Source of the DNA: Lachnospiraceae bacterium
GTDB lineage: Bacteria; Bacillota; Clostridia; Lachnospirales; Lachnospiraceae
Assembly (NCBI GenBank): GCA_017460885.1
Contig: JAFUAB010000046.1
Coordinates: 82,973-146,972, forward strand
Direction of reading: 5' to 3'
Length of the DNA: 64,000 nucleotides
Shown here piece after piece: positions 1 through 64,000 of the stretch. The notes below the pieces were generated by a model. The model made no database searches. It was not told where the DNA came from and was given only the letters and a program-made list of their open reading frames with translations. The translations under genes were made by a program, and so were the position numbers. How positions within the stretch are numbered: position 1 is the first letter of the stretch; each line of letters opens with the position of its first letter.

Positions 1-405
1 GATGTGAATATCAGTAACAGTGAACGCGCCATGATCGCAAACAATGCAAATGCCGATGCTTTTATCAGGATCCATGCCAACGGATCGACTAACGCTTCAG
101 CAAACGGTATGATGACCATTTGTCAAACCAGGTCAAATCCGTACTGCGGAAATCTCTACGAGCAGAGCAGGAAGCTTTCTGCTTGTGTGCTGGATGCCAT
201 GGTAGCGGCCACCGGAGCCAAAAAGGAATATGTTTGGGAGACCGATACGATGAGTGGGATAAACTGGTGTACGGTTCCGGTCACAATAGTAGAAATGGGA
301 TATATGACCAACGCCGCGGAAGATCAGTTGATGTCAACTGAGGAGTATCAGGTAAAGTTGGCAAAGGGTATGGCCGATGGAATAGATGATTATTTCAGTA
401 ATTAG
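1..405 (+). CDS. N-acetylmuramoyl-L-alanine amidase, C-terminal part (5' end outside window)
   Basis: The reading frame is open from base 1, so this is the C-terminal end of a longer gene. The protein matches the Amidase_3 family, zinc enzymes that cut the bond between MurNAc and the peptide stem of peptidoglycan. Visible hallmarks are the run of Ala/Asn residues leading to an IRIHANG segment, which supplies a zinc-binding His, and the later VEMGYMTN segment, which supplies the catalytic Glu. The tail, with [22 protein letters not shown], is the normal family ending, so the C-terminus is intact. A strong hairpin terminator follows about 55 bases downstream. Export signals or wall-binding repeats would lie upstream of the window and cannot be judged. 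Confidence 0.9.
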
Positions 406-424
406 CGTTAAGGATAAGATAGGA

Positions 425-650
425 TTGTTACTATTCACAGCTAATTTAAGGTAAAAAGGAAAGCCACGGCGGATACCGTGGCTTTTGCATTCAAAGCAGG
501 CGAAGTCAAGCTTCGCGTAATACTTCCGCAAGGGTATAATTCATGGTATCAAAAATCTGACTTTTTTGGCATTCGAGCAAGGCGAAAATCGTCACGTGTT
601 ATTGGACAGAGAAGCAAGCATTCTGTTGATTAGGCTGTGAATAGTAACAA
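425..650. repeat. Long-range perfect 17-bp inverted repeat flanking a non-coding element
   Basis: The sequence TTGTTACTATTCACAGC at 425-441 is repeated as its exact reverse complement at 634-650. Between the arms lie a terminator hairpin (460-485), a small hairpin with arms GCGAAG and CTTCGC (500-516) and no convincing ORF. Perfect distant arms in non-coding DNA suggest a miniature mobile element or a structured transcript. No flanking target duplication was seen. Confidence 0.5.
460..486 (+). terminator. Rho-independent terminator after the amidase gene
   Basis: The arms AAAGCCACGG (460-469) and CCGTGGCTTT (476-485) form a perfect 10-bp stem with a 6-nt loop, followed by a short T run. It lies 55 bases after the amidase stop codon. 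Confidence 0.75.
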
Positions 651-713
651 CAGAACAAACATTCGATCATACAGTCCGTTTTATGGGACACATAGCATGC
701 GTATACTGTTATC

Positions 714-752
714 ATAAGGAACCGGACCCAACCGGGTTCGGGTGATCCTTAT
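714..752 (+). other. Hairpin in the leader of the 792 gene
   Basis: ATAAGGA (714-720) pairs with TCCTTAT (746-752), and the inner segments also pair imperfectly (CCGGACCC with GGGTTCGG). The hairpin lies about 40 bases before the next start codon. It could be a terminator without a T tract or a leader structure. Confidence 0.4.
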
Positions 753-791
753 AAAGAAGGTAGGTCTTTTAAAGAAACGGAGGGTATAAGT

Positions 792-1139
792 ATGAGCGAT
801 ACAAGGTGCAGAGAGTGGATGGAAGAGAACAGCTGCCACAGCATAGGCAGGGCAAAGGAACGTGCAGGACTAAGCCGGAAGAAGGCCGAGAAGATGATGA
901 ACCTTGCAAGGGAGAGAGGGATCGGATTTGAGGACTGCCGTTGGTCTCTCGACAGGACGTTCCTTCTTAACAGGACAAACGATGTTGCGGTAGCACTTGC
1001 TTTTAACGGATACTGCTTCATCTTTAGAAGGGGAACGGCGGAGTGCATAACCATGTACCAGCTTCCAAACCACTTTGGAAAGAAGAAAACGTTCTACGGA
1101 AGCAACAGGGCTTATGGTTATCAGGAAGCGTATGCATAG
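792..1139 (+). CDS. Hypothetical protein, 115 residues
   Basis: I do not recognise this protein. The start is supported by an ACGGAGGG ribosome-binding site 8-10 bases upstream. The N-terminal half is basic and helical, with a region around residues 20-45 (RAGLSRKKAEKMMNLARERG) that could be a small helical binding module. The C-terminal half is rich in aromatic residues. A second small gene follows within 11 bases behind its own AGGAGGG site, so the two are probably co-transcribed. The surroundings contain several tiny ORFs and remnants typical of an accessory region. No function can be assigned. Confidence 0.6.
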   Translation: MSDTRCREWMEENSCHSIGRAKERAGLSRKKAEKMMNLARERGIGFEDCRWSLDRTFLLNRTNDVAVALAFNGYCFIFRRGTAECITMYQLPNHFGKKKTFYGSNRAYGYQEAYA

Positions 1140-1149
1140 GAGGGAGATC

Positions 1150-1314
1150 ATGGAAAACAGAGAATCGGCATTAACTTCGGAAGCCATGGAAAAGATGCAG
1201 AGGGCATATGAGGCAGCATACGGAGACTACCTTTCTCCGGAAGAGGAGGAGTCCTTCTACAGAAATCTGGAGGAACGGGAGAACAGGTCTAATGAGAGGG
1301 GAGACGACAAATGA
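1150..1314 (+). CDS. Small acidic helical protein, 54 residues
   Basis: The ATG at 1150 sits behind an excellent AGGAGGG site at 1138-1144, which overlaps the end of the preceding gene. The protein is short, charged and probably entirely helical, with a run of five Glu near residue 31. It has no cysteine or membrane segment. It is most likely translated together with the 792 gene. The stop codon overlaps another ATG that opens only a 14-codon frame, and the following 140 bases look like decayed coding DNA. I do not recognise a family. Confidence 0.55.
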   Translation: MENRESALTSEAMEKMQRAYEAAYGDYLSPEEEESFYRNLEERENRSNERGDDK

Positions 1315-1462
1315 AACCGACATTCTTGAAGGGGGCTTCACATACCATTATAATTTAAGGATGATTATCTGCGGGAAGTAGTTCGCATGAACAGGATGAG
1401 GACGAGGCATATGATGCAGCTGAGGATTATTGGAGAGATCACCATAGATAAGGAGGAAGGCC

Positions 1463-1720
1463 ATGGCCAACAATGACAGGAAACTTGATTCATGGAATGC
1501 ACCTTTTGATCTTAACCGTGATGGCAAAATGAGCCCGGAAGAAAAAGCATTGCGGGATTACACGATCATGAACACGTTCTTCGATGATGATGATAACTCC
1601 GGCGGCGGAGGAGGCGGCGGTTGCCTGATTCCGTTTGTCGTCATGGCTGGATTGGGCGGTTCTGCCATAGCCGGACTCATCTACGGCGCATCACAGCTGA
1701 TAATGCAGTTGAAAGCATAG
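1463..1720 (+). CDS. Small protein with EF-hand-like loop, polyglycine linker and membrane segment
   Basis: An AAGGAGGA site lies just before the ATG. The 85-residue protein has three visible parts. Residues 15-28 (FDLNRDGKMSPEE) match a calcium-binding EF-hand or dockerin-type loop. Residues 41-53 are four Asp, then Asn-Ser, then seven Gly. Residues 54-82 form one hydrophobic stretch beginning with Cys, probably a membrane anchor. It is likely a small membrane-attached protein whose acidic loop may bind calcium. No homologous family comes to mind, and the binding role is inferred from the loop alone. Confidence 0.6.
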   Translation: MANNDRKLDSWNAPFDLNRDGKMSPEEKALRDYTIMNTFFDDDDNSGGGGGGGCLIPFVVMAGLGGSAIAGLIYGASQLIMQLKA

Positions 1721-1775
1721 GAAGTCTACAACAAACAGATATGGGAAAACAATCCATATTGCCGGACAGTTCCAA

Positions 1776-1997
1776 ATGCAACAGCAGAAGCGACTCTATT
1801 TATATTTCTGCAGATTTGAACAGAACACTAATGGTATAAGCATAAATGATGTTGTAGATCGACTTGTATCTGATGAAGGTGAATCGGCTGATGAAATAAA
1901 CGGGAAACTGGCTTTACAGGGATATGGGGTTGGAAGCAGTGCCAGAAATGAGAGATATCAAGTTCATGAGGTTCTTATCCAAAAATTAATTTGTTAA
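1776..1997 (+). CDS. Possible gene fragment, upstream part of a frame-broken gene
   Basis: This 73-codon frame has no clear ribosome-binding site. Its middle part (residues 18-60) has a protein-like composition with a helical pattern. It ends at 1997, within a few bases of where a different frame becomes open (1990) and continues to 2559. This suggests that a frameshift divided one original gene into two. It may also be a chance ORF. Confidence 0.3.
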   Translation: MQQQKRLYLYFCRFEQNTNGISINDVVDRLVSDEGESADEINGKLALQGYGVGSSARNERYQVHEVLIQKLIC

Positions 1998-2142
1998 GGA
2001 ATCTAAGGAACAAAGAGCCTTATCAAAAGTCCTGCAAAAAAGTGAATTTGCTTTTAAGAAGATTCTGACCGCTGAACTGAATGGAAACAAATGTACCTAT
2101 AAAATATCCGATTCTACTTCTAACATTGAGTATTTGGCTGCG

Positions 2143-2559
2143 ATGGAAAAGAAACTTCTTGTGATTCGGAATTTTGAGGGAACTCCCGTCGCAACAATCC
2201 AAGCTGAAAAGCCTGATAAAAGTGGGATACTATCGAATGCAACCTACACACAGGTGCTGAAGATGTACATGGGGAACAATCTGTTCGGCGGTGTGATTGT
2301 TAATTATTCCAAGACGGAACGAACAGTTCGCGTCTCTACCGATCTGTGGAACCTCTGGTTTGCGACGAACGTCAGCACCTTTTCAGCAGACGGGGTGTTC
2401 AGATTTACTAAGTCGTCAGTAAAGACGGCCCACAAGAATCTTATAGAATTTAACGACGATTCACAGGGCATCGAAGTTTACCTCACTGTCATAGCCGTTC
2501 TCGAGGCGGTTCGGCTTAGTCCGCAGTTGTCAACAAAGCTTATTTCCTTTGAAAAGTGA
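2143..2559 (+). CDS. Hypothetical protein; probable downstream part of a frame-broken gene
   Basis: The frame is open from 1990 to 2559, but the first ATG is at 2143 (a TTG lies at 2134). Neither has a good ribosome-binding site. The residues encoded between 1990 and 2143 read like ordinary protein, so the true gene probably began further upstream and lost its start through a frameshift. The visible part is a mixed alpha/beta protein of about 139 residues with no transmembrane segment and no motif that I recognise. No neighbour suggests a function. It is either a decaying gene or one with an unrecognised start. Confidence 0.45.
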   Translation: MEKKLLVIRNFEGTPVATIQAEKPDKSGILSNATYTQVLKMYMGNNLFGGVIVNYSKTERTVRVSTDLWNLWFATNVSTFSADGVFRFTKSSVKTAHKNLIEFNDDSQGIEVYLTVIAVLEAVRLSPQLSTKLISFEK

Positions 2560-2600
2560 TCGATTACTTTGGACGGTTGGATAGATTAAAGGGTAGCGAA

Positions 2601-2732
2601 ATGAGGAAGAGGATTGCTAAAGCTGGAATAGTGATGATTGTGAGCGTGCTGTCTGCTATTGCAGGGTTAGTTTCGTATGAATTTACAAAGGGAAACAGCG
2701 TAGTTAGGGAGACGCATAACGGTGATAAATAG
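2601..2732 (+). CDS. Small single-pass membrane protein, 43 residues
   Basis: The ATG at 2601 is preceded by a modest AAAGGG site. Basic residues at the N-terminus (MRKRIAK) are followed by a hydrophobic stretch, residues 8-25, and a short polar tail. This is the pattern of a signal anchor or short membrane peptide. The end overlaps the GTG start of the next truncated reading frame. The function is unknown and the gene is supported only by composition and spacing. Confidence 0.4.
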   Translation: MRKRIAKAGIVMIVSVLSAIAGLVSYEFTKGNSVVRETHNGDK

Positions 2733-2850
2733 AGAAGACATGCTTGAACTGACAAGACGGATGACTCCGTCCAGGAACTGCTTTTCAAGGATAGCCGGAG
2801 CGTACATGGATGAGGAAGGATATGAAGACGGAACCTTCAACATACACTTT
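2722..2850 (+). pseudogene. Truncated DUF4317-family gene, N-terminal remnant
   Basis: The first 43 codons, from a GTG start, read like the conserved N-terminus of DUF4317 proteins: a MLELTRRMTPSRNCFSRIAG segment, then YMDEEG, then DGTFN. The family is several hundred residues long and of unknown function. Here similarity stops at about 2850, and the frame runs directly into the tRNA-Thr gene at 2887. The remainder has been deleted or replaced. The family call is from memory of its N-terminal pattern. Confidence 0.5.
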
Positions 2851-2886
2851 GGCAATGATAACAGTTCGATTCTGTTACACCCTACG

Positions 2887-2959
2887 CCTCTTTCGCCTAA
2901 TGGTATGGCAGCTGTCTTGTAAACAGCAAAAATCTCAGTTCGACTCTGAGGAGAGGCTC
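2887..2959 (+). tRNA. tRNA-Thr (anticodon TGT)
   Basis: A full cloverleaf is visible. The acceptor stem is GCCTCTT with GAGAGGC (one G-T pair) and the D stem is GCC/GGC. The anticodon stem GCTGT/ACAGC encloses the loop CTTGTAA, and the T stem CTCAG/CTGAG encloses TTCGACT. The discriminator base is T. No CCA is encoded. It lies about 280 bases upstream of the main cluster, separated from it by a small ORF and a terminator. Confidence 0.93.
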
Positions 2960-3069
2960 TGCAGGAATAAAAGGATAGGAAAGGACAGGAGACAATGGAA
3001 GACTAGCGGGGGCAGCACCCGTCGAGACTGCTATATACAATTGATCCAAGATAAAGAAGAGGAAAGAAC

Positions 3070-3165
3070 ATGAAAACACTTTTAACAAGACGAATTTCAC
3101 AGAGACGATCACAATCCAGTCAGCAGTGCTGGATTAGTCGTCGTGGAAAGGAACCATATGGGTAA
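3070..3165 (+). CDS. Possible Arg/Ser-rich peptide, 31 residues
   Basis: The ATG at 3070 has a GAGGAAAG site at suitable distance and opens a 31-codon frame rich in Arg, Ser and Gln. It lies between tRNA-Thr and a rho-independent terminator, so it would be transcribed with the tRNA. It is too short to judge by composition and could be a chance frame. Confidence 0.3.
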   Translation: MKTLLTRRISQRRSQSSQQCWISRRGKEPYG

Positions 3166-3197
3166 AGTGCAGATCGGATCAATGCGGCTGTGAGCTG

Positions 3198-3233
3198 GGG
3201 ATCATTGCGAGGTCTGCGATGATCCCTATTTTT
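3198..3233 (+). terminator. Rho-independent terminator between tRNA-Thr and the tRNA-Ser genes
   Basis: GGGATCATTGC (3198-3208) pairs with GCGATGATCCC (3216-3226) through 11 pairs including one T-G, with a 7-nt loop. It is followed by TATTTTT. It ends only two bases before tRNA-Ser(GCT). Confidence 0.8.
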
Positions 3234-3235
3234 AT

Positions 3236-3370
3236 GCTGTGCATCCGAATGGTGAGGAGCCTGTTTGCTAAACAGGTGAGCTTAACGGCTTTGTGGGTTC
3301 GAGGTCTCCGCTCCGCTCCGGTCGGTGCTGAACGGATGTCCACTGGACATCCAGCACCCCACGCACGGCG
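3236..3370 (+). tRNA. tRNA-Ser (anticodon GCT) with a 54-nt insert in the T-loop
   Basis: The acceptor stem is GCTGTGC (3236-3242) with GCACGGC (3363-3369), and the discriminator is G as expected for Ser. The anticodon stem CCTGT/ACAGG encloses TTGCTAA. A long Ser-type variable arm follows. The T stem GTGGG (3293-3297) pairs with CCCAC (3358-3362), but the T-loop between them is 60 nt instead of 7. It begins TTCGAG and then carries a structured insert. All other parts are normal, and the gene is recognised only if the insert is skipped. tRNA-Ser(GCT) reads AGC/AGT and is normally essential, so the insert must be tolerated or removed unless another copy exists. Confidence 0.82.
3304..3357 (+). 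repeat. Structured 54-nt T-loop insert, copy A
   Basis: The insert contains a short CCG-N8-CGG element and then a hairpin. GTGCT (3326-3330 region) pairs with AGCAC (3353-3357), there is a 4-nt bulge, and GGATGTCC (3334-3341) pairs with GGACATCC (3345-3352) around a 3-nt loop. It aligns without gaps to copy B at 3445-3498. The differences fall largely in paired positions and keep the pairing. Confidence 0.85.
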
Positions 3371-3375
3371 CTCAT

Positions 3376-3511
3376 GGTGAGTTGGCTCAATGGTACAGCA
3401 GCGGTTTCGAAAACCGCCATTCCGAATGGATATCCGGGTTCAAGGTCTCCGCTTCGCTACGGTCGGCGCTAAACGGACATCCACCGGATGTCCAGCGCCC
3501 CGGGCTCACCG
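3376..3511 (+). tRNA. tRNA-Ser (anticodon CGA) with a 54-nt insert in the T-loop
   Basis: The acceptor GGTGAGT (3376-3382) pairs with GCTCACC (3504-3510), followed by discriminator G. The anticodon stem GCGGT/ACCGC encloses TTCGAAA. A long variable arm with CATT/AATG pairing follows. The T stem CCGGG (3434-3438) pairs with CCCGG (3499-3503). As in the preceding gene the T-loop is 60 nt, starting TTCAAG. It starts five bases after the end of tRNA-Ser(GCT), so the two are co-transcribed. The anticodon reads TCG, which tRNA-Ser(TGA) could also cover by wobble. Confidence 0.82.
3445..3498 (+). repeat. Structured 54-nt T-loop insert, copy B
   Basis: It has the same position, length and fold as copy A. 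GCGCT pairs with AGCGC, there is an AAAC bulge, and GGACATCC pairs with GGATGTCC around the loop ACC. Relative to copy A, one outer pair changes from T-A to C-G. Two inner pairs change from T-A and G-C to C-G and A-T. This is compensatory change that keeps the hairpin. Confidence 0.85.
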
Positions 3512-3514
3512 TAT

Positions 3515-3602
3515 GACAGATTAACCCTAACTGGTAAGGGACAGGCTTTGAATACCTGCAGTAGCCGGAAACGGTGTCTGGGTTCGAGTCCCAGATCTGT
3601 CG
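3515..3602 (+). tRNA. tRNA-Ser (anticodon TGA)
   Basis: The acceptor GACAGAT pairs with ATCTGTC, and the discriminator is G. The anticodon loop is TTTGAAT with stem CAGGC/ACCTG, which has a mismatch at the innermost pair. The variable arm is long (GCCG/CGGT around GAAA), and the T arm CTGGG-TTCGAGT-CCCAG is normal. Unlike its two Ser neighbours it has no insert. Confidence 0.93.
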
Positions 3603-3607
3603 TTTAA

Positions 3608-3678
3608 AGGTCTTTGGTGTAGCGGTAGCACGGGGAGCTCCAACCTCCCAAGCGTGGGTTCGATCCCTACAGGACCTG
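3608..3678 (+). tRNA. tRNA-Trp (anticodon CCA)
   Basis: The acceptor AGGTCTT pairs with AGGACCT and the discriminator is G. The anticodon stem GGGAG/CTCCC encloses CTCCAAC. The T arm GTGGG-TTCGATC-CCTAC has one G-T pair. Confidence 0.95.
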
Positions 3679-3684
3679 CTTGAT

Positions 3685-3757
3685 GGCGATGTAGCCAAGC
3701 TGGTTAAGGCAACGGACTGCAAATCCGTGATCGTGAGTTCAAATCTCACCATCGTCT
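3685..3757 (+). tRNA. tRNA-Cys (anticodon GCA)
   Basis: The acceptor GGCGATG pairs with CATCGTC and the discriminator is T. The anticodon arm is ACGGA-CTGCAAA-TCCGT. The T arm is GTGAG-TTCAAAT-CTCAC. Confidence 0.95.
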
Positions 3758-3761
3758 TTAT

Positions 3762-3833
3762 ATCCCCGTAGTCTAACAGATAGAATACTTGGCTACGAAC
3801 CAGGTGATGAGGGTGCGACTCCTTCCGGGGATA
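3762..3833 (+). tRNA. tRNA-Arg (anticodon ACG)
   Basis: The acceptor ATCCCCG pairs with CGGGGAT and the discriminator is A. The anticodon arm is CTTGG-CTACGAA-CCAGG; A34 would be read as inosine. The T-loop is TGCGACT, with G instead of the usual T at position 55. Confidence 0.92.
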
Positions 3834-3837
3834 CTTT

Positions 3838-3924
3838 GGCAGCGTACTCTAATTGGTAAGAGGCTCGTTTGGAAGGCGAGTGTAACGAGGAATCGTGATG
3901 GAGGTTCAAATCCTCCGGCTGTCG
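3838..3924 (+). tRNA. tRNA-Ser (anticodon GGA)
   Basis: The acceptor GGCAGCG pairs with GGCTGTC through six pairs, with a G-G mismatch at the seventh; the discriminator is G. The anticodon arm is CTCGT-TTGGAAG-GCGAG, followed by a long variable arm. The T arm GGAGG-TTCAAAT-CCTCC is normal and has no insert. Confidence 0.92.
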
Positions 3925-3927
3925 TAA

Positions 3928-4000
3928 TGCCGTGTAGTTCAGTTGGCAGAACGCCGGATTCTGATTCCGGAGATCGCAGGTTCGAGTCCTGCCACGGTAG
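3928..4000 (+). tRNA. tRNA-Gln (anticodon CTG)
   Basis: The acceptor TGCCGTG pairs with CACGGTA and the discriminator is G. The anticodon arm is CCGGA-TTCTGAT-TCCGG. The T arm is GCAGG-TTCGAGT-CCTGC. Confidence 0.94.
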
Positions 4001-4005
4001 TTAAT

Positions 4006-4078
4006 AGGCTTGTAGTGTAAACGGATAGCACAGAGGACTTTGACTCCTCTAATGTCGGATCATACCCGGCCGGGCCTG
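4006..4078 (+). tRNA. tRNA-Gln (anticodon TTG)
   Basis: The acceptor AGGCTTG pairs with CGGGCCT and the discriminator is G. The anticodon arm is GAGGA-CTTTGAC-TCCTC. The T stem GTCGG/CCGGC encloses ATCATAC, so the usual T54 and A58 are A54 and T58. All other parts are normal. Confidence 0.9.
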
Positions 4079-4081
4079 TAT

Positions 4082-4155
4082 ACGGATGTATCTCAGCTGG
4101 TAGAGTCCCCGTCTGATACGCGGGGTGTCGGTGAGTTCGAATCTCCCCATCCGTA
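4082..4155 (+). tRNA. tRNA-Ile (anticodon GAT)
   Basis: The acceptor ACGGATG pairs with CATCCGT and the discriminator is A. The anticodon arm is CCCGT-CTGATAC-GCGGG. The T-loop TTCGAAT is normal, with one T-C mismatch in the T stem. Confidence 0.93.
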
Positions 4156-4159
4156 TTAT

Positions 4160-4232
4160 GTCTGCGTCGCCAAAAGGATAAGGCACGAGATTTCTAATCT
4201 CGCATTTGTGGGTTCGAATCCTACCGCAGATA
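4160..4232 (+). tRNA. tRNA-Arg (anticodon TCT)
   Basis: The acceptor GTCTGCG pairs with CGCAGAT and the discriminator is A. The anticodon arm is CGAGA-TTTCTAA-TCTCG. The T arm is GTGGG-TTCGAAT-CCTAC. It is the last gene of the cluster. Confidence 0.94.
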
Positions 4233-4251
4233 CTGGATTTTAGGGGTGAAG

Positions 4252-4281
4252 CTGATTGAGACTGATTGAGACTGATTCAGA
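4252..4281. repeat. Three tandem 10-bp repeats
   Basis: CTGATTGAGA occurs twice in direct succession (4252-4271), followed by a third copy with one change, CTGATTCAGA. It lies between the last tRNA and the terminator hairpin. Confidence 0.8.
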
Positions 4282-4287
4282 GGGGAG

Positions 4288-4317
4288 ATATTTGGGGAAA
4301 GATTTCTCCCCAAATAT
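4288..4317 (+). terminator. Terminator-like hairpin after the tRNA cluster
   Basis: ATATTTGGGG (4288-4297) pairs perfectly with CCCCAAATAT (4308-4317) around a 10-nt loop. A T tract is lacking, so termination strength is uncertain, but no other terminator follows the tRNAs. Confidence 0.5.
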
Positions 4318-4397
4318 ATAGAAAAAGGGTTGATGATATAGGATCTGATATCGTATAATCATTCTAACGTAGTGAATCTCGTTGAAGGAAAGGTGGT

Positions 4398-4658
4398 ATG
4401 AACATGCCTTGTATCAAACCAATATCAGAACTGAAGAATTATCCAACGATCGTCAGACAGGTATCATATGGAAACAGGGTTTACTTTACGAAGAACGGAC
4501 ATGGGGCGTGTGCACTGGTAGATATAAACGAACTGGATGAATTGGACAAGCAGAAAGCGCTTCTCAAACTCATGAGTAAGCTGAATGAGGCAAAGATTTC
4601 TGTTCGCGAAGAGGGTACTATATCAGCAGATGACCTCGAGAAGGAGTTGGGCATATAG
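4398..4658 (+). CDS. Type II antitoxin, Phd/YefM family
   Basis: This 86-residue protein has the Phd/YefM layout. The N-terminal DNA-binding domain contains an ISELKNYPTIVRQV segment and the short strand YFTKNGHGACALVDINE. The acidic helical C-terminus (residues 60-86) would bind and neutralise the toxin. A GGAAAGG site precedes the ATG; a second ATG two codons later is possible. The toxin gene starts one base after its stop. Antitoxins of this family normally repress their own operon. The nearby sequence ATATAGGATCTGATATCG, about 60 bases upstream, is a possible operator region but is unproven. Confidence 0.85.
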   Translation: MNMPCIKPISELKNYPTIVRQVSYGNRVYFTKNGHGACALVDINELDELDKQKALLKLMSKLNEAKISVREEGTISADDLEKELGI

Positions 4659-4659
4659 T

Positions 4660-4923
4660 ATGAAAAAGAAGGTGGAGTTTTCTCAGATCGTCAGAAAGAA
4701 AATGAAAAACCTGAAGAAATCACTTACTGACCGGTTTGATGAGGATACAGCCAAAAAGGGGTTAAGATTGATTGTCGATTCTGCAAAGGACCTGGCTGCC
4801 TTTCCGGAAAAAGGTGAAGCAGTTTCGGATCTGTTTGATGTTGATACGGATTTTCGGATATTGTATGTGAACCATAACTATCTGTTCTATTATTTTGAAG
4901 ATGACAAGATAATCGTTGCTTAG
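4660..4923 (+). CDS. RelE/ParE-type toxin, truncated by an in-frame amber codon
   Basis: The ATG at 4660 lies one base after the antitoxin stop. The 87-residue product has the ParE/RelE fold pattern: two N-terminal helices, then strands with FPEKGEAVSDLF, FRILYVNHNYLFYYF and DDKIIVA. The frame is interrupted by TAG at 4921-4923. It then continues in the same frame for 28 more sense codons to TAA at 5008-5010, including MFDEREDFMYKLFGIS, which reads like the normal end of this toxin family. A single change from GAG to TAG would explain this. The toxin is therefore probably inactivated or shortened, unless the amber codon is read through. The homology of the tail is judged by eye. Confidence 0.75.
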   Translation: MKKKVEFSQIVRKKMKNLKKSLTDRFDEDTAKKGLRLIVDSAKDLAAFPEKGEAVSDLFDVDTDFRILYVNHNYLFYYFEDDKIIVA

Positions 4924-5038
4924 ATGTTTGATGAACGGGAAGATTTTATGTATAAACTATTTGGTATAAGTAGTGAATCACAAGAGTCCTTGGATTACTG
5001 GGACGAATAAATGCAGGCGAAATGAATGCGGAAATGTA

Positions 5039-5062
5039 GGCGGGGAAGTTCCCCGCCTTTAT
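5039..5062 (+). terminator. Rho-independent terminator after the toxin gene
   Basis: GGCGGGG (5039-5045) pairs with CCCCGCC (5051-5057) around AAGTT, followed by TTTATT. It ends the toxin-antitoxin transcript. Confidence 0.8.
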
Positions 5063-5136
5063 TATGCCCACGTGTAATCGAGAGGAATTTATCGGACAGT
5101 ATAATTGTTAGACTTATGTTGGGAGAGGCGTTTTTC

Positions 5137-5165
5137 AGGCAGAGTTGGTCTCTGCCTTTTTTTTA
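5137..5165 (+). terminator. Second rho-independent terminator upstream of clpB
   Basis: AGGCAGAG (5137-5144) pairs with CTCTGCCT (5150-5157) around TTGGT, followed by a run of eight T. A TATAAT hexamer at 5099-5104 lies between the two terminators, so a short transcript of about 50 nt could be made here, but no good -35 was found. The rest of 5166-5340 shows no convincing gene. Confidence 0.8.
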
Positions 5166-5341
5166 TGCCTTTTCCAATAGATTGGAAAAACTTTTTTCTG
5201 AATCCCGGGACCTGCGTATCCCAATACGAAACGCTTTCGTAAGCATATTTGGCTCCTGTTTTTTGTCCGTTTGATAAACGATGCATGACATCAGTGCGGG
5301 CCCTCCAATCGAATTGTTTTCACGAAAAGTTCAAAAAAATG

Positions 5342-5368
5342 TTAGCACTCACCATTGACGAGTGCTAA
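5342..5368 (+). promoter_or_regulatory. CIRCE operator (HrcA binding site) of clpB
   Basis: TTAGCACTC (5342-5350), nine bases, then GAGTGCTAA (5360-5368) is the exact CIRCE consensus. HrcA binds this element and represses heat-shock genes. It overlaps the -35 hexamer of the clpB promoter, so bound HrcA would block RNA polymerase. Confidence 0.95.
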
Positions 5369-5383
5369 CAAAGGGGTTATGAT
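5355..5383 (+). promoter_or_regulatory. clpB promoter, SigA type
   Basis: TTGACG (5355-5360), 17 bases, then TATGAT (5378-5383) fits the vegetative consensus. Transcription would start near 5390, giving a very short leader before the AAGGAGGTGA ribosome-binding site at 5393. The -35 lies within the CIRCE spacer and right arm. Confidence 0.75.
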
Positions 5384-5406
5384 AGTGCCATGAAGGAGGT
5401 GAGGTT

Positions 5407-7989
5407 ATGAATATACAGAAGTTTACACAAAAGTCGATTGAGGCGATCAATAATTGCGAGAAGCTCGCATATGAATACGGCAATCAGGAGATCGATCAGG
5501 AACATCTGCTGTATACCCTTTTGACCATAGATGATTCGCTGATACTGAAGCTCATAGAGAAGATGGGCATCAGTCCTGAGTATTTTACAAACAGGGCCGA
5601 GGATGCCGTGGCCAAGAGGGTCAAGGTATCGGGCGGCAATGTCTACATGAGCCAGGACTTAAACCGCGTGCTGCTCAGTGCCGAGGATGAAGCCAAAGCA
5701 ATGGGAGATGAGTATGTTTCGGTCGAGCATATCTTTCTGGCGCTCCTTAACAGTCCTAACAGGGAGGTCGGTGCGATCCTTAAGGAGTCAAATATTACCA
5801 GAGAGAGATTTCTCGGTGCACTTTCGACGGTGAGAGGCAACCAGAAGGTGGTATCGGATAATCCGGAGGCCACCTATGATACCCTGGCCAAATACGCGCA
5901 GGATCTGGTGGCACAGGCATCAAACCAGAAGCTGGATCCGGTGATAGGCAGGGATTCCGAGATACGCAACGTGATCCGGATCCTTTCACGCAAGACCAAG
6001 AACAACCCCGTACTGATCGGTGAACCCGGAGTCGGCAAGACCGCCGTGGTCGAGGGACTGGCGCAGAGAATAGTCAGGGGTGACGTGCCTGAGGGACTCA
6101 AGGATAAGAAGCTCTTCGCACTTGATATGGGGGCTCTCGTGGCAGGTGCCAAATACAGAGGTGAATTCGAAGAGAGGTTAAAGGCCGTGCTGGATGAGGT
6201 CAAGGCCTCCGAAGGACAGATCATACTTTTCATCGATGAGCTGCATACGATAGTCGGTGCAGGCAAGACTGATGGAGCGCTGGATGCCGGCAATATGCTG
6301 AAGCCCATGCTGGCCAGAGGTGAACTCCACTGTATCGGTGCCACGACGCTGAACGAGTACAGGCAGTATATAGAGAAGGATTCCGCACTGGAGCGTCGTT
6401 TCCAGCCGGTAATGGTTGACGAGCCCACGGTTGAGGATACGGTTTCCATACTCAGGGGACTCAAGGACAGATACGAGGTCTACCACGGCGTCAAGATACA
6501 GGATTCCGCACTTGTATCGGCGGCAGTGCTTTCCGACAGGTATATCTCGGACAGATTCCTGCCGGACAAGGCCATCGACCTCGTGGATGAAGCCTGTGCT
6601 ATGATCAAGACCGAGCTGGATTCGATGCCAACGGAGATGGATGAGCTCAACCGTCGTATCATGCAGCTTGAGATCGAAGAGACTGCACTGAAGAAAGAGG
6701 ACGATAATCTGAGCATGGAACGTCTTGCCGACCTGCAGAAGGAGCTGGCCGAGCTCAAGGATAAGTTCAACAGCATGAAGGCTCAGTGGGATAATGAAAA
6801 GGCCTCAGTGGATAAACTGAGTGCCCTGCGGGAGCAGATCGATTCACTGAACTCGCAGATACAGATCGCACAGAGAGACGGGGATTATGAAACTGCCGCC
6901 AAGCTGACTTACGGCGAGCTGCCTGAGCTTAAGAAGCAGCTGGAGGCTGAGGAAGCGGGCATACAGAGCCGCGATATGAGTCTGGTTCATGAGGCGGTCA
7001 CGGATGAGGAGATCGCCAGGATCATTTCCAGGTGGACGGGCATACCCGTAGCGAAGCTGACCGAGAGCGAGAGATCCAAGACGCTCCATCTGGATGAAGA
7101 ACTGCATAAGAGAGTGGTAGGACAGGACGAGGGAGTGACGCTTGTTTCCGAGGCCATCATGAGGTCCAAGGCGGGCATCAAGGATCCGACCAAGCCGATA
7201 GGCTCGTTCCTTTTCCTCGGGCCTACCGGAGTCGGTAAGACCGAGCTGGCCAAGAGCCTGGCCGCTGCGCTTTTTGATGATGAAAACAATATGGTCCGCA
7301 TCGACATGAGCGAGTATATGGAGAAATTCTCAGTGTCCAGGCTGATCGGAGCGCCTCCCGGATATGTAGGCTATGAGGAGGGCGGACAATTGACCGAAGC
7401 AGTCAGGAGAAAGCCGTATTCGGTGGTTCTTTTTGATGAGATCGAAAAGGCGCATCCCGACGTATTCAACGTGCTGCTGCAGGTATTGGACGACGGACGC
7501 ATTACGGACTCACAGGGACGCACGGTAGACTTCAAGAATACGATCCTGATAATGACCAGCAACATAGGTGCACAGTACCTGTTGGACGGCATCAGGGATG
7601 ACGGAACGATAGACGAGGAATCGACCCGTATGGTCAATGAAGAGCTGCGTGCCCACTTCAGACCCGAGTTCCTGAACCGCCTGGATGAGACCATCATGTT
7701 CAAGCCTCTGACAAAGGATAATATTACGGCAATAGTGGATCTTATCATGGCTGATTTAAACAGCAGGCTCAGTGACAGGTCGGTGCATGTCCGTTTGACG
7801 GATGCGGCAAAATCCTATATAGTTGAGGAAGCATATGATCCGGTGTACGGAGCAAGACCGTTGCGCAGATATATACAGAAAACAGTCGAGACGCTTTCGG
7901 CGAAGCTGATACTCAGCGGCGGGGTCAATGAAGGCGACACGATCGAGATCGACCGCGGAGACGAAGGACTGGTTTGCAGAGCAGGTTGA
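5407..7989 (+). CDS. clpB: ATP-dependent protein disaggregase ClpB
   Basis: ClpB is a hexameric AAA+ chaperone that, with the DnaK system, pulls aggregated proteins apart in the cytoplasm. All domains are present in the 860 residues. The double Clp-N repeat spans about 1-145. AAA domain 1 has Walker A GEPGVGKT at 205-212 and Walker B LFIDELHT near 274-281. The long coiled-coil middle domain covers about 400-530. AAA domain 2 has Walker A GPTGVGKT near 600 and Walker [14 protein letters not shown], and is followed by the D2-small domain. The coiled-coil middle domain separates ClpB from ClpC and ClpA. The start has an ideal AAGGAGGTGA site. Control by HrcA through the CIRCE element just upstream is directly visible. 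The gene is followed by a repeat-like stretch and a cyclophilin gene. Confidence 0.97.
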
Positions 7990-7990
7990 A

Positions 7991-8033
7991 CCATGGGGAC
8001 GGGATGACACTCGGGGACGGAGTCAAGGTGTCA
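7991..8033 (+). repeat. Small repeat element between clpB and the cyclophilin gene
   Basis: GGGGACGG occurs twice (7995-8002 and 8013-8020), and TGACAC at 8005-8010 is matched by GTGTCA at 8028-8033 in inverted orientation. The layout resembles short dispersed repeats of Clostridia. No second copy is seen in this window, so the mobile nature is inferred. Confidence 0.4.
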
Positions 8034-8056
8034 GAATCATGAATAAGGAGATTGAA

Positions 8057-8578
8057 ATGAGCAGTAATCCGATAGTTACAATTATGATGGAAAATGGTGA
8101 CGTGATCAAAGCCGAGCTTTATCCGGAGATCGCGCCGCAGTCAGTTTACAACTTCATCAGCCTGGTGAAGCAGGGCTTCTATGACGGCCTGATCTTTCAC
8201 AGGGTCATCAAGGGCTTCATGATCCAGGGCGGTGATCCCGAAGGTATGGGCTTCGGCGGCCCCGGGTATCATATCAAGGGTGAGTTTGCGATGAACGGAT
8301 TTGCCAATGACCTCAAACATACGGAGGGTGTGCTGTCGATGGCACGTTCGCAGCATCCCGATTCCGCCGGCAGCCAGTTCTTCATCATGCATAAGAATTC
8401 ACCGCACTTAGACGGCAGTTATGCTGCTTTCGGCAAGGTTACGGAAGGAATGGATGCAGTCAACAGGATCGCAGAGACCGAGACCGACTATCAGGACAGA
8501 CCCCGCACAGAGCAGAGAATGAAGACCGTCACCGTCGAGACCTTCGGCGTGGAATATCCGGAACCGGAAAAGCTGTAA
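8057..8578 (+). CDS. Peptidyl-prolyl cis-trans isomerase, cyclophilin type
   Basis: The enzyme speeds cis-trans isomerisation of X-Pro bonds and assists protein folding. The 173 residues cover a complete single-domain cyclophilin. FHRVIKGFMIQGGDPEG supplies the catalytic Arg, GVLSMARSQHPDSAGSQFFI the substrate groove, and LDGSYAAFGKV the end of the core. No signal peptide is present, so it is cytoplasmic. The start at 8057 is chosen because AAGGAG lies six bases before it. Upstream in-frame ATGs at 8039 and within clpB have no such site. It sits 67 bases after clpB and may be read through from the heat-shock promoter. A perfect palindromic terminator follows. Confidence 0.93.
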   Translation: MSSNPIVTIMMENGDVIKAELYPEIAPQSVYNFISLVKQGFYDGLIFHRVIKGFMIQGGDPEGMGFGGPGYHIKGEFAMNGFANDLKHTEGVLSMARSQHPDSAGSQFFIMHKNSPHLDGSYAAFGKVTEGMDAVNRIAETETDYQDRPRTEQRMKTVTVETFGVEYPEPEKL

Positions 8579-8594
8579 CAACTGCAATTGAATA

Positions 8595-8629
8595 CTAAGG
8601 AAAGACTGATTTAATCAGTCTTTCCTTAG
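8595..8629. terminator. Palindromic bidirectional terminator
   Basis: CTAAGGAAAGACTG (8595-8608) pairs with CAGTCTTTCCTTAG (8616-8629) around ATTTAAT. It separates the convergent cyclophilin and lacI-type genes. Its right half (8611-8629) recurs exactly at 49347-49365. Confidence 0.75.
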
Positions 8630-8644
8630 ATGATCGGGTATGAG

Positions 8645-9700
8645 TCAAGTGCTCTCCGTTGATTCTCTGTAGATCAGATCGGTCTCAGTATAGGTGATCC
8701 TGTAATTCAGATCCGGCTGTGCTATTCTGGATATGATGAGATTCGCCGCCGAGTACCCGATTATCTGGCTGTGGATATGACATGTGGACAGAGACGGAGT
8801 CATGATCTTTGATTCCGGAGAATCGTCAAATCCGAACAGCTTTATATCACGGGGGCAGTCTACCCCGAGTTTTCTCAGGCCATACAGCAGATCAAGCGCA
8901 ACGAAGTCGTTCGCGCAAATGAACATTTCAGGTAATTCTTTTATTTCTTCCAATGTTTTGTACAGATAATCCTTATATTGCGCATCATGTGGATGAACCT
9001 CGGTCAGGCAGTATTTGTCTTCATAATTAAGATTGTTGATGAACATTGCCTCACGAAATGCCATATAACGCTCGTAAAATGAACGGCAGTGGGTTACCTG
9101 TCCGACAAAGCCGATCTTCGTTATCCCGCGTTTGCTCATATCATTAACTACACTGTATATGGCGGTGAAGTTGTCCATGAGCAGGATGTCGGCATTTATG
9201 GGCTTCCAGAAGCATGCGACCGGAGCATCGATCATCAGCACGGGTATGCCGAGATTACAGATCATCTTGCAGTAAGGATGGTTGAACATTTCGATGCACA
9301 CAATGCCCTTTGTCGTTTCAGGCCTGAAGGAGATGGGAAGAGAAAGCTCCGCGATACTGTTCTCGTCTACCCGGTGCATTGTCAGGCTGTATCCGAGAAG
9401 GGATATTTCGTGCTGAAACTTATCCAGCATGGTTGAGGCAAAATGTGAATTGCTGAGATAATTGCCGGTCAGAAGGGCTATTTCTTCGGATGTCTTCGAG
9501 CGGGAAACGTTCGGATTCCTGATATCCGAGACGGAACTGGCGTATGAGAATTGTTTATATCCCATTTCTATGGCTTTTTCCAAAACCTTCTCTCTGGTTG
9601 ATTCCGCCAGTACGCCGGTATTGTTTATTGCCTTTGATACCGTGTTTCGGGATACTCCCAGAGCGTCGGCTATGTCCTGCAGTGTTACCTTGGATGCCAT
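8645..9700 (-). CDS. LacI-family transcriptional regulator of the fructan/sucrose locus
   Basis: This 351-residue protein has a LacI helix-turn-helix at its N-terminus (VTLQDIADALGVSRNTVSKAINN), followed by a periplasmic-binding-protein-like sensor domain (about 65-345). The start at 9700 is preferred over the ATG at 9706, because ACGGAGA is directly adjacent to the latter but correctly spaced for the former. The gene is divergent from the ABC transporter and GH32 genes, the usual layout for a local repressor that releases its operators when sugar binds. The intergenic region holds TTTTAC-N4-GTAAAA, a candidate operator. The inducing sugar is inferred to be sucrose or a fructo-oligosaccharide. 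Confidence 0.9.
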   Translation of the reverse strand: MASKVTLQDIADALGVSRNTVSKAINNTGVLAESTREKVLEKAIEMGYKQFSYASSVSDIRNPNVSRSKTSEEIALLTGNYLSNSHFASTMLDKFQHEISLLGYSLTMHRVDENSIAELSLPISFRPETTKGIVCIEMFNHPYCKMICNLGIPVLMIDAPVACFWKPINADILLMDNFTAIYSVVNDMSKRGITKIGFVGQVTHCRSFYERYMAFREAMFINNLNYEDKYCLTEVHPHDAQYKDYLYKTLEEIKELPEMFICANDFVALDLLYGLRKLGVDCPRDIKLFGFDDSPESKIMTPSLSTCHIHSQIIGYSAANLIISRIAQPDLNYRITYTETDLIYRESTEST

Positions 9701-9797
9701 GAGCATTCTCCGTTTCTGAAATGTTGCAGCATATAATAATTTAAGAAAAAAGGCCGATAATCCTAAAATTCCTTAAATCATTCGCTTTCTTCATTAT

Positions 9798-9851
9798 AAA
9801 ATGTAAAACCATATGTGTCAAATGCAAATAAATTATTTTACAAATGTAAAA
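9798..9851 (+). promoter_or_regulatory. Candidate operator sites for the LacI-type regulator
   Basis: The palindrome TTTTAC-AAAT-GTAAAA lies at 9836-9851, immediately before the ribosome-binding site of the first permease. The related sequence AAAATGTAAAAC lies at 9798-9809, so AAATGTAAAAC occurs twice, 43 bases apart. This fits two half or full sites for a dimeric LacI protein in the divergent control region. Binding is inferred. Confidence 0.45.
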
Positions 9852-9864
9852 CGGAGGTTATCTT

Positions 9865-10785
9865 ATGAATGCAAAAGCAGGAGACAAGAAACTGCACAAT
9901 ACTCTCGTATATCTTAAGCAGCATTGGCAGTTATACGTGTTTTTTTTGGGACCGGCGCTCGTGCTTACTATCGTTTTCAGGTACATTCCCATGGGTGGTA
10001 TCCTGATCGCCTTTCAGAAATACAATCCTTTCAAGGGAATACTCGGAAGTGAATGGGTTGGACTTAAGTACTTTAGGCAGTTTTTATCATCACCGGACTT
10101 CCTGCAGTATCTGGCCAACACTCTTAAGCTGAGCGTTTTCGGTCTTTTGTGGGGATTCCCGATGCCGATAATCCTGGCGCTTCTGCTCAACAGGATCGCC
10201 AGCAGCAAGATCAAGCAGAAGATCCAGCTGGTGCTGTACATGCCCAATTTTATCTCCGTCATAGTTCTGTGCGGTATGGTAAGGATCCTGCTGTCAGTTA
10301 CGGGACCGATCAACATGATGCTGGGCAGCAACATCAATTTCCTGACGATCCCGGCAGCCTTCAGACCAATTTATATTATCAGCGGAATATGGCAGGGAGC
10401 CGGATGGGCATCGATCATGTATACGGCTGCGCTTTCGAACGCGAGCAAAGAATTAAAGGAAGCGGCCAGAATAGACGGAGCCAATATCTGGCAGCAGATA
10501 AAGGCAGTTGAATGGCCTGCCATCAAGGATATGGTAGTTATTCAGTTCATCCTTCAGGCCGGCAATATCATGAGCGTGGGCTTCGAAAAGGCATATGCCC
10601 TTCAGTCCGACATGAATCTGGCTTCATCGGAGATCATTGCAACATATGTATATAAAAAGGGTCTGCTGAACGGTGACTATAGTTATTCCACAGCGGTAGG
10701 TCTTTTTAACACGATCATCAACGTGATACTTCTCGTATCGGTAAACAAGATAGTCGAAAAGCTTAACGACGGTCAGGGATTATAA
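9865..10785 (+). CDS. ABC sugar transporter permease, LplB type
   Basis: The protein has 306 residues with about six membrane segments and the binding-protein-dependent permease motif (EAARIDGANIWQQIKAVEWP, about 205-224). That motif contacts the ATPase subunit. The N-terminal FFLGPALVLTIVFRYIPMGG is typical of the LplB subfamily used for oligosaccharides in Firmicutes. It pairs with the permease directly downstream and the large lipoprotein after it. No ATPase gene is present here; such systems usually share an MsmK/UgpC-type ATPase encoded elsewhere. An ACGGAGG site precedes the ATG. Confidence 0.93.
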   Translation: MNAKAGDKKLHNTLVYLKQHWQLYVFFLGPALVLTIVFRYIPMGGILIAFQKYNPFKGILGSEWVGLKYFRQFLSSPDFLQYLANTLKLSVFGLLWGFPMPIILALLLNRIASSKIKQKIQLVLYMPNFISVIVLCGMVRILLSVTGPINMMLGSNINFLTIPAAFRPIYIISGIWQGAGWASIMYTAALSNASKELKEAARIDGANIWQQIKAVEWPAIKDMVVIQFILQAGNIMSVGFEKAYALQSDMNLASSEIIATYVYKKGLLNGDYSYSTAVGLFNTIINVILLVSVNKIVEKLNDGQGL

Positions 10786-10797
10786 GGAGTGGACAAA

Positions 10798-11709
10798 ATG
10801 GAAAAAGCGATCAGAAGTAAGAGTGAATTTTTCAGAGTTTCCCTTGGAGATAAGATATTCCTTCTCTGCGGATATACATTACTTGCATTGTTTGTTGCGG
10901 CAGTGATCGGACCGGTGGTCTACATCATCATCGCGTCCTTCATGGATCCCATAACACTGCAGAATAAAGGGATCGTATTCGATTTAAGCAAATGGACGCT
11001 GACGGCCTACGAGAGGGTAATGACCAATTCCCAGATCTGGACGGGATTTTTTAATGCGGTTCTGTATTCGGTGCTGTTTGCACTGCTCTCGGTTTTTATC
11101 ACGCTGCTGTGCGCATATCCGATGTCACGCGATGATTTTAAGGGGAAAAAGATATTCAATGCGATCTTTATCATAACAATGTTTTTTGGAGGCGGTCTGA
11201 TCCCTACGTATCTGCTCATCAGCAACCTTGGACTTCTGGACAGCATGTGGGCGGTGATCCTTCCGGGCTCGTTCAGCGTTTGGAACATGATAATAGCGAG
11301 AACGTATTATAAAGGGATCCCCGCGGAACTGAGGGAAGCGGCGGACGTTGACGGAGCCAATGAACTTGTATTCTTCTTTAAGATACTGCTGCCTGTGTGC
11401 AAGCCGCTCATAGCAGTGCTGATCCTCTGGCAGTTCGTGGGAATGTGGAACAGCTATTTTGATGCAATGATTTATATCAACTCCGCGAGCAAGCAGCCGC
11501 TTCAGCTGGTGCTTCGCGCGATACTTATACAGAATGAGCCGGATCCCGGCATGATAGCAGATATGCAGAGTACCGCACAGAGGGCGCAGCTGGCGGAGCT
11601 TCTGAAATATGCAACCATAATCGTATCCAGCCTGCCGCTGGTGGTGATGTATCCCTTTTTTCAGAAATATTTTGATTCCGGGATAATGGTCGGCTCAGTG
11701 AAAGGCTGA
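10798..11709 (+). CDS. ABC sugar transporter permease, YtcP type
   Basis: This is the second inner-membrane permease subunit, 303 residues with about six membrane segments. Its motif REAADVDGANELVFFFKILLP (near residue 185) is the partner of the one in the preceding gene. The start at 10798 is chosen because AAGGAG lies nine bases upstream. A GTG at 10789 is too close to that site. The gap to the preceding gene is 12 bases, so the two are translated from one transcript. The IPTYLLISNLGLLDSMWAVILP segment is characteristic of the YtcP/CarB subfamily. The substrate is inferred from the GH32 gene that follows. Confidence 0.92.
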   Translation: MEKAIRSKSEFFRVSLGDKIFLLCGYTLLALFVAAVIGPVVYIIIASFMDPITLQNKGIVFDLSKWTLTAYERVMTNSQIWTGFFNAVLYSVLFALLSVFITLLCAYPMSRDDFKGKKIFNAIFIITMFFGGGLIPTYLLISNLGLLDSMWAVILPGSFSVWNMIIARTYYKGIPAELREAADVDGANELVFFFKILLPVCKPLIAVLILWQFVGMWNSYFDAMIYINSASKQPLQLVLRAILIQNEPDPGMIADMQSTAQRAQLAELLKYATIIVSSLPLVVMYPFFQKYFDSGIMVGSVKG

Positions 11710-11758
11710 GAAAATCAACTCATTAACGATACAAGCATACAGAAAAAAGGAGAGGAAA

Positions 11759-13411
11759 ATGAAAAACGGATTAACCAGGATATTGTCTTCAACGCTTGCC
11801 ATAGTAATGGCGGCAGGCATGTTCACCGGCTGCGGAGGTGCCGGATCATCAAGCGGAGCATCGGGAGTAGATATGGACAATCTCTCGTTCCCGCTGGAAA
11901 AACAGGTTACGATAACCGGAACCATCAGCTATCCCTCGGGTACGGAATCCGATCCGAATAAGAGAACCATATTCAAAAGACTTGAGGAAGAGACAAATGT
12001 ACATGTGGAATGGACGGCTATCTCAAGTGATCAGTGGGGAGACAAGATCCAACTTAACATGGCTAACAAGAATACACTTACGGACTTTGTGTTTAATGCC
12101 GGTTTCGGTAACTCCGATCTGATCAGATACGCGGATCAGGGCGTTATACTTCCGGTAGAGGATTATATTGATAATAATATGCCCAATCTCAAAGCCGTAT
12201 TCGATAAATATCCCGAATACCGCGCAATGTGCGAGGATTCGGAGGGTCACATCTGGGCACTTCCCTGGATCGAGCAGCTTGGATCCAATAAGACCGCGAT
12301 CCAGACCGTAGGAAACAATTTTACCTATATCAATCAGAAGTGGCTTGATTTCCTCGGACTGTCCACTCCCACGACGGTAGATGAGTTTGAGGAAGTGCTT
12401 AAGGCATTCCGTGACCATACATCTGAACTTCAGGCCGAGTTTGGGATTGAGGGAGACATCATTCCGATGTCATGCATAATGAATGACCAGGATCCCAGCC
12501 TGCTGATCAACGGATTCGGCGAGGGCTACGGAGATAATGACATGGGTCAGCACATTGCCGTTACGGATGACAAAAAGGTGATCTGCACGGCTACGACAGA
12601 AGGCTTTAAGTCCGGGATGCAATGGCTGCACACTTTATATGACGAGGGACTTATCGATCCCGAATGCTTTACACAGGACTGGTCAACCTATGTTGCCAAG
12701 GGGAAATCCCACAGATACGGCGTATGCTTTACCTGGGATGTGGCAAATGTGGATAATCTTGAGGATTTCGTGCCGCTGGCAGCACTTGAGGCAGATACCA
12801 GAAATGTTACACCCATGAACGGCTCCTTTACATCCGGATTTGACCGCGGCAGATGCGTCATCACCGCAAAATGCGACAATCCCGCATTCGTTTGCGCATG
12901 GCTTGATTTTATGTATGATCCCTTCCAGTCCCCTCAGAACAACTGGGGAACCTACGGTGAGGACGATGAGTTTGATATCTTTGAGCTTTCAACAAATGAC
13001 AAGGGTGAGCGGATGCTGAAGCATGCTCCGCTGGGAGATGCTTCTCCCGTAGAAGTACGAGAGGCTGAAGCGGTAGGCGGACCTCTTGCGATACTTGACG
13101 AGTACTACGGCGTATACGTGACTTGCCCCGATGATGCACAGTATCGTCTTGACTGGATCAAGGAATACTACACGGATGACATGCATTGTGAATACGTATA
13201 TCCCAACGTGTTCATGACGGCAGAGGATACCGAGAAGCTCACGACTATCCAGACCGATCTGATCAGCTATATCAATTCAAGCCGAAGCAGCTTTGTCATG
13301 AACGGATTATCGGATACGGAGTGGGACGAGTATATAAAGCAGGTTAATGCTTACGGAATCGATGAGTATCTTTCCATCTATCAGAAGTATCTTGATGAGT
13401 TTTATCAATAA
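11759..13411 (+). CDS. Sugar-binding lipoprotein of the ABC transporter (LipO type)
   Basis: The extracytoplasmic substrate-binding subunit has 550 residues, the large size typical of partners of LplB/YtcP permeases. Residues 1-24 form a lipoprotein signal with the lipobox FTGC, so Cys25 would be acylated and anchored in the membrane. A Gly/Ser-rich linker follows. The mature domain has a tryptophan-rich sugar-binding pattern, for example WEMW-like and GHIWALPWIEQ segments. An AAAGGAGAGG site precedes the ATG. It captures the substrate outside the cell for import and cleavage by the downstream GH32 enzyme. The exact ligand is not readable from sequence. Confidence 0.92.
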   Translation: MKNGLTRILSSTLAIVMAAGMFTGCGGAGSSSGASGVDMDNLSFPLEKQVTITGTISYPSGTESDPNKRTIFKRLEEETNVHVEWTAISSDQWGDKIQLNMANKNTLTDFVFNAGFGNSDLIRYADQGVILPVEDYIDNNMPNLKAVFDKYPEYRAMCEDSEGHIWALPWIEQLGSNKTAIQTVGNNFTYINQKWLDFLGLSTPTTVDEFEEVLKAFRDHTSELQAEFGIEGDIIPMSCIMNDQDPSLLINGFGEGYGDNDMGQHIAVTDDKKVICTATTEGFKSGMQWLHTLYDEGLIDPECFTQDWSTYVAKGKSHRYGVCFTWDVANVDNLEDFVPLAALEADTRNVTPMNGSFTSGFDRGRCVITAKCDNPAFVCAWLDFMYDPFQSPQNNWGTYGEDDEFDIFELSTNDKGERMLKHAPLGDASPVEVREAEAVGGPLAILDEYYGVYVTCPDDAQYRLDWIKEYYTDDMHCEYVYPNVFMTAEDTEKLTTIQTDLISYINSSRSSFVMNGLSDTEWDEYIKQVNAYGIDEYLSIYQKYLDEFYQ

Positions 13412-13431
13412 TTATGCCGGGGTGAGATGAA

Positions 13432-14913
13432 ATGAGTGAAAAACTATTAAAAGCAAGAGAATATGAGACTAAACAGGAACAGCTTATAAGAGAAGAACAA
13501 AGACCGCTCTTTCATCTTACCCCAAAATGCGGTTGGACGAACGATCCGAACGGCTTTTCCGTATATCATGGCGAGTATCATCTTTTTTACCAGTACTATC
13601 CGTATGACACGGTGTGGGGATCCATGCACTGGGGACATGCTGTCAGCAGGGATCTCATGACCTGGGAATACCGGCCTGTGGCAATGGCTCCCGATGAAGA
13701 ATATGACAGCTTCGGCTGCTTCTCGGGAAGTGCCGTGGAAACTGATGACGGCAGACAGCTGCTTATATATACCGGCGTGTGTAAAAAAGAGGACGAAGAC
13801 GGAGTCGTGCGTGAATATCAGACACAGTGTGTGGCCGTGGGAGACGGAACCGATTATGAAAAATACGCCGGCAATCCCGTCATAACGATGAAGGATCTTC
13901 CGGAAGGAGCGGGACCGTATGATTTCAGGGATCCCAAGGTGTGGAAGGAAGACGGAAGATACTACATGGCTGTCGGAAACAAAACACCCGATAAAGACGG
14001 TCAGATACTGAAATATGTCAGCGATGACGGCTATAAATGGACCTTCGACCGGATCCTGACCAGGAATGAACACAGGTACGGTCTGATGTGGGAATGCCCC
14101 GATTATTTTGAGCTTGACGGTAAGCAGATCCTTTTGACCAGTCCTCAGGACATGCTTCCGGAGGATCTTGAATTCCATAACGGGAACGGAACGCTCTGTG
14201 TGATCGGCACCGAGGACGCGGACGGGAACTTTTCGGGAGAGAAATACCACTCTGTGGATTACGGTATAGATTTCTACGCACCTCAGACGGTTCTTGCGGA
14301 GGACGGACGCAGAATCATGATCGGATGGATGCAGAACTGGGATACATGCGGACACAAGCGTGATGATATGCCGTGGTTCGGACAGATGAGTTTCCCGAGG
14401 GAAATACACTTACGGAATGACAGGCTTATACAGAAGCCCGTCAGGGAAATAGAGAACTATTACGGCAGCACTGTCAGCAGAGAGGACGTCTCTCTGTCAG
14501 GCAGTACGCAATTGCCCGGGATCAAAGGCAGATGCATGGATATGACGGTCAGGGTCAGACCAAAGGGAACGGAAGGATCGTATGATGTCTTTGCAATCCG
14601 ATTTGCGGATAACGGAAAAAATTTTTCAACAATTGAGTACGATCCGGCCCGTAATATCGTCAAGATCGACAGAAAGCACTCCGGAAGCCGAAGGGCGCTC
14701 GTGCATCAGAGAAGGTGCAGGGTATCGGATCTTAGTGGCAGGATCACGCTTAGACTGATATTGGACAGATACAGTATGGAGCTGTTTATAAATGAAGGAG
14801 AACATGTCATGTCAATGGTCGTGCTTACGGATGTAAGTGCAGACGGCATAAGCTTTGAAGCCTCCGGCGAGCTGCTCATGGATGTGGAGATGCATGAGCT
14901 TGTACGGGGATGA
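13432..14913 (+). CDS. GH32 beta-fructofuranosidase (sucrose/fructan hydrolase)
   Basis: The enzyme releases fructose from sucrose, kestose or fructo-oligosaccharides. The three catalytic blocks of GH32 are intact. WTNDPNG holds nucleophile Asp38, FRDPK holds the stabiliser Asp167, and WECPD holds the acid/base Glu221. The five-bladed propeller occupies about 25-335 and the C-terminal beta-sandwich about 350-490. There is no signal peptide, so it acts in the cytoplasm on imported sugar, consistent with the transporter upstream. It starts 20 bases after the binding-protein gene, with a GGGGTGAG site. The operon is regulated by the divergent LacI-type protein. Sucrose and inulin-type oligosaccharides cannot be told apart here. 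Confidence 0.95.
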   Translation: MSEKLLKAREYETKQEQLIREEQRPLFHLTPKCGWTNDPNGFSVYHGEYHLFYQYYPYDTVWGSMHWGHAVSRDLMTWEYRPVAMAPDEEYDSFGCFSGSAVETDDGRQLLIYTGVCKKEDEDGVVREYQTQCVAVGDGTDYEKYAGNPVITMKDLPEGAGPYDFRDPKVWKEDGRYYMAVGNKTPDKDGQILKYVSDDGYKWTFDRILTRNEHRYGLMWECPDYFELDGKQILLTSPQDMLPEDLEFHNGNGTLCVIGTEDADGNFSGEKYHSVDYGIDFYAPQTVLAEDGRRIMIGWMQNWDTCGHKRDDMPWFGQMSFPREIHLRNDRLIQKPVREIENYYGSTVSREDVSLSGSTQLPGIKGRCMDMTVRVRPKGTEGSYDVFAIRFADNGKNFSTIEYDPARNIVKIDRKHSGSRRALVHQRRCRVSDLSGRITLRLILDRYSMELFINEGEHVMSMVVLTDVSADGISFEASGELLMDVEMHELVRG

Positions 14914-14932
14914 TCAATGTATCATTCTTTGC

Positions 14933-14962
14933 TTGACAATTAGCTCCTGTCTGCATTATTAT
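14933..14962 (+). promoter_or_regulatory. Promoter of the Phd-fusion gene pair
   Basis: TTGACA (14933-14938), 18 bases, then TATTAT (14957-14962) matches the vegetative consensus. It lies 52 bases before the ATG at 15014, so the 15014-15974 pair has its own promoter separate from the GH32 operon. Confidence 0.7.
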
Positions 14963-15013
14963 TAAGCACAAAAATCGGTACAAATAAGCGTACTAAAACC
15001 CGGAGATGTCCAT

Positions 15014-15619
15014 ATGATAGTGAAACAGGGAGAACTTCGCTCCAATCTGAAGAAATATTTTGATATGGCGGTAGATGATGAACCGGTGCTGGTTCCCAGG
15101 AAGGGCAATCGCAACGTAATTATACTGTCCGAGGACGAGTATCGTGCGTTGTCCGGAAATACAAGGCTGCTTTCGTATGCCAACGCTTTTGCCGAAAGGA
15201 CAGCCGGCAGGGGATTGAGAGATGACATCTCAACGGATTCTGAAAGTGTGCCCCCGAAGGTGCGGAGTTATACCGAAACTACCGACATCAAAACAGATAA
15301 CCTGGATCGCCTTAAAGTAATAGGCGAACTAAAGGATAACTGGAACGGAAACGGTGCGAGGGCCTTTGACCCCGGCCTGATAAAAAAGGTCATCGAAATT
15401 GTCATGAAAATCGATATACAGCCTGAAATCTTTCCTTCGGCCATGGGAACCATAGAATTCGAATACGGTAATTCGAGAAGAGATTTTATGAGTATAGAGA
15501 TTGGTAACGGAGACACCGCAGAGGTTTTTATAGTGATGTATAACGGCAGAGAGATTTTTGAAGACATCGAGGCATCCTCGGATGCCATAAACGAAAGGAC
15601 AAAGAGATTTTATGAATGA
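15014..15619 (+). CDS. Phd/YefM antitoxin-like domain fused to an uncharacterised C-terminal domain
   Basis: Residues 1-55 (VKQGELRSNLKKYFDMAVDD, then a strand with RKGNRNVIILSEDEYRAL) match the DNA-binding half of Phd/YefM antitoxins. Instead of the usual short toxin-binding tail there is a linker (60-95) and a second domain, about 98-195. That domain has LKDNWNGNGARAFDP, QPEIFPSAMGTIEFEYG and a strand with EVFIVMYNG. I cannot name this second domain. The gene has its own consensus promoter. Its stop overlaps the start of the next gene by eight bases, the usual layout of toxin-antitoxin pairs. It is inferred to be an autoregulating antitoxin or regulator for the downstream product. Confidence 0.7.
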   Translation: MIVKQGELRSNLKKYFDMAVDDEPVLVPRKGNRNVIILSEDEYRALSGNTRLLSYANAFAERTAGRGLRDDISTDSESVPPKVRSYTETTDIKTDNLDRLKVIGELKDNWNGNGARAFDPGLIKKVIEIVMKIDIQPEIFPSAMGTIEFEYGNSRRDFMSIEIGNGDTAEVFIVMYNGREIFEDIEASSDAINERTKRFYE

Positions 15620-15974
15620 AGTGTTCTATCCCGATGAAAAACTGTACAGAGCGATATACCCGCCTGAGATCGCTCCATTATATTGGAAGAGAGACGGTTC
15701 CATATCATATACGGCATTTATTGATCCCAACGGGCTGTCGGTGGACAGAGGCGATTACAGAGAGGATTCGGAGGTCAGATCTGAGATGTCGAGGAGGCTG
15801 ACCGGGAGTATTGTGAAGTTTTACGTGCGTACCTGTAATGAGATAGGAGCATATGCAAGATACCTGCCCTCAAAACATGACCAGTATCATAGCGAAGTAC
15901 ACGGCAGCAAGGAAAACATAGTGCTCAGCAAACATCAGTGCTTTTATCTGGCCAGACGTGTAGTCAAAGTGTAG
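15612..15974 (+). CDS. Uncharacterised partner of the Phd-fusion protein, 120 residues
   Basis: The gene overlaps the upstream gene by eight bases and is presumably translationally coupled to it. The protein begins with LYRAIYPPEIAPLYWKRDG and continues with AFIDPNGLSVDRGD. A central VKFYVRTC strand follows, then YHSEVHGSKENIVLSKHQCFYLARR near the C-terminus. Conserved-looking His, Ser and Asp residues (DRGD, YHSEVHGS) could form an active site. I do not recognise a named family. By position it could be a toxin matched to the Phd-type protein, but toxicity is inference only. No membrane segment is present. Confidence 0.65.
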   Translation: MNEVFYPDEKLYRAIYPPEIAPLYWKRDGSISYTAFIDPNGLSVDRGDYREDSEVRSEMSRRLTGSIVKFYVRTCNEIGAYARYLPSKHDQYHSEVHGSKENIVLSKHQCFYLARRVVKV

Positions 15975-16046
15975 GCTGTTTCTGCCTTTATATCATCATC
16001 TGACTCAGCAGAGGATCATAGAGTTGCTTATGCTGACAGACAGCAG

Positions 16047-16292
16047 CTACCACTTCTCATACGGACAGTGCCTTGCAGCCGTATACGCGCGCAGCTCCAC
16101 ATAGCAGCCGCAGGCGCCGCACAGACCGGCGTTTAGATAATCGCAGGTCTGACATACGGCGAGACGTGATGCGTATTCTTCTTCGGAAGAGCGGGCATCG
16201 GGTTCGACACGTTCCATATATTCCGTCAGATCAAAATCCGCAGAGGCCTTTTCCAGCAGACATCTGGGACAAATAGAACTTAAATCTGTCAT
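16047..16292 (-). CDS. Cysteine-rich zinc-ribbon-like protein (DUF6171 type)
   Basis: The 81-residue protein contains CPRC near the start, then CQTC, then CGACGC and a final Cys (RHCPYEKW). This is a pattern of paired cysteines that would bind one or two zinc ions or an iron-sulfur cluster. It fits the small DUF6171 proteins common in Lachnospiraceae; the family name is from memory. The start at 16292 is chosen because GGGAGGG lies 11 bases upstream. That site is in the 3' arm of the terminator hairpin of the preceding gene on this strand, so folding could hide it. The longer frame to 16334 would run through the hairpin and is unlikely. Confidence 0.7.
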   Translation of the reverse strand: MTDLSSICPRCLLEKASADFDLTEYMERVEPDARSSEEEYASRLAVCQTCDYLNAGLCGACGCYVELRAYTAARHCPYEKW

Positions 16293-16296
16293 GGTC

Positions 16297-16331
16297 AAAA
16301 ATACCCTCCCGATAACAGATACCGGGAGGGT
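16297..16331 (-). terminator. Terminator of cellobiose phosphorylase, overlapping the next gene's ribosome-binding site
   Basis: On the minus strand ACCCTCCCG (16331-16323) pairs with CGGGAGGGT (16311-16303) around an 11-nt loop, followed by ATTTTTG. The GGGAGGG in the 3' arm is also the only ribosome-binding site for the gene starting at 16292. Confidence 0.7.
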
Positions 16332-16347
16332 CATTTAATCTATGGGA

Positions 16348-18786
16348 TCAACCCATCACTACTTCAACATTAACTTCTTTCTTAGAAGCATCGAAAGGAA
16401 TAATGCATCCCTCTACTTCCTGTCCGTCTACGGTCATGGACTTAACTCCCTTTTCCACGTCGTCAGGGTTCTTGACCGTGATATTGTAGGTAGCTCCGCG
16501 GAACTTACGTGTGATCTTGAAGTCGCCGAAGCCGTGAGGTACACAGGGATCAACCTGCAGTCCCTTGTGAGTGGGATATACGCCCAGTATGTACTGGGAG
16601 ATATTGCAGAAGGTCCATGCGGCGGTACCGGTGAGCCAGCTGTTCTTGCCTTCACCGGGGAGATAAGCATCGTTACCGGCTACCATCTGGCAATATACGT
16701 AAGGCTCTGTCTTATGGATCTCGGAGATCTCTTCGGTGTAGGCAGGGCAGGTCTTCTTGTAGATCTCAAAGGCTCTGTCGCCGCGTCCGATAACTGTTTC
16801 CGCGATGGATACCCATGGATTGTTGTGGCAGAAGATACCGGCATTCTCTTTGTATCCGGGCGGATATGATGTGATCTCACCGAGTTCGAGATGATATACC
16901 GTATAAGCGGGCTGGAGGATCATTACACCGTACTCGCAGTCGAGGTGCTCCTTAACGGAATCGAGAGCCTTCTGTGCGAGACCTTCCTTGACACCGATGC
17001 CTGCCAGTGAGCAGAAACCGTTGGATTCGATGAAGATCTTACCTTCCTCACACTCCTTGGAACCGATCTTGTGGCTGTATGCGTCGTATGCCCTGACGAA
17101 CCAGTCGCCGTCCCAGCCGTCCTTGAGGACTGCGTCATACATGATCTGCACTTCCTTGCGGGCACGTTCCGCTTCGGCGGTATCGCCCATGAGCTCTGCG
17201 AGCTGTGCGTACTCTTCGCCGTACTTAACGAACATACCTGCGATAAATACGGACTCTGCAACGGGACCCTCGCTGGGACCGAAGCACTGGAAGGATTCGC
17301 CGGGATGCTCAGAGAAGCAGTTGAGGTTCAGGCAGTCATTCCAGTCTGCACGTCCGATAAGAGGCAGGTTGTGAGGCCCCTTGTTGTTGACGGTGAAATC
17401 AAATGATCTCTTGAGGTGCTCCATCAGAGTTGTGGCAACGCTCATATCGTTGTCATAAGGAACCATTTCCTCGAGGATCGAGGTATCGCCGGTCTCACGT
17501 ACATAGGCGGATACACCTGCGATCAGCCACAGCGGGTCATCGTTGAAGCCCGATCCTATATCGGAGTTTCCTCTCTTGGTAAGAGGCTGATACTGATGGT
17601 ATGCGGAACCGTTCTGGAACTGGGTGGAAGCGATATCGATGATACGCTCTCTTGCACGCTCGGGGATCAGATGTACGAATCCGAGGAGATCCTGGTTGGA
17701 ATCTCTGAAGCCCATGCCGCGGCCGATGCCCGATTCATAGTAGGAAGCGGAACGGCTCATATTGAAGGTTACCATACACTGGTACTGGTTCCAGATGTTG
17801 ACCATACGGTTAACCTTGTCATTCTCGGATTCAACGGTGTAGATACTGAGCAGGTTGTTCCAGTAATCGGTGAGCTTTTTGAAGGCTGCTTCGACATCCG
17901 CATCTGTCTGGTATTTTGCAAGGAGCTTATTGGCGGGATCCTTTTTGATCACGCCCTTGGACTCCCATTTGTCGTTGTCGGGATTCTCACAGTATCCGAT
18001 CACGAATACGTATGATTTCGTCTCGCCGGGAGCCAGATCGATATTGATCTGATGTACGCCTACCGGTGACCAGCCGTGAGCCACGCTGCCGGTGCACTCG
18101 CCCTTTTCAAAAACAACTTCGGGATTGCTGTTGTCATGATATGCACCGAGGAATGCGTCTCTGGATGTATCGAATCCGTCGATCTTTGTATTTACGGAGA
18201 AAACAGCGTAGTGATTGCGGCGCTCTCTGTACTCGGTCTTGTGATATATCGTCGAATCGATGATCTCAACCTCGCCGGTAGAGAAGTTACGCTGGAAGTT
18301 ACGTGAATCGTCATCGGCGTTCCACAGACACCATTCAACATATGAGAAGAGCTTGATCGACTTGGCTGCGGAAGTATCGTTGGTGACCTTTACCTGATGG
18401 ATCTCACAGGTATCATCCGTGGGAACAAAGGAAAGGACGGAAGCCTTGATGCCGTTCTTCTCTGAATTCCACTTGCTGTAGCCTATGCCGTGACGGCACT
18501 CATAGGAGTCGAGCTCGGTCTTGGTAGGCTGCCAGCCGGGATTCCATACGCTGTCGCCGTCTTTGATATAGAAATATTTTCCGTTGATATCACCGGGGAT
18601 GTCGTTGTAGCGGTATCTGGTGACACGGAGAAGCTTGGCATCCTTGTAGAAGGAATAACCGCCCATTGTGTTGGAAATCAACGTGAAATAGTCGTTGCTT
18701 CCGAGATAATTGATCCAGGGCAAAGGAGTCCTGGGGGTAGTGATGACGTATTCTTTGTTCGCGTCGTCGAAGTAACCGAATTTCAT
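16348..18786 (-). CDS. Cellobiose phosphorylase (GH94)
   Basis: The enzyme splits cellobiose with phosphate into glucose 1-phosphate and glucose, saving one ATP compared with hydrolysis. The 812 residues match the usual length of GH94 cellobiose phosphorylases. The N-terminal beta-sandwich spans about 1-300, a linker helix follows, and the (alpha/alpha)6 barrel covers about 320-740. The catalytic region [13 protein letters not shown] carries Asp484 as the general acid. [17 protein letters not shown] and NDDPLWL also belong to the family core. There is no signal peptide, so it acts on imported cellobiose. A GGAGG site lies seven bases before the start. A strong terminator follows. Cellodextrin phosphorylase is longer and so less likely. 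Confidence 0.95.
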
Positions 18787-18848
18787 GCTATACCTCCATT
18801 AAAAAGTGATTGCACGCTACGCTTGACAGTGAGCCGTAGCTGTATGAT

Positions 18849-18878
18849 AGTATAACATATTGTAATTAGTCACGTCAG
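18849..18878 (-). promoter_or_regulatory. Candidate promoter of cellobiose phosphorylase
   Basis: On the minus strand CTGACG (18878-18873), 18 bases, then TATACT (18854-18849) lies 63 bases upstream of the start codon. The -10 is good and the -35 is four of six. Confidence 0.4.
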
Positions 18879-18890
18879 CTTTTTTCTACT

Positions 18891-20039
18891 ATGAATAAAT
18901 ATAAATTGACCGCGGTATGCCACTTCGGTATGGAAGCACCGCTTAAAAGAGAAATAACGGATCTTGGGTATGAGATCCTGTCCGTAGATGACGGCAGGGT
19001 CACCTTTGCCGGAGATGCGGGGGCTTTGGCCCGCGCCAATATTTTCCTGCGAACGGCGGAAAGAGTCCTTTTGATAGCAGGCAGCTTCAGAGCCGGAACC
19101 TATGAGGAGCTTTTTCAGGGTACGAAGGCTCTGCCGTGGGAGGAATTTATCCCCGAAAACGGCAGGTTCTGGGTGACAAAGGTTGCCACCGTCAAATCCA
19201 CCCTTTTTTCACCGAGGGATATTCAGTCCGTCATGAAAAAGGGCATGGTCGAGCGCATGAAAATGACATATCACAGAGATGTCTTTGCGGAGGACGGCGA
19301 CGATTATCCGGTGCGTGTCTTTTTGTATAAGGATGAGGTGGTCGCAGGGCTGGACACCAGCGGAACAAGTCTGCATAAGAGGGGGTATCGTACGCTCAAT
19401 AACAAAGCGCCGATAGCCGAGAATCTGGCTGCCGGACTCATTATGCTAACTCCCTGGAAAAGAGACCGCATACTTGTGGATCCCTTTTGCGGAAGCGGAA
19501 CCTTTCCGATCGAGGCGGCACTTATGGCGGCTAACATCGCACCCGGAATGAACAGGGAGTTTACCGCGGAGAGATGGAGTCACATCGTGCCGAAGTCGGA
19601 GTGGTACAGGGCAGTTGATGAAGCTTCTTCACTGATCAATGTAAATATCGAGACGGACATCCAGGGATATGACATAGATGAATCATGTGTCAGAATTGCA
19701 CGGGAAAATGCAAAAGCCGCGGGCGTTGAACACCTTATCCATTTCCAGAGGAGAGACGTTCGGGATCTGTCACATCCCGGGAAGTACGGATTCATAATCA
19801 CCAATCCCCCGTATGGGGAAAGGATCGGTGAGGCATCGGAGATCGGAGAGCTGTACAGAACGCTCGGAGAGCGGTATAAGAAACTGAATACCTGGTCGAT
19901 GGGAGTCATCACTTCGTATGAAAATGCAGAAAGTGACATAGGTCAGAAAGCGACCAGAAACCGCAAGTTATATAACGGTATGATAAAGACGTATTTTTAT
20001 CAGTTCATGGGACCGAAGCCACCTGCAAAAAGACAATGA
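18891..20039 (+). CDS. THUMP-domain class I RNA methyltransferase (RlmL N-terminal/YpsC type)
   Basis: The enzyme is predicted to methylate guanine in 23S rRNA, as the RlmL methylase domain does for G2445. The THUMP RNA-binding region covers about 1-160. The Rossmann methyltransferase domain has the SAM-binding motif DPFCGSGT at 197-204 and the catalytic NPPYGER near 305, the signature of N2-guanine methylases. The length (382) equals that of the stand-alone Firmicutes proteins. It is divergent from cellobiose phosphorylase. Its stop codon overlaps the ATG of the next gene. The ATG has only a weak ribosome-binding site. Confidence 0.9.
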   Translation: MNKYKLTAVCHFGMEAPLKREITDLGYEILSVDDGRVTFAGDAGALARANIFLRTAERVLLIAGSFRAGTYEELFQGTKALPWEEFIPENGRFWVTKVATVKSTLFSPRDIQSVMKKGMVERMKMTYHRDVFAEDGDDYPVRVFLYKDEVVAGLDTSGTSLHKRGYRTLNNKAPIAENLAAGLIMLTPWKRDRILVDPFCGSGTFPIEAALMAANIAPGMNREFTAERWSHIVPKSEWYRAVDEASSLINVNIETDIQGYDIDESCVRIARENAKAAGVEHLIHFQRRDVRDLSHPGKYGFIITNPPYGERIGEASEIGELYRTLGERYKKLNTWSMGVITSYENAESDIGQKATRNRKLYNGMIKTYFYQFMGPKPPAKRQ

Positions 20040-21178
20040 CATACGATATATATTCCCTTTACAAACGCCTGCTTGTGGCGGCGGTCATATTTACGGTAAT
20101 GATAACGGGACTGACGGCGGCTTATATGTTATTCTTTCATCCCGAGACTGCCGTGCCGCAGAGATATACCGGAGCGGCCGAAGATGCATCCGGTTCGGAG
20201 AGTGCTTATGCTCCGGCCGGTGCGGAGGGTGCGGGTGCCTTGAAGCCCGGAGCGAACAAAGCAGCAGAGTCGGAGGTTTCCGTAGAATCGGTTTCGGAAC
20301 CTGTCAATGAGCTTTTTCTGGATGGGACATCCACCGATACGGATTATCTGTGGATACCTGTCGCGGATGGAATAACCGGGGCGGATATCGTGATAGAGAA
20401 TCACTACATGGAGCATCAGCTCTGGGTTGCGATAGACGGCGGGGACAGTTCGTATTATAAAGATAATTTCATCTCGGGTGACTTAAGCGGAGTGATCCGT
20501 GCCGAGGCAGACGATACTCCGGAGCGGCTTATCATCAAATTTGCGATGGATAAGGTCTATGAGTATGAAACGATATTTGAAAACGGCGTACTGTATGTCG
20601 ATACCAGGCTTCCGAGGGAGTTATATGACAGGATAGTTGTCATTGATCCTGCCGGGAATGTTCCGGCACAGCTGCTGACGGAGGGATCCGCGTCTCCCGA
20701 AGTGATCTGTCAGGATATTGCCTCCAAGGTTCAGTCCGGTCTGGAGGATGACGGGATCCGTGTATATATTACCAGCGCCGATGGGAGACTTGCCGCGGAT
20801 GAGGACTGCCTTTCTCTTGCGTCGGATGTAAGGCCCGATATGTACATTCGCATAGAAACCTCATATGATGAAGATTCTAAGGTATACGGTACCGAAACGG
20901 TTTATAACGGAACATATTTTATTCCCGGCTTCGGGTCCGTGGAACTGGCCGATCTGCTGGAAGCCAATGTGACCACTTACATCGGCGGAAAGGCTGTCGG
21001 GCTTGTTGCGGCCGGAGAAAATGACGGCGTGATAGCCGGAGCTACCGTGCCCGCGGCATCAGTCCGCGTGGGCTATTATACCAATTCACAGGAAAATATA
21101 CTTTTGAACAGAGATGATTACCGCACCCGTATAGCCGAGGGAATTCTGGCTGCGGTAAGGGAGGCGTATGGTGAATAG
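20036..21178 (+). CDS. Membrane-anchored amidase-like protein lacking the zinc ligands
   Basis: This 380-residue protein has one N-terminal membrane segment (about 13-34), a low-complexity linker and a middle domain. The C-terminal part, about 200-375, follows the Amidase_3 outline: IVVIDPAGN, then DGIRVYITSADGRLA, then RPDMYIRIETSYDE, and at the end VRVGYYTNSQENILLNRDDYRTRIAEGI. In active enzymes these places read DPGHGG, ISIHAN and VEXGFXSN. Here both His and the Glu are absent. It is therefore probably a catalytically dead wall-binding or regulatory protein outside the cell. It overlaps both its neighbours by a few bases, which suggests a shared transcript. The homology is judged from the pattern. 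Confidence 0.65.
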   Translation: MTYDIYSLYKRLLVAAVIFTVMITGLTAAYMLFFHPETAVPQRYTGAAEDASGSESAYAPAGAEGAGALKPGANKAAESEVSVESVSEPVNELFLDGTSTDTDYLWIPVADGITGADIVIENHYMEHQLWVAIDGGDSSYYKDNFISGDLSGVIRAEADDTPERLIIKFAMDKVYEYETIFENGVLYVDTRLPRELYDRIVVIDPAGNVPAQLLTEGSASPEVICQDIASKVQSGLEDDGIRVYITSADGRLAADEDCLSLASDVRPDMYIRIETSYDEDSKVYGTETVYNGTYFIPGFGSVELADLLEANVTTYIGGKAVGLVAAGENDGVIAGATVPAASVRVGYYTNSQENILLNRDDYRTRIAEGILAAVREAYGE

Positions 21179-21779
21179 AAGGATTGTTTTTGCAACGGGA
21201 AATAAAGACAAGATCCGTGAGGCATCGCAGATCCTGGACGGATTTGATATCCCGGTGGTCTCCATGAAGGAGGCTGGGGTGTCTGCAGATCCGGAGGAGA
21301 ATGGTACATCCTTTGAAGAAAATGCACTTATCAAGGCAAGGGCTGTTGCCGCCCTGCTTGAGAGTGACTCCGATATCGTGCTTGCCGATGATTCGGGACT
21401 TGTCATAGATGCGCTGGACGGCGAACCCGGGATATATTCGGCAAGATATCTCGGACATGATACCTCATATCATGAAAAAAACCTGCATCTGATCTCCCGA
21501 CTTGACGGAGTACCGGATGAAAAGAGAAGCGCAAGGTTCGTCTGCGCGATAGCAGCCATCCTGCCTGACGGTACTGAGCTGACGACTACCGGCAGCTTTG
21601 AGGGCAGCATCGGTTATGAAGAAAAGGGGGATCACGGTTTTGGCTATGATCCGATCTTTTATCTGCCGGATCTCGGAGTGTATTCCGCAGAGCTCAGTGA
21701 CGAGGAAAAACATGCCAGGAGTCACAGGGGACAGGCGCTGAGAGCTATGAGAGATCTGCTGAAGGAAAGGCTTGTATAG
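21168..21779 (+). CDS. rdgB: XTP/dITP diphosphatase (RdgB/HAM1 family)
   Basis: The enzyme removes ITP, dITP and XTP from the nucleotide pool by cleaving them to monophosphate and pyrophosphate. The N-terminal IVFATGNKDKIREA motif binds substrate. EENGTSFEENALIKA, VLADDSGLVIDALDGEPGIYSARY and the C-terminal GFGYDPIF and SHRGQAL motifs are all present. The length (203) is normal. The start overlaps the preceding gene by 11 bases, and the phosphodiesterase gene follows after three bases, the classic rdgB-yfcE pair of Firmicutes. Confidence 0.95.
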   Translation: MVNRRIVFATGNKDKIREASQILDGFDIPVVSMKEAGVSADPEENGTSFEENALIKARAVAALLESDSDIVLADDSGLVIDALDGEPGIYSARYLGHDTSYHEKNLHLISRLDGVPDEKRSARFVCAIAAILPDGTELTTTGSFEGSIGYEEKGDHGFGYDPIFYLPDLGVYSAELSDEEKHARSHRGQALRAMRDLLKERLV

Positions 21780-21782
21780 TAT

Positions 21783-22271
21783 ATGAAAAGAGTATTGATA
21801 ATAAGTGATACACACGGCTATCATGCACCTCTTAAAGGTATTCTGGAGAATGACGGCCCCTTTGACATGATGATACACTGCGGGGATCTGGAGGGCGAGG
21901 AAAACTCCATTCAGAATCTGACCGGTCCTGCGTGTGCGTGCGTGATGGTTGCCGGGAATAACGACTTTTTCAGCATGCTTCCCCGTGAGCTGATGCTGGA
22001 TATAGAAGGACTGCGTGTCTGGATAACTCACGGACACAACTTCTATGTGTCAATGGATACGAACATGATCAAGGAGGAAGCCAGACAGCATGATGCGGAT
22101 ATCGTGATGTTCGGACATACACATAAGCCGCTCGTCGATACATCCGGACCGGTGATCGCCATAAATCCGGGATCTTTGACATATCCGCGTCAGTTTGAAC
22201 ATCGTCCTTCGTATATAGTCATGGAGGCCGACAAAGATAAAGCTCCCGTGTTTGAGATCCGGTATCTGTGA
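21783..22271 (+). CDS. Metallophosphoesterase, YfcE/MJ0936 family
   Basis: This is a small (162-residue) calcineurin-like phosphodiesterase with every metal motif present: SDTHG near residue 8, CGDLEG near 38, GNND near 59, THGHN near 84 and FGHTHKP near 119. Relatives hydrolyse phosphodiesters such as bis-pNPP with manganese; the natural substrate is unknown. The gene directly follows rdgB and is probably co-transcribed with it. Confidence 0.92.
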   Translation: MKRVLIISDTHGYHAPLKGILENDGPFDMMIHCGDLEGEENSIQNLTGPACACVMVAGNNDFFSMLPRELMLDIEGLRVWITHGHNFYVSMDTNMIKEEARQHDADIVMFGHTHKPLVDTSGPVIAINPGSLTYPRQFEHRPSYIVMEADKDKAPVFEIRYL

Positions 22272-22327
22272 TCCGGACAGATCAAACGGGAGCGGTCAAT
22301 CGATCTGTATCGGTTATGAGATGGTGA

Positions 22328-22726
22328 TCAGTTGAGAGCCTTTGTCTGGTGAACGTAGTCGTATTCGTTTACCGAGTAGCTTTGGAGCTGTGAAGATGCG
22401 GCGTATACCATTCCAAGCTTGTTGACAGCAACATCCCTGATCCCCGAGAGATCTTCGACTGTGGTAAGCCTGCGGTTCATATCGTCATTGTCCTGTGTGA
22501 GCGCGGCAAGCTCCTGCTCACATGATGTGATATTCAATTGAGCTATCCTTAGCTTTTCCTGCAGATTCAGATATTGAAGAAGCGTTAACAGTAACACGGC
22601 TGTAAACAGAAAGAGTACAAAATGCTGTTTGATATACTGGACCGGAGTTTGTGACTTTTGTCCTTTTATCAGATTGAGATCGGATTCTATAATGGCATTT
22701 TTGACTGCCGTATTTGAATTTCTCAA
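22328..22726 (-). CDS. FtsL/DivIC-like septum protein
   Basis: This 132-residue bitopic membrane protein has a cytoplasmic N-terminus of about 33 residues and one membrane segment (35-52). An extracellular leucine-zipper-like coil follows (55-95), then the region LSGIRDVAVNKLGMVYA, which is characteristic of FtsL and DivIC family cell-division proteins. The start is a TTG at 22726 with GAGGA six bases upstream. It would help assemble the division complex at the septum. It is convergent with the phosphodiesterase gene and is not inside a dcw cluster, which is unusual for true FtsL, so a DivIC-like paralogue is possible. Confidence 0.75.
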   Translation of the reverse strand: MRNSNTAVKNAIIESDLNLIKGQKSQTPVQYIKQHFVLFLFTAVLLLTLLQYLNLQEKLRIAQLNITSCEQELAALTQDNDDMNRRLTTVEDLSGIRDVAVNKLGMVYAASSQLQSYSVNEYDYVHQTKALN

Positions 22727-22894
22727 GACTATTCCTCACACAAGAAACAGATGGTTAACATAAAAACAAAAATTAGTATATCATGTATTATGTAAATTGA
22801 AAACCCCTGTTATTGATTTTTTTTCAACCCGGTGAGGACTCAAAAAAATATAGCTTAAACTACAGTTTTGTGATAAGGTATTAAGGTACACATC

Positions 22895-22968
22895 GGGGTG
22901 TGGCTCAGTTTGGCTAGAGCACCTGGTTTGGGACCAGGGGGTCGCAGGTTCGAATCCTGTCACCCCGA
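22895..22968 (+). tRNA. tRNA-Pro (anticodon TGG)
   Basis: The acceptor CGGGGTG pairs with CACCCCG and the discriminator is A. The anticodon arm is CCTGG-TTTGGGA-CCAGG. The T arm is GCAGG-TTCGAAT-CCTGT. It stands alone, upstream of the signalling genes. Confidence 0.96.
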
Positions 22969-22986
22969 TTGATTCATGTATTTCTA

Positions 22987-23015
22987 TTAACGCCCTGTCC
23001 CATCCATGGTACAAT
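22987..23015 (+). promoter_or_regulatory. Promoter of the signalling operon
   Basis: TTAACG (22987-22992), 17 bases, then TACAAT (23010-23015) lies 47 bases before the ATG at 23062. It would drive the receiver, kinase and EAL genes that follow on this strand. Confidence 0.55.
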
Positions 23016-23061
23016 GTTCTATATGTGTTTTTTCAGTTAATCCTACGGAAAGGCGGCTTCT

Positions 23062-23871
23062 ATGGAAAATATAAACACCGGGTCGCGTGTGCTTATCGTT
23101 GACGATATGCGTGTGAACTGCATGATACTCTCTTCAATGCTGTATTCTCACGGAGTGTCTTCCGATATGGCAGAAAGTGGCAGGGAGTGTATTGAACTTT
23201 TCAAAAAGAATCACTACGATCTGATTCTGATGGATCACAGGATGCCTGATATCGATGGTGTTGATACTTTTGTTCAGCTTAAGAGCCTTTTTGAGGAGAA
23301 CGGGAGAGAGGTACCGGTTGTGTGCCACACCACCGAGGCCGGACGAGAGAACATCAATCTGTACAAGGCGGCAGGCTTTGCGGATGTGCTGATCAAGCCC
23401 ATAGATCCGAAGGAACTGCTGAGGATCCTTATGACATACCTGCCCGGGGCCAATACCGACCGTGACAGGGAGAACGAGGCTTTGGAGAAGAAGCATGTTG
23501 AGGAGGAGCTTGCTAAGCTCCCGGAATCCATACAGAATATCGAGGGTCTGGATCCCGCTGTCGGCATCGTGAGCAGCGACACGGCAGAGGATTATCTGGA
23601 TGTTCTGAGGATCTTCGCGGGCTCGATCATGACCAAGGCGGCTGAGATCGAGGACTATTTCAATAAGGGCGATTACGATAACTTTACCATCAAGGTCCAT
23701 TCCGTCAGCAGCATGAGCCGGATCGCAGGCGCTGTGGGACTCTCGGATGAGGCTGCCCTGCTCGAGAATGCCGGTAAGGAAAGAGACATAGATTATATCC
23801 AAGAAAAAACCCCTGTTTTTCTGACACATTACAGGGAATACCATGACAGGCTTAAGAATGCGAATCTATAG
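23062..23871 (+). CDS. Response regulator with C-terminal HPt domain
   Basis: Residues 8-125 form a receiver domain with the phosphoacceptor Asp58 (LILMDHRMPDIDG), an acidic pair near residue 14 and the conserved Lys of IKPID. Residues 165-265 form an HPt domain with phosphoacceptor His213 (KVHSVSSMSRIAGA). The protein can thus pass phosphate between an Asp and a His in a multistep relay. The hybrid histidine kinase two genes downstream has two receivers and no HPt, so this protein is a natural partner. The ribosome-binding site is AAAGGCGG and the gene has a promoter after tRNA-Pro. Confidence 0.88.
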   Translation: MENINTGSRVLIVDDMRVNCMILSSMLYSHGVSSDMAESGRECIELFKKNHYDLILMDHRMPDIDGVDTFVQLKSLFEENGREVPVVCHTTEAGRENINLYKAAGFADVLIKPIDPKELLRILMTYLPGANTDRDRENEALEKKHVEEELAKLPESIQNIEGLDPAVGIVSSDTAEDYLDVLRIFAGSIMTKAAEIEDYFNKGDYDNFTIKVHSVSSMSRIAGAVGLSDEAALLENAGKERDIDYIQEKTPVFLTHYREYHDRLKNANL

Positions 23872-23921
23872 GGAAATGGCGGATCGGCCGGAGCTTCTTT
23901 GAAACAGGGAAAAGAGTTGAG

Positions 23922-24707
23922 ATGAGAGAGGAAATATGCTTTATAACCTCAAGGGATCACGGGTTTTTGATCAGCAAGCTGAGAAATCTGTTTGAAGCGG
24001 CGGAGATCGAAGTCTGTGTGTGCAGTGATGACGTTGCGGAGATCAAGAAGAATCGTCAGGAGATCGATATCTTTATCTATTATTCCGATGCCGGCTATGC
24101 CAGGGCAGATTCCACGATGGCTTATCTTTCCGGTCTGTGTTTCGATGAGCACAAGTCGCTGTGCCTGATCGGTGAGGAGAGCTTCTTGAGCAAGGCTCTG
24201 GCTTCCGATTCCTACGGCTCTGTCAGATACTGGTATACACATCCGGTGGATTCGAATCAGGTGGTGCAGGATATCAAAGATCTGTTTCTGGTGCATGCCG
24301 AGCTGGACAGGCGCAAGCAGCTGATGATCGTGGATGGTGACGATGATTTCCTGGCGATCATGAATAACTGGCTCGGTCCCTCGTATGACATAGTCGGGGT
24401 CAATACCGGCAAGGATGCGCTTGAACATATCAAGGAGAACCGCTGTGATCTGATCCTGCTGGACTACGAAATGCCGGACTTAAACGGTTATCAGATAATG
24501 GACAGGGTCAGAAAGAATCCGCTGACATCCGATATACCGCTTATCTTTCTGACCGGGATCAATGACAGAGAAGGCGTAATGAACATCATACGGCACAGAC
24601 CGGATGGCTATTTGCTTAAAACCACACGCAAAACAGAGCTTCTGGATATACTTGACAGATTTTTTGCGGAGAGCATCCTGAGGAGGAACAGACATGGAAT
24701 CCAGTAA
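23922..24707 (+). CDS. Double receiver protein with degenerate N-terminal domain
   Basis: Residues 140-255 are a receiver domain with Asp181 ([13 protein letters not shown]), the acidic triad (MIVDGDDD) and a Lys-containing end (YLLKTTRK). Residues 1-125 resemble a second receiver-like fold, but the Asp is not in a proper context, so it may be a pseudo-receiver. There is no DNA-binding output domain. The gene lies 50 bases after the REC-HPt gene and overlaps the histidine kinase gene by 14 bases, which points to one relay system. Confidence 0.8.
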
Positions 24708-27561
24708 TACTCCCACAGGTTTCGGCTTGAACAATTTGACAGATGACAATACCTCGCGTGAGATGTTTCTTAGGAGCATTCATCAGCTTGGAGGTATATC
24801 CATGCTGCTCAGACGCATCGAGGGCGGTTATGAGGTAGCTTATATTTCGGCAGATCTGGCTGAACTGATGGAATGCGACTCTGTGGAGGAAGCCCGTGAA
24901 CTGATGAGCGATAACGGGTTCTTTGAGACCACGCATCCCGATGACAGACTGGCTGTCAGGAGAATGCTGCGCAGACGTAAATCCAAGGAGGGTACGAGCG
25001 ATCTGATCATACGCAAGATCACTGCCAGAGGAAACATGATCTGGTGCAGCGTTCACTATGCCTTTATAGATGATTACGGCGAACATTATGTATATGTGAC
25101 TTATTTCAATGTCACCGTGCTGAAGGAGTATGAGGACAGGCTTCGTACAGCCTACGTCAGCATAGGAGACAATTTCTATATGACCACAGACCGTACCCTT
25201 GGACTGTTCAGGGTCAATCTGACCAGAGACAAGCTCGAGGATATGCAGGGGCGCAGTCTGTACGCCACCGACTCTCTGGTCAGATCCTATTCCGAGGTCA
25301 TGCGCATCAGATCTGAGAACTATCCCATCAGGGAGGAGCGCGAAAAGATGCTGAAGGCCTTCAGTCCGGAAGAACTGCTGTCGGCTTACAGCCATGGCAG
25401 GCTTTTCGTTTCGCAGATCCTCTTTTCCAAAAGGCGTGACGGCAAGTACTGCTTCGCCAGACTCGAGGCGACCTTTGTCCGTCATCCCATGTCGGGAGAT
25501 GTCATAGCCTTCATCACCGAATCCGAATGCAACAGCGAAAAGGTCAATGAGACTCTGTTGTCCAAGATACTGGCGCGTCAGTTTGATATGGTCTGCTTCC
25601 TTGCCAACGGGCAGTACGGCGTTGCGGTAGGCGATGCGAGCCTTATCGGTAAGGGAAGCATTTTTCCTATCAACAGGAACGGAGATTATACCGAGTGGCT
25701 TGAAAACCAGGTTATCCCTGTGCTGTACGGCACCGACAGCGAGCAGGACAGACAGGCCGACGCTCTCGAATGGGAGACCATAGAAGAGAAACTCGCGGAA
25801 GGCGAACCTTATGTAGTCAATATCTCGTGCCAGATAGACGGAGAGATCTTTTACAAGAGATTCGACTTCTTCAGAGTCAATCCCGGGGCCAGCTTTTATA
25901 TACTGCTGAAGAGCGATACCACCGATATCAGACGCGAGCAGATTGAGCGGAACGAACAGCTTCAGCTTGCTCTTAAGGAAGCGGAGGCGGCAAGTGTGGC
26001 CAAGACAGCTTTTCTGTCCAGAATGAGTCATGAGATCCGCACCCCCATGAACGCGATAATCGGACTGGATAATATTGCGCTGCAGGGAGATGAACTGACG
26101 GAGGATACCAGAGATCATCTGGAAAAGATAGGTGATTCGGCCAGGTACCTGCTTTCGCTGATAAACGATATACTGGATATGAGCCGTATAGAAAGCGGAA
26201 GAATGACGATAAGGGCCGAGGAATTTGCCTTTAACGGTCTGCTGGATTCGGTTAATACCATGATGGACGGACAGTGCCGCGATAAGGGACTTCATTACGA
26301 CTGCAAGATACACGGCCGGGTGGATGATTTCTATATAGGCGATGATACAAAGCTCAGGCAGGTGCTGATCAATATACTGGGTAATGCGGTCAAGTTTACA
26401 CCGGAAGGAGGCACTGTCACTCTGGAGGTGGAGCGCACTTCCGTTTTTGAGGATCAGGCTACGCTGACCTTTGAGATAAGTGATACCGGCATCGGTATGG
26501 ATGAGAGCTATATTCCGAGGATATTCGATGCCTTTTCACAGGAGGATGATACCAATACCTCCAGATACGGTGGTTCGGGACTCGGGCTTGCTATCACCAA
26601 GAACATAGTTGAAATGATGAACGGGCGGATCACCGTCGAATCGGAAAAGGGCGTTGGAACCACCTTTACGGTGACGATCCCGATGAAGACCACCGGCAGG
26701 AGCACCGCAGGCATGGAAAGCTTCGATATCAGCTCCGATGACCTGAATGTGCTGGTGATCGACGACGATCCGATCGCTCTCAAGCATGCCCAGGCAGTTC
26801 TGGGCGAGATCGGAGTGAGGGCCGATACCTGTGAGAACGGCAGGTCGGCCTATGAGATGATCGAGCTGCGGCATGCCCGCCATGAAGAGTACAATCTGAT
26901 ACTTGTGGATCTCAAGATGCCCGATCAGGACGGTGTCCAGGTGACCAGAGATATCCGTAAGCTGATGGGCGGAGAGGCAGCGATAATAATTCTGACTGCC
27001 TATAACTGGGCAGACATAGAGATAGAAGCGATCAAAGCCGGTGTGGACAGCTTCATGTCCAAACCGCTTTTTGCCAGCAGTGTGCTGGAGGAATTCAACA
27101 AGGCGATACAGAAAAAGAAGCTCGCCGAGGCGAAGGAGATCAGCGGGACGGCGGAACTTGAGGGACGCAGGGTCCTGCTGGCGGAGGATATGATGATCAA
27201 TGCGGAGATCATGAAGCAGATCCTGCAGATGAACGGTATCATAGCCGATCACGCCGAAAACGGTAAGGCCGCAGTGGAGATGGTAAGCGGACATCCGGCA
27301 GGGTATTACGATGTCGTGCTTATGGATATACGAATGCCCGTGATGGACGGACTGGAGGCGGCGGAAAGGATCCGTGCTCTCGACCATCCGGATGCAGCTG
27401 ATATCCCGATCATTGCCATGACGGCGAATGCTTTTGACGAGGATGTTCAGCGTTCGCTTCAGGCCGGTATGAATGCGCATCTGTCCAAGCCGATAGAGCC
27501 GGATCTGCTCTTCAGTACCATCAGTGATATGATAACGCGCAGAGAACACGGCAGATTATGA
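24694..27561 (+). CDS. Hybrid histidine kinase (PAS, HisKA, HATPase, two receivers)
   Basis: This 955-residue protein lacks an evident membrane segment and is probably a cytoplasmic sensor. A PAS domain lies at about 25-150, and a second sensory region extends to about 420. HisKA has phospho-His446 ([18 protein letters not shown]). The ATPase domain has the N box ([15 protein letters not shown]), DTGIGMDE and [11 protein letters not shown]. Two receiver domains follow, with Asp739 (VDLKMPD) and Asp878 (MDIRMPV). No HPt is present; the one encoded two genes upstream probably completes the relay. The signal is unknown. The start overlaps the preceding gene by 14 bases behind an AGGAGGAAC site. 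Confidence 0.93.
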
Positions 27562-27651
27562 TCATGGTGCTGATCGATTCGTATATCAGGTCAGGGACAG
27601 AATACCTTTTGACTTTGACAACATATTCTGGATACAGAGATAAGAGAAAAT

Positions 27652-29286
27652 ATGGCTGAGAGAAGAAAAATACTTGATGATCTGTTTGATGCTTTTACGA
27701 TAACCGCCGGTGCCAACTATGTATCGCTGTACGATGCGGTCGGCAAGATGACCAGATACTCTCCGGCGTGCGTTGAACTGTTCGGACTGCCCGGTGAATA
27801 TATTCCCGATGGCAGTGACAACTGGACCGATTATGTCCATCCCGAGGACCGGAGCAAATACACCGACGTAATGTCGGAGCTGCTGTCCGGAAACGCACGT
27901 ACCTATAACCTGACCTACAGGGTAAGGATGAGCGATGGTAATTACGGTCTGTTCCGTTTTATCGGAGCCATACTCAGGAACGAGGAGACCGGTGCTCCCG
28001 AGCTTGTGGGAGGCATCACACAGAATGAGGGGCTGCTGGAGAACACCGATTCCGTGACCGTACTCCGCAACCAGTATGGCTTTTTGACGGATCTTGAAAC
28101 CTCGATAGAGATAGGACATAAGCAGTCCATTCTGTATATGGGCATCTCGGGCATGGCCGAGATCAATGAAAAATACGGATTCGGATTCGGTAACCATCTG
28201 CTTCAGCAGGTAGCCTGGATCATACAGGAAAACGCTGCGGGATACGGCACCGCTTATCGTATGGAGGGTGTGAAATTTGCGTTCATGACGGATCGGCTGA
28301 CTATAGAGGAGATCCGTGAGATATATGAGACGATCAGACAGAGACTGCTGTCGGGTATAGACGTGGACAGTACACGGCTTAACCTGACCTTAAACGGCGG
28401 ACTGATCACAACGGGAGACAGCAGGGTATCCGCTCTGACCATATTGGGAAGCCTGCGCTTCGTATACAGGGAGTCCAAGCTTAACCGTCACGGCAGGATC
28501 GTGGATTTCAACCGCAATGACCGGCTGAGCGGCGACAGAAGGATGCTTCTGATCAATAAGGTAAGAGAGTGCGTCATAGACGACTGCCGCGGATTCAGTC
28601 TGCAATACCAGCCCGTCTTTGTAGATGGCGGTAAAACCAGGATCGGAGCTGAGGCACTGGTCAGATTCAACTGTGAGGAATTCGGAGAGGTAGAGCCCGG
28701 ACAGTATGTGCCGGTTCTGGAAAGGGATGTGATCTTTGAGGAGCTTGGCTTCTGGGTCATGACCCGGTGTATGAAGGATGGAGTCAGACTGGTACGCGAG
28801 AATCCGGATTTCATCCTCGGAGTAAATGCGGCATCGGCGCAGATAGAGGATGATTACTTTGTGGACGAGCTGGTAAGTGTCTCGGAAGAAACCGGATTTC
28901 CGCTTCGAAACCTGTGCATCGAGCTGACCAAGGATTGCCGACAGCTGGATGCGGAGATATTGAAAAATGTGAGCAACAGGCTTCGGGAGCTTGGTGTGAG
29001 GATCATTATAGACGATTTCGGATCCGGTCTTTCGTCCATAGATTTCCTGAGGGATCTTAAACCCGATTGTATCAAATTTGATATGAAGTATGTCCGTGAT
29101 ATCTCCAATAACGAAGAGGATCGCAAGATCATACATCATCTGTCGGAGCTGGCAGTGGCCTGCGGTACGGATGTGTGCATCAAGGGCATCGAAAATAAAG
29201 AGATTTATGATTATGTTTCCCTGAACAATGTCAGGATGATGCAGGGATTCTATCTGGGCAGACCTGTCAGTGCGGAGGAGCTTTGA
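27652..29286 (+). CDS. PAS-GGDEF-EAL protein with degenerate catalytic motifs
   Basis: The order is a PAS domain (about 10-125), a GGDEF-like domain (135-290) and an EAL domain (300-540). The GGDEF motif is replaced by MEGVKF, so cyclic-di-GMP synthesis is not expected. The EAL domain keeps GAEALVRF, VNAAS, DDFGSG and the Lys of IKFD. The motif usually written EGVET reads KGIEN, and ELTES reads ELTKD, so hydrolysis of cyclic-di-GMP may also be weak or lost. It may act as a binding or signalling scaffold for the kinase system just upstream. There is no membrane segment. Confidence 0.88.
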   Translation: MAERRKILDDLFDAFTITAGANYVSLYDAVGKMTRYSPACVELFGLPGEYIPDGSDNWTDYVHPEDRSKYTDVMSELLSGNARTYNLTYRVRMSDGNYGLFRFIGAILRNEETGAPELVGGITQNEGLLENTDSVTVLRNQYGFLTDLETSIEIGHKQSILYMGISGMAEINEKYGFGFGNHLLQQVAWIIQENAAGYGTAYRMEGVKFAFMTDRLTIEEIREIYETIRQRLLSGIDVDSTRLNLTLNGGLITTGDSRVSALTILGSLRFVYRESKLNRHGRIVDFNRNDRLSGDRRMLLINKVRECVIDDCRGFSLQYQPVFVDGGKTRIGAEALVRFNCEEFGEVEPGQYVPVLERDVIFEELGFWVMTRCMKDGVRLVRENPDFILGVNAASAQIEDDYFVDELVSVSEETGFPLRNLCIELTKDCRQLDAEILKNVSNRLRELGVRIIIDDFGSGLSSIDFLRDLKPDCIKFDMKYVRDISNNEEDRKIIHHLSELAVACGTDVCIKGIENKEIYDYVSLNNVRMMQGFYLGRPVSAEEL

Positions 29287-29290
29287 CGAT

Positions 29291-30442
29291 TTGGAACCGG
29301 ATGTTTACCCTGGATCGTCGGAGCCTGCCGGCGATGATCACAATTCGCATAACAAAAAAACATACATCGCGGCTGCCGTGATCCTGGTCGTACTCCTTAT
29401 CGCGGCCGCCGGCATCCTGTTATATAAGACATCGGGCAAAAGAGAGGTGCTGCGGGCGGTCAGGAATCTGGATGAGGATCTCATCGCGGAGACGGGCGGA
29501 GATTTCAGAGGTGAGGAAAGAGAGAGCTTCCTCGACACCCTTGTCTATGGTAATTCGGAACTGACGTACCGTCTTGATCTGAGCGGACTGAGTGCAACGG
29601 AATACACGATCGGCTTTGACGGTACCGTGAACAGGGATAATGTCAACAGAATACTGGAAAGTGAAAATGCTATCAGCGTGATGAATTATCATCTGGCTGA
29701 TATTTATGTATCTGCGGATAAAAACATCATCGACGGCAGGATAACCGGATATTTTGAGGACAGCCTTACACTTGACACAGATCACCTGGGCAGGGATTAC
29801 AACGCGTCGGAGCTGCCTGAGATGCTGGGGATCCGTCTTCCCGGGGAGTTGGGGCTTGAGCTTTTTGCGACGGGTAAGCCGTTGACGGACAAGGAGAGAA
29901 AAGCCGCGGATAAAGAGACCGTTCAGCGGATCCGGGATATGAGGGTCAGCCAAAACAGGGAGCTTGTGCAGATACAGACGGCAGCAGGCGAAAGCTTTCT
30001 GTGCAGAGTTTATCATATAGAGTTTCCGGACCGGACCGAAGACGTCAGAGACGATGAATCCCGTGATGACCGGAACAAAGTATCGGGTATGACATCGGGA
30101 GGTATCGCTGAGTATCTTTCGGACGGCGTTGACCTCTATATAGATGAGACGGAGAGTATCAGGCGGATCTGTTCGGCGTCACCCGTTGAAAAATACGGAC
30201 AGAGACTGATGTGGAGGCTTGAGGCTGAGGGAAACAGAATACCGTCGGAGATATTGACCCTGACGGTCAATAACGCTGATAATGATGATGAATTCTACGT
30301 GCATCTGGAATGGAACGGAACCTATTACAGTGATGCCGATACATTTTCGATCGACTGCGACAGAGCGGTTATAAGGCAGAACGGATCTGACATAATGAGA
30401 GTCAAAGGCAGTGTGGACATAAGCTGCAAAGCGGAGGAATAA
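29291..30442 (+). CDS. Single-pass membrane protein of unknown function
   Basis: The start is uncertain. A TTG at 29291 is preferred, because GGAGGAG (29274-29280) lies ten bases upstream. A GTG at 29270 in the same frame would overlap the EAL gene. The protein has a short acidic N-terminus, one membrane segment (about 24-45) and a large outside domain of about 330 residues. That domain is rich in Asp, Glu and Thr with beta-strand character (QRLMWRLEAEG, FYVHLEWNGTYY). No family was recognised. The stop overlaps the ATG of mtnA. Confidence 0.6.
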   Translation: MEPDVYPGSSEPAGDDHNSHNKKTYIAAAVILVVLLIAAAGILLYKTSGKREVLRAVRNLDEDLIAETGGDFRGEERESFLDTLVYGNSELTYRLDLSGLSATEYTIGFDGTVNRDNVNRILESENAISVMNYHLADIYVSADKNIIDGRITGYFEDSLTLDTDHLGRDYNASELPEMLGIRLPGELGLELFATGKPLTDKERKAADKETVQRIRDMRVSQNRELVQIQTAAGESFLCRVYHIEFPDRTEDVRDDESRDDRNKVSGMTSGGIAEYLSDGVDLYIDETESIRRICSASPVEKYGQRLMWRLEAEGNRIPSEILTLTVNNADNDDEFYVHLEWNGTYYSDADTFSIDCDRAVIRQNGSDIMRVKGSVDISCKAEE

Positions 30443-31548
30443 TGGACAGCATACTTGATTATGATACCGTTGAACTGAACGAAGAGGACAGGAGCCTGAG
30501 GATCATCGATCAGACTCTGCTTCCGGGCAGGATAGAGATCATAGATCTGACGACTCCCGGGGAGATATGGGATGCGATCTATAAGCTGAAGGTGAGGGGG
30601 GCACCGGCTATCGGTGTCGCCGCTGCGATAGGCATGTATGTCATCTCCGTGCGGATAGCGCAGACCTGCGCGGACAATGCTGCGTCCGGAGCAACGGGCT
30701 TTGATTTCGGGCGATTCTGCAGGGAATTTAAGAAACAGAAGGAATATTTAAACAGCTCCCGACCGACCGCGGTCAATCTGTCATGGGCGCTGAACTGTAT
30801 GGACAGGGTATGCAGGGAGGCTGTTGAGAAGGGTTCCGCAAACGGAATCCCGGATCCCGAGCCGGTACTTGAGGCGCTACGTTCAGAGGCGCTAAGGATC
30901 AGGGATGAAGACGTAGCCACCTGCCGTCGGATCGGAGAGAACGGTCTGACCCTGATAGGACCCGGAGACGGGGTACTCACACACTGCAACGCGGGACAGC
31001 TTGCTACGGTACGCTATGGGACCGCTACGGCGCCGATGTATCTGGCTCATGAAAGGAATTACGGGCTGAGGATATATTGCGATGAGACAAGACCTCTTCT
31101 GCAGGGAGCGAGGCTCACCGCATATGAATTGTCGAGCGCAGGCATGGATGTGACACTGCTCTGCGACAATATGGCGGCATCGCTTATGAAAAGCGGTGCG
31201 ATAAATGCGGTATTCGTGGGAGCGGACAGGATCGCCGCCAACGGAGACGCGGCCAATAAGATCGGAACCATGGGAGTGGCAACCTTGGCAAAGGCATACG
31301 GAATCCCGTTTTATGTATGCGCGCCGATGTCCACCGTGGATCCGTCCACACCCGACGGAGATCATATAGTCATTGAACAGCGTCCCGCTTCGGAGGTGAC
31401 CGAAATGTGGTACACAGAGCGGATGGCACCGGAGGGAGTCAAGGTATATAATCCCGCTTTTGACGTGACCGATCACAGTCTGATCACGGCGATAATAACC
31501 GAGCGCGGAGTACACAGGGCTCCGTATGATTTTACAAAGGAACAGTAG
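30442..31548 (+). CDS. mtnA: S-methyl-5-thioribose-1-phosphate isomerase MtnA
   Basis: The enzyme converts methylthioribose 1-phosphate to methylthioribulose 1-phosphate in methionine salvage. The family motifs are present: KVRGAPAIGVAAAIG near 50, SSRPTAVNL near 105, THCNAGQLAT with catalytic Cys182, and GADRIAANGD with catalytic Asp262. The length of 368 is slightly above average. The start overlaps the upstream gene's stop. No other methionine-salvage gene is adjacent. The eIF2B-like regulatory paralogues lack the Cys/Asp pair, which supports a true isomerase. Confidence 0.94.
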   Translation: MDSILDYDTVELNEEDRSLRIIDQTLLPGRIEIIDLTTPGEIWDAIYKLKVRGAPAIGVAAAIGMYVISVRIAQTCADNAASGATGFDFGRFCREFKKQKEYLNSSRPTAVNLSWALNCMDRVCREAVEKGSANGIPDPEPVLEALRSEALRIRDEDVATCRRIGENGLTLIGPGDGVLTHCNAGQLATVRYGTATAPMYLAHERNYGLRIYCDETRPLLQGARLTAYELSSAGMDVTLLCDNMAASLMKSGAINAVFVGADRIAANGDAANKIGTMGVATLAKAYGIPFYVCAPMSTVDPSTPDGDHIVIEQRPASEVTEMWYTERMAPEGVKVYNPAFDVTDHSLITAIITERGVHRAPYDFTKEQ

Positions 31549-31603
31549 TTATTACAGGAGCGGGGTTAATGAATCCCGTGATAGCAAGGAAGAGGCAGAA
31601 CAC

Positions 31604-33385
31604 ATGAACAGTACAGACAGACCGGGACCGGTTGCCCCAAAGGATCCAACCGTTAAAAGACCGTATTTCTATATAATGCAGTCACAGGAGGTATACGGCG
31701 CACCGCAGCCTGACGGACGCGGAATACAGTTTATATATGAGGACGGACGTTTTGCCGACTGTGCAAGGCGCGTAGGTCATGTGACCGACGAGGAGATGCT
31801 GAAGGAGCTGCCTACAACCGACGGCTTCCGTAAGATGGTGCACAGCATAGGCGTGAGCGTATCCGAACCGAACCTTGCACCTGTCCGGTTTGCACTGCAG
31901 ATGTATCCGTCAAATCCGGGTGAGGATTCCACGACGATAATCTCGGATATGACCTGTAACGGCGATGAGCGGATCATAGAGCTGGATTCCGTGGAGTGGA
32001 AGGATACGGATAACCTGATCGGCCAGATCAGATTTGAATTCGAGCATCCGGGGTTGCTGGCAACAGTGGATGTCAGGCTGTACTTAAACGACGGTTATAC
32101 CGCTCCCGAGCAGACCGTGGACAATGCGGTTGATTTTGACAGCGATGCATACAGGGAGATGATCTCACGAAGCCTGATCGATACGGGTAAATATGACAGA
32201 CTCGATAAGGTGATGCAAAAGGCAGTCTCAGGTGAGAACATCACGCTTGCTTTTATAGGAGGATCGGTGACCCAGGGCGCGGGCGCTACACCCATCCATG
32301 AGAAATCCTATGCCAGACAGTGCGCGGACGCTTTTGCGGACAGATTCTACAGAGGTGACAGGGACAGGATTAAGCTCATCAAGGCCGGCGTAGGCGGTAC
32401 GCCGTCAGAGCTTGGGATGATACGTTTTGGGAGGGATGTGCTTAGGGACGGTAAGGAATGTCCCGATGTGATCGTGATCGAGTTCGCGGTCAATGACGCG
32501 GGCGATGAGACAGGGGGAACCTGCTTCGAGAGTCTGGTCAGAAAGGCTCTTAAGCTTCCGTGGAAACCGGCAGTGGTCATCCTTTTTGCGGTATTTTCCG
32601 ATGATTACAATCTGCAGGACCGGCTGATACCCGTGGGAGAGAGATACGGGCTGCCTATGGTAAGTCTGAAAAATGCTGTCACACCTCAGTTTACCCTTCC
32701 ACCTGCCGGAGGGAGGATCATATCCAAGAACCAGTATTTCTATGATCAGTTCCATCCTTCGAACAACGGTCACAGAGTGATGAGTGACTGCCTGATGAAC
32801 CTGTTTGAAAAGGCGGCAGAGAGAGCCGGGGTGGTTCGAGAAGAGAATGGCTCCGCCTCGGAAGGTGAAGGGATGGATCATGCCGCAGGCAGCGAACCCG
32901 CGGGATATCCGGATGTGATTGCACCGGTATACGGTAAGGATTTTGAAGCCATAGAACTGCTTGACCGTAAGGAGATTCCCGAAGGACTGAAGGTGTGGAT
33001 CGATCCCGGAGATTTTACGCTTACCGATAAGGTGCTGCAGGCAGTGGAGATGGATTCCGAGATCGAACCCGTCGATGAATTCCCCAATAACTGGGCTTAT
33101 GAGGGAGGTAATCCTCATACGCCTCCGTTTGTGATGAAGATCACATGTTCCAAACTCGTGCTTGTCTATAAGGACAGCGGTGATCCGAAGTATGGTCATG
33201 CATGGATCAATGTGGACGGAGTAGAGGTAGCGATGGCGGATCCTCTCGTGAACGGATGGAATCACTGTAATCCGGTCATTATCCTGAATGAGGAGCAGAC
33301 TAAGGAGCACTTTGTTCAGATATATATGGAGACCGGTCATGAAGACAGGTATTTCACGATATTAGGATTCGGAGTTGTAAGATAA
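31604..33385 (+). CDS. SGNH-family carbohydrate esterase, probably xylan deacetylase
   Basis: This 593-residue protein is predicted to remove acetyl or similar groups from a glycan. The SGNH catalytic core covers about 205-400. Block I FIGGSVTQGAG holds nucleophile Ser221, EFAVNDAG supplies the Asn, and DQFHPSNNGH supplies Asp381 and His384. An N-terminal beta-sandwich (about 10-170) and a C-terminal beta domain (about 450-590) flank it. The start at 31604 is preferred because AAGGAAGAGG lies upstream; an earlier ATG at 31526 overlaps mtnA. There is no signal peptide, so the substrate is an imported oligosaccharide. The GH115 glucuronidase next door points to acetylated glucuronoxylan fragments. 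Confidence 0.82.
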   Translation: MNSTDRPGPVAPKDPTVKRPYFYIMQSQEVYGAPQPDGRGIQFIYEDGRFADCARRVGHVTDEEMLKELPTTDGFRKMVHSIGVSVSEPNLAPVRFALQMYPSNPGEDSTTIISDMTCNGDERIIELDSVEWKDTDNLIGQIRFEFEHPGLLATVDVRLYLNDGYTAPEQTVDNAVDFDSDAYREMISRSLIDTGKYDRLDKVMQKAVSGENITLAFIGGSVTQGAGATPIHEKSYARQCADAFADRFYRGDRDRIKLIKAGVGGTPSELGMIRFGRDVLRDGKECPDVIVIEFAVNDAGDETGGTCFESLVRKALKLPWKPAVVILFAVFSDDYNLQDRLIPVGERYGLPMVSLKNAVTPQFTLPPAGGRIISKNQYFYDQFHPSNNGHRVMSDCLMNLFEKAAERAGVVREENGSASEGEGMDHAAGSEPAGYPDVIAPVYGKDFEAIELLDRKEIPEGLKVWIDPGDFTLTDKVLQAVEMDSEIEPVDEFPNNWAYEGGNPHTPPFVMKITCSKLVLVYKDSGDPKYGHAWINVDGVEVAMADPLVNGWNHCNPVIILNEEQTKEHFVQIYMETGHEDRYFTILGFGVVR

Positions 33386-33420
33386 TATAGTAAACGAAAT
33401 TAAAAATTTCGTTTACTATA
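33386..33420 (+). terminator. Perfect 15-bp hairpin between the esterase and GH115 genes
   Basis: TATAGTAAACGAAAT (33386-33400) pairs with ATTTCGTTTACTATA (33406-33420) around TAAAA, followed by ATTTATT. It begins at the base after the esterase stop codon and could terminate, or protect the 3' end while GH115 is expressed by read-through. Confidence 0.65.
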
Positions 33421-33438
33421 ATTTATTCGGAGAGTAAA

Positions 33439-36378
33439 ATGCTGAAGTTCACGATCACGGAGGAAACAAAAATATGGCTCGCGGAAGACGAGTGGCCTGG
33501 AGTAATACGAGTGGCCGGCTATGTGGCTGCCGATACGGAAGCTGTCTGCGGCATAAGACCCGGGATATCGGTCCTCGACAAAGACGACAGCGGGAGTGCA
33601 TCCGTGACGGCTTCGATGCTTCGTCCCGATCATATATACGCTGCCACTGCCGGACACGGATCGCTTCTTGATTCCCTCGCGGGATCAGGGATGATCGACC
33701 TGTCAGCGATAGAGGGTAAACGTGAGGTTTACCTTTTTAAGACGGTAAAAGCGGGTGACGGAGAGGGCGCCTCACTTGTGATCGCGGGCTCGGATAAGAG
33801 AGGCACGATTTACGGTCTCTTTCACCTGTCGGAGCTGATGGGGGTAAGCCCATGGGTATGGTTTGCCGATGTTGCACCCGCACATCGTGACAGTGTAGTG
33901 CTTACGGCAGAGGATGAATATATATCCAGAGAGCCCTCCGTTAAATACCGCGGCATCTTTATCAATGACGAATGGCCATCCTTCGGCAACTGGACCTTTG
34001 AGCATTTCGGAGGCTTTACCGCAGAGATGTATGAGCATGTCTTTGAACTTCTGCTGAGGCTCAGGGCCAATTATCTCTGGCCCGCCATGTGGTCATCCAA
34101 TTTTTCACTGGACGGCCCCGGTCTGGAATCGGCAAGGCTTGCGGATGAGATGGGCATCGTGATGAGCAATTCTCACCATGAACCCTGTCTGCGTCACAGT
34201 GAAGAATGGGATCTGGTAAAGGGTGAGGATACCCCTTTCGGAACGGAATGGAATTTTGACCGCAACAGGGAGGGACTGCTCAATTACTGGCGCGAGGGAC
34301 TTAAGAGGAACGGAGACTTTGAAAACATCATCACGATGGGTATGCGCGGAGAGCGGGACAGTGAGATCCTGGGACACGAAGCGACCCTTAAGGAAAATAT
34401 CGATTATCTGAAGGATGTGGTCACTGCCCAGAATGAACTGATAAGGGAGACCATAGATCCGGAGCTTAAGCTGCCGCGGATGATCGCCATATATAAGGAA
34501 GTGGAGGAGTACTATTACGGTGATGCGGACAATTCCGGCCTCAGGGAATGGGACGGACTGGATGGCATCACCTGTATGCTGTGCGAGGATAATTTCGGCA
34601 ATATGCGTCGCCTGCCTGAACCCGGAGAGAAGGATCGAAACGGCGGATTCGGCATGTATTATCATTTCGATTACCACGGCGGACCCGTATCATACGAGTG
34701 GGTCAACTCAACTCATCTGAGTAAGGTATGGGAGCAGATGACACTGTGCTACGAATCCGGCGTCCGCGAGATCTGGATCGTAAATGTAGGGGATCTGAAG
34801 CCTCAGGAGCTGCCGGTATCCTTTTTCCTGGATATGGCTTACGACTATGACAAATGGGGTATTTCAAACCGTGACAGCGCCATGGAATATCTGCACAAAT
34901 GGGCAATTGACCAATTTGGTCAGAAACAGAGCGGGATGATCATTACTCTTTTGAATGAGTATACGCGGATCAATTCTGTCAGAAAGCCGGAGTCATTGCA
35001 GTCCGATACGTATCACCCGTTCAATTTCGGGGAGAGCGAATTCATGGCCGGACTTGCGCGGACGCTGATCGCCAAGGCCGTGGAGACGGAAAAGGAATTT
35101 GCGGATACTCCGCTTTATGACGCCTATCAGCAACTGGTGGGATTTCCCGTGAGGGCATCGATGAACGTGCTGCTGATGCAGCTGGCAGCCGGCAGGAACC
35201 GGATGCTCGCCGCACAGGGCAGGACGAGCGCCAATGTATATGCGGATCTTATAGCGGAATATATAGAGGAGGACGCCAGACTTACACAGATGTATCATTC
35301 TCTGTCAGGCGGTAAGTGGAACGGCCTGATGCTGTCCAAGCATATCGGGTTTAAAAACTGGAACGACGAGGAATGTGCGTATCCTCTCAGAACATATGTC
35401 ACCCCTTCGCGAAGGAAGTGCATGGTCGTTGCAGAGTCCGACGGAGAGGGCTGCACCTTTGGAGGAGACTGGACTCGCAGACCGGTCAGGATACGCGGGT
35501 TCATGAATCCGGGAGTGACCGTCAAAGAGTTTGTAATAGAAAACGCCGGAACCGAGAGCTTCGGCTGGAGGATAGAATGCGATGACGAATGGATCGTGCT
35601 CCCGACCAGGAACGGGGAACTGTCTCCCGGAGAAAGCTTCACTCCGCAGATAATACTTGATCCGGTCAGGCTCTCGGACAGGATTGAAAAGGATAGGACC
35701 GTCGTTTCCGTGATCAGGGTCAGCTCGGATTTTGCCCATGCGGATGTACGGGTACCCTGTACCGCCTTTGACAGCGCGGAAAGGAAGATCAGGCATTATA
35801 TACCGGTGAACGGAGTTAAGGATGATCCGGGATTTATCAGCCGGGATCACTATTCCTATACGGGGGCCGATGAGCTTTCTCTGATAGTCGATGCACATGA
35901 GTTTGAACCCTCGGGCGGGTATGAGATAATGTACGGATACGGCAAATACGGGTCGGGACTGCGGCCTTATCCGGTGACTGCCGGTTTCGCCCCGGTGAAT
36001 TCCGGGTCATATGCGGATACGGACAGTGCTTCATTCGGTGACACCGGGATTCCCACGGCATCCTGTGAGGTCTATGCTCCGGCCGCGGGAGATTACAGCC
36101 TGACCCTTATCACATCGCCGTCCAATTCGATAGACGGCAGCGGACACCTCAGGGTCGGCGTGAGAGTAAATGACGCGGATATGATCTGTATGGATACGAT
36201 AGGCGAGGGTTTTGTCGGCGGATCCACGGGGAGCTCCGGGTGGTGCAGAGGAGTGTTGGATAATGAACACAGAGTGACCGCCACGGTCAATCTGACACAG
36301 GGCACCAACCGTATTTCGCTTTTCGCCGTTGATCCCGCTGTGATACCGGAGCGGATTATCATTGGTTTTAAGGACTGA
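33439..36378 (+). CDS. GH115 xylan alpha-1,2-glucuronidase
   Basis: The enzyme removes (4-O-methyl)glucuronic acid side chains from xylan or xylo-oligosaccharides. The 979 residues match the long GH115 family. The N-terminal domain has GSDKRGTIYGLFHLSELMGVSPW. The catalytic barrel contains PSVKYRGIFINDEWPSFGNW, ANYLWPAMWSSNF, MGIVMSNSHHEPC and GMRGERDSEI. A C-terminal beta-domain follows from about 650. There is no signal peptide, so action is cytoplasmic, together with the upstream esterase. CGGAGAG precedes the ATG. Unlike GH67 enzymes, GH115 can also act on internal residues. Confidence 0.94.
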   Translation: MLKFTITEETKIWLAEDEWPGVIRVAGYVAADTEAVCGIRPGISVLDKDDSGSASVTASMLRPDHIYAATAGHGSLLDSLAGSGMIDLSAIEGKREVYLFKTVKAGDGEGASLVIAGSDKRGTIYGLFHLSELMGVSPWVWFADVAPAHRDSVVLTAEDEYISREPSVKYRGIFINDEWPSFGNWTFEHFGGFTAEMYEHVFELLLRLRANYLWPAMWSSNFSLDGPGLESARLADEMGIVMSNSHHEPCLRHSEEWDLVKGEDTPFGTEWNFDRNREGLLNYWREGLKRNGDFENIITMGMRGERDSEILGHEATLKENIDYLKDVVTAQNELIRETIDPELKLPRMIAIYKEVEEYYYGDADNSGLREWDGLDGITCMLCEDNFGNMRRLPEPGEKDRNGGFGMYYHFDYHGGPVSYEWVNSTHLSKVWEQMTLCYESGVREIWIVNVGDLKPQELPVSFFLDMAYDYDKWGISNRDSAMEYLHKWAIDQFGQKQSGMIITLLNEYTRINSVRKPESLQSDTYHPFNFGESEFMAGLARTLIAKAVETEKEFADTPLYDAYQQLVGFPVRASMNVLLMQLAAGRNRMLAAQGRTSANVYADLIAEYIEEDARLTQMYHSLSGGKWNGLMLSKHIGFKNWNDEECAYPLRTYVTPSRRKCMVVAESDGEGCTFGGDWTRRPVRIRGFMNPGVTVKEFVIENAGTESFGWRIECDDEWIVLPTRNGELSPGESFTPQIILDPVRLSDRIEKDRTVVSVIRVSSDFAHADVRVPCTAFDSAERKIRHYIPVNGVKDDPGFISRDHYSYTGADELSLIVDAHEFEPSGGYEIMYGYGKYGSGLRPYPVTAGFAPVNSGSYADTDSASFGDTGIPTASCEVYAPAAGDYSLTLITSPSNSIDGSGHLRVGVRVNDADMICMDTIGEGFVGGSTGSSGWCRGVLDNEHRVTATVNLTQGTNRISLFAVDPAVIPERIIIGFKD

Positions 36379-36382
36379 CAAC

Positions 36383-37705
36383 GTGAGTTTTACCAATATA
36401 TATTTTATCTTCATACTTCTGCCGGCGATCCTGATATTGATAAGCAATATCCCTAACCGGATCCAGAAGCCCGTTCTGATCGCGTCCGGGCTGGTATTCT
36501 ACATGCTGAGCGCGGGATGGTGGGGCCTGGCGATCCCCTTGACTACGGCAGTCAATTACGGGATCCACAGACTGATCAACAAACCCCGTAACAGGGGGAT
36601 GCTGACGGCACTTACGGTGATCTTAAATGCAGGTCTGCTGATCGCTGCAAAGCTCTCCGGATATATGCCCCTCGGACTCAGTTTCTACATATTTCAGATG
36701 ATCTCGCTTATGATCGATACCCGGGATGAAAGACTGTCACCGGATGATTTCTGCATCATGTCCATGTTCTTCCCAAAGCTGATCATGGGTCCCATCGTCA
36801 GATACCGCGATATGAAGTCGGATCTGAGGATCGTCGGACGCGAACGCATGATCAAACCCGATAAGCTCGAGAGGGGACTGAAGCTGTATACGGTCGGCCT
36901 TTTTATGAAGGTTGTTCTGGCGGATAATCTGGCTACGCTGTGGAATTCCCTCAATATTGCCGGAGTATACGGACTGGCGACGCCTACCGCATGGCTCGGT
37001 GCGGTGACCTACAGTCTGGAGCTGTATCTGGATTTCTGGGGATATTCCCTGATGGCTATGGCTCTGGGGTATATCTTCGGATTGCCGCTTGCGGAAAATT
37101 TCAATGAGCCCTACAGCGCTGCAGGTGTCGGAGACTTCTACAGAAGATGGCACATCACACTTGGTACGTGGTTTAGGGATTACGTCTATATCCCTCTGGG
37201 AGGGAACCGCAAAGGCAGGGTTTCGACCATGCGAAACCTCGTTGTCGTGTGGCTGCTGACCGGATTCTGGCACGGCATCACCGTCAACTTCCTGATCTGG
37301 GCGGGACTGCTCTTTATACTGATCATATTGGAAAGATACACGCTTCTCGGCAGACTGGCTAAGGCAAAAGTGCTGGGACACATATATACGGTGGTGGTGA
37401 TAGTGATAAGCTGGGTGATCTTTGCCATACACGATCCTTCACAGCTGTGGGTTTATATCAAGTGCATGTTCGGAGTATATTCGGAGGGCTCGTCGCCTTC
37501 TGTGATACAGTTTGTAAGGCTACTGAGGACCTACTGGTACCTTATCCTGGCCGGAGCATTCTTTGCGACGCCCCTGCCGAGGAGGATATATGAGAAGCAC
37601 AGTCGTAAGCTGTATTTTATCGCACCGCTGGTAATTATGGCCGGACTGAGTATTTTCTTTATGCTGCACAATAACGGAAACGTGTTTATGTATTACGCGT
37701 TTTGA
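36383..37705 (+). CDS. MBOAT-family membrane O-acyltransferase (AlgI/DltB type)
   Basis: This polytopic membrane protein of 440 residues has about ten membrane segments. It is predicted to move an acyl group, usually acetyl, across the membrane to a surface glycan. The hallmark residues are present: His257 in RRWHITLGTWFRDYVYIPLGGNR and His297 in LLTGFWHGITVNF. The GTG at 36383 has TAAGGA eight bases upstream and is preferred over a TTG at 36362 inside GH115. The gene ends with a four-base overlap with a possible start of the next SGNH gene. Such MBOAT/SGNH pairs acetylate polysaccharides, for example alginate. The acceptor here is unknown. Confidence 0.9.
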   Translation: MSFTNIYFIFILLPAILILISNIPNRIQKPVLIASGLVFYMLSAGWWGLAIPLTTAVNYGIHRLINKPRNRGMLTALTVILNAGLLIAAKLSGYMPLGLSFYIFQMISLMIDTRDERLSPDDFCIMSMFFPKLIMGPIVRYRDMKSDLRIVGRERMIKPDKLERGLKLYTVGLFMKVVLADNLATLWNSLNIAGVYGLATPTAWLGAVTYSLELYLDFWGYSLMAMALGYIFGLPLAENFNEPYSAAGVGDFYRRWHITLGTWFRDYVYIPLGGNRKGRVSTMRNLVVVWLLTGFWHGITVNFLIWAGLLFILIILERYTLLGRLAKAKVLGHIYTVVVIVISWVIFAIHDPSQLWVYIKCMFGVYSEGSSPSVIQFVRLLRTYWYLILAGAFFATPLPRRIYEKHSRKLYFIAPLVIMAGLSIFFMLHNNGNVFMYYAF

Positions 37706-37713
37706 CGACTTGC

Positions 37714-38835
37714 ATGGAAACAAAAGGGAAAAAACACAAAACTCCATATACGCATATCTGCGTTGTCATCTGGGGACTGTTCTGGCTCTATGAACTGATC
37801 ATGTCCTCGACCGGCAGAGGTTTCATCGTTGATGAGATCAGGGCTATGGGGCATCGTGCCGAAGAATATGCGGCAGGCTACCGGGATTATAATGAGAATG
37901 CCATCTCTGAAGATGAGTATGGTACAGACCTTTTCGAAACCGAGCTCGATGGGACGGGCACCGGGGCAGAAGCCGGCGCAGACCAGGACGGAGGGAATGA
38001 CGCCGCAGTCACCGGAACTGTGTCAGATGCGGAAACTTCCGGAGGTGATGCTTATGGGAATCCGGTCCCGGAGGGAGCCGATGCCAAAGAATATGAGAAT
38101 TATGTAAACCAGGACGGCGGCATGGGATCCGGCTCCGCAGATGCCGAAAGCCCCGAGGCAGGCTCCGGAGAGACCGACGGGATAATTGAAGAGGAACCGG
38201 AAGAGGAATTTGTGCCCGTTCCTTATTATTTCACCGCGGATGAATCCTATTTTGACGATGCTCTCTTTATCGGGGATTCACGTATGATGGGGTTGTGGGA
38301 TTATGTTGAATTCGGTAACGCCACCTTTCTGTGTGACAACGGATATTCCATAGCCAATTTCCAGGCCGGAAGAGCGGTGAGATGTCAGAATACCGGCTCC
38401 AAGACCACCCCGAAGGAGATAATGGCGGACAACACCTTTAGTAAGGTTTACATAATGCTGGGTACCAACGACTGTACCCGCAGATCTCCGGATTCATTCA
38501 GGGAGGGATATGCCGAACTGGTGGATCTTGTGCGCAAGGAAGAACCTGATGCGATCATCTTTACGGTTGCCAATCTGAACATGTCCGAAAAGGGCGTGCA
38601 GGAAAACAGATCAAGAGGGTTCGACAATGAGATAATGGGATCGCTTAACAATGTGGTCGCCGAATTCGCGGATGGCGAAAGCAGTTTTTTTCTGAATTTC
38701 AATCCGCTGTTTACGGACGAAAACGGATATGTGCTGGGCAAATATACATTCGACGGATTTCATGTGTATGCAGCACAGTATCAGGAGATGGGAGATTATA
38801 TAAAGGAACATGCGGTAGCATATACGACGCCATGA
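37714..38835 (+). CDS. Membrane-anchored SGNH/GDSL hydrolase-like protein, partner of the MBOAT protein
   Basis: An N-terminal membrane segment (about 11-30) is followed by a long acidic, low-complexity linker (about 55-165). An extracellular SGNH domain follows (175-373). It has FIGDSRMMG with Ser189, LGTNDC, and DGFHV with Asp347 and His350. This matches proteins that accept or transfer acetyl groups after MBOAT transport, or remove them. The ATG at 37714 is used; a TTG at 37702 overlaps the MBOAT stop. No strong ribosome-binding site is visible, so translation is probably coupled to the upstream gene. Confidence 0.8.
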   Translation: METKGKKHKTPYTHICVVIWGLFWLYELIMSSTGRGFIVDEIRAMGHRAEEYAAGYRDYNENAISEDEYGTDLFETELDGTGTGAEAGADQDGGNDAAVTGTVSDAETSGGDAYGNPVPEGADAKEYENYVNQDGGMGSGSADAESPEAGSGETDGIIEEEPEEEFVPVPYYFTADESYFDDALFIGDSRMMGLWDYVEFGNATFLCDNGYSIANFQAGRAVRCQNTGSKTTPKEIMADNTFSKVYIMLGTNDCTRRSPDSFREGYAELVDLVRKEEPDAIIFTVANLNMSEKGVQENRSRGFDNEIMGSLNNVVAEFADGESSFFLNFNPLFTDENGYVLGKYTFDGFHVYAAQYQEMGDYIKEHAVAYTTP

Positions 38836-38914
38836 GAAACTGTTCCGGGATGATGTTATGCCGGGAGTCTCGCGAAACTGCCGCATTACAGATGATCTGC
38901 CTGAGGTCCAAAAC

Positions 38915-39439
38915 TTATTCGTCCTCGAAAAGTTCGGATTTAAGTCTGGCGGAAAGCTCCAGAAGCTCCTCGGAGATCTCGGGATCCAGCCCGGATACGT
39001 TGTTTTCGGAAATTATATTGATGATCCTCGACATCAGCGCAACCTGTTTCTCCAAAGATTTACGGTATTCGGCCAGTTTGATCTGTGTCTGGATCCTTTT
39101 CTTAAGTACATCAGCTACAAAGGGCTTGGTAATGTAATCCACAACACCTTCGTTGAAGCCCTGTACCTCTGTCTCAAAATTATTGTCCGCAGTCAGAAAG
39201 ATCACCGGTATGTCCTTATACTCGGGAGTGTTCTTAAGCGTCTCGAGCACCTGGTGACCGTCTACCTCGGGCATGATGATATCTAACAGGATCAGATCGG
39301 GTATCGTGTGACTGAGTACCTTCATGCCGGCCTCGGCGGAAAGTGCCCCGATGATCTTGTATGAATCGCCGATCATATCCTGAGCGGCACGGATGTTGAA
39401 TTTCACGTCATCTATAATGAGTACTGTCTTTTTGTCCAT
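38915..39439 (-). CDS. Single-domain response regulator with helical tail
   Basis: The receiver domain covers about 4-120, with acidic residues at the N-terminus (LIIDDVKFN), phosphoacceptor Asp53 (LLDIIMPEVDG), the T of FLTAD and the Lys of ITKPF. A helical tail of about 55 residues follows (QVALMSRIINIISENN, then acidic helices), which may mediate dimer or partner contacts. There is no DNA-binding domain. It is convergent with the SGNH gene and upstream of no obvious kinase, so it is an orphan regulator like others in this signalling-rich window. Confidence 0.88.
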   Translation of the reverse strand: MDKKTVLIIDDVKFNIRAAQDMIGDSYKIIGALSAEAGMKVLSHTIPDLILLDIIMPEVDGHQVLETLKNTPEYKDIPVIFLTADNNFETEVQGFNEGVVDYITKPFVADVLKKRIQTQIKLAEYRKSLEKQVALMSRIINIISENNVSGLDPEISEELLELSARLKSELFEDE

Positions 39440-39567
39440 GATTCGATTTTATCAGACACAGATGCGGTTAACAAGTGACGGTCTGCCACTTCCGGGATCC
39501 ACCGGAGCAGAAACCGGACGAATGAGTGCCCGTCAAAAACCGATTTGACAAAGCCCTCAAACATAGT

Positions 39568-39596
39568 TTGACCGCGGTTCATCACGGTGTTATTAT
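39568..39596 (+). promoter_or_regulatory. Promoter of the PPi-phosphofructokinase gene
   Basis: TTGACC (39568-39573), 17 bases, then TATTAT (39591-39596) gives a leader of about 80 bases before the ATG at 39684. This is the best promoter in the 245-base gap. Confidence 0.7.
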
Positions 39597-39683
39597 TATA
39601 GAGTTGAATTGCGAATACCGTTATACAGGATGGAGACGCAATCAGGTAACTAATTTCTTTACTATATTATAAGGAGGATCACA

Positions 39684-41342
39684 ATGAACCTTTCACCTCT
39701 TCAGAAGGCAAGATATGCCTATCAGCCCAAGCTTCCCGGAATGCTCAGAGGAGGCATTTCCGAGATATGCGTACAGGACGGAGCAGCTACCGTAAGCGTA
39801 GCGGATCAGGACAAGATCAAAGCTCTTTTCCCCAATACCTACGGAAAGAATGAGATCACATTTAAAAAGGGTTCCAATACCTCTACACCTAAGAAGCAGG
39901 TTGTAGGAGTTATACTTTCGGGCGGACAGGCTCCCGGCGGACACAACGTTGTATGCGGACTTTACGATGCCATCAAGGCTACCGACAAAAACAACGTGCT
40001 GCTCGGTTTCAAGGGCGGCCCCAGCGGTCTGATCGAGGATGATTATATTGAGTTTGACGACGCTTATATCGATGCTTACCGCAATACCGGCGGTTTCGAT
40101 ATCATCGGTTCCGGCCGTACCAAGTTAGAGACCGAGGAGCAGTTCAAGATCGTTACAGAGGTAGCTAAGAAGCACGGTCTGACCGCCATAGTTATCATCG
40201 GCGGCGACGATTCCAATACCAACGCCGCAGTGCTCGCCGAGTATATGGCAGCCAACAACACCGGCGTACAGGTTATCGGATGCCCCAAGACCATCGACGG
40301 AGACCTGAAGAACGAGGACATCGAGGCTTCCTTCGGTTTTGATACGGCTACCAAGACCTATTCCGAGCTGATAGGAAATATCGAAAGAGATGCCAACTCA
40401 GCCAAGAAATACTGGCATTTCATCAAGGTTATGGGACGCAGCGCTTCCCATGTGGCTCTCGAGTGTGCGCTTGAGACACAGCCCAACATCTGCCTCATCG
40501 GTGAGGAGGTTGCGGCCAGGAAGATGTCACTCTCCGCGATCGCAGATTACATCGCAGATTCCGTAGAAAAGAGAGCGGCTAACGGAGACAACTTCGGTGT
40601 TGCCATAATCCCCGAGGGTATAGTGGAATTCGTTCCCGAGTTCTCAATGCTGATCGCCGAGATCAACGAGCTGCTGGCAGGCAGTAAGACTGATGAGTTC
40701 AATGATCTTCCCGACTGGAGTGCCAAGTATGACTTTATCAAAAAGGGACTTTCCGACGAGGCATTCAAGGTATTCGATATCCTTCCCCAGTTTGTTCAGC
40801 AGCAGCTGTTCCTTGAGAGGGATCCTCACGGCAACGTACAGGTTTCACTGATCGAATCCGAGAAGCTTTTTGCGGAGATGGTTAAGGAAAAGCTGGCTGC
40901 AAGAAAGGCAGCAGGCACATATAAGGGCAAGTTCTCCACACAGCATCATTTCTTCGGATATGAAGGAAGATGCGCATTCCCTTCAAACTTCGATGCAGAC
41001 TATTGCTACTCACTGGGTTACAACGCATTTATGCTGATCCAGTACGGATATACCGGATATCTCTCCAAGGTTTCCAATCTGTCCAAGCCCGCAGAGGAGT
41101 GGGTTGCTGGCGGAATGCCCATCACCAAGATGATGAACATCGAGAGAAGAAACGGAGAGGATAAGCCCGTTATCCGTAAGGCTCTTGTTGAACTTGACGG
41201 CAAGCCGTTTAAGTATTTCGAGGCCAACAGAGAGAAATGGGCGGTTGAGACCGCATTTACCTATCCCGGTGCGATCCAGTATTACGGACCTGCCGAGGTA
41301 TGTGATCTGACCACCAGAACACTTGCCTTGGAAAAGGAATAA
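39684..41342 (+). CDS. pfp: Pyrophosphate-dependent 6-phosphofructokinase
   Basis: The enzyme reversibly phosphorylates fructose 6-phosphate using pyrophosphate instead of ATP, the key step of glycolysis in many anaerobes. The 552 residues match the long plant-like PFP type. [16 protein letters not shown] lies near 72. [12 protein letters not shown] (the DD, rather than a Gly, favours PPi), PKTIDGDL with the catalytic Asp, and the substrate motif [12 protein letters not shown] are all visible. An AAGGAGG site and a consensus promoter precede it. It is followed after 37 bases by glycogen phosphorylase, so glycogen breakdown and glycolysis are linked here. Confidence 0.95.
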
Positions 41343-41379
41343 ACCGGAATTATGAAAAAATCCCGACGGAGGAATGTAA

Positions 41380-43692
41380 ATGGCAACAGGAGACAACATG
41401 CAAAAGGATGTTCTGCTGATGAATCTGGAGGCGGAGCTTAATAAGAGCATTCAAAATGAATGCGGCAAGACTCTTGCGGAAGCAGACAATAAAGAACTGT
41501 ATTATTCGCTGCTCGCGCTGACCAGGGAGCTGGCAGAGGTAACTGAGGATATCGAGGGAGAGAAGAAGGTTTATTACATATCCGCGGAGTTCCTGATCGG
41601 TAAGCTGCTCAGCAACAACCTGATCAATCTGGGTATTTACGATAAGATCAATTCGATCCTCAAGGCTAACGGAAAATCTCTTGCGCAGATCGAGGACGAA
41701 GAGCCGGAGCCTTCACTTGGCAATGGCGGACTGGGACGTCTTGCAGCGTGTTTTCTGGATTCCATAGCAACGCTGGGACTGCCCGGTGACGGCATAGGAC
41801 TCAACTATCACTTCGGACTTTTTAAGCAGGTGTTTAAGAATCATATGCAGACCGCCGAAAAGGACGCCTGGATAGAGCCCGGCAAAAACTGGCTGAATAA
41901 GACCGAAACGACATTTACCGTCAACTTCGGTGACCTGAGCGTTAAGTCACGCCTGTATGATCTGGATGTTGTCGGATACAGAAGCGGTACCAACAAGCTG
42001 CACCTTTTTGATATAGAGAGTGTGGATGAGAGGCTTGTCAAAAAGGGTATCAATTTCGATAAGGAAAACATCGAGAAGAACCTGACGCTTTTCCTGTATC
42101 CGGATGATTCCGACGAGGCCGGCAACCTGCTGCGTATCTATCAGCAGTATTTCATGGTCAGCAATGCAGCCCAGCTTATCCTCAAGGAAATGAAGGAGCG
42201 CAAGTATGACCTGCGGCATCTGGATGATCATGCCGTGATCCAGATCAATGACACTCATCCAACCATGGTGATCCCCGAGCTGATCAGGATCCTGGTTGAG
42301 GAAAAGGCCTTTACTATGGACGAAGCAATCGACGTGGTCAGCAGGACCTGCGCTTATACGAACCACACTATCCTTGCTGAGGCACTGGAGAAATGGCCGC
42401 TTGCCTATCTGGAAAAGGTAGTGCCCCAGCTTGTGCCGTATATTAAGGAGCTGGATAGGAGGGTACGCGCCAAATACAAGAATAAAAACGTACAGATCAT
42501 TGATAAAGACAAACGCGTACATATGGCGCATATCGATATTCATTACGGCTTCTCGGTGAACGGAGTTGCTGCCATACACACTGAGATCCTTAAGAATACA
42601 GAGCTCAATGCCTTCTATAAGCTTTATCCGGAGAAATTCAACAACAAGACCAACGGAATCACCTTCCGCAGATGGCTTCTTTCGTGCAACCACGAGCTGG
42701 CGGATATGATCAAGGCGCACATCGGAGACGGCTTCAAGAAGGATGCGAATCAGCTTGAGAGACTGCTGGAATTTGCGGATGACGAGAACTTCATGAAGGA
42801 GTTAATGGACATCAAGCATGCCAAAAAGGTTGCTCTTGCCGAGTATGTCAAAGAGCATGAGGATGTTGAGCTGGATCCGGATTCGATCTTCGATCTGCAG
42901 TCCAAGAGAATGCATGAATACAAGCGTCAGCAGATGAATGCGCTCTATATCATACATAAGTATCTTGAGATCAAGGGCGGTAAAAAGCCTGTCCGTCCGG
43001 TGACATTTATGTTCGGTGCCAAGGCTGCCCCCGCGTATGTGATCGCGCAGGATATCATACATCTGCTTCTGGTGCTTCAGGAGATCATCAACAACGACCC
43101 GGATGTAAGTCCTTACATGAAGGTTGTGATGGTTGAAAACTACAACGTTGCCTATGCCGAAAAGATGATCCCGGCTGCCGATATTTCCGAGCAGATATCC
43201 CTGGCCAGCAAGGAGGCCTCCGGAACCGGCAACATGAAATATATGCTGAACGGTGCAGTAACTCTCGGCACCTCGGACGGAGCAAATGTGGAGATACACG
43301 AGCTCGTCGGAGATGACAACATCTATATCTTCGGTAAGGATGCCGATACGGTCATCAAACATTACGCCAAGGCAGATTATGTATCGAAAGAATATTATAA
43401 AAACAGTCCGGTCATTAAGGAAGCCGTTGATTTCATAATGAGCAGGCAGGCACTGGCTGTCGGGAAACGTACCAACCTCAAGAGACTGCACGATGAACTG
43501 ATCAACAAGGACTGGTTCATGACGTTGCTGGATCTCGAGGAATATATCGAAGTCAAGGACCGTATGATAGCTGACTACGAGGACCGTGATAAGTGGGGCA
43601 GGATGATGCTTACCAATATTGCCAAAGCCGGCTTCTTCTCATCCGACAGAACCATCGAGGAGTACAACCGCGACATCTGGAAATTGAGCTGA
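41380..43692 (+). CDS. glgP: Glycogen/maltodextrin phosphorylase (GT35)
   Basis: The enzyme releases glucose 1-phosphate from alpha-1,4-glucans using phosphate and pyridoxal phosphate. Family blocks include [21 protein letters not shown] near 105, INDTHPTM near 288, FVFGAKAAP-like [10 protein letters not shown] near 545, and [20 protein letters not shown] with the PLP-binding Lys620. The length (770) is a little shorter than the 800-840 of the standard enzymes, mainly at the N-terminus, as in several Clostridia. GGAGGA precedes the ATG. It shares a transcript with pfp. Confidence 0.94.
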
Positions 43693-43790
43693 TTTTCCGG
43701 GATGATGCTCCGGGGACGTGTTGACAAATCCGATACGGAATGGGAAAATGTTAGAGATATCTAATTGCTGTTAAGATGTGGGGTGTTGAA

Positions 43791-44171
43791 ATGGTTTTAC
43801 ATGAATCTGCAGAGGATTATCTGGAAGCGATACTCAGGCTGAGCGAAAGGCGCGGATATGCGCGTTCCGTAGATGTTGCGAACGAACTGGGAGTTACCAA
43901 ACCCAGTGTCAGCGTCGCCATGAAGAAGCTGCACGAGAGCGGATATATCAGCTTCGATGAGAACGGTTTTCTGCTTATGACGGAATCCGGCAGAGAGGTT
44001 GCCGAGAAGACATACAGCAAGCATCTTCTTTTGACAGGAGTACTGGAAGCGATCGGCGTGGATCACGATACCGCCGACAGGGAAGCCTGCAAGATCGAGC
44101 ATGACATCAGTGATCGTACATATGAACTGCTTTCAACATATTATAATGAACATATGAAAGAGACGGGCTGA
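43791..44171 (+). CDS. DtxR/MntR-family metal-dependent repressor
   Basis: This 126-residue regulator has an N-terminal winged helix (ARSVDVANELGVTKPSVSVAMKKLHESGYI) and a helical dimer domain. The metal ligands of the DtxR group are visible: Glu in ESAEDY, His in KHLLL, and EACKIEHDIS with the Cys, Glu and His found in DtxR. There is no SH3-like C-terminal domain, so it is of the short MntR-like size. The Cys suggests iron rather than manganese. The ATG at 43791 with GGGGTG upstream is preferred over the ATG at 43776. The target is unknown. A TtcA-like iron-sulfur gene follows after three bases. Confidence 0.88.
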   Translation: MVLHESAEDYLEAILRLSERRGYARSVDVANELGVTKPSVSVAMKKLHESGYISFDENGFLLMTESGREVAEKTYSKHLLLTGVLEAIGVDHDTADREACKIEHDISDRTYELLSTYYNEHMKETG

Positions 44172-44174
44172 CGG

Positions 44175-45014
44175 ATGGGCAGAGAGCTGGAATACTTTCA
44201 GCAGGTGGAACGAAGCATCACCAGGAAATACAGAAAAGAGATCTGGAGTCCGTTTATACAGGCGATCAAAAGATATGAACTGATCTCCGAGGGAGACCGT
44301 ATAGCGGTCTGCATCTCGGGCGGCAAGGATTCCATGCTGATGGCGGTTCTCATACGTATGCTTCAGCGTATCAGTGATGTGCCGTTTGAGGCCGAATACA
44401 TAGTGATGGATCCCGGATACAACAGCGAAAACCGTCGCAAAATAGAGGAAAACGCCGGAAAGCTCAACATTCCGGCGTATTTTTTTGAATCGGGGATCTT
44501 TAGCGTCGCGGAGAGTGCGGACGAGTCTCCGTGTTATCTGTGTGCGCGTATGCGCAGAGGTGCGCTCTATTCGGAGGCGCGAAAGCGGGGCTGTAATAAG
44601 ATCGCGCTCGGACACCATTTCAGTGATGTGATCGAGACCACGGTGATGAGCATGTTCTACAGCGGTCAGCTGCAGGGAATGATGCCCAAGCTGCATTCGG
44701 TCAATTTTGAAGGAATGGAGCTGATCCGACCCCTGTACTGCATCAACGAAAATGATATCAGGGCATGGGTGAGGTATAACGATCTGGAATTTATCAGGTG
44801 CGCCTGCAAATTCACCGAAAGCAGGGATGCCGCCCCCGACGGCATCGGGAAGTCCAAGCGGCAGGAGATCAAGGCTCTTATCGCTGAACTGAAAAAGTCC
44901 AACCCTTATATCGAAAAAAACATCTTTAACAGTCTGCACGCCGTCTGGATAGACACCTTTCCGGGTTATAAAACCATGGAAGAGGGCGCGCATTCATTTC
45001 TCGAGAAATACTGA
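44175..45014 (+). CDS. TtcA-like PP-loop ATPase (tRNA 2-thiolation family)
   Basis: The protein has 279 residues. The ATP-binding PP-loop SGGKDS lies at 48-53. A paired cysteine motif (CYLCARMRRG, near 118) and a later Cys (IRCACKF) are placed as in TtcA, where they hold an iron-sulfur cluster. GHHFSDVIET is the second nucleotide motif. TtcA thiolates cytidine 32 of certain tRNAs. The close link to a DtxR-type regulator gene three bases upstream is notable, because iron supply could control both. Other PP-loop subfamilies of Clostridia look alike, so the RNA target is not certain. Confidence 0.85.
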   Translation: MGRELEYFQQVERSITRKYRKEIWSPFIQAIKRYELISEGDRIAVCISGGKDSMLMAVLIRMLQRISDVPFEAEYIVMDPGYNSENRRKIEENAGKLNIPAYFFESGIFSVAESADESPCYLCARMRRGALYSEARKRGCNKIALGHHFSDVIETTVMSMFYSGQLQGMMPKLHSVNFEGMELIRPLYCINENDIRAWVRYNDLEFIRCACKFTESRDAAPDGIGKSKRQEIKALIAELKKSNPYIEKNIFNSLHAVWIDTFPGYKTMEEGAHSFLEKY

Positions 45015-45078
45015 TGTGTTACGGGAGAAGGACATGCTTGAAATTTGGATCAAGGAAACCGTCCCCGTGACCCACGTA

Positions 45079-45107
45079 TTGACAGCCTTACATAAACGAT
45101 ATATAAT
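45079..45107 (+). promoter_or_regulatory. Consensus promoter of the sulfur amino-acid genes
   Basis: TTGACA (45079-45084), 17 bases, then TATAAT (45102-45107) is a perfect vegetative promoter. The 70-base A/T-rich leader contains ATATAGGAATAATT, which loosely resembles CymR sites of Firmicutes; that regulator assignment is a guess. Confidence 0.85.
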
Positions 45108-45183
45108 ACCCATAAATCCGAGTAATCATATAGGAATAATTTCGATAATATAAAATGCATATATATACGATAAAGAAAGGCGG

Positions 45184-46368
45184 ATGACTATGAGTACTGA
45201 GATCTCAACCAAATGTGTACATATCCCGGCAGAAAAGGATCTGAAGGATGTATATGGCGCCATGTCATATCCGATCTATCAAAGTGCGACTTTTGCGCAT
45301 CCCGGAGTGGGACAGAGCACGGGATATGATTACTCCAGGGCCTCCAATCCGACCAGAGAGTATCTGGAAAGAACGGTAGCCGCACTTGAGAACGGAACGG
45401 ATGCCCTCGCATTTACTACCGGAATGGCTGCGATCACACTGCTCATGGAGATATTTAAACCCGGGGATCATCTGATCATAGATTCCGATCTCTACGGAGG
45501 AAGCATCCGCCTGTTTCAATATGTCAGCGAGAAGAACGGGCTGAAGTTTACGAAAGTCAACTCCAGTCTCGGAGAAGTCGAAGCAGCGATCCGTCCGGAA
45601 ACAGTGGCGGTATTTCTCGAGACCCCCTCCAATCCGACCATGCGTGTGACTGATCTCGGGGAGCTTTCCGGGATAACCAAAGCTCATAACCTCCTGCTTA
45701 TAGTTGATAACACATTCCTGTCGCCATATTTCCAGAATCCACTTGACCTTGGTGCGGATGTGGTCGTTCACAGCGGAACGAAGTACCTGGGCGGTCACAA
45801 TGATACGCTTGCCGGTTTCCTTGTGACAAAGGACACAGAGATCGCGGAGAAACTCAGATTCCTGCAGAAGACCACCGGAGCGACACTTGCTCCGTTCGAT
45901 TCATTTCTGATTACAAGGGGCATCAAGACACTGGCGGTGCGTATGGACAGGTCGAATGACAATGCCGGCAGGATCGCCGCATGGCTGAGGGAGCGTCCTG
46001 AGGTTACCAAAGTATACTATCCGGGCTTCGAGGATCATCCGGGCTATGAAATAATGAAAAAGCAGGCTCGTGGCTTCGGCGCAATGATCTCCTTTGAACT
46101 GAAGGAAAAGGCCTTCGCACTTGCATTGCTGGAATATGTCAATGTCATATCGTATGCTGAAAGCCTTGGAGGAGTCGAATCTCTGCTTACCTATCCTTAC
46201 ACCCAGACACATGCGGATGTACCGGAGGAGGAAAGGATAGCGAACGGTATTACGGACAGGCTGCTCAGAATGTCGGTCGGGATCGAAGACATAAATGATC
46301 TGATCGCAGATCTTGAGCAGGCATTTGAAACAGCAAGTGAGGTCACCTATGCCGGAACGAAATCTTGA
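45184..46368 (+). CDS. Cystathionine gamma-synthase/lyase family PLP enzyme
   Basis: This 394-residue Cys/Met-metabolism PLP enzyme works in trans-sulfuration. Key blocks are YDYSRASNPTREYLE, ENGTDALAFTTGMAAIT, VFLETPSNPTMRVTD, VDNTFLSPYFQNPL, and HSGTKYLGGHNDTLAG with the PLP-binding Lys200. SYAESLGGVESLLTYP near the end is typical of this group. Gamma-synthase, gamma-lyase and homocysteine synthase cannot be told apart safely. The adjacent overlapping PatB/MalY gene favours a role in cysteine-methionine interconversion. A perfect promoter lies upstream. An ATG two codons later is an alternative start. Confidence 0.88.
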   Translation: MTMSTEISTKCVHIPAEKDLKDVYGAMSYPIYQSATFAHPGVGQSTGYDYSRASNPTREYLERTVAALENGTDALAFTTGMAAITLLMEIFKPGDHLIIDSDLYGGSIRLFQYVSEKNGLKFTKVNSSLGEVEAAIRPETVAVFLETPSNPTMRVTDLGELSGITKAHNLLLIVDNTFLSPYFQNPLDLGADVVVHSGTKYLGGHNDTLAGFLVTKDTEIAEKLRFLQKTTGATLAPFDSFLITRGIKTLAVRMDRSNDNAGRIAAWLRERPEVTKVYYPGFEDHPGYEIMKKQARGFGAMISFELKEKAFALALLEYVNVISYAESLGGVESLLTYPYTQTHADVPEEERIANGITDRLLRMSVGIEDINDLIADLEQAFETASEVTYAGTKS

Positions 46369-47536
46369 TTTTGACAGAATAATAAACAGGCACGGTACAG
46401 ACTGCCTAAAATATGATTACGCGGTGAAACGCGGAAAACCCGCAGACATCCTTCCATTATGGGTTGCAGATATGGATTTTGTGACATCGTCATATATCCA
46501 GGATGCACTCAGGGAAACAGCTGATTATGGTATTTGGGGATACTCTCAGCCCGTCGGTGGATATATGGATGTGCTGCGAGACTGGATGAAGCGCCGTCAC
46601 AATTGGGACATCGAAGAAAAATGGATAGTTATGACTCCGGGAGTCGTGTTTGCCATAGCTATGGCCATCAGAGCATTTACACGGCCGGGAGACGGAGTAC
46701 TGATCCAGGAACCGGTCTACTATCCCTTTGCATCCGAGATCAGAGAGAACGGCAGGAGGGTTGTGATCAATGAACTCGTATATGACCGTGACAGCCTGAC
46801 CTATCACATGGACTTTGGGGATTTTGAAAAGCAGATCACGGACAATGACGTTAAACTCTTTATACTCTGCAATCCGCACAACCCCGTGGGACGCGTATGG
46901 ACGGAGGGGGAACTGAGAACTGTCGGAGAGATCTGCCGGAAGCATGGCGTATTGGTTGTGAGTGACGAGATCCACAGTGATTTTATTTTTGAAGGTGAGC
47001 ACAGGGTATTTACCGGGATCGATGAAAGCTTCGCCGATTTCACGATAACCTGCACGGCTCCGAGCAAGACCTTCAATCTGGCCGGCCTTCAGCTTTCGAA
47101 TATTGTCATTTCCAATGAGGATATAAGGAAAAGGTTTAAAAACGAGATATCCGCCACCGGATATGACGAGCCGGGTTTATTTGGACTACGTGCCTGTGAG
47201 GCGGCCTATGCCCACGGCGAGGAGTGGCTGGAGGCGCTCCTTAAGTATCTGAAGGCAAATCTGGATTTTATGGAAGATTATATCCGCAGCGAAATTCCGC
47301 AAATACGCATGATCAGACCACAGGGTACCTATCTGGTATGGCTGGATCTGAAGGATCTGGGTCTCAAACCCGCGGAACTGGAGTCCCTGATAGTTGACAA
47401 GGCCGGTCTCTGGCTGGATCGAGGCCTGATGTTCGGCGCATCCGGAGAAGGCTTCGAGCGCATCAACGTCGCATGCCCAAGGGCTACTCTGACCGAGGCG
47501 CTTGACAGACTCGGGCGCGCTGTCAGGGACTTATAG
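46349..47536 (+). CDS. PatB/MalY-family cystathionine beta-lyase (PLP aminotransferase fold)
   Basis: This 395-residue fold-type I PLP enzyme matches the MalY/PatB group, which cleaves cystathionine to homocysteine, pyruvate and ammonia. ILPLWVADMDF near 30, YGIWGYSQPVGGYMDVL, CNPHNPVGRVW, VVSDEIHSDF and APSKTFNLAGLQ with the PLP-binding Lys240 are visible. The start at 46349 overlaps the upstream PLP gene by 20 bases and has GTGAGGT as its site. The overlap shows that both act in one pathway. Some MalY relatives also act as regulators, but no extra domain is seen. Confidence 0.9.
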   Translation: MPERNLDFDRIINRHGTDCLKYDYAVKRGKPADILPLWVADMDFVTSSYIQDALRETADYGIWGYSQPVGGYMDVLRDWMKRRHNWDIEEKWIVMTPGVVFAIAMAIRAFTRPGDGVLIQEPVYYPFASEIRENGRRVVINELVYDRDSLTYHMDFGDFEKQITDNDVKLFILCNPHNPVGRVWTEGELRTVGEICRKHGVLVVSDEIHSDFIFEGEHRVFTGIDESFADFTITCTAPSKTFNLAGLQLSNIVISNEDIRKRFKNEISATGYDEPGLFGLRACEAAYAHGEEWLEALLKYLKANLDFMEDYIRSEIPQIRMIRPQGTYLVWLDLKDLGLKPAELESLIVDKAGLWLDRGLMFGASGEGFERINVACPRATLTEALDRLGRAVRDL

Positions 47537-47580
47537 AAAGCACAGGCATCGGAGTCATTCATTCTCGGGAAACATTGACT

Positions 47581-49272
47581 TCAGATCTCCCTATCCAGTA
47601 TTTTCTCCAGTTCATCCTCCGGAACGGGCTTGTAGAAGTAGTAGCCCTGAATGTAATCGCAGCCGGCCCTGCTCAGGAAATCAAGCTGCTCCTTAGTCTC
47701 AACTCCTTCGGCGGTAACCTTTGCGCCCAGCGCGTGTGAAAGGTCGATCGTGGACTTAATGATCATCTCGGCCTTATCTATGATGCCGATCTTGCGTATG
47801 AATCCCATGTCCAGCTTAACTATGTCGAAGTCGAAGTTTTCGAGCGTGGAGAGCGACGACATACCGCTGCCAAAATCATCGAGCAGTATCTTCACTCCGA
47901 GCGATTTCAGCTTTTCCAGGTAATCACTGGCATTATTCTCGAGGTCGGCGTATGCGGACTCCGTAACCTCCACTCTGAGCCAGTCCGTCGCGGAATGGTC
48001 TTTTTCGTAAATGCTCAACAGATGATCCATGAGCGAATTGTTATAGAAATCAATGCGCGAGAGGTTGACGGCGCATGTGATCAGAGGGCTTCCGGCAGCC
48101 TTTCTGCGTCCGTTTAAGTCTGTCACCCTGTCGATCATGAACCTGTCCAGGGCCGAGATCTGTCCGCTGCTTTCAAAAGCCGGTATGAACTCCCCGGGAG
48201 AGATCATGCCTATGTCCTTGTGCTGCCACCTGATGAGGGCCTCGGCGCTTGCGACCGAGTGATCGGCGGCGTTTACGATGGGCTGGAAGTATGCCTTGAA
48301 TTCATTTGATTCCAGGGCGGAGCTCATCTCGGATGAATATTTCTGACGATTGATGTAGCTGGCGCGTACTTTATCATCATATATCATGTACGTTCGCACG
48401 GATGTCTCGGAAAGCGATCTCTCGGCGAGTCTCGCGCGGTCGATCATCTTTCTGATCGGAACGTCGCGTGAGGTCACGTGGTAGATGCCGGCCCGTATCG
48501 AAAAATCGTATTGCCTGTCACCCTCCGAATACGTCTGCGCACCGAGAATGTTGAAGTTTTCCTCCGTCAGGCTTTCGTCATTTACGAGCAGGATGAAATG
48601 ATCGCCCTCCGGCCTGCCAATAAATATTGGGTCGAGTATCTCGCGGAGTCTGTCACGGGTATGGAAGATGACCATATCGCCGCTCTGCTCACCAAAGAGG
48701 TCGTTGATCGCCTTGAAGCCCTTGACGTTGGTGTAAACCAGGGAAACGTTCCTGTCCTCGGGCTTTTCTTTCAGGAAGTCCCGGATCTTTTTGACGAATC
48801 CGATGCGGGCATACTCGTCGGTCATCCAGTCGTGATCCAAAAAGGCCGACACGTCGAACATGATGCCGATCAGCATCTCAGGATCCGATGGATCGGGGAA
48901 AATGCGGATATTGACAGATTTACGTTCACCGTCAACTATGATATGAACCGTGCGTACATAGTCCCCGCGATCCGCCACCTCACGACGGATATATTCCAGT
49001 CTGGTCTGATCTCGAAAAGGATCCTTCTCCTCATCCACAGTACGATCAAGCATCATTTTGCAGAAATCGGAAAAGTCCGGTGCTTCCGCATACGGATCAA
49101 AGCTTCGTCGGTAATCCACCAGAGCCCCGCTCTCACAGGCGTGCGCAAAGGACATGATCCCGTCCGGTACATGAATCCTGAACACGAAGTCGAATCCCTG
49201 ATTCATCACGGCGTTCCATACGGAAGCCGGTATTTGTTTGTATTTCGAGGTATCTTTTCTGGTCTGATCCAT
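47581..49272 (-). CDS. Cyclic-di-GMP phosphodiesterase with degenerate GGDEF and intact EAL domain
   Basis: The N-terminal 150 residues form a sensor-like region. A GGDEF-like domain follows (about 160-310), in which the active motif reads RPEGDHF, so synthesis is not expected. The EAL domain (about 320-560) is intact: SAEALIRW, AVNLSRIDF, EVTESAY, DDFGSGMSS, VKLDMGFI and AEGVETKEQ. It therefore probably hydrolyses cyclic-di-GMP to pGpG, perhaps tuned by GTP binding to the degenerate domain. No membrane segment is present. It is transcribed away from the giant gene at 49713. Confidence 0.92.
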   Translation of the reverse strand: MDQTRKDTSKYKQIPASVWNAVMNQGFDFVFRIHVPDGIMSFAHACESGALVDYRRSFDPYAEAPDFSDFCKMMLDRTVDEEKDPFRDQTRLEYIRREVADRGDYVRTVHIIVDGERKSVNIRIFPDPSDPEMLIGIMFDVSAFLDHDWMTDEYARIGFVKKIRDFLKEKPEDRNVSLVYTNVKGFKAINDLFGEQSGDMVIFHTRDRLREILDPIFIGRPEGDHFILLVNDESLTEENFNILGAQTYSEGDRQYDFSIRAGIYHVTSRDVPIRKMIDRARLAERSLSETSVRTYMIYDDKVRASYINRQKYSSEMSSALESNEFKAYFQPIVNAADHSVASAEALIRWQHKDIGMISPGEFIPAFESSGQISALDRFMIDRVTDLNGRRKAAGSPLITCAVNLSRIDFYNNSLMDHLLSIYEKDHSATDWLRVEVTESAYADLENNASDYLEKLKSLGVKILLDDFGSGMSSLSTLENFDFDIVKLDMGFIRKIGIIDKAEMIIKSTIDLSHALGAKVTAEGVETKEQLDFLSRAGCDYIQGYYFYKPVPEDELEKILDREI

Positions 49273-49326
49273 GATCCGCTAATCCCCTGTTGTGTAAATG
49301 TTGATCAAATTCTCTGGAAAATGCTG

Positions 49327-49362
49327 AATTAATCAGTCTTTCCTAATTAATCAGTCTTTCCT
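49327..49362. repeat. Tandem 18-bp repeats shared with the 8595-8629 palindrome
   Basis: AATTAATCAGTCTTTCCT occurs twice back to back (49327-49344 and 49345-49362). The second copy extends to TTAATCAGTCTTTCCTTAG (49347-49365), which is identical to 8611-8629. Confidence 0.85.
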
Positions 49363-49646
49363 TAGTATACTAACTGCCGCATCCCCCGGATCACTTCCAA
49401 AAGCTCAGTTTGTCTGCGTCCAGGCCTATATCCCTTGCATGGAAAACAGGATCCTTGCCAGCCTTTTATCTATTATTGTAGCATTTTGAAAGAATGTTTG
49501 AAACAACAATCGTCCATATTTTATGGAAACATATATGGGTTGCCATATCGCCACATATCTTGATTTCTACCCCCTTAAAAAAGTATACTTTAATAAGTGC
49601 ATTCTTCTGACGACAGCGTGTTTTGCATGCGGCTCAGAAGCCCGGA

Positions 49647-49669
49647 AAATGCCGGTTTATTCGGCATTT
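49647..49669 (+). other. Hairpin in the leader of the giant gene
   Basis: AAATGCCG (49647-49654) pairs with CGGCATTT (49662-49669) around a 7-nt loop, 44 bases before the ATG. There is no T run directly after it, so it could be a leader structure rather than a terminator. Confidence 0.45.
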
Positions 49670-49712
49670 CACTCATATCGCATAATATTTGGTAACTTTT
49701 CAGGAGGTTATT

Positions 49713-52700
49713 ATGGCTCAGGATAATACAGAACAGGTTAAACAGTTCCAACCCCAGTCGATCAATACCACTGCGTCTAAGACTTCATCAGATTCCAATG
49801 CGCAGAATTCAATAGCGATAACCCGAAATGAAGCTGTGCTCCGGTCCGTAAATCCGAGCGGAGCCGGCATCGGTCAGGTGACGCCCGCCGCCAATCCCAC
49901 GCAGGCCGTTACACCGGCAGAAACGGGCAAGACCCTGTCGGAACAGAAAAATGAGACCGTAACCAAACTCAGTAAAAATGCTCCGAAGGTCATCCGTGAA
50001 AACCGGGATGTCCATTCCGGCACAATGAACGCAGGTAATCTGTCTCATGAGGACAGACGCAAGATCGCGAAGGCGAGGATAATACAATACCGTGAGGATC
50101 TGCAGAACGTGGAGCAGAAGATATTTGCGAACTACGAGCAGACCACGCTGACCAGAGCCGCCTATGATTCCTTTTATGGCATCACCAAAAACAAGCGCAA
50201 GGACGCAGCAATAGAGCGTGAAAACAACGCCGGGCTTGTACGTCATTTTATGGAAACCCAGTATACCGAGGAGAAAAACTACGGAATCGTCATCAATGCA
50301 GAGCAGATGAAGTCGCTCATCGATGAATTCATGAACGATATTTCCAGATCCGAGTCGGATATTTCCTCGGATGAGAACTTTATCCGCTCGCTTAAGTTTA
50401 ATTATGATCTGACCAGGACCGCGGATATGATGAAAAAATGGATCAATGACGCGGTGGACGGCGGCTATATGCCCGAGGGCGTTGATATGGATGCGGTATA
50501 CAAAAAGATCGCGACCTTTGACGAGCTTAAGGAATATCTGGATGCCAGGGTGACCGTCATCACGAGCCCTTACTATCTGTATTTTTCGAATGATGATGTC
50601 AAATACTCGGATGATCAGCTGAAATATTTTATCCAGAGCTTCGCGGGCAATAAACTGGATGAAAAAACCAAATCGGACAATAAGGGTCTTTTGGAGTATC
50701 TGACAGCCGTTCAGAGCCTCAGGAAGCTCAGCGTAAAGAGAAACAAGGGTCTGACATCCATAGAGGAGAAGACGGAGCGGAAGGCTAAACACGAGGCAGA
50801 GATCCTGCGCACCAGAGCCGAGAAGCGTGAGGCCGTCTCACGGCTCAGTGAACACGCCCTTAATCAAAGGGGGCTGGAGAGATTTCAGGATAAGCATTAC
50901 GACGACAAATATACCAGGGAGAGATTTGAATTCCTCGTCGGTGAATTCGGAAATGTGAAGATCAGCGATATTCATTTCGCCGGTATTAAGGATATTACCG
51001 ACTATTACGAGGAGAACATGCGCCTGTTTGAACAGGCAAGGGAAATGGAGCACATGTTTTTCATGGCAGTCAGACGGGGTGATGCGGATAACTGGACTGA
51101 CGATCAGATGATAGAGATGCGCGCCAAGCTCCGCAGCTTCGATCTGATGGAAAGGTTCGTTTCCGCCGTTCAGAAGGATCTTCTGCAGCATTCCGAAGAG
51201 GCGCTCCATAATTATTCTTATGAGGAATTATGGCAGAGAGCCACGGACAGTCTTAAGATCGGGGAATATACTCCGGATATAGCCGGGTATCCGGGATTCG
51301 GCGAAAACCTTGAGAAATTCCAAAAGTCTATCCTGAAGACGTACAAGAAGGAGCATGCCAAAAGGGAAGAAACCATTAAGACCATGTATGGTCTGATGTA
51401 TCCGGAGGAGATCAAACAGGATGATGATGATGACAGCGAATCCGGCGAGGATGAAGAGCTGTACAGACCCGGCCGGATAAGTCGGGAAGAACTGGACAGA
51501 CGAAAGAGGGATTTCCAGAAAAACGCGGTTATAACAGACTATACGTCGGGTGCCGAAAATTATGCCAGGTTTATAGCCAACAACCGGTATGAATCCTTTG
51601 TTGCCGCATATCAGAAGAAGTACGGTATTGATCCCGGGAAATATTTCAAACCCGATCGTACCATGGGCAGATATCTGGTCGGTAAATCCGCTGAGGAAAT
51701 GTCCCGGATCGTTCGCATATTGTCCTCCGGTAAAGAAGAGGAAAAGAGGGAATTCTGGCTCTCTGTATACCGGGAGGCTTACGAAGCGGATTTGAGTAAG
51801 AGTACCGGAGACAGCCGTGATGAGTTTCTTGACAATTTCTGGTACAAGAACAGAATGGGCGGGATGCTTGGCAATATAGACGGACTGGCAACAGAGACTC
51901 CCGCAGGATATTTCAGTGATCAGGAAAAAAAGGAACTGACAGCCCTGCATCATCTCGGAACAGGATATAATGACCTGACGATGATACTGGGTCAGAAGCT
52001 CAATAACCATAAATATGCGCACGGCCTTACCCTTGAGGATTTTCTGAAGCAAAACGAAGATGCGTTTAATATGGGGCTATGGCTTTCCACTACATACCTT
52101 GGTGAGGATTCGCAGCATAAGGAGTATAAGGTTGGCGGTATCAAATATGCCGATAAGGACAATGCCGCTCTTTTGTTCAACATGCTCGGTGTACCTTACA
52201 ATACCTTCTCCAAGCGAACGGTCGAAATAAAGAAAAACGGAGACGGCAGATCCGCCGACAATAAAAAATACGATGCGGCCCCCGGGGTAAAAAGATTCTA
52301 TGAATTCAGAGATACCGGCGCATGGAAGGATACCACGACGGATGATCTGAAGATGATAAGATCCAATCTGAAAAAGGCAGTTTCCGCAGATGTTCCCAAT
52401 GTAGAAGAGCCACAGGCGATCATTAACGTACTCTCTGCTGACCTCAGGGAATTCGATCTTAAGTCATACAGGGATCTGACGGAGGAAAAGGTCTCTAAAC
52501 TGTATCCTCTTATCCTGCAGGCTCAGGTTCTTCTGGCCAGGTTAAAACCGGGACCCGACGGCAGGAGCAGGGGGCTCAAAAGTGACCTTGCCACCAAACT
52601 TGGGGAGAATGGTTTAAAGGCGCTTCGGGCCAGATGTAAGACATTGGATGCAGCCGGTACGATCTTCGGCCCCAGGATGGTTCAGATGATCAATCTTTAT

Positions 52701-55700
52701 GAGAAGCTCGACCCGGATTTCGGTGATATGAAGTCCATGGATGAGATGCTGCACAGACCTCCGAAGTATTACGAGGATCTTAAGAAAAACGTTGTAAAAG
52801 ACAGTAAGGAATCCATCGCTGAATTTAAACAGAAGGTAGAATATATCGAATCCTTCGTCAAAGATCTGCAGGGTTATGATATCTTTACTTCGCTTTCCGT
52901 GACGGAGGCACATATGCGTAGCGAGGAGAAGCTCAGGAATGCCGACATGTCCGCAGAGACTCTGGCCGGGTGCCTGACCGGAGAGGAAAGCGTGCTTAAG
53001 AATATAAACGATGGAGGGATCTCGCAGGAAGCCGTAACCGTGACAGAGCTGATCGGTCCTTTGGCTAAGACCTTTAAGGAAAAGAAGCTGACGGTACATG
53101 AACGCGAAGCCTTGCTTGAGCTTCCCGGCAGTGTCCAGCAGCAGAAAAAAGCTGTCGGCATGGTCTTTACAGATGCCGCACTGAAGTTTGAAAGTGAAAG
53201 GTTTAAGATCAAAAACAGCATTTCGACGGCAACCAGAGTTAAGATCGGAGATGCCGCACTGGAAGACATGGCTGCGCTTATGTACGGCGATCTTAAAACC
53301 ACTTCCAGACAGGAAGTTGAGCAGCTGGAGACTTTCGCGAAGATGTACGCCGACAAAGCTCAGCGTGACAATGCCCTGGACCGCATGACCGAGTCCCTGA
53401 TCAGACTTCCGCTTTCAATGTTTGCGGGAGTCGGCACCGCGGATTTCAGACTTGCGTCCAATGCTCCCACCCTTGAAAACATATCCCACAAGATTCGTGC
53501 ATACAGAAATCTTCTTGAAGCGAATCCGGATTATGTAAGGAAGCTTCGCAGAAGATATGTCGGCAACGGCAAAAGTGATTACGACAGAGTCTGTGCAAAG
53601 CTTGACAGGATGCTCGCGTTTTCCGACTATTATCGTGCCTGCAAGCTGCTGATGACGGACAATTATTATATCCTGCATGATAATGAGGAGATCGGCAGGA
53701 CTGCTTCCCGTAACATGACGGCAGATCAGCGCAGGGTTTACGAACTGACCGGACTGATCGAAGCTTACGCGAGACGTATCAGAGGCGGTATGTTCGATGG
53801 ACGCAGTCTGGAAACCGGACAGGACAGGATACTTACGGAGCTGGAGAAATACAACAGAAAACAGGCATATCTTACCGGCAGACCGGATCTGACAAAGATC
53901 GATCCCGCTGATGTGCAGAAGACCCACGGCAAGATCAAAAAGTTCCTGCGCAAACTCGAGGCAGTACATAAAGGTGATTATAAGACCCAGATATTCAAAT
54001 ATGATCCCCAAAATGACCTTCAGCTGCAAAAATACGGGTCAAAGGAAGTAACCGCATTTCTGGATGCCTATAAGGTCGCGGTAACGGAAGTGCCTTCCGA
54101 TAGTGAAAAGAAAAAGTGGGAAAAAACATGGACGCCGAGACAGCTCAATCTGTATAAAAAAATGAGAGATCTGTGTAAAAAGAAGGTGCCCAAAACCGAC
54201 AGTAACGGTAATCCGACTTCAGAAACAGAAGAAGTTGATATAGGATTGGAGCTTGTTTTCCGGAGAAGTCAGGATGATAAGGATGTGATGTACGGAAAAT
54301 CCGGTCCGCTCAGGTTTGTTAGCACTCTGGCACATTTCCTGTCAGACGACTATTCTGATGAAGAGCTGATAGATATGGTGGATGGGATGACATTCATTGA
54401 GAGGGAAAATATCGATCTGAGTGACGAGGCGACATACCAATATGCCAAAAAGAGATGGCTCAGGTCTGTTAAAAAGATGTATGATATCCTGAATACCAAT
54501 TTAAAACGTTACGAAAGAACCTACGGTTCGCTGGAACAGGATATTTCCGCTCCCTGTTTTATGCACTCTCTGGGAGACGGCCAGGCGGCATATATTGCGA
54601 GAAGCCGTTTCGGACAGGAGCTTACACAGATCTGCACTGAAGTCAAAAGCACCTATAACGGCAAGCCTGCCACACTGTGCGATATTCTGGTCGCGGAGGG
54701 AATGTTAGACAGATCGGAGGCGGAAGACAGCAGTCGGAAGTGTTCCAATTATTACCAGAACAGTAATGGATCCGTACGGAATTTCGTTAAGCTGTCCGAA
54801 GCCTTTTTTGGAATGGACAATCCCGGGGCAATGTTCACTCTTGGAAATAACACGATGATAAATTGTGAAAATACCCGGAATATAACCAAAATCGAAGGTC
54901 CCGGACTGAGCCTGTCCGAGCAGAGAAAGTTCTGGAAGAAAGCGATCGCTACCGGTTACTCCGGGGTACACGGTGATGATGTGAGGGTCGATTATCAAAA
55001 AACACATCTGAATCTTTTGTCCTCCGCGGAGCGCAGGTCACTGAAGAATCAGAGGGAAAGGGACAGAAATATCTATCTACACACGAAGGAATGTCTCGAT
55101 GTCAGGGCAAAGGATCTGTATAACGCTTCAATTACAAGATTAAGCGGATTTGATCTGAGTGATGATCAGAAGGCTCTTATCAAAAAGATGATGGCCTTCC
55201 ATCCGGGTCTGTACAGGGATCTTGATGAGAAAAAGAAAAAAGATCAGGAGAGTGCGACACTGTTTGAAACCCATCTGAAAAATTTCCTCGGTCTGGGAAT
55301 AGAAGCCAAAGGCCCGGAAGAAAAAAACAAACTGATCCTGGATCGTAAGAGAGAGGCATTTGCTTATTTCCTGAATGCAGCTGATAAACTCAGTGACGGT
55401 GTGGTGACCCGGGATAACCGTGCGGAAGATATCATGACCCGGGATAACGTCAGGACAGCCGACAATCCGGTATTGGACAGCAGCCTGATCAGGATGGAAA
55501 CCTGTCACAGGATGTTTGATGTGCTTCAGGATATGGCTGCGGATCAGAAGGAGCTTTACTGGTTCAGCGAGAATATGAAGAGTACGCTTAAGTCAAAGCT
55601 TTTCCAGAATATGAGAATCGAGGTCATCCGGCTGACTCTTGTTTCCACCTTTTATCTGCAGCTGGGCGATATCGGCGGAAAGAACGAAGGTGAGATAGCG

Positions 55701-57677
55701 CGCAGATTTTTGATGCTTCAGGATCTGGGACGGTTCAAGGTGAAGAATGAAGTGTCATTTAACCTTGACAGGACGGTATTCGGTGATCCCGAGATGATAG
55801 CTGCGCTTAAGGATTACGGTGTACGTCTCGATGACTGGCTCTCCAGGCCGTTACCCAAGATGCCTGTAGTATCCAATCGCGTCGCCGGTTCATCTTTGTA
55901 CAGAGAGGAGAGGGCTCAGGAGACAACTCAGAGCGCGACTCAGGAGACAGCTCAGACTGTGACTCAGGAGGCACAGAAGACGACACAGGAAACAAGTCAT
56001 GACAGGGCACAGACTGTGACACAGGAGACAGCTAAGAGTGCGACTCAGGAGACAGATAAAACAGTGACTCAGGAGGCACAGAAGACGACACAGGAAACAA
56101 GTCAGGACAAGTCGCAGAGTGAGATCCGGGAAGAAGATAAGCAAGAGAGTAAACCGGAGAATAAGCAGGAGAATAAGGCAAAAAATCCGGAGGAACTGCG
56201 TAAGATATATACGCCCGAGGCCAAGGCACAGAAGGAGCAGGAGCTTCAGAAGCTGATAGAGAGTAAGAAGCTTCCTGTCACCGTACCTAAGGATCGTGAT
56301 GATCTGGTGGCGCAGCGTATGCCTTTCTATGGGAAGGAATACAAGGCGCCCAATGCTTACGGAGAATTGAAAACACAGCAGACCTGGAAGGAAGATGCCG
56401 ATAAGGAAATGGCGGAACTCTTTGACTGGCTGATGGAGTATTACAAGGTCAACGATAAGACCCTGGATCTTAATACGGATAAGAATGAAAAGATCGTGCC
56501 GCTCCCGGTAAAGGAATATGATGTCGGACATGAATTTCCCCAAATGGCAGAATACTACGAGGATCAGAGTCTTCAGAACTGCTTCTGCGTAACCGGTAAT
56601 GCCATGGTCTCCAACCTGCAGACCAAGCTCAACAAACTGGATCACTATACGCGAAGTGTACCACAGTATAAGATGAGGGAATACCGCCCCCGCATCCGTA
56701 AATTTGATAAGAGATTCGAGACGGAAGCGGCTGTGGACTATGAGCAGTACGGCAACCAGGTAGCCGATATGGATGCCTATTGCGGCAAGGGTAAGGAAAC
56801 TGCCGGAAATATCTTTGAGGACGCCGACTATCTGTTCGAAGCTATCGACAAGCGTATCGGAAAGCCTGCGGAAAACATCTGCCTAAACAGTATACGTTAT
56901 GTCATTCCCTCAGAGAAAATGCAGCAGACGGAGAACGGTATGATCAAGGCTCGGAACCAGATAGAGATATTCAAAGAGACTGTGGCCAGGGCTGTCAATG
57001 ATCAGCAGGTAGTGGGTGTGCTGCGTGTAAATGCCAAGGAGGGATCCCATTATGTGACTGTAACCCGCATCAGTGGGGACAGGATCTACTATTATGATTC
57101 ACTGCCGTATTACGGGAGCATTTCGAGCGCAAGTATAGAGAAATTTTTCAAGGATACCTCCACGGTTGAGCTTAACTGGTTCTCAGAGGAGAAGGATCCC
57201 GGGAAGCTGACGGAGGAATACTCCAATCTGACCTACGACGAAGAGAACGGTTACGATATCAGGAAGCTGGATCCCGAAACCGTGCGATATGTCGGCCATA
57301 CCAAAGGAGTAACGGTAAGGAAGAGCATGGATAAAATGCCGAAGGGCTGGAATGATGTCGTACAGTCCATCTATATCCCGAACAAAAAGCTCAAGATACC
57401 TACAGTAACCATGGATGAATTCATGAAGCCTTACAAAGTCTGGAAAGCAAAGGTGGATAAAGAGAAGGAGGATGTCAAGGCAAATAAGAAGACTCAGGAG
57501 GAAGCGGATAAGGCGATGGCAGAGCTGAACAAAGAGCTTCCTGCGGGAACGTTGCTTACAGAGCAGGATATTGCGGATATTGAAGCGGATAAGACCCAAA
57601 AGGCAGAGAAGAGATCAAAGATTTCCGAAGAAACCGGTAATGAGAATGTCATAATCGAACATTCCGGCAGAGTTTAA
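49713..57677 (+). CDS. Giant protein (2654 residues) with C-terminal cysteine-peptidase-like domain
   Basis: The start at 49713 has AGGAGG six bases upstream. No signal peptide or membrane segment is visible. Residues 1-115 are low-complexity (Gln, Thr, Ser, Asn). Residues 120-370 are homologous to the gene at 62732. The long middle part is charged and helical with no recognised domain. Residues about 2060-2160 are Thr/Gln/Glu-rich repeats. The region 2250-2460 resembles a papain-like or C39/C70 peptidase: DQSLQNCFCVTGNAM with Cys2290/Cys2292, GSHYVTVTRI with His2446 and IYYYDSLP with Asp2462. The last 90 residues are helical and Lys/Glu-rich. The size and modular layout suggest a large secreted or polymorphic-toxin-like effector. 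This and the protease activity are inferences; the middle region resembles no family I know. Confidence 0.72.
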   Translation: MAQDNTEQVKQFQPQSINTTASKTSSDSNAQNSIAITRNEAVLRSVNPSGAGIGQVTPAANPTQAVTPAETGKTLSEQKNETVTKLSKNAPKVIRENRDVHSGTMNAGNLSHEDRRKIAKARIIQYREDLQNVEQKIFANYEQTTLTRAAYDSFYGITKNKRKDAAIERENNAGLVRHFMETQYTEEKNYGIVINAEQMKSLIDEFMNDISRSESDISSDENFIRSLKFNYDLTRTADMMKKWINDAVDGGYMPEGVDMDAVYKKIATFDELKEYLDARVTVITSPYYLYFSNDDVKYSDDQLKYFIQSFAGNKLDEKTKSDNKGLLEYLTAVQSLRKLSVKRNKGLTSIEEKTERKAKHEAEILRTRAEKREAVSRLSEHALNQRGLERFQDKHYDDKYTRERFEFLVGEFGNVKISDIHFAGIKDITDYYEENMRLFEQAREMEHMFFMAVRRGDADNWTDDQMIEMRAKLRSFDLMERFVSAVQKDLLQHSEEALHNYSYEELWQRATDSLKIGEYTPDIAGYPGFGENLEKFQKSILKTYKKEHAKREETIKTMYGLMYPEEIKQDDDDDSESGEDEELYRPGRISREELDRRKRDFQKNAVITDYTSGAENYARFIANNRYESFVAAYQKKYGIDPGKYFKPDRTMGRYLVGKSAEEMSRIVRILSSGKEEEKREFWLSVYREAYEADLSKSTGDSRDEFLDNFWYKNRMGGMLGNIDGLATETPAGYFSDQEKKELTALHHLGTGYNDLTMILGQKLNNHKYAHGLTLEDFLKQNEDAFNMGLWLSTTYLGEDSQHKEYKVGGIKYADKDNAALLFNMLGVPYNTFSKRTVEIKKNGDGRSADNKKYDAAPGVKRFYEFRDTGAWKDTTTDDLKMIRSNLKKAVSADVPNVEEPQAIINVLSADLREFDLKSYRDLTEEKVSKLYPLILQAQVLLARLKPGPDGRSRGLKSDLATKLGENGLKALRARCKTLDAAGTIFGPRMVQMINLYEKLDPDFGDMKSMDEMLHRPPKYYEDLKKNVVKDSKESIAEFKQKVEYIESFVKDLQGYDIFTSLSVTEAHMRSEEKLRNADMSAETLAGCLTGEESVLKNINDGGISQEAVTVTELIGPLAKTFKEKKLTVHEREALLELPGSVQQQKKAVGMVFTDAALKFESERFKIKNSISTATRVKIGDAALEDMAALMYGDLKTTSRQEVEQLETFAKMYADKAQRDNALDRMTESLIRLPLSMFAGVGTADFRLASNAPTLENISHKIRAYRNLLEANPDYVRKLRRRYVGNGKSDYDRVCAKLDRMLAFSDYYRACKLLMTDNYYILHDNEEIGRTASRNMTADQRRVYELTGLIEAYARRIRGGMFDGRSLETGQDRILTELEKYNRKQAYLTGRPDLTKIDPADVQKTHGKIKKFLRKLEAVHKGDYKTQIFKYDPQNDLQLQKYGSKEVTAFLDAYKVAVTEVPSDSEKKKWEKTWTPRQLNLYKKMRDLCKKKVPKTDSNGNPTSETEEVDIGLELVFRRSQDDKDVMYGKSGPLRFVSTLAHFLSDDYSDEELIDMVDGMTFIERENIDLSDEATYQYAKKRWLRSVKKMYDILNTNLKRYERTYGSLEQDISAPCFMHSLGDGQAAYIARSRFGQELTQICTEVKSTYNGKPATLCDILVAEGMLDRSEAEDSSRKCSNYYQNSNGSVRNFVKLSEAFFGMDNPGAMFTLGNNTMINCENTRNITKIEGPGLSLSEQRKFWKKAIATGYSGVHGDDVRVDYQKTHLNLLSSAERRSLKNQRERDRNIYLHTKECLDVRAKDLYNASITRLSGFDLSDDQKALIKKMMAFHPGLYRDLDEKKKKDQESATLFETHLKNFLGLGIEAKGPEEKNKLILDRKREAFAYFLNAADKLSDGVVTRDNRAEDIMTRDNVRTADNPVLDSSLIRMETCHRMFDVLQDMAADQKELYWFSENMKSTLKSKLFQNMRIEVIRLTLVSTFYLQLGDIGGKNEGEIARRFLMLQDLGRFKVKNEVSFNLDRTVFGDPEMIAALKDYGVRLDDWLSRPLPKMPVVSNRVAGSSLYREERAQETTQSATQETAQTVTQEAQKTTQETSHDRAQTVTQETAKSATQETDKTVTQEAQKTTQETSQDKSQSEIREEDKQESKPENKQENKAKNPEELRKIYTPEAKAQKEQELQKLIESKKLPVTVPKDRDDLVAQRMPFYGKEYKAPNAYGELKTQQTWKEDADKEMAELFDWLMEYYKVNDKTLDLNTDKNEKIVPLPVKEYDVGHEFPQMAEYYEDQSLQNCFCVTGNAMVSNLQTKLNKLDHYTRSVPQYKMREYRPRIRKFDKRFETEAAVDYEQYGNQVADMDAYCGKGKETAGNIFEDADYLFEAIDKRIGKPAENICLNSIRYVIPSEKMQQTENGMIKARNQIEIFKETVARAVNDQQVVGVLRVNAKEGSHYVTVTRISGDRIYYYDSLPYYGSISSASIEKFFKDTSTVELNWFSEEKDPGKLTEEYSNLTYDEENGYDIRKLDPETVRYVGHTKGVTVRKSMDKMPKGWNDVVQSIYIPNKKLKIPTVTMDEFMKPYKVWKAKVDKEKEDVKANKKTQEEADKAMAELNKELPAGTLLTEQDIADIEADKTQKAEKRSKISEETGNENVIIEHSGRV
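55959..56104 (+). repeat. Exact 41-bp intragenic repeat in the giant gene
   Basis: The 41 bases at 55959-55999 recur identically at 56064-56104, a period of 105 bases or 35 codons. They encode VTQEAQKTTQETS within a longer Thr/Gln repeat region before the peptidase-like domain. Identical codons, and not only identical residues, point to recent duplication or slippage. Confidence 0.9.
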
Positions 57678-57810
57678 GAGAAAAAAGAACAGCGAAAAAA
57701 AGGATAGTTAGCCGTAATATTGTAATGTATAATTAAGCTTAAAGTGCATCCGTGCATTACGGAACAGTACGAGCTGCATCCTGTAACCTGAAATTTAAAG
57801 AGGAGACACA

Positions 57811-58944
57811 ATGAAAAAATATATAATATCTTTACTCACAGCTGTCATGGCACTCTCACTTACGGCCTGCGGCTCAGATAAGCCGGAACAGGTATCGCCC
57901 TCGGAATCGTCCGCAGCGGAGAGCGGACAGAGTGACAACTCCGGCCCCGGCACTGACTCATCGTCTGCGGGACTTGCGAATCCCTGGGTCGATACCACGG
58001 CCGAGGAGGCTTCATCACTGATTCCGAAGCTGTTTATCGCGCCGGAGGGAGCAGAAGATGTGACATGGAGCAGAACCGAAGGAGATGAGCCGCTGATACA
58101 AATGTCATTTAAGCTGGACGGACTGGATCTTACGGCCAGGGCACAGTCTACGGGAGACACCGCAGAGGATATCTCCGGCCTGTATTATGACTGGGCCGTG
58201 GAGAGCGATGTGACCCTGGCCGGATGGGCAGGCGGCCAGATGCCCGCTAAAATTTACAGATATGCAGGTAGCGGTGAATACGCGGATCTCTGTACCTGGT
58301 ATGATTTTGAGACCGGTGTGTCCTATTCGCTGGGGATCGTGGCGGAGGATCTGAGCGGTTTTGATATCCAGGCTGTGGCCGAGGCTATATTTGACTACGA
58401 AGCAGATAATATGACATCCGACACAGCTGCATTGGAAGAACATATGCCCCTTGATATTTCGTCCTGTACAAGCTTCAAGCAGATCACCGATATGCTCAGA
58501 TCCGGCAACGGATATGTTAAGACCACTATCAGCGATACCGAGGTCCTGCTTGTGACGGAATATGTATTTGACATAGACGGAGGAGGTCACTACGCTGCTA
58601 CGGACGCCGACATTTACTATATGGGAGATGACGGACTTCCCAAGTATGCCGGATACGTATCTGCGGGTGGTACGGCTTATCCTCTGTCGATCGCGGACGG
58701 AAAGCTCTATGTCGGAGCCAATCCCTATATGAAAAAGATGGTCCTTATGGCCGGGGGTATCGTAGCAGACGAAGAGGCATCGGTTGAATACGGTACGGAC
58801 GGAAGCGAAACATATTACCTCCGCTCCGATACTCATGCTACGGCCGCGGATGAAAACGGTCAGGTTCCGGACAGCACGACGCTTGAAACTTTTTACGAGG
58901 AATACGAAGCAGCGGAAACTATATTTTTTACAATGGTTGAATAA
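57811..58944 (+). CDS. Lipoprotein of unknown function
   Basis: The first 19 residues are a lipoprotein signal and LTAC at 17-20 is the lipobox, so Cys20 would be lipid-anchored outside the cell. A Ser/Gly/Glu-rich linker (21-55) is followed by a mixed beta domain to residue 377, with two similar-looking halves (each containing a W/Y-rich strand region). No family was recognised. An AGAGGAGA site precedes the ATG. The next gene, a sensor-channel fusion, begins nine bases after its stop, so the two probably act together at the membrane. Confidence 0.75.
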   Translation: MKKYIISLLTAVMALSLTACGSDKPEQVSPSESSAAESGQSDNSGPGTDSSSAGLANPWVDTTAEEASSLIPKLFIAPEGAEDVTWSRTEGDEPLIQMSFKLDGLDLTARAQSTGDTAEDISGLYYDWAVESDVTLAGWAGGQMPAKIYRYAGSGEYADLCTWYDFETGVSYSLGIVAEDLSGFDIQAVAEAIFDYEADNMTSDTAALEEHMPLDISSCTSFKQITDMLRSGNGYVKTTISDTEVLLVTEYVFDIDGGGHYAATDADIYYMGDDGLPKYAGYVSAGGTAYPLSIADGKLYVGANPYMKKMVLMAGGIVADEEASVEYGTDGSETYYLRSDTHATAADENGQVPDSTTLETFYEEYEAAETIFFTMVE

Positions 58945-58952
58945 AATTGATA

Positions 58953-61883
58953 ATGAAAAAAAGGAAAAGCATACTCATTGCACTTGTACTCATTTTTTCC
59001 GCGCTGTGCAGTCTGCTGATGTACATACTTCAGCTGCTGCTGTTCTACAGAAATGCCGACCGTGAGATCGATCTGACGTTTCGCGATGTGGACAGGATCG
59101 TGGAACAGACCATGGAAGACACCAGTGAGAATTATGACAGCTATGAGCTGATACACACGGCCAAGGCCAGGATGGCGAAGTATTACATCCGTAATGATGA
59201 GGATACGGGATATACCGCGGCGTCCATGAAGAACCTTAAATATCTGCTGAATGTGAGCAACGTGTACCTGGTTAATTCCGGAGGACACGTTGTTTACAGT
59301 GCGGAGAAGTCGGGCATTGAAGATTTTGATGACAGTGATGTTCCGTATCTGTCGGCGCTTCGGGAGATATCGGGGACCAATAATGTGTCCGAATTTGATT
59401 ATTATCCGGTGCGCAGTGAAGAGAGCAGCGATGAGATAATGTACCATTCCTTCTGCGGACTTTCTCTTAACAACGGGTATTATGTCGTGATCGAAGACGA
59501 CGCCGAGGGTCTCTATGAGCTCCAGGATGAGTCCGGCTCCTGGGATTCCGTGCTGCCCCGCATCACACTTGGCCGTAACGGTTTTATATTTGCGCTTGGC
59601 TGGGACGGATGGGTCAGCGCCTTTCCGGGCAAATATGAAAAGCAGGTCGATTATGTATCCGGTCTCGGCATAGAGATGAGCGACATCAAAGACGGCTTCC
59701 GGGGTACCCTCACTCTTCAGGACGACAAGTATTACTGCGGTGCGAAATATTACAGCGAACATGAGATATACATCATCTGCGCGATCCCTTCCGAGGAGAT
59801 CACCTCCAATGTGCTGGTGGTCACCGCGGTTCCTCTTTTTGTTGCTTTTATCTTCCTTTCGCTGCAGCTCATGTATTCGATGATGCTCGTGAGCGAATAC
59901 TCGTGCGGCGACGAATCGGGCAAATCTGTTTCGATACGTATGTTCCTTTTCAAAAAAATGGCGGTACTGCTGGTGCTGGCCGTTCTGTTCTCGGTGGCTT
60001 CCTCTCTGTATCCGCAGCTGCTGTATTCCACTTATCTCCAGGCCCAGTCCAACCGAATGGAGGCAGAGGCCCTCGCCGATTCGCTTATTTCCAGTGATGA
60101 GATCCAGAAGAAGACCAGTGAGGAATACTGTAACGATCTCGGCAATCTGACGACTCTTGCCGCCAAATTCATTTCCAACAACAATAAACAGATAACCAGG
60201 AGAGACCTGGCGGATATGGCCGATAACCTGGGTGCCGAGCATATTCTGCTGTATGACGATGCCGGAGTGGTGATCCTTTCGGACGCTTATTATCAGGGGC
60301 TTAGGATCTCTCCCAATACCCGGGAGCTTTCCTATGAATTCAAAAAGGTGCTGACAGGTACGCCTGTGCTTGTTCAGCAGACCGTTGACGAGAGCTTTCT
60401 GGATCAGCCTTACCGTTACGCCGGTGCCATAGTTACGGATGCCAATGACAACCTGAACGGATTCGTGCAGCTTGCCTTTGCACCCGATTATCTGGCATCG
60501 TCACTCAGAGAGTCTTCGGTAGAATCCCTGCCATCCACCTTCAGCGGCAGGAACAATGCGTTTGCCTTTATAGTCGAGGGCAAGAAAAAGGGTGAGAAGC
60601 AGAGGTTCCTGTACTACCCGGACGAAGAAATGACCGGGGAAGTCGTGACCGATTACGGTCTGACAGAGGAAATGATGCAGGACGGGTATTATACCAGGAC
60701 AGACTTTGACGGAGAGGCACGTCTGCTGTACTGCAGGCTGTGGGGGGATGATCTGATATTTACTGCCGCCAGCGTCAACGTGATCACGGTGGAGAGTCTG
60801 AGCAGAGGCGCTTTGATATCCGTTGCGGGGGTTGCGGTCCAGCTGCTGTTTTTCCTGCTGCTTATGTATATCTACGGACGCCATACCGCGGAGGATGAGG
60901 AGAAAGAGCAGACCGAAGAGGCTTCCGTTGACGACGATCATAAGAAGCTGATCGAGAACATGGCAGCAGGCAGGATCCTGGGACTTCTGCGAACCTCGTT
61001 CTTCGTATTCTCGGGAGTGATCTTCTTTATCCTGCTGCTCAGGGATCCGTTATTCAGAAATAACGAGGTCATGCTCGGACTGCTTAACGGCAACTGGAAT
61101 ACCGGCGTACATGTCTTTTCCGTTACGGCGTGCTGGATCAATGTCTGCATGGTTTACTTCGTGGTATCGCTTGTGCTGCTGACGCTGGAGCTTACCGGCA
61201 GGCTGATGAATTCGAGAGGTGAGACCGTCATCAGGATGCTGATCAGCTTCACCAGATACATAGCCGTGATCGGTACGGTCTTTTACTGTGCGAAGCTGCT
61301 GGGTGCGCCGACGGATACGCTGCTTGCCTCCGCCGGAATATTGACCGTGGTTATCGGTCTCGGTGCACAGAGCCTGGTCACCGACGTGCTGGCCGGACTC
61401 TTTATCATCTTTGAAAAATCCTTCAAGGTCGGGGACATCATCAGGATCGACGGCGAGACCTGGCGCGGCCGCGTGCAGGAGATAGGTATACGCAACACCA
61501 AGGTCATGGATATCGACGAAGGCAATATCAAAAGCATCCACAACAGCTCTCTGAACCAGATCATCAATCTGTCCGAAATGCCGTCATATGTGTACACGAC
61601 TATCGGAATAGAGTATGGTGAGGAGCTTAAAGCTGTGGAGGAGATGATCGCCAGGGAGCTGCCCGGTATAAGGGAACGCATCCCGCAGGCGATCGAGGGC
61701 CCGAGATACAGCGGGGTTGCGGAACTCGGCGATTCGGCGGTGATACTCAAGTTTGCGACATGCTGCAGGAACGAGGACTACTTCAGAGTCAGGTATGACG
61801 TGAACCGCGAGCTTAAGCTGATGTTCGACCGCAACTCGATCAACGTACCCTTCCCGCAGGTTGTTATCAACAAACGTGAATAA
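58953..61883 (+). CDS. Large sensor-MscS mechanosensitive channel fusion protein
   Basis: The 976-residue protein has three parts. There is an N-terminal membrane segment (about 7-27), a dCache-like outside sensor (30-275) and a membrane segment (about 285-310). After another membrane segment near 335-355 there is a second outside region (365-610), again Cache-like. The C-terminal 340 residues have several membrane segments and an MscS domain. In it, the pore helix region reads LLASAGILTVVIGLGAQSLVTDVLAGLFIIFE. The beta domain reads FKVGDIIRIDGETWRGRVQEIGIRNTKV. This suggests a small-solute channel whose opening depends on an outside ligand as well as on tension. The ATG at 58953 is used; a TTG lies six bases upstream. 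The ribosome-binding site is weak. Confidence 0.85.
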   Translation: MKKRKSILIALVLIFSALCSLLMYILQLLLFYRNADREIDLTFRDVDRIVEQTMEDTSENYDSYELIHTAKARMAKYYIRNDEDTGYTAASMKNLKYLLNVSNVYLVNSGGHVVYSAEKSGIEDFDDSDVPYLSALREISGTNNVSEFDYYPVRSEESSDEIMYHSFCGLSLNNGYYVVIEDDAEGLYELQDESGSWDSVLPRITLGRNGFIFALGWDGWVSAFPGKYEKQVDYVSGLGIEMSDIKDGFRGTLTLQDDKYYCGAKYYSEHEIYIICAIPSEEITSNVLVVTAVPLFVAFIFLSLQLMYSMMLVSEYSCGDESGKSVSIRMFLFKKMAVLLVLAVLFSVASSLYPQLLYSTYLQAQSNRMEAEALADSLISSDEIQKKTSEEYCNDLGNLTTLAAKFISNNNKQITRRDLADMADNLGAEHILLYDDAGVVILSDAYYQGLRISPNTRELSYEFKKVLTGTPVLVQQTVDESFLDQPYRYAGAIVTDANDNLNGFVQLAFAPDYLASSLRESSVESLPSTFSGRNNAFAFIVEGKKKGEKQRFLYYPDEEMTGEVVTDYGLTEEMMQDGYYTRTDFDGEARLLYCRLWGDDLIFTAASVNVITVESLSRGALISVAGVAVQLLFFLLLMYIYGRHTAEDEEKEQTEEASVDDDHKKLIENMAAGRILGLLRTSFFVFSGVIFFILLLRDPLFRNNEVMLGLLNGNWNTGVHVFSVTACWINVCMVYFVVSLVLLTLELTGRLMNSRGETVIRMLISFTRYIAVIGTVFYCAKLLGAPTDTLLASAGILTVVIGLGAQSLVTDVLAGLFIIFEKSFKVGDIIRIDGETWRGRVQEIGIRNTKVMDIDEGNIKSIHNSSLNQIINLSEMPSYVYTTIGIEYGEELKAVEEMIARELPGIRERIPQAIEGPRYSGVAELGDSAVILKFATCCRNEDYFRVRYDVNRELKLMFDRNSINVPFPQVVINKRE

Positions 61884-61896
61884 AAGGAGAAAAAAC

Positions 61897-62721
61897 ATGG
61901 AAATCACAAGAATAACCCCAAACAACGCTGAAGCATTTGAAGACCTGATACCTCAGGAGCTGGCGGAGCGCGAGAACCTGCTTAGGTTCGGCGCGGTATC
62001 CGACGATAAGGAGGCCATCGCAGCGATGATACTCGAGGTCACGGATGAAGAGAGCGTGGATATCCTCTGGCTCTACACCGAGCCTTCTTACAGAGAGCAG
62101 GGTGCAGCCACCGAACTGCTGGAAACCATCTTTCCGTTCCTGAAGGAAATGGGGATCACCTCTGTGCAGGCTTCATTTACGGAGGATGATGACGATATCG
62201 AGCTTTTCCTTTCCGACAGGGGCTTTCTCATAGCTGTCGACAATGACACATATTCGGTTCCGGTGAACGACCTTATCTACAGCGCCCGCATGGATGAGCT
62301 GCTTGAGGCGAGAACGGATCTGTCCAAAATAGTCAGCGCCGAGGATGATGAGGTATACGGCAAGCTTGACCGGATGATCGATGATTACGGCATCAATCTG
62401 GAAGAAGCGGAAACCCTGTCCCGTCAGCTGACCCGTGTTGCTCTGAATGATGAGGGAGAAGTTACGGGCTGCATCCTTATGAGCGAGCTGGAGGATGACG
62501 ATCTGGAGATCACGTATTTCCTCAACACCGGCGCCAATGAGAATGCGATCGAACTGGTTGGTTCCCTTGCGCTTGAACTCAGGGAGCGTGATATCGACGA
62601 TACCAGACTGATCTTCACCGACCCCGGCGAGCATTCGATCCGATTCGTAGAGGGCCTGACCGAGGAATTCCGTGAAACCTATCGCATTGAGGGACTTTAT
62701 CGCGGAGTGCATCTGTTGTAA
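61897..62721 (+). CDS. GNAT-family N-acetyltransferase-like protein
   Basis: This 274-residue cytoplasmic protein has an N-terminal GNAT fold (about 1-125). The segment ILWLYTEPSYREQGAATELLETIFPFLKEMGI supplies the acetyl-CoA binding loop (REQGAA, close to the usual R/Q-x-x-G-x-G/A). A second, acidic half (130-274) again looks GNAT-like but lacks that loop. The ATG at 61897 has AAAGGAG upstream; the longer frame to 61861 overlaps the channel gene. It lies 13 bases after the channel gene and 10 bases before the effector paralogue, which places it in the same operon. The substrate is unknown. Confidence 0.8.
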   Translation: MEITRITPNNAEAFEDLIPQELAERENLLRFGAVSDDKEAIAAMILEVTDEESVDILWLYTEPSYREQGAATELLETIFPFLKEMGITSVQASFTEDDDDIELFLSDRGFLIAVDNDTYSVPVNDLIYSARMDELLEARTDLSKIVSAEDDEVYGKLDRMIDDYGINLEEAETLSRQLTRVALNDEGEVTGCILMSELEDDDLEITYFLNTGANENAIELVGSLALELRERDIDDTRLIFTDPGEHSIRFVEGLTEEFRETYRIEGLYRGVHLL

Positions 62722-62731
62722 GGAGTGAAAC

Positions 62732-63865
62732 ATGTCTGAAGTACAAACATCAAAAGAGCAGGAATTCAAATCCATCGGGATCGACACTCAAAAAACGTCC
62801 GACAACTCTGTGAAAGAGATTACCGGCGGTTCCGTAACCCTGGATGCGATAAACGCGGTAAATCCGATAAATACTCTTAAGTCGGCAGGCAGTGCATCCG
62901 GTGATGATAAATCCGCTGCGGATAATACCGTAAACGGCAGTTTGCAGTCTGATGCCATCACTAAGACCACAGATAAACTTCGTAAAAATTCCACCAAGGT
63001 CATTCCCGAGAAAACGAATATCAGGTCCGTGTCTGTCGGCGCCGACCGGGTTCAGGCTGCACCGGTCAACGCTGCCCGGATCCAGGCCGCACCGGTTAAC
63101 GCTGTCCGGATCCGGGAGGCCAACGCTAACGCCGTTCCCAAGACGAAGAAGCAGAAGCGCGAGGATGCCAGGCAGAACATTATCCATTACCGTGAAGAAC
63201 TGGCACAGGCGGAGCAGGCGATATTCTCAGGGTATGGCGGAATGATGCTGACCAGAGGCGCTTATTCAAGCTTTGGCAGCATCGAGAAGAAAAAGAGAAA
63301 AGATGAAGCCATAGAACGCGAGAAGCATGCCGATGTCATCCGTGAATTTACGGATTCCGATGAGTATAAGAACAGATCAAAGATCGGATATATCATGAAT
63401 TCGGACGATATGAAAAAGGTCATCGATGATTTCATGAAGAATGTCCAGAGAACCGAGGATGACTTTTCCTCCGATGAGAATTTTGTCAGACATATCAGAG
63501 AGAATTACAATCTGGGCATAACCGGCGCAAAGCTTAAAAAATGGATCTCGGATGCGGTAAACGGCGGCTATATGCCCGAGGACGTGGATATGGAAGCCGT
63601 ACAGCAGAAGATCGCCCGTTTTGAAGAGCTTAAGGAATATCTGGATGCCCGGATCGCGGTCGTGACCAGCCCGTATTATAAGTATTTCTCTAAAGATGAC
63701 ATCAACTATTCCGATAAGCAGCTGAACGACTTTATCAATGGATTCGCGAGACAGTCCGAGGATTTCAGGAAGCAGAACGATGAGCTGTTCAAATATCTGT
63801 CGGCCGTTCAAAAGCTCAGGAAATTAAGCATCAACAGGAAAAAGGGCCTCTCCTCGGTTACCTGA
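62732..63865 (+). pseudogene. Paralogue of the giant protein's N-terminus, cut short at the right edge
   Basis: An AAGGAG site precedes the ATG. Residues 1-140 are low-complexity with repeats of AAPVNA and similar. Residues 150-375 align along their length with residues 120-370 of the giant protein. Matching blocks include FSSDENFVRHIRENY with ISSDENFIRSLKFNY, GGYMPEDVDMEAV with GGYMPEGVDMDAV, and VVTSPYYKYFS with VITSPYYLYFS. At LSSV (63859) similarity ends abruptly and a TGA follows within two codons, where the giant protein continues for more than 2200 residues. The gene has probably been interrupted by foreign DNA. It could still yield a 377-residue product. Confidence 0.7.
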
Positions 63866-63891
63866 AAGTCGAGTAATGGCAACTAAAATTT

Positions 63892-64000
63892 CTAAAGTGC
63901 TATTCCCAACTTCTCAAGGAACATCCGATCCCGCCCTATTACCTCAGTTGTCCACATCTTCTTGGCATACGGCGTAGTAACCTCAATCTTCTCTACCGCA
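63892..64000 (-). CDS. C-terminal end of an unknown ORF, possibly from a mobile element
   Basis: A 35-codon frame is open on the minus strand from the window edge to a TAG at 63892-63894. Its product ends in GRDRMFLEKLGIAL. It lies exactly where the paralogue's similarity stops, so it may belong to an inserted element such as a transposon. The family is not recognised from this fragment. Confidence 0.3.
   Translation of the reverse strand, partial: AVEKIEVTTPYAKKMWTTEVIGRDRMFLEKLGIAL

Follow-up and report, generated by a model that had tools for sequence, protein, structure and literature searches.

What does a 54-nt palindromic insert mean in the T-loops of two neighbouring serine tRNA genes of a Lachnospiraceae bacterium? 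In the window, by which we mean the whole 64,000-nucleotide stretch of DNA analysed, tRNA-Ser(GCT) lies at 3236..3370 and tRNA-Ser(CGA) at 3376..3511, both on the forward strand. Direct reading confirmed an earlier note in describing both genes as having a 60-nt T-loop and otherwise intact stems. In tRNA-Ser(GCT), GCTGTGC (3236-3242) pairs with GCACGGC (3363-3369) as the acceptor and 3293-3297 with 3358-3362 as the T-stem; in tRNA-Ser(CGA), the acceptor starts at 3376 and the T-stem joins 3434-3438 to 3499-3503. The T-loops span 3298..3357 and 3439..3498, and the insert is indeed 54 nt long in both genes, following TTCGAG in the first (element 3304-3357) and TTCAAG in the second (element 3445-3498). 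With the inserts omitted, ARAGORN called a complete tRNA-Ser(GCT) and a complete tRNA-Ser(CGA) across the join. With the inserts present, it missed tRNA-Ser(GCT) and wrongly ended tRNA-Ser(CGA) at 3460, and the Rfam tRNA model reported neither gene at its gathering score. Because the finders used missed or mis-ended both window genes, counts of tRNA genes interrupted in this way may be too low. Their annotation can also be wrong, since at 3375-3460 ARAGORN assembled a false tRNA-Ser(CGA) 3' end out of the element.

Both inserts are copies of a dispersed palindromic repeat, about 54-55 nt long, with a consensus near GTCTCCGCTYCGCTNCGGTCGGYGCTAAACGGANRTCCACCGGAYNTCCAGCRCC. Strong covariation is seen between its two sides, with 7 of 16 element pairs altered on both sides among 13 aligned copies, and R1, a covariance model built from those 13 copies (window copies included), matches 175 of 397 family genomes, the source genome among them, when at most 14 candidates per genome are scored. 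Together, the covariation and these matches identify the insert as a member of the repeat. The window copies score 83 bits (E 5.8e-16) in tRNA-Ser(GCT) and 84 bits (E 3.4e-16) in tRNA-Ser(CGA), values affected by their own use in building R1. The source genome has R1 matches at seven places, five of them beyond the window array. A pattern made from the insert, allowing up to three mismatches, matches 10 of 195 genomes, including the source, and ARAGORN found no tRNA at 14 of the 17 other pattern loci examined. In a sample of the class, matches occur in 14 of 291 genomes, eight of which belong to other families and score more weakly; the outside-family loci L386-L388, L390 and L392 share a related consensus.

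Changes on both sides of 7 of the 16 pairs and recurrence in many genomes rule out chance structure, and an assembly artefact is unlikely, as similar T-loop insertions are found in separate assemblies. The two window T-loops differ at 11 of 60 positions (10 of 54 for the inserts alone). Three compensatory pairs between them, at loop positions 29/59, 40/52 and 41/51, had been taken as a sign of selection on RNA structure in these genes; they are genuine but characterise the repeat family as a whole rather than these tRNAs. Derivation of the inserts from viruses or plasmids found no backing: two element patterns had no exact match in viral contigs, and although a shorter one gave eight stretches, the element profile recognised none of these as a copy and ARAGORN found no tRNA in them. 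The window array gave only short tRNA-level matches to phages and plasmids, as did the L232 array described below. Away from tRNAs, at L312:565-1500 (source contig C47) and L052:547-1485 (G006), a copy lies directly 5' of the start codon of the same ORF, of about 311 aa and beginning MSAVRYFSRN, in two congeners. A SIR2 identity for the ORF beside L312 was unconfirmed, a 200-aa piece having no Pfam match.

How could a bacterium afford such insertions, if tRNA-Ser(GCT) is normally essential, as the earlier note had stressed? The interrupted genes belong to a forward-strand tRNA array at 2886..4233 in the order Thr, Ser(GCT), Ser(CGA), Ser(TGA), Trp, Cys, Arg(ACG), Ser(GGA), Gln, Gln, Ile, Arg(TCT), where the second and third genes are the interrupted ones; ARAGORN lists 11 of the 12, and Ser(GCT) comes from the insert-omitted runs. 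The array is bordered by an Amidase_3 gene and, at the opposite end, by a weak ParE-like match plus a ClpB-type gene; in that second region, just past the array (4398-4923), the ParE toxin match is just above the cut-off and a weak Phd/YefM antitoxin match falls below it. The source assembly (3.6 Mb, 55 contigs, 99.06% complete, 52 tRNA matches) was checked for uninterrupted copies, as had also been proposed, and among the loci fetched it holds an intact Ser(GCT) at L038:271-361 and an intact Ser(CGA) at L036:678-766. The argument from essentiality therefore fails, the window gene not being the sole copy. With an estimated contamination of 6.64%, a foreign origin of these intact copies is conceivable in principle. 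As intact genes for both anticodons lie elsewhere, the window insertions were presumably tolerated through tRNA redundancy. Intact counterparts also accompany the interrupted array tRNA-Tyr of G344 (at L355) and the interrupted array tRNA-Lys of G368 (a Lys(TTT) at L352); no intact Glu(CTC) was found among the loci examined in G019, which cover part of its tRNAs.

Arrays related to one another, drawn from Lys, Glu, Glu, His, Tyr and Ser tRNAs, recur (L200, L201, L231, L232, L243, L279), that of L232 being present in part or whole in 8 of 299 genomes, and the interrupted tRNA varies from array to array. The same site can be seen both empty and filled: Glu1 is empty in L279 and filled in L232, Glu2 is empty in L232 and filled in L201, and Lys is empty in L200 and filled in L201. 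The His site, empty in L232, is filled in reverse in L201, L231 and L279, and a site in the Ser anticodon stem, also empty in L232, is filled in L201 and L231. Comparison of filled with empty sites shows about 1-2 nt replaced, depending on where the ends are drawn, and no target-site duplication of the kind expected of a MITE. Insertions occur in both orientations and in the T-loop, D-stem (L218 and L285 among them) and anticodon stem; the tRNA-Tyr of L304 carries two elements, in the T-loop and D-stem. Pairwise differences in exon and insert, respectively, are 8/432 and 13/312 for Glu1, 4/219 and 4/156 for Glu2, 111/1129 and 90/780 for Lys, and 14/204 and 14/157 for His, with 26/1215 for the uninterrupted Tyr. 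The tRNA-Lys genes of L243 and L285 have, besides the T-loop element, a further hairpin-like insertion of about 18 nt on the 5' side of the anticodon stem.

From these sequence comparisons, we suggest that the insert is probably a small mobile palindrome, prone to enter tRNA T-loops, that was inserted at the DNA level and tolerated in spare tRNAs. The palindrome would move as DNA and would have spread through Lachnospiraceae-type genomes, replacing about 1-2 nt on insertion, in either orientation, with a preference for tRNA and often for the T-loop after TTCRAG. A T-loop insertion of this kind would keep TTCRA contiguous and push the hairpin out at a point that we take to be between nucleotides 59 and 60 of standard tRNA numbering. 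In the window, the element would have struck two serine genes belonging to an accessory tRNA array. Mobility in the strict sense is what we infer here. Among the possibilities raised in the earlier note, a palindromic element targeting the T-loop is the one supported by the dispersed copies, the filled/empty pairs and the enrichment at tRNAs.

Besides the window genes, Glu, Lys, His, Leu, Pro, Tyr, Ser, Arg and Met tRNAs are interrupted elsewhere. Among best-scoring loci not chosen for tRNA context, a complete tRNA holds 3 of 134 distinct copies; two are the window genes and the third is a congener's tRNA-Met (L169), with the element reversed and an intact tRNA-Met nearby. In a set of 128 copies scoring at least 30, with those of the source genome excluded, the flank is a piece (at least 11 nt) of a neighbouring tRNA for 28 copies, compared with 6 of 650 shifted control windows, although these are not 28 events, as several are tandem copies at one locus. 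Another 8 have a tRNA in the locus but no flank match, and 92 have no tRNA. TTCR occurs within 9 nt upstream of 39 of the 128 copies and of 144 of 2520 random positions. When species genomes were searched for TTCRA with the element behind it, 108 stretches emerged, and in the resulting set, which this search biases toward T-loops and in which several rows represent one insertion in related genomes, an otherwise complete tRNA surrounds 34 of 264 distinct copies; the 34 include a doubtful Ala case (L286) and tRNAs whose identity ARAGORN misread (L243, L285, L201). We suggest that the tRNA bias reflects target choice rather than survival bias.

This raises the question of what moves a 54-nt palindrome, as no transposase was found in a search for Y1_Tnp. 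Y1_Tnp/RAYT found no support as the mobiliser, showing neither co-occurrence nor linkage with the element: of 299 genomes, 78 had both, 55 only the element, 97 only Y1 and 69 neither (odds ratio 1.01, p 1.0), and the element profile, which is less sensitive than R1 and missed L315 and L316, detected no copy in the 30 best Y1_Tnp loci, of 1.9 to 3.4 kb each. Alternatively, the sites could be scars of a recombinase crossing over in the T-loop; phage integration into a T-loop is known (PMC1762012). At L158, L151, L131, L115, L082, L045 and L109, a tRNA 3' end is followed by a terminator-like stretch, TTCRA or TTCG, the element and the same tRNA 3' end again, and the near-identical L315 and L316 (contigs C5 and C35) repeat this layout in the source genome. 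Many copies near tRNAs have this displaced-end form. Displaced 3' ends (L315, L316, L158, L151, L109, L045) are sometimes arranged in tandem, and a second small hairpin often lies immediately upstream. However, in the cases inspected the two tRNA ends stand only about 100 nt apart, which would not accommodate an integrase or cargo, neither window gene is a displaced fragment, and insertions in stems do not match a T-loop crossover, so we consider recombination scars improbable.

Insertions of similar length at the same position in several tRNAs might also suggest an RNA intron, cut from the transcript by a nuclease and a ligase. A gene for the ligase RtcB directly follows an interrupted tRNA-Lys in Oribacterium sp. 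WCC10 (L263:4379-5596; Pfam PF01139, 188 bits) and in Clostridium aminophilum KH1P1 (L224:4637-5854), and another is present at L292:126-1343. RtcB found no support as a general partner of the element, with no match in the 99% complete source genome and genes in 3 of 303 loci, a weak count given that many loci are shorter than 1 kb or overlap. Moreover, the inserts occur in both orientations, in D-stems and anticodon stems and at non-tRNA sites, and removal of the whole element would leave a 6-nt T-loop and, in Ser and Tyr, shorten the stem by 1-2 nt. No Rfam group I or II intron core matched the 54-nt insert at the gathering score or at E<=5. Excision by some activity, another possibility in the earlier note, is thus unsupported, given the two orientations, the stem insertions and the lack of RtcB in the source genome, and we regard an intron as very improbable indeed.

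DNA-level insertion into spare genes leaves one question, namely whether the interrupted tRNAs still work. They do not look decayed, which a plain dead-gene reading does not predict. The tRNAs could function with the hairpin kept, protruding at the elbow from between nucleotides 59 and 60, since an insertion there leaves the TTCRA stretch, so that the usual T-loop contacts are possible; the T-stem and TTCRA are preserved in the window pair, Glu, Leu, Pro and several Lys tRNAs. Four tRNAs, Glu1, Glu2, His and Lys, are each interrupted at one position in several genomes; when they were compared (14 sequences, 27 substitutions; L243 and L285, two of six Lys rows, omitted for their further insertion), 2 stem pairs were broken against 8.6 expected (P 0.003), in a test that assumes insertions shared by descent and in which some substitutions may predate the insertions. 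Other null settings gave P of 0.003 to 0.03 for the whole set and of 0.014 to 0.39 for subsets, weakest for Lys alone. Mostly pairing-preserving stem changes mean that some interrupted tRNAs may still work, and we regard the preserved pairing as suggestive of continued function. The 34 interrupted tRNAs have 22.1 stem pairs and 65 uninterrupted same-locus tRNAs 21.8 (p 0.39; five false calls partly built from the element excluded), a comparison that favours the interrupted set, as the best of 63 joins was kept per copy and ARAGORN reports good cloverleafs only. Rickettsia palindromic elements (RPEs) that sit in tmRNA and M1 RNA genes may be neutral (PMC2229807). On the other hand, tRNA-His has lost two T-loop bases, the Ser and Tyr insertions break stems, just TTCG is retained in the Arg of L263 and the Lys of L307, and two acceptor pairs are broken in the Lys of L231. 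A working tRNA with an extended T-loop, as the earlier note had also envisaged, has modest support from the stem test; we consider function with the hairpin kept rather unlikely. A stronger version, in which nucleotides 59/60 are a permissive landing site and hairpin-bearing tRNAs are selected, working with a 60-nt T-loop or after the hairpin has been taken out by some bacterial process, seems to us similarly doubtful. Naturally filled and empty versions of one tRNA offer a test of how well a large hairpin is tolerated at the elbow.

Our preferred reading, a mobile palindrome inserted as DNA, describes a tiny, selfish-looking repeat within a structural RNA gene that has landed repeatedly in the tRNA genes of related bacteria. 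Among the titles listed in searches of open-licence PMC papers, none concerned inserts of this kind. Archaeal tRNA introns occur at non-canonical positions, including the T-loop, where this element is also found, but the element is bacterial, occurs in both orientations and outside tRNAs, and resides in a source genome without the RtcB-type ligase expected of a protein-spliced intron. REP/RAYT and other small bacterial repeats are short palindromes present in several to many copies per genome; the element is likewise short, palindromic and multicopy, but it has no linked Y1 transposase and prefers tRNA sequence. Tyrosine-integrase att sites share its tRNA sub-site, the T-loop, and displaced tRNA 3' ends lie nearby; in contrast, the space here would not accommodate an integrase or cargo, the palindrome sits within the loop, and neither window gene is restored. 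RPEs are dispersed palindromes of 105-146 bp within genes, including those for tmRNA and M1 RNA, and are known for in-frame insertions into proteins (PMC2229807). The element differs in its length of about 54 nt, its phylum and its preference for tRNA T-loops, and it is likened to RPEs by description, not by sequence. Like them, it is a dispersed palindrome inside structural RNA genes, and those genes also occur without it; the RPEs of tmRNA and M1 RNA genes are the closest published parallel that we noted (PMC2229807).
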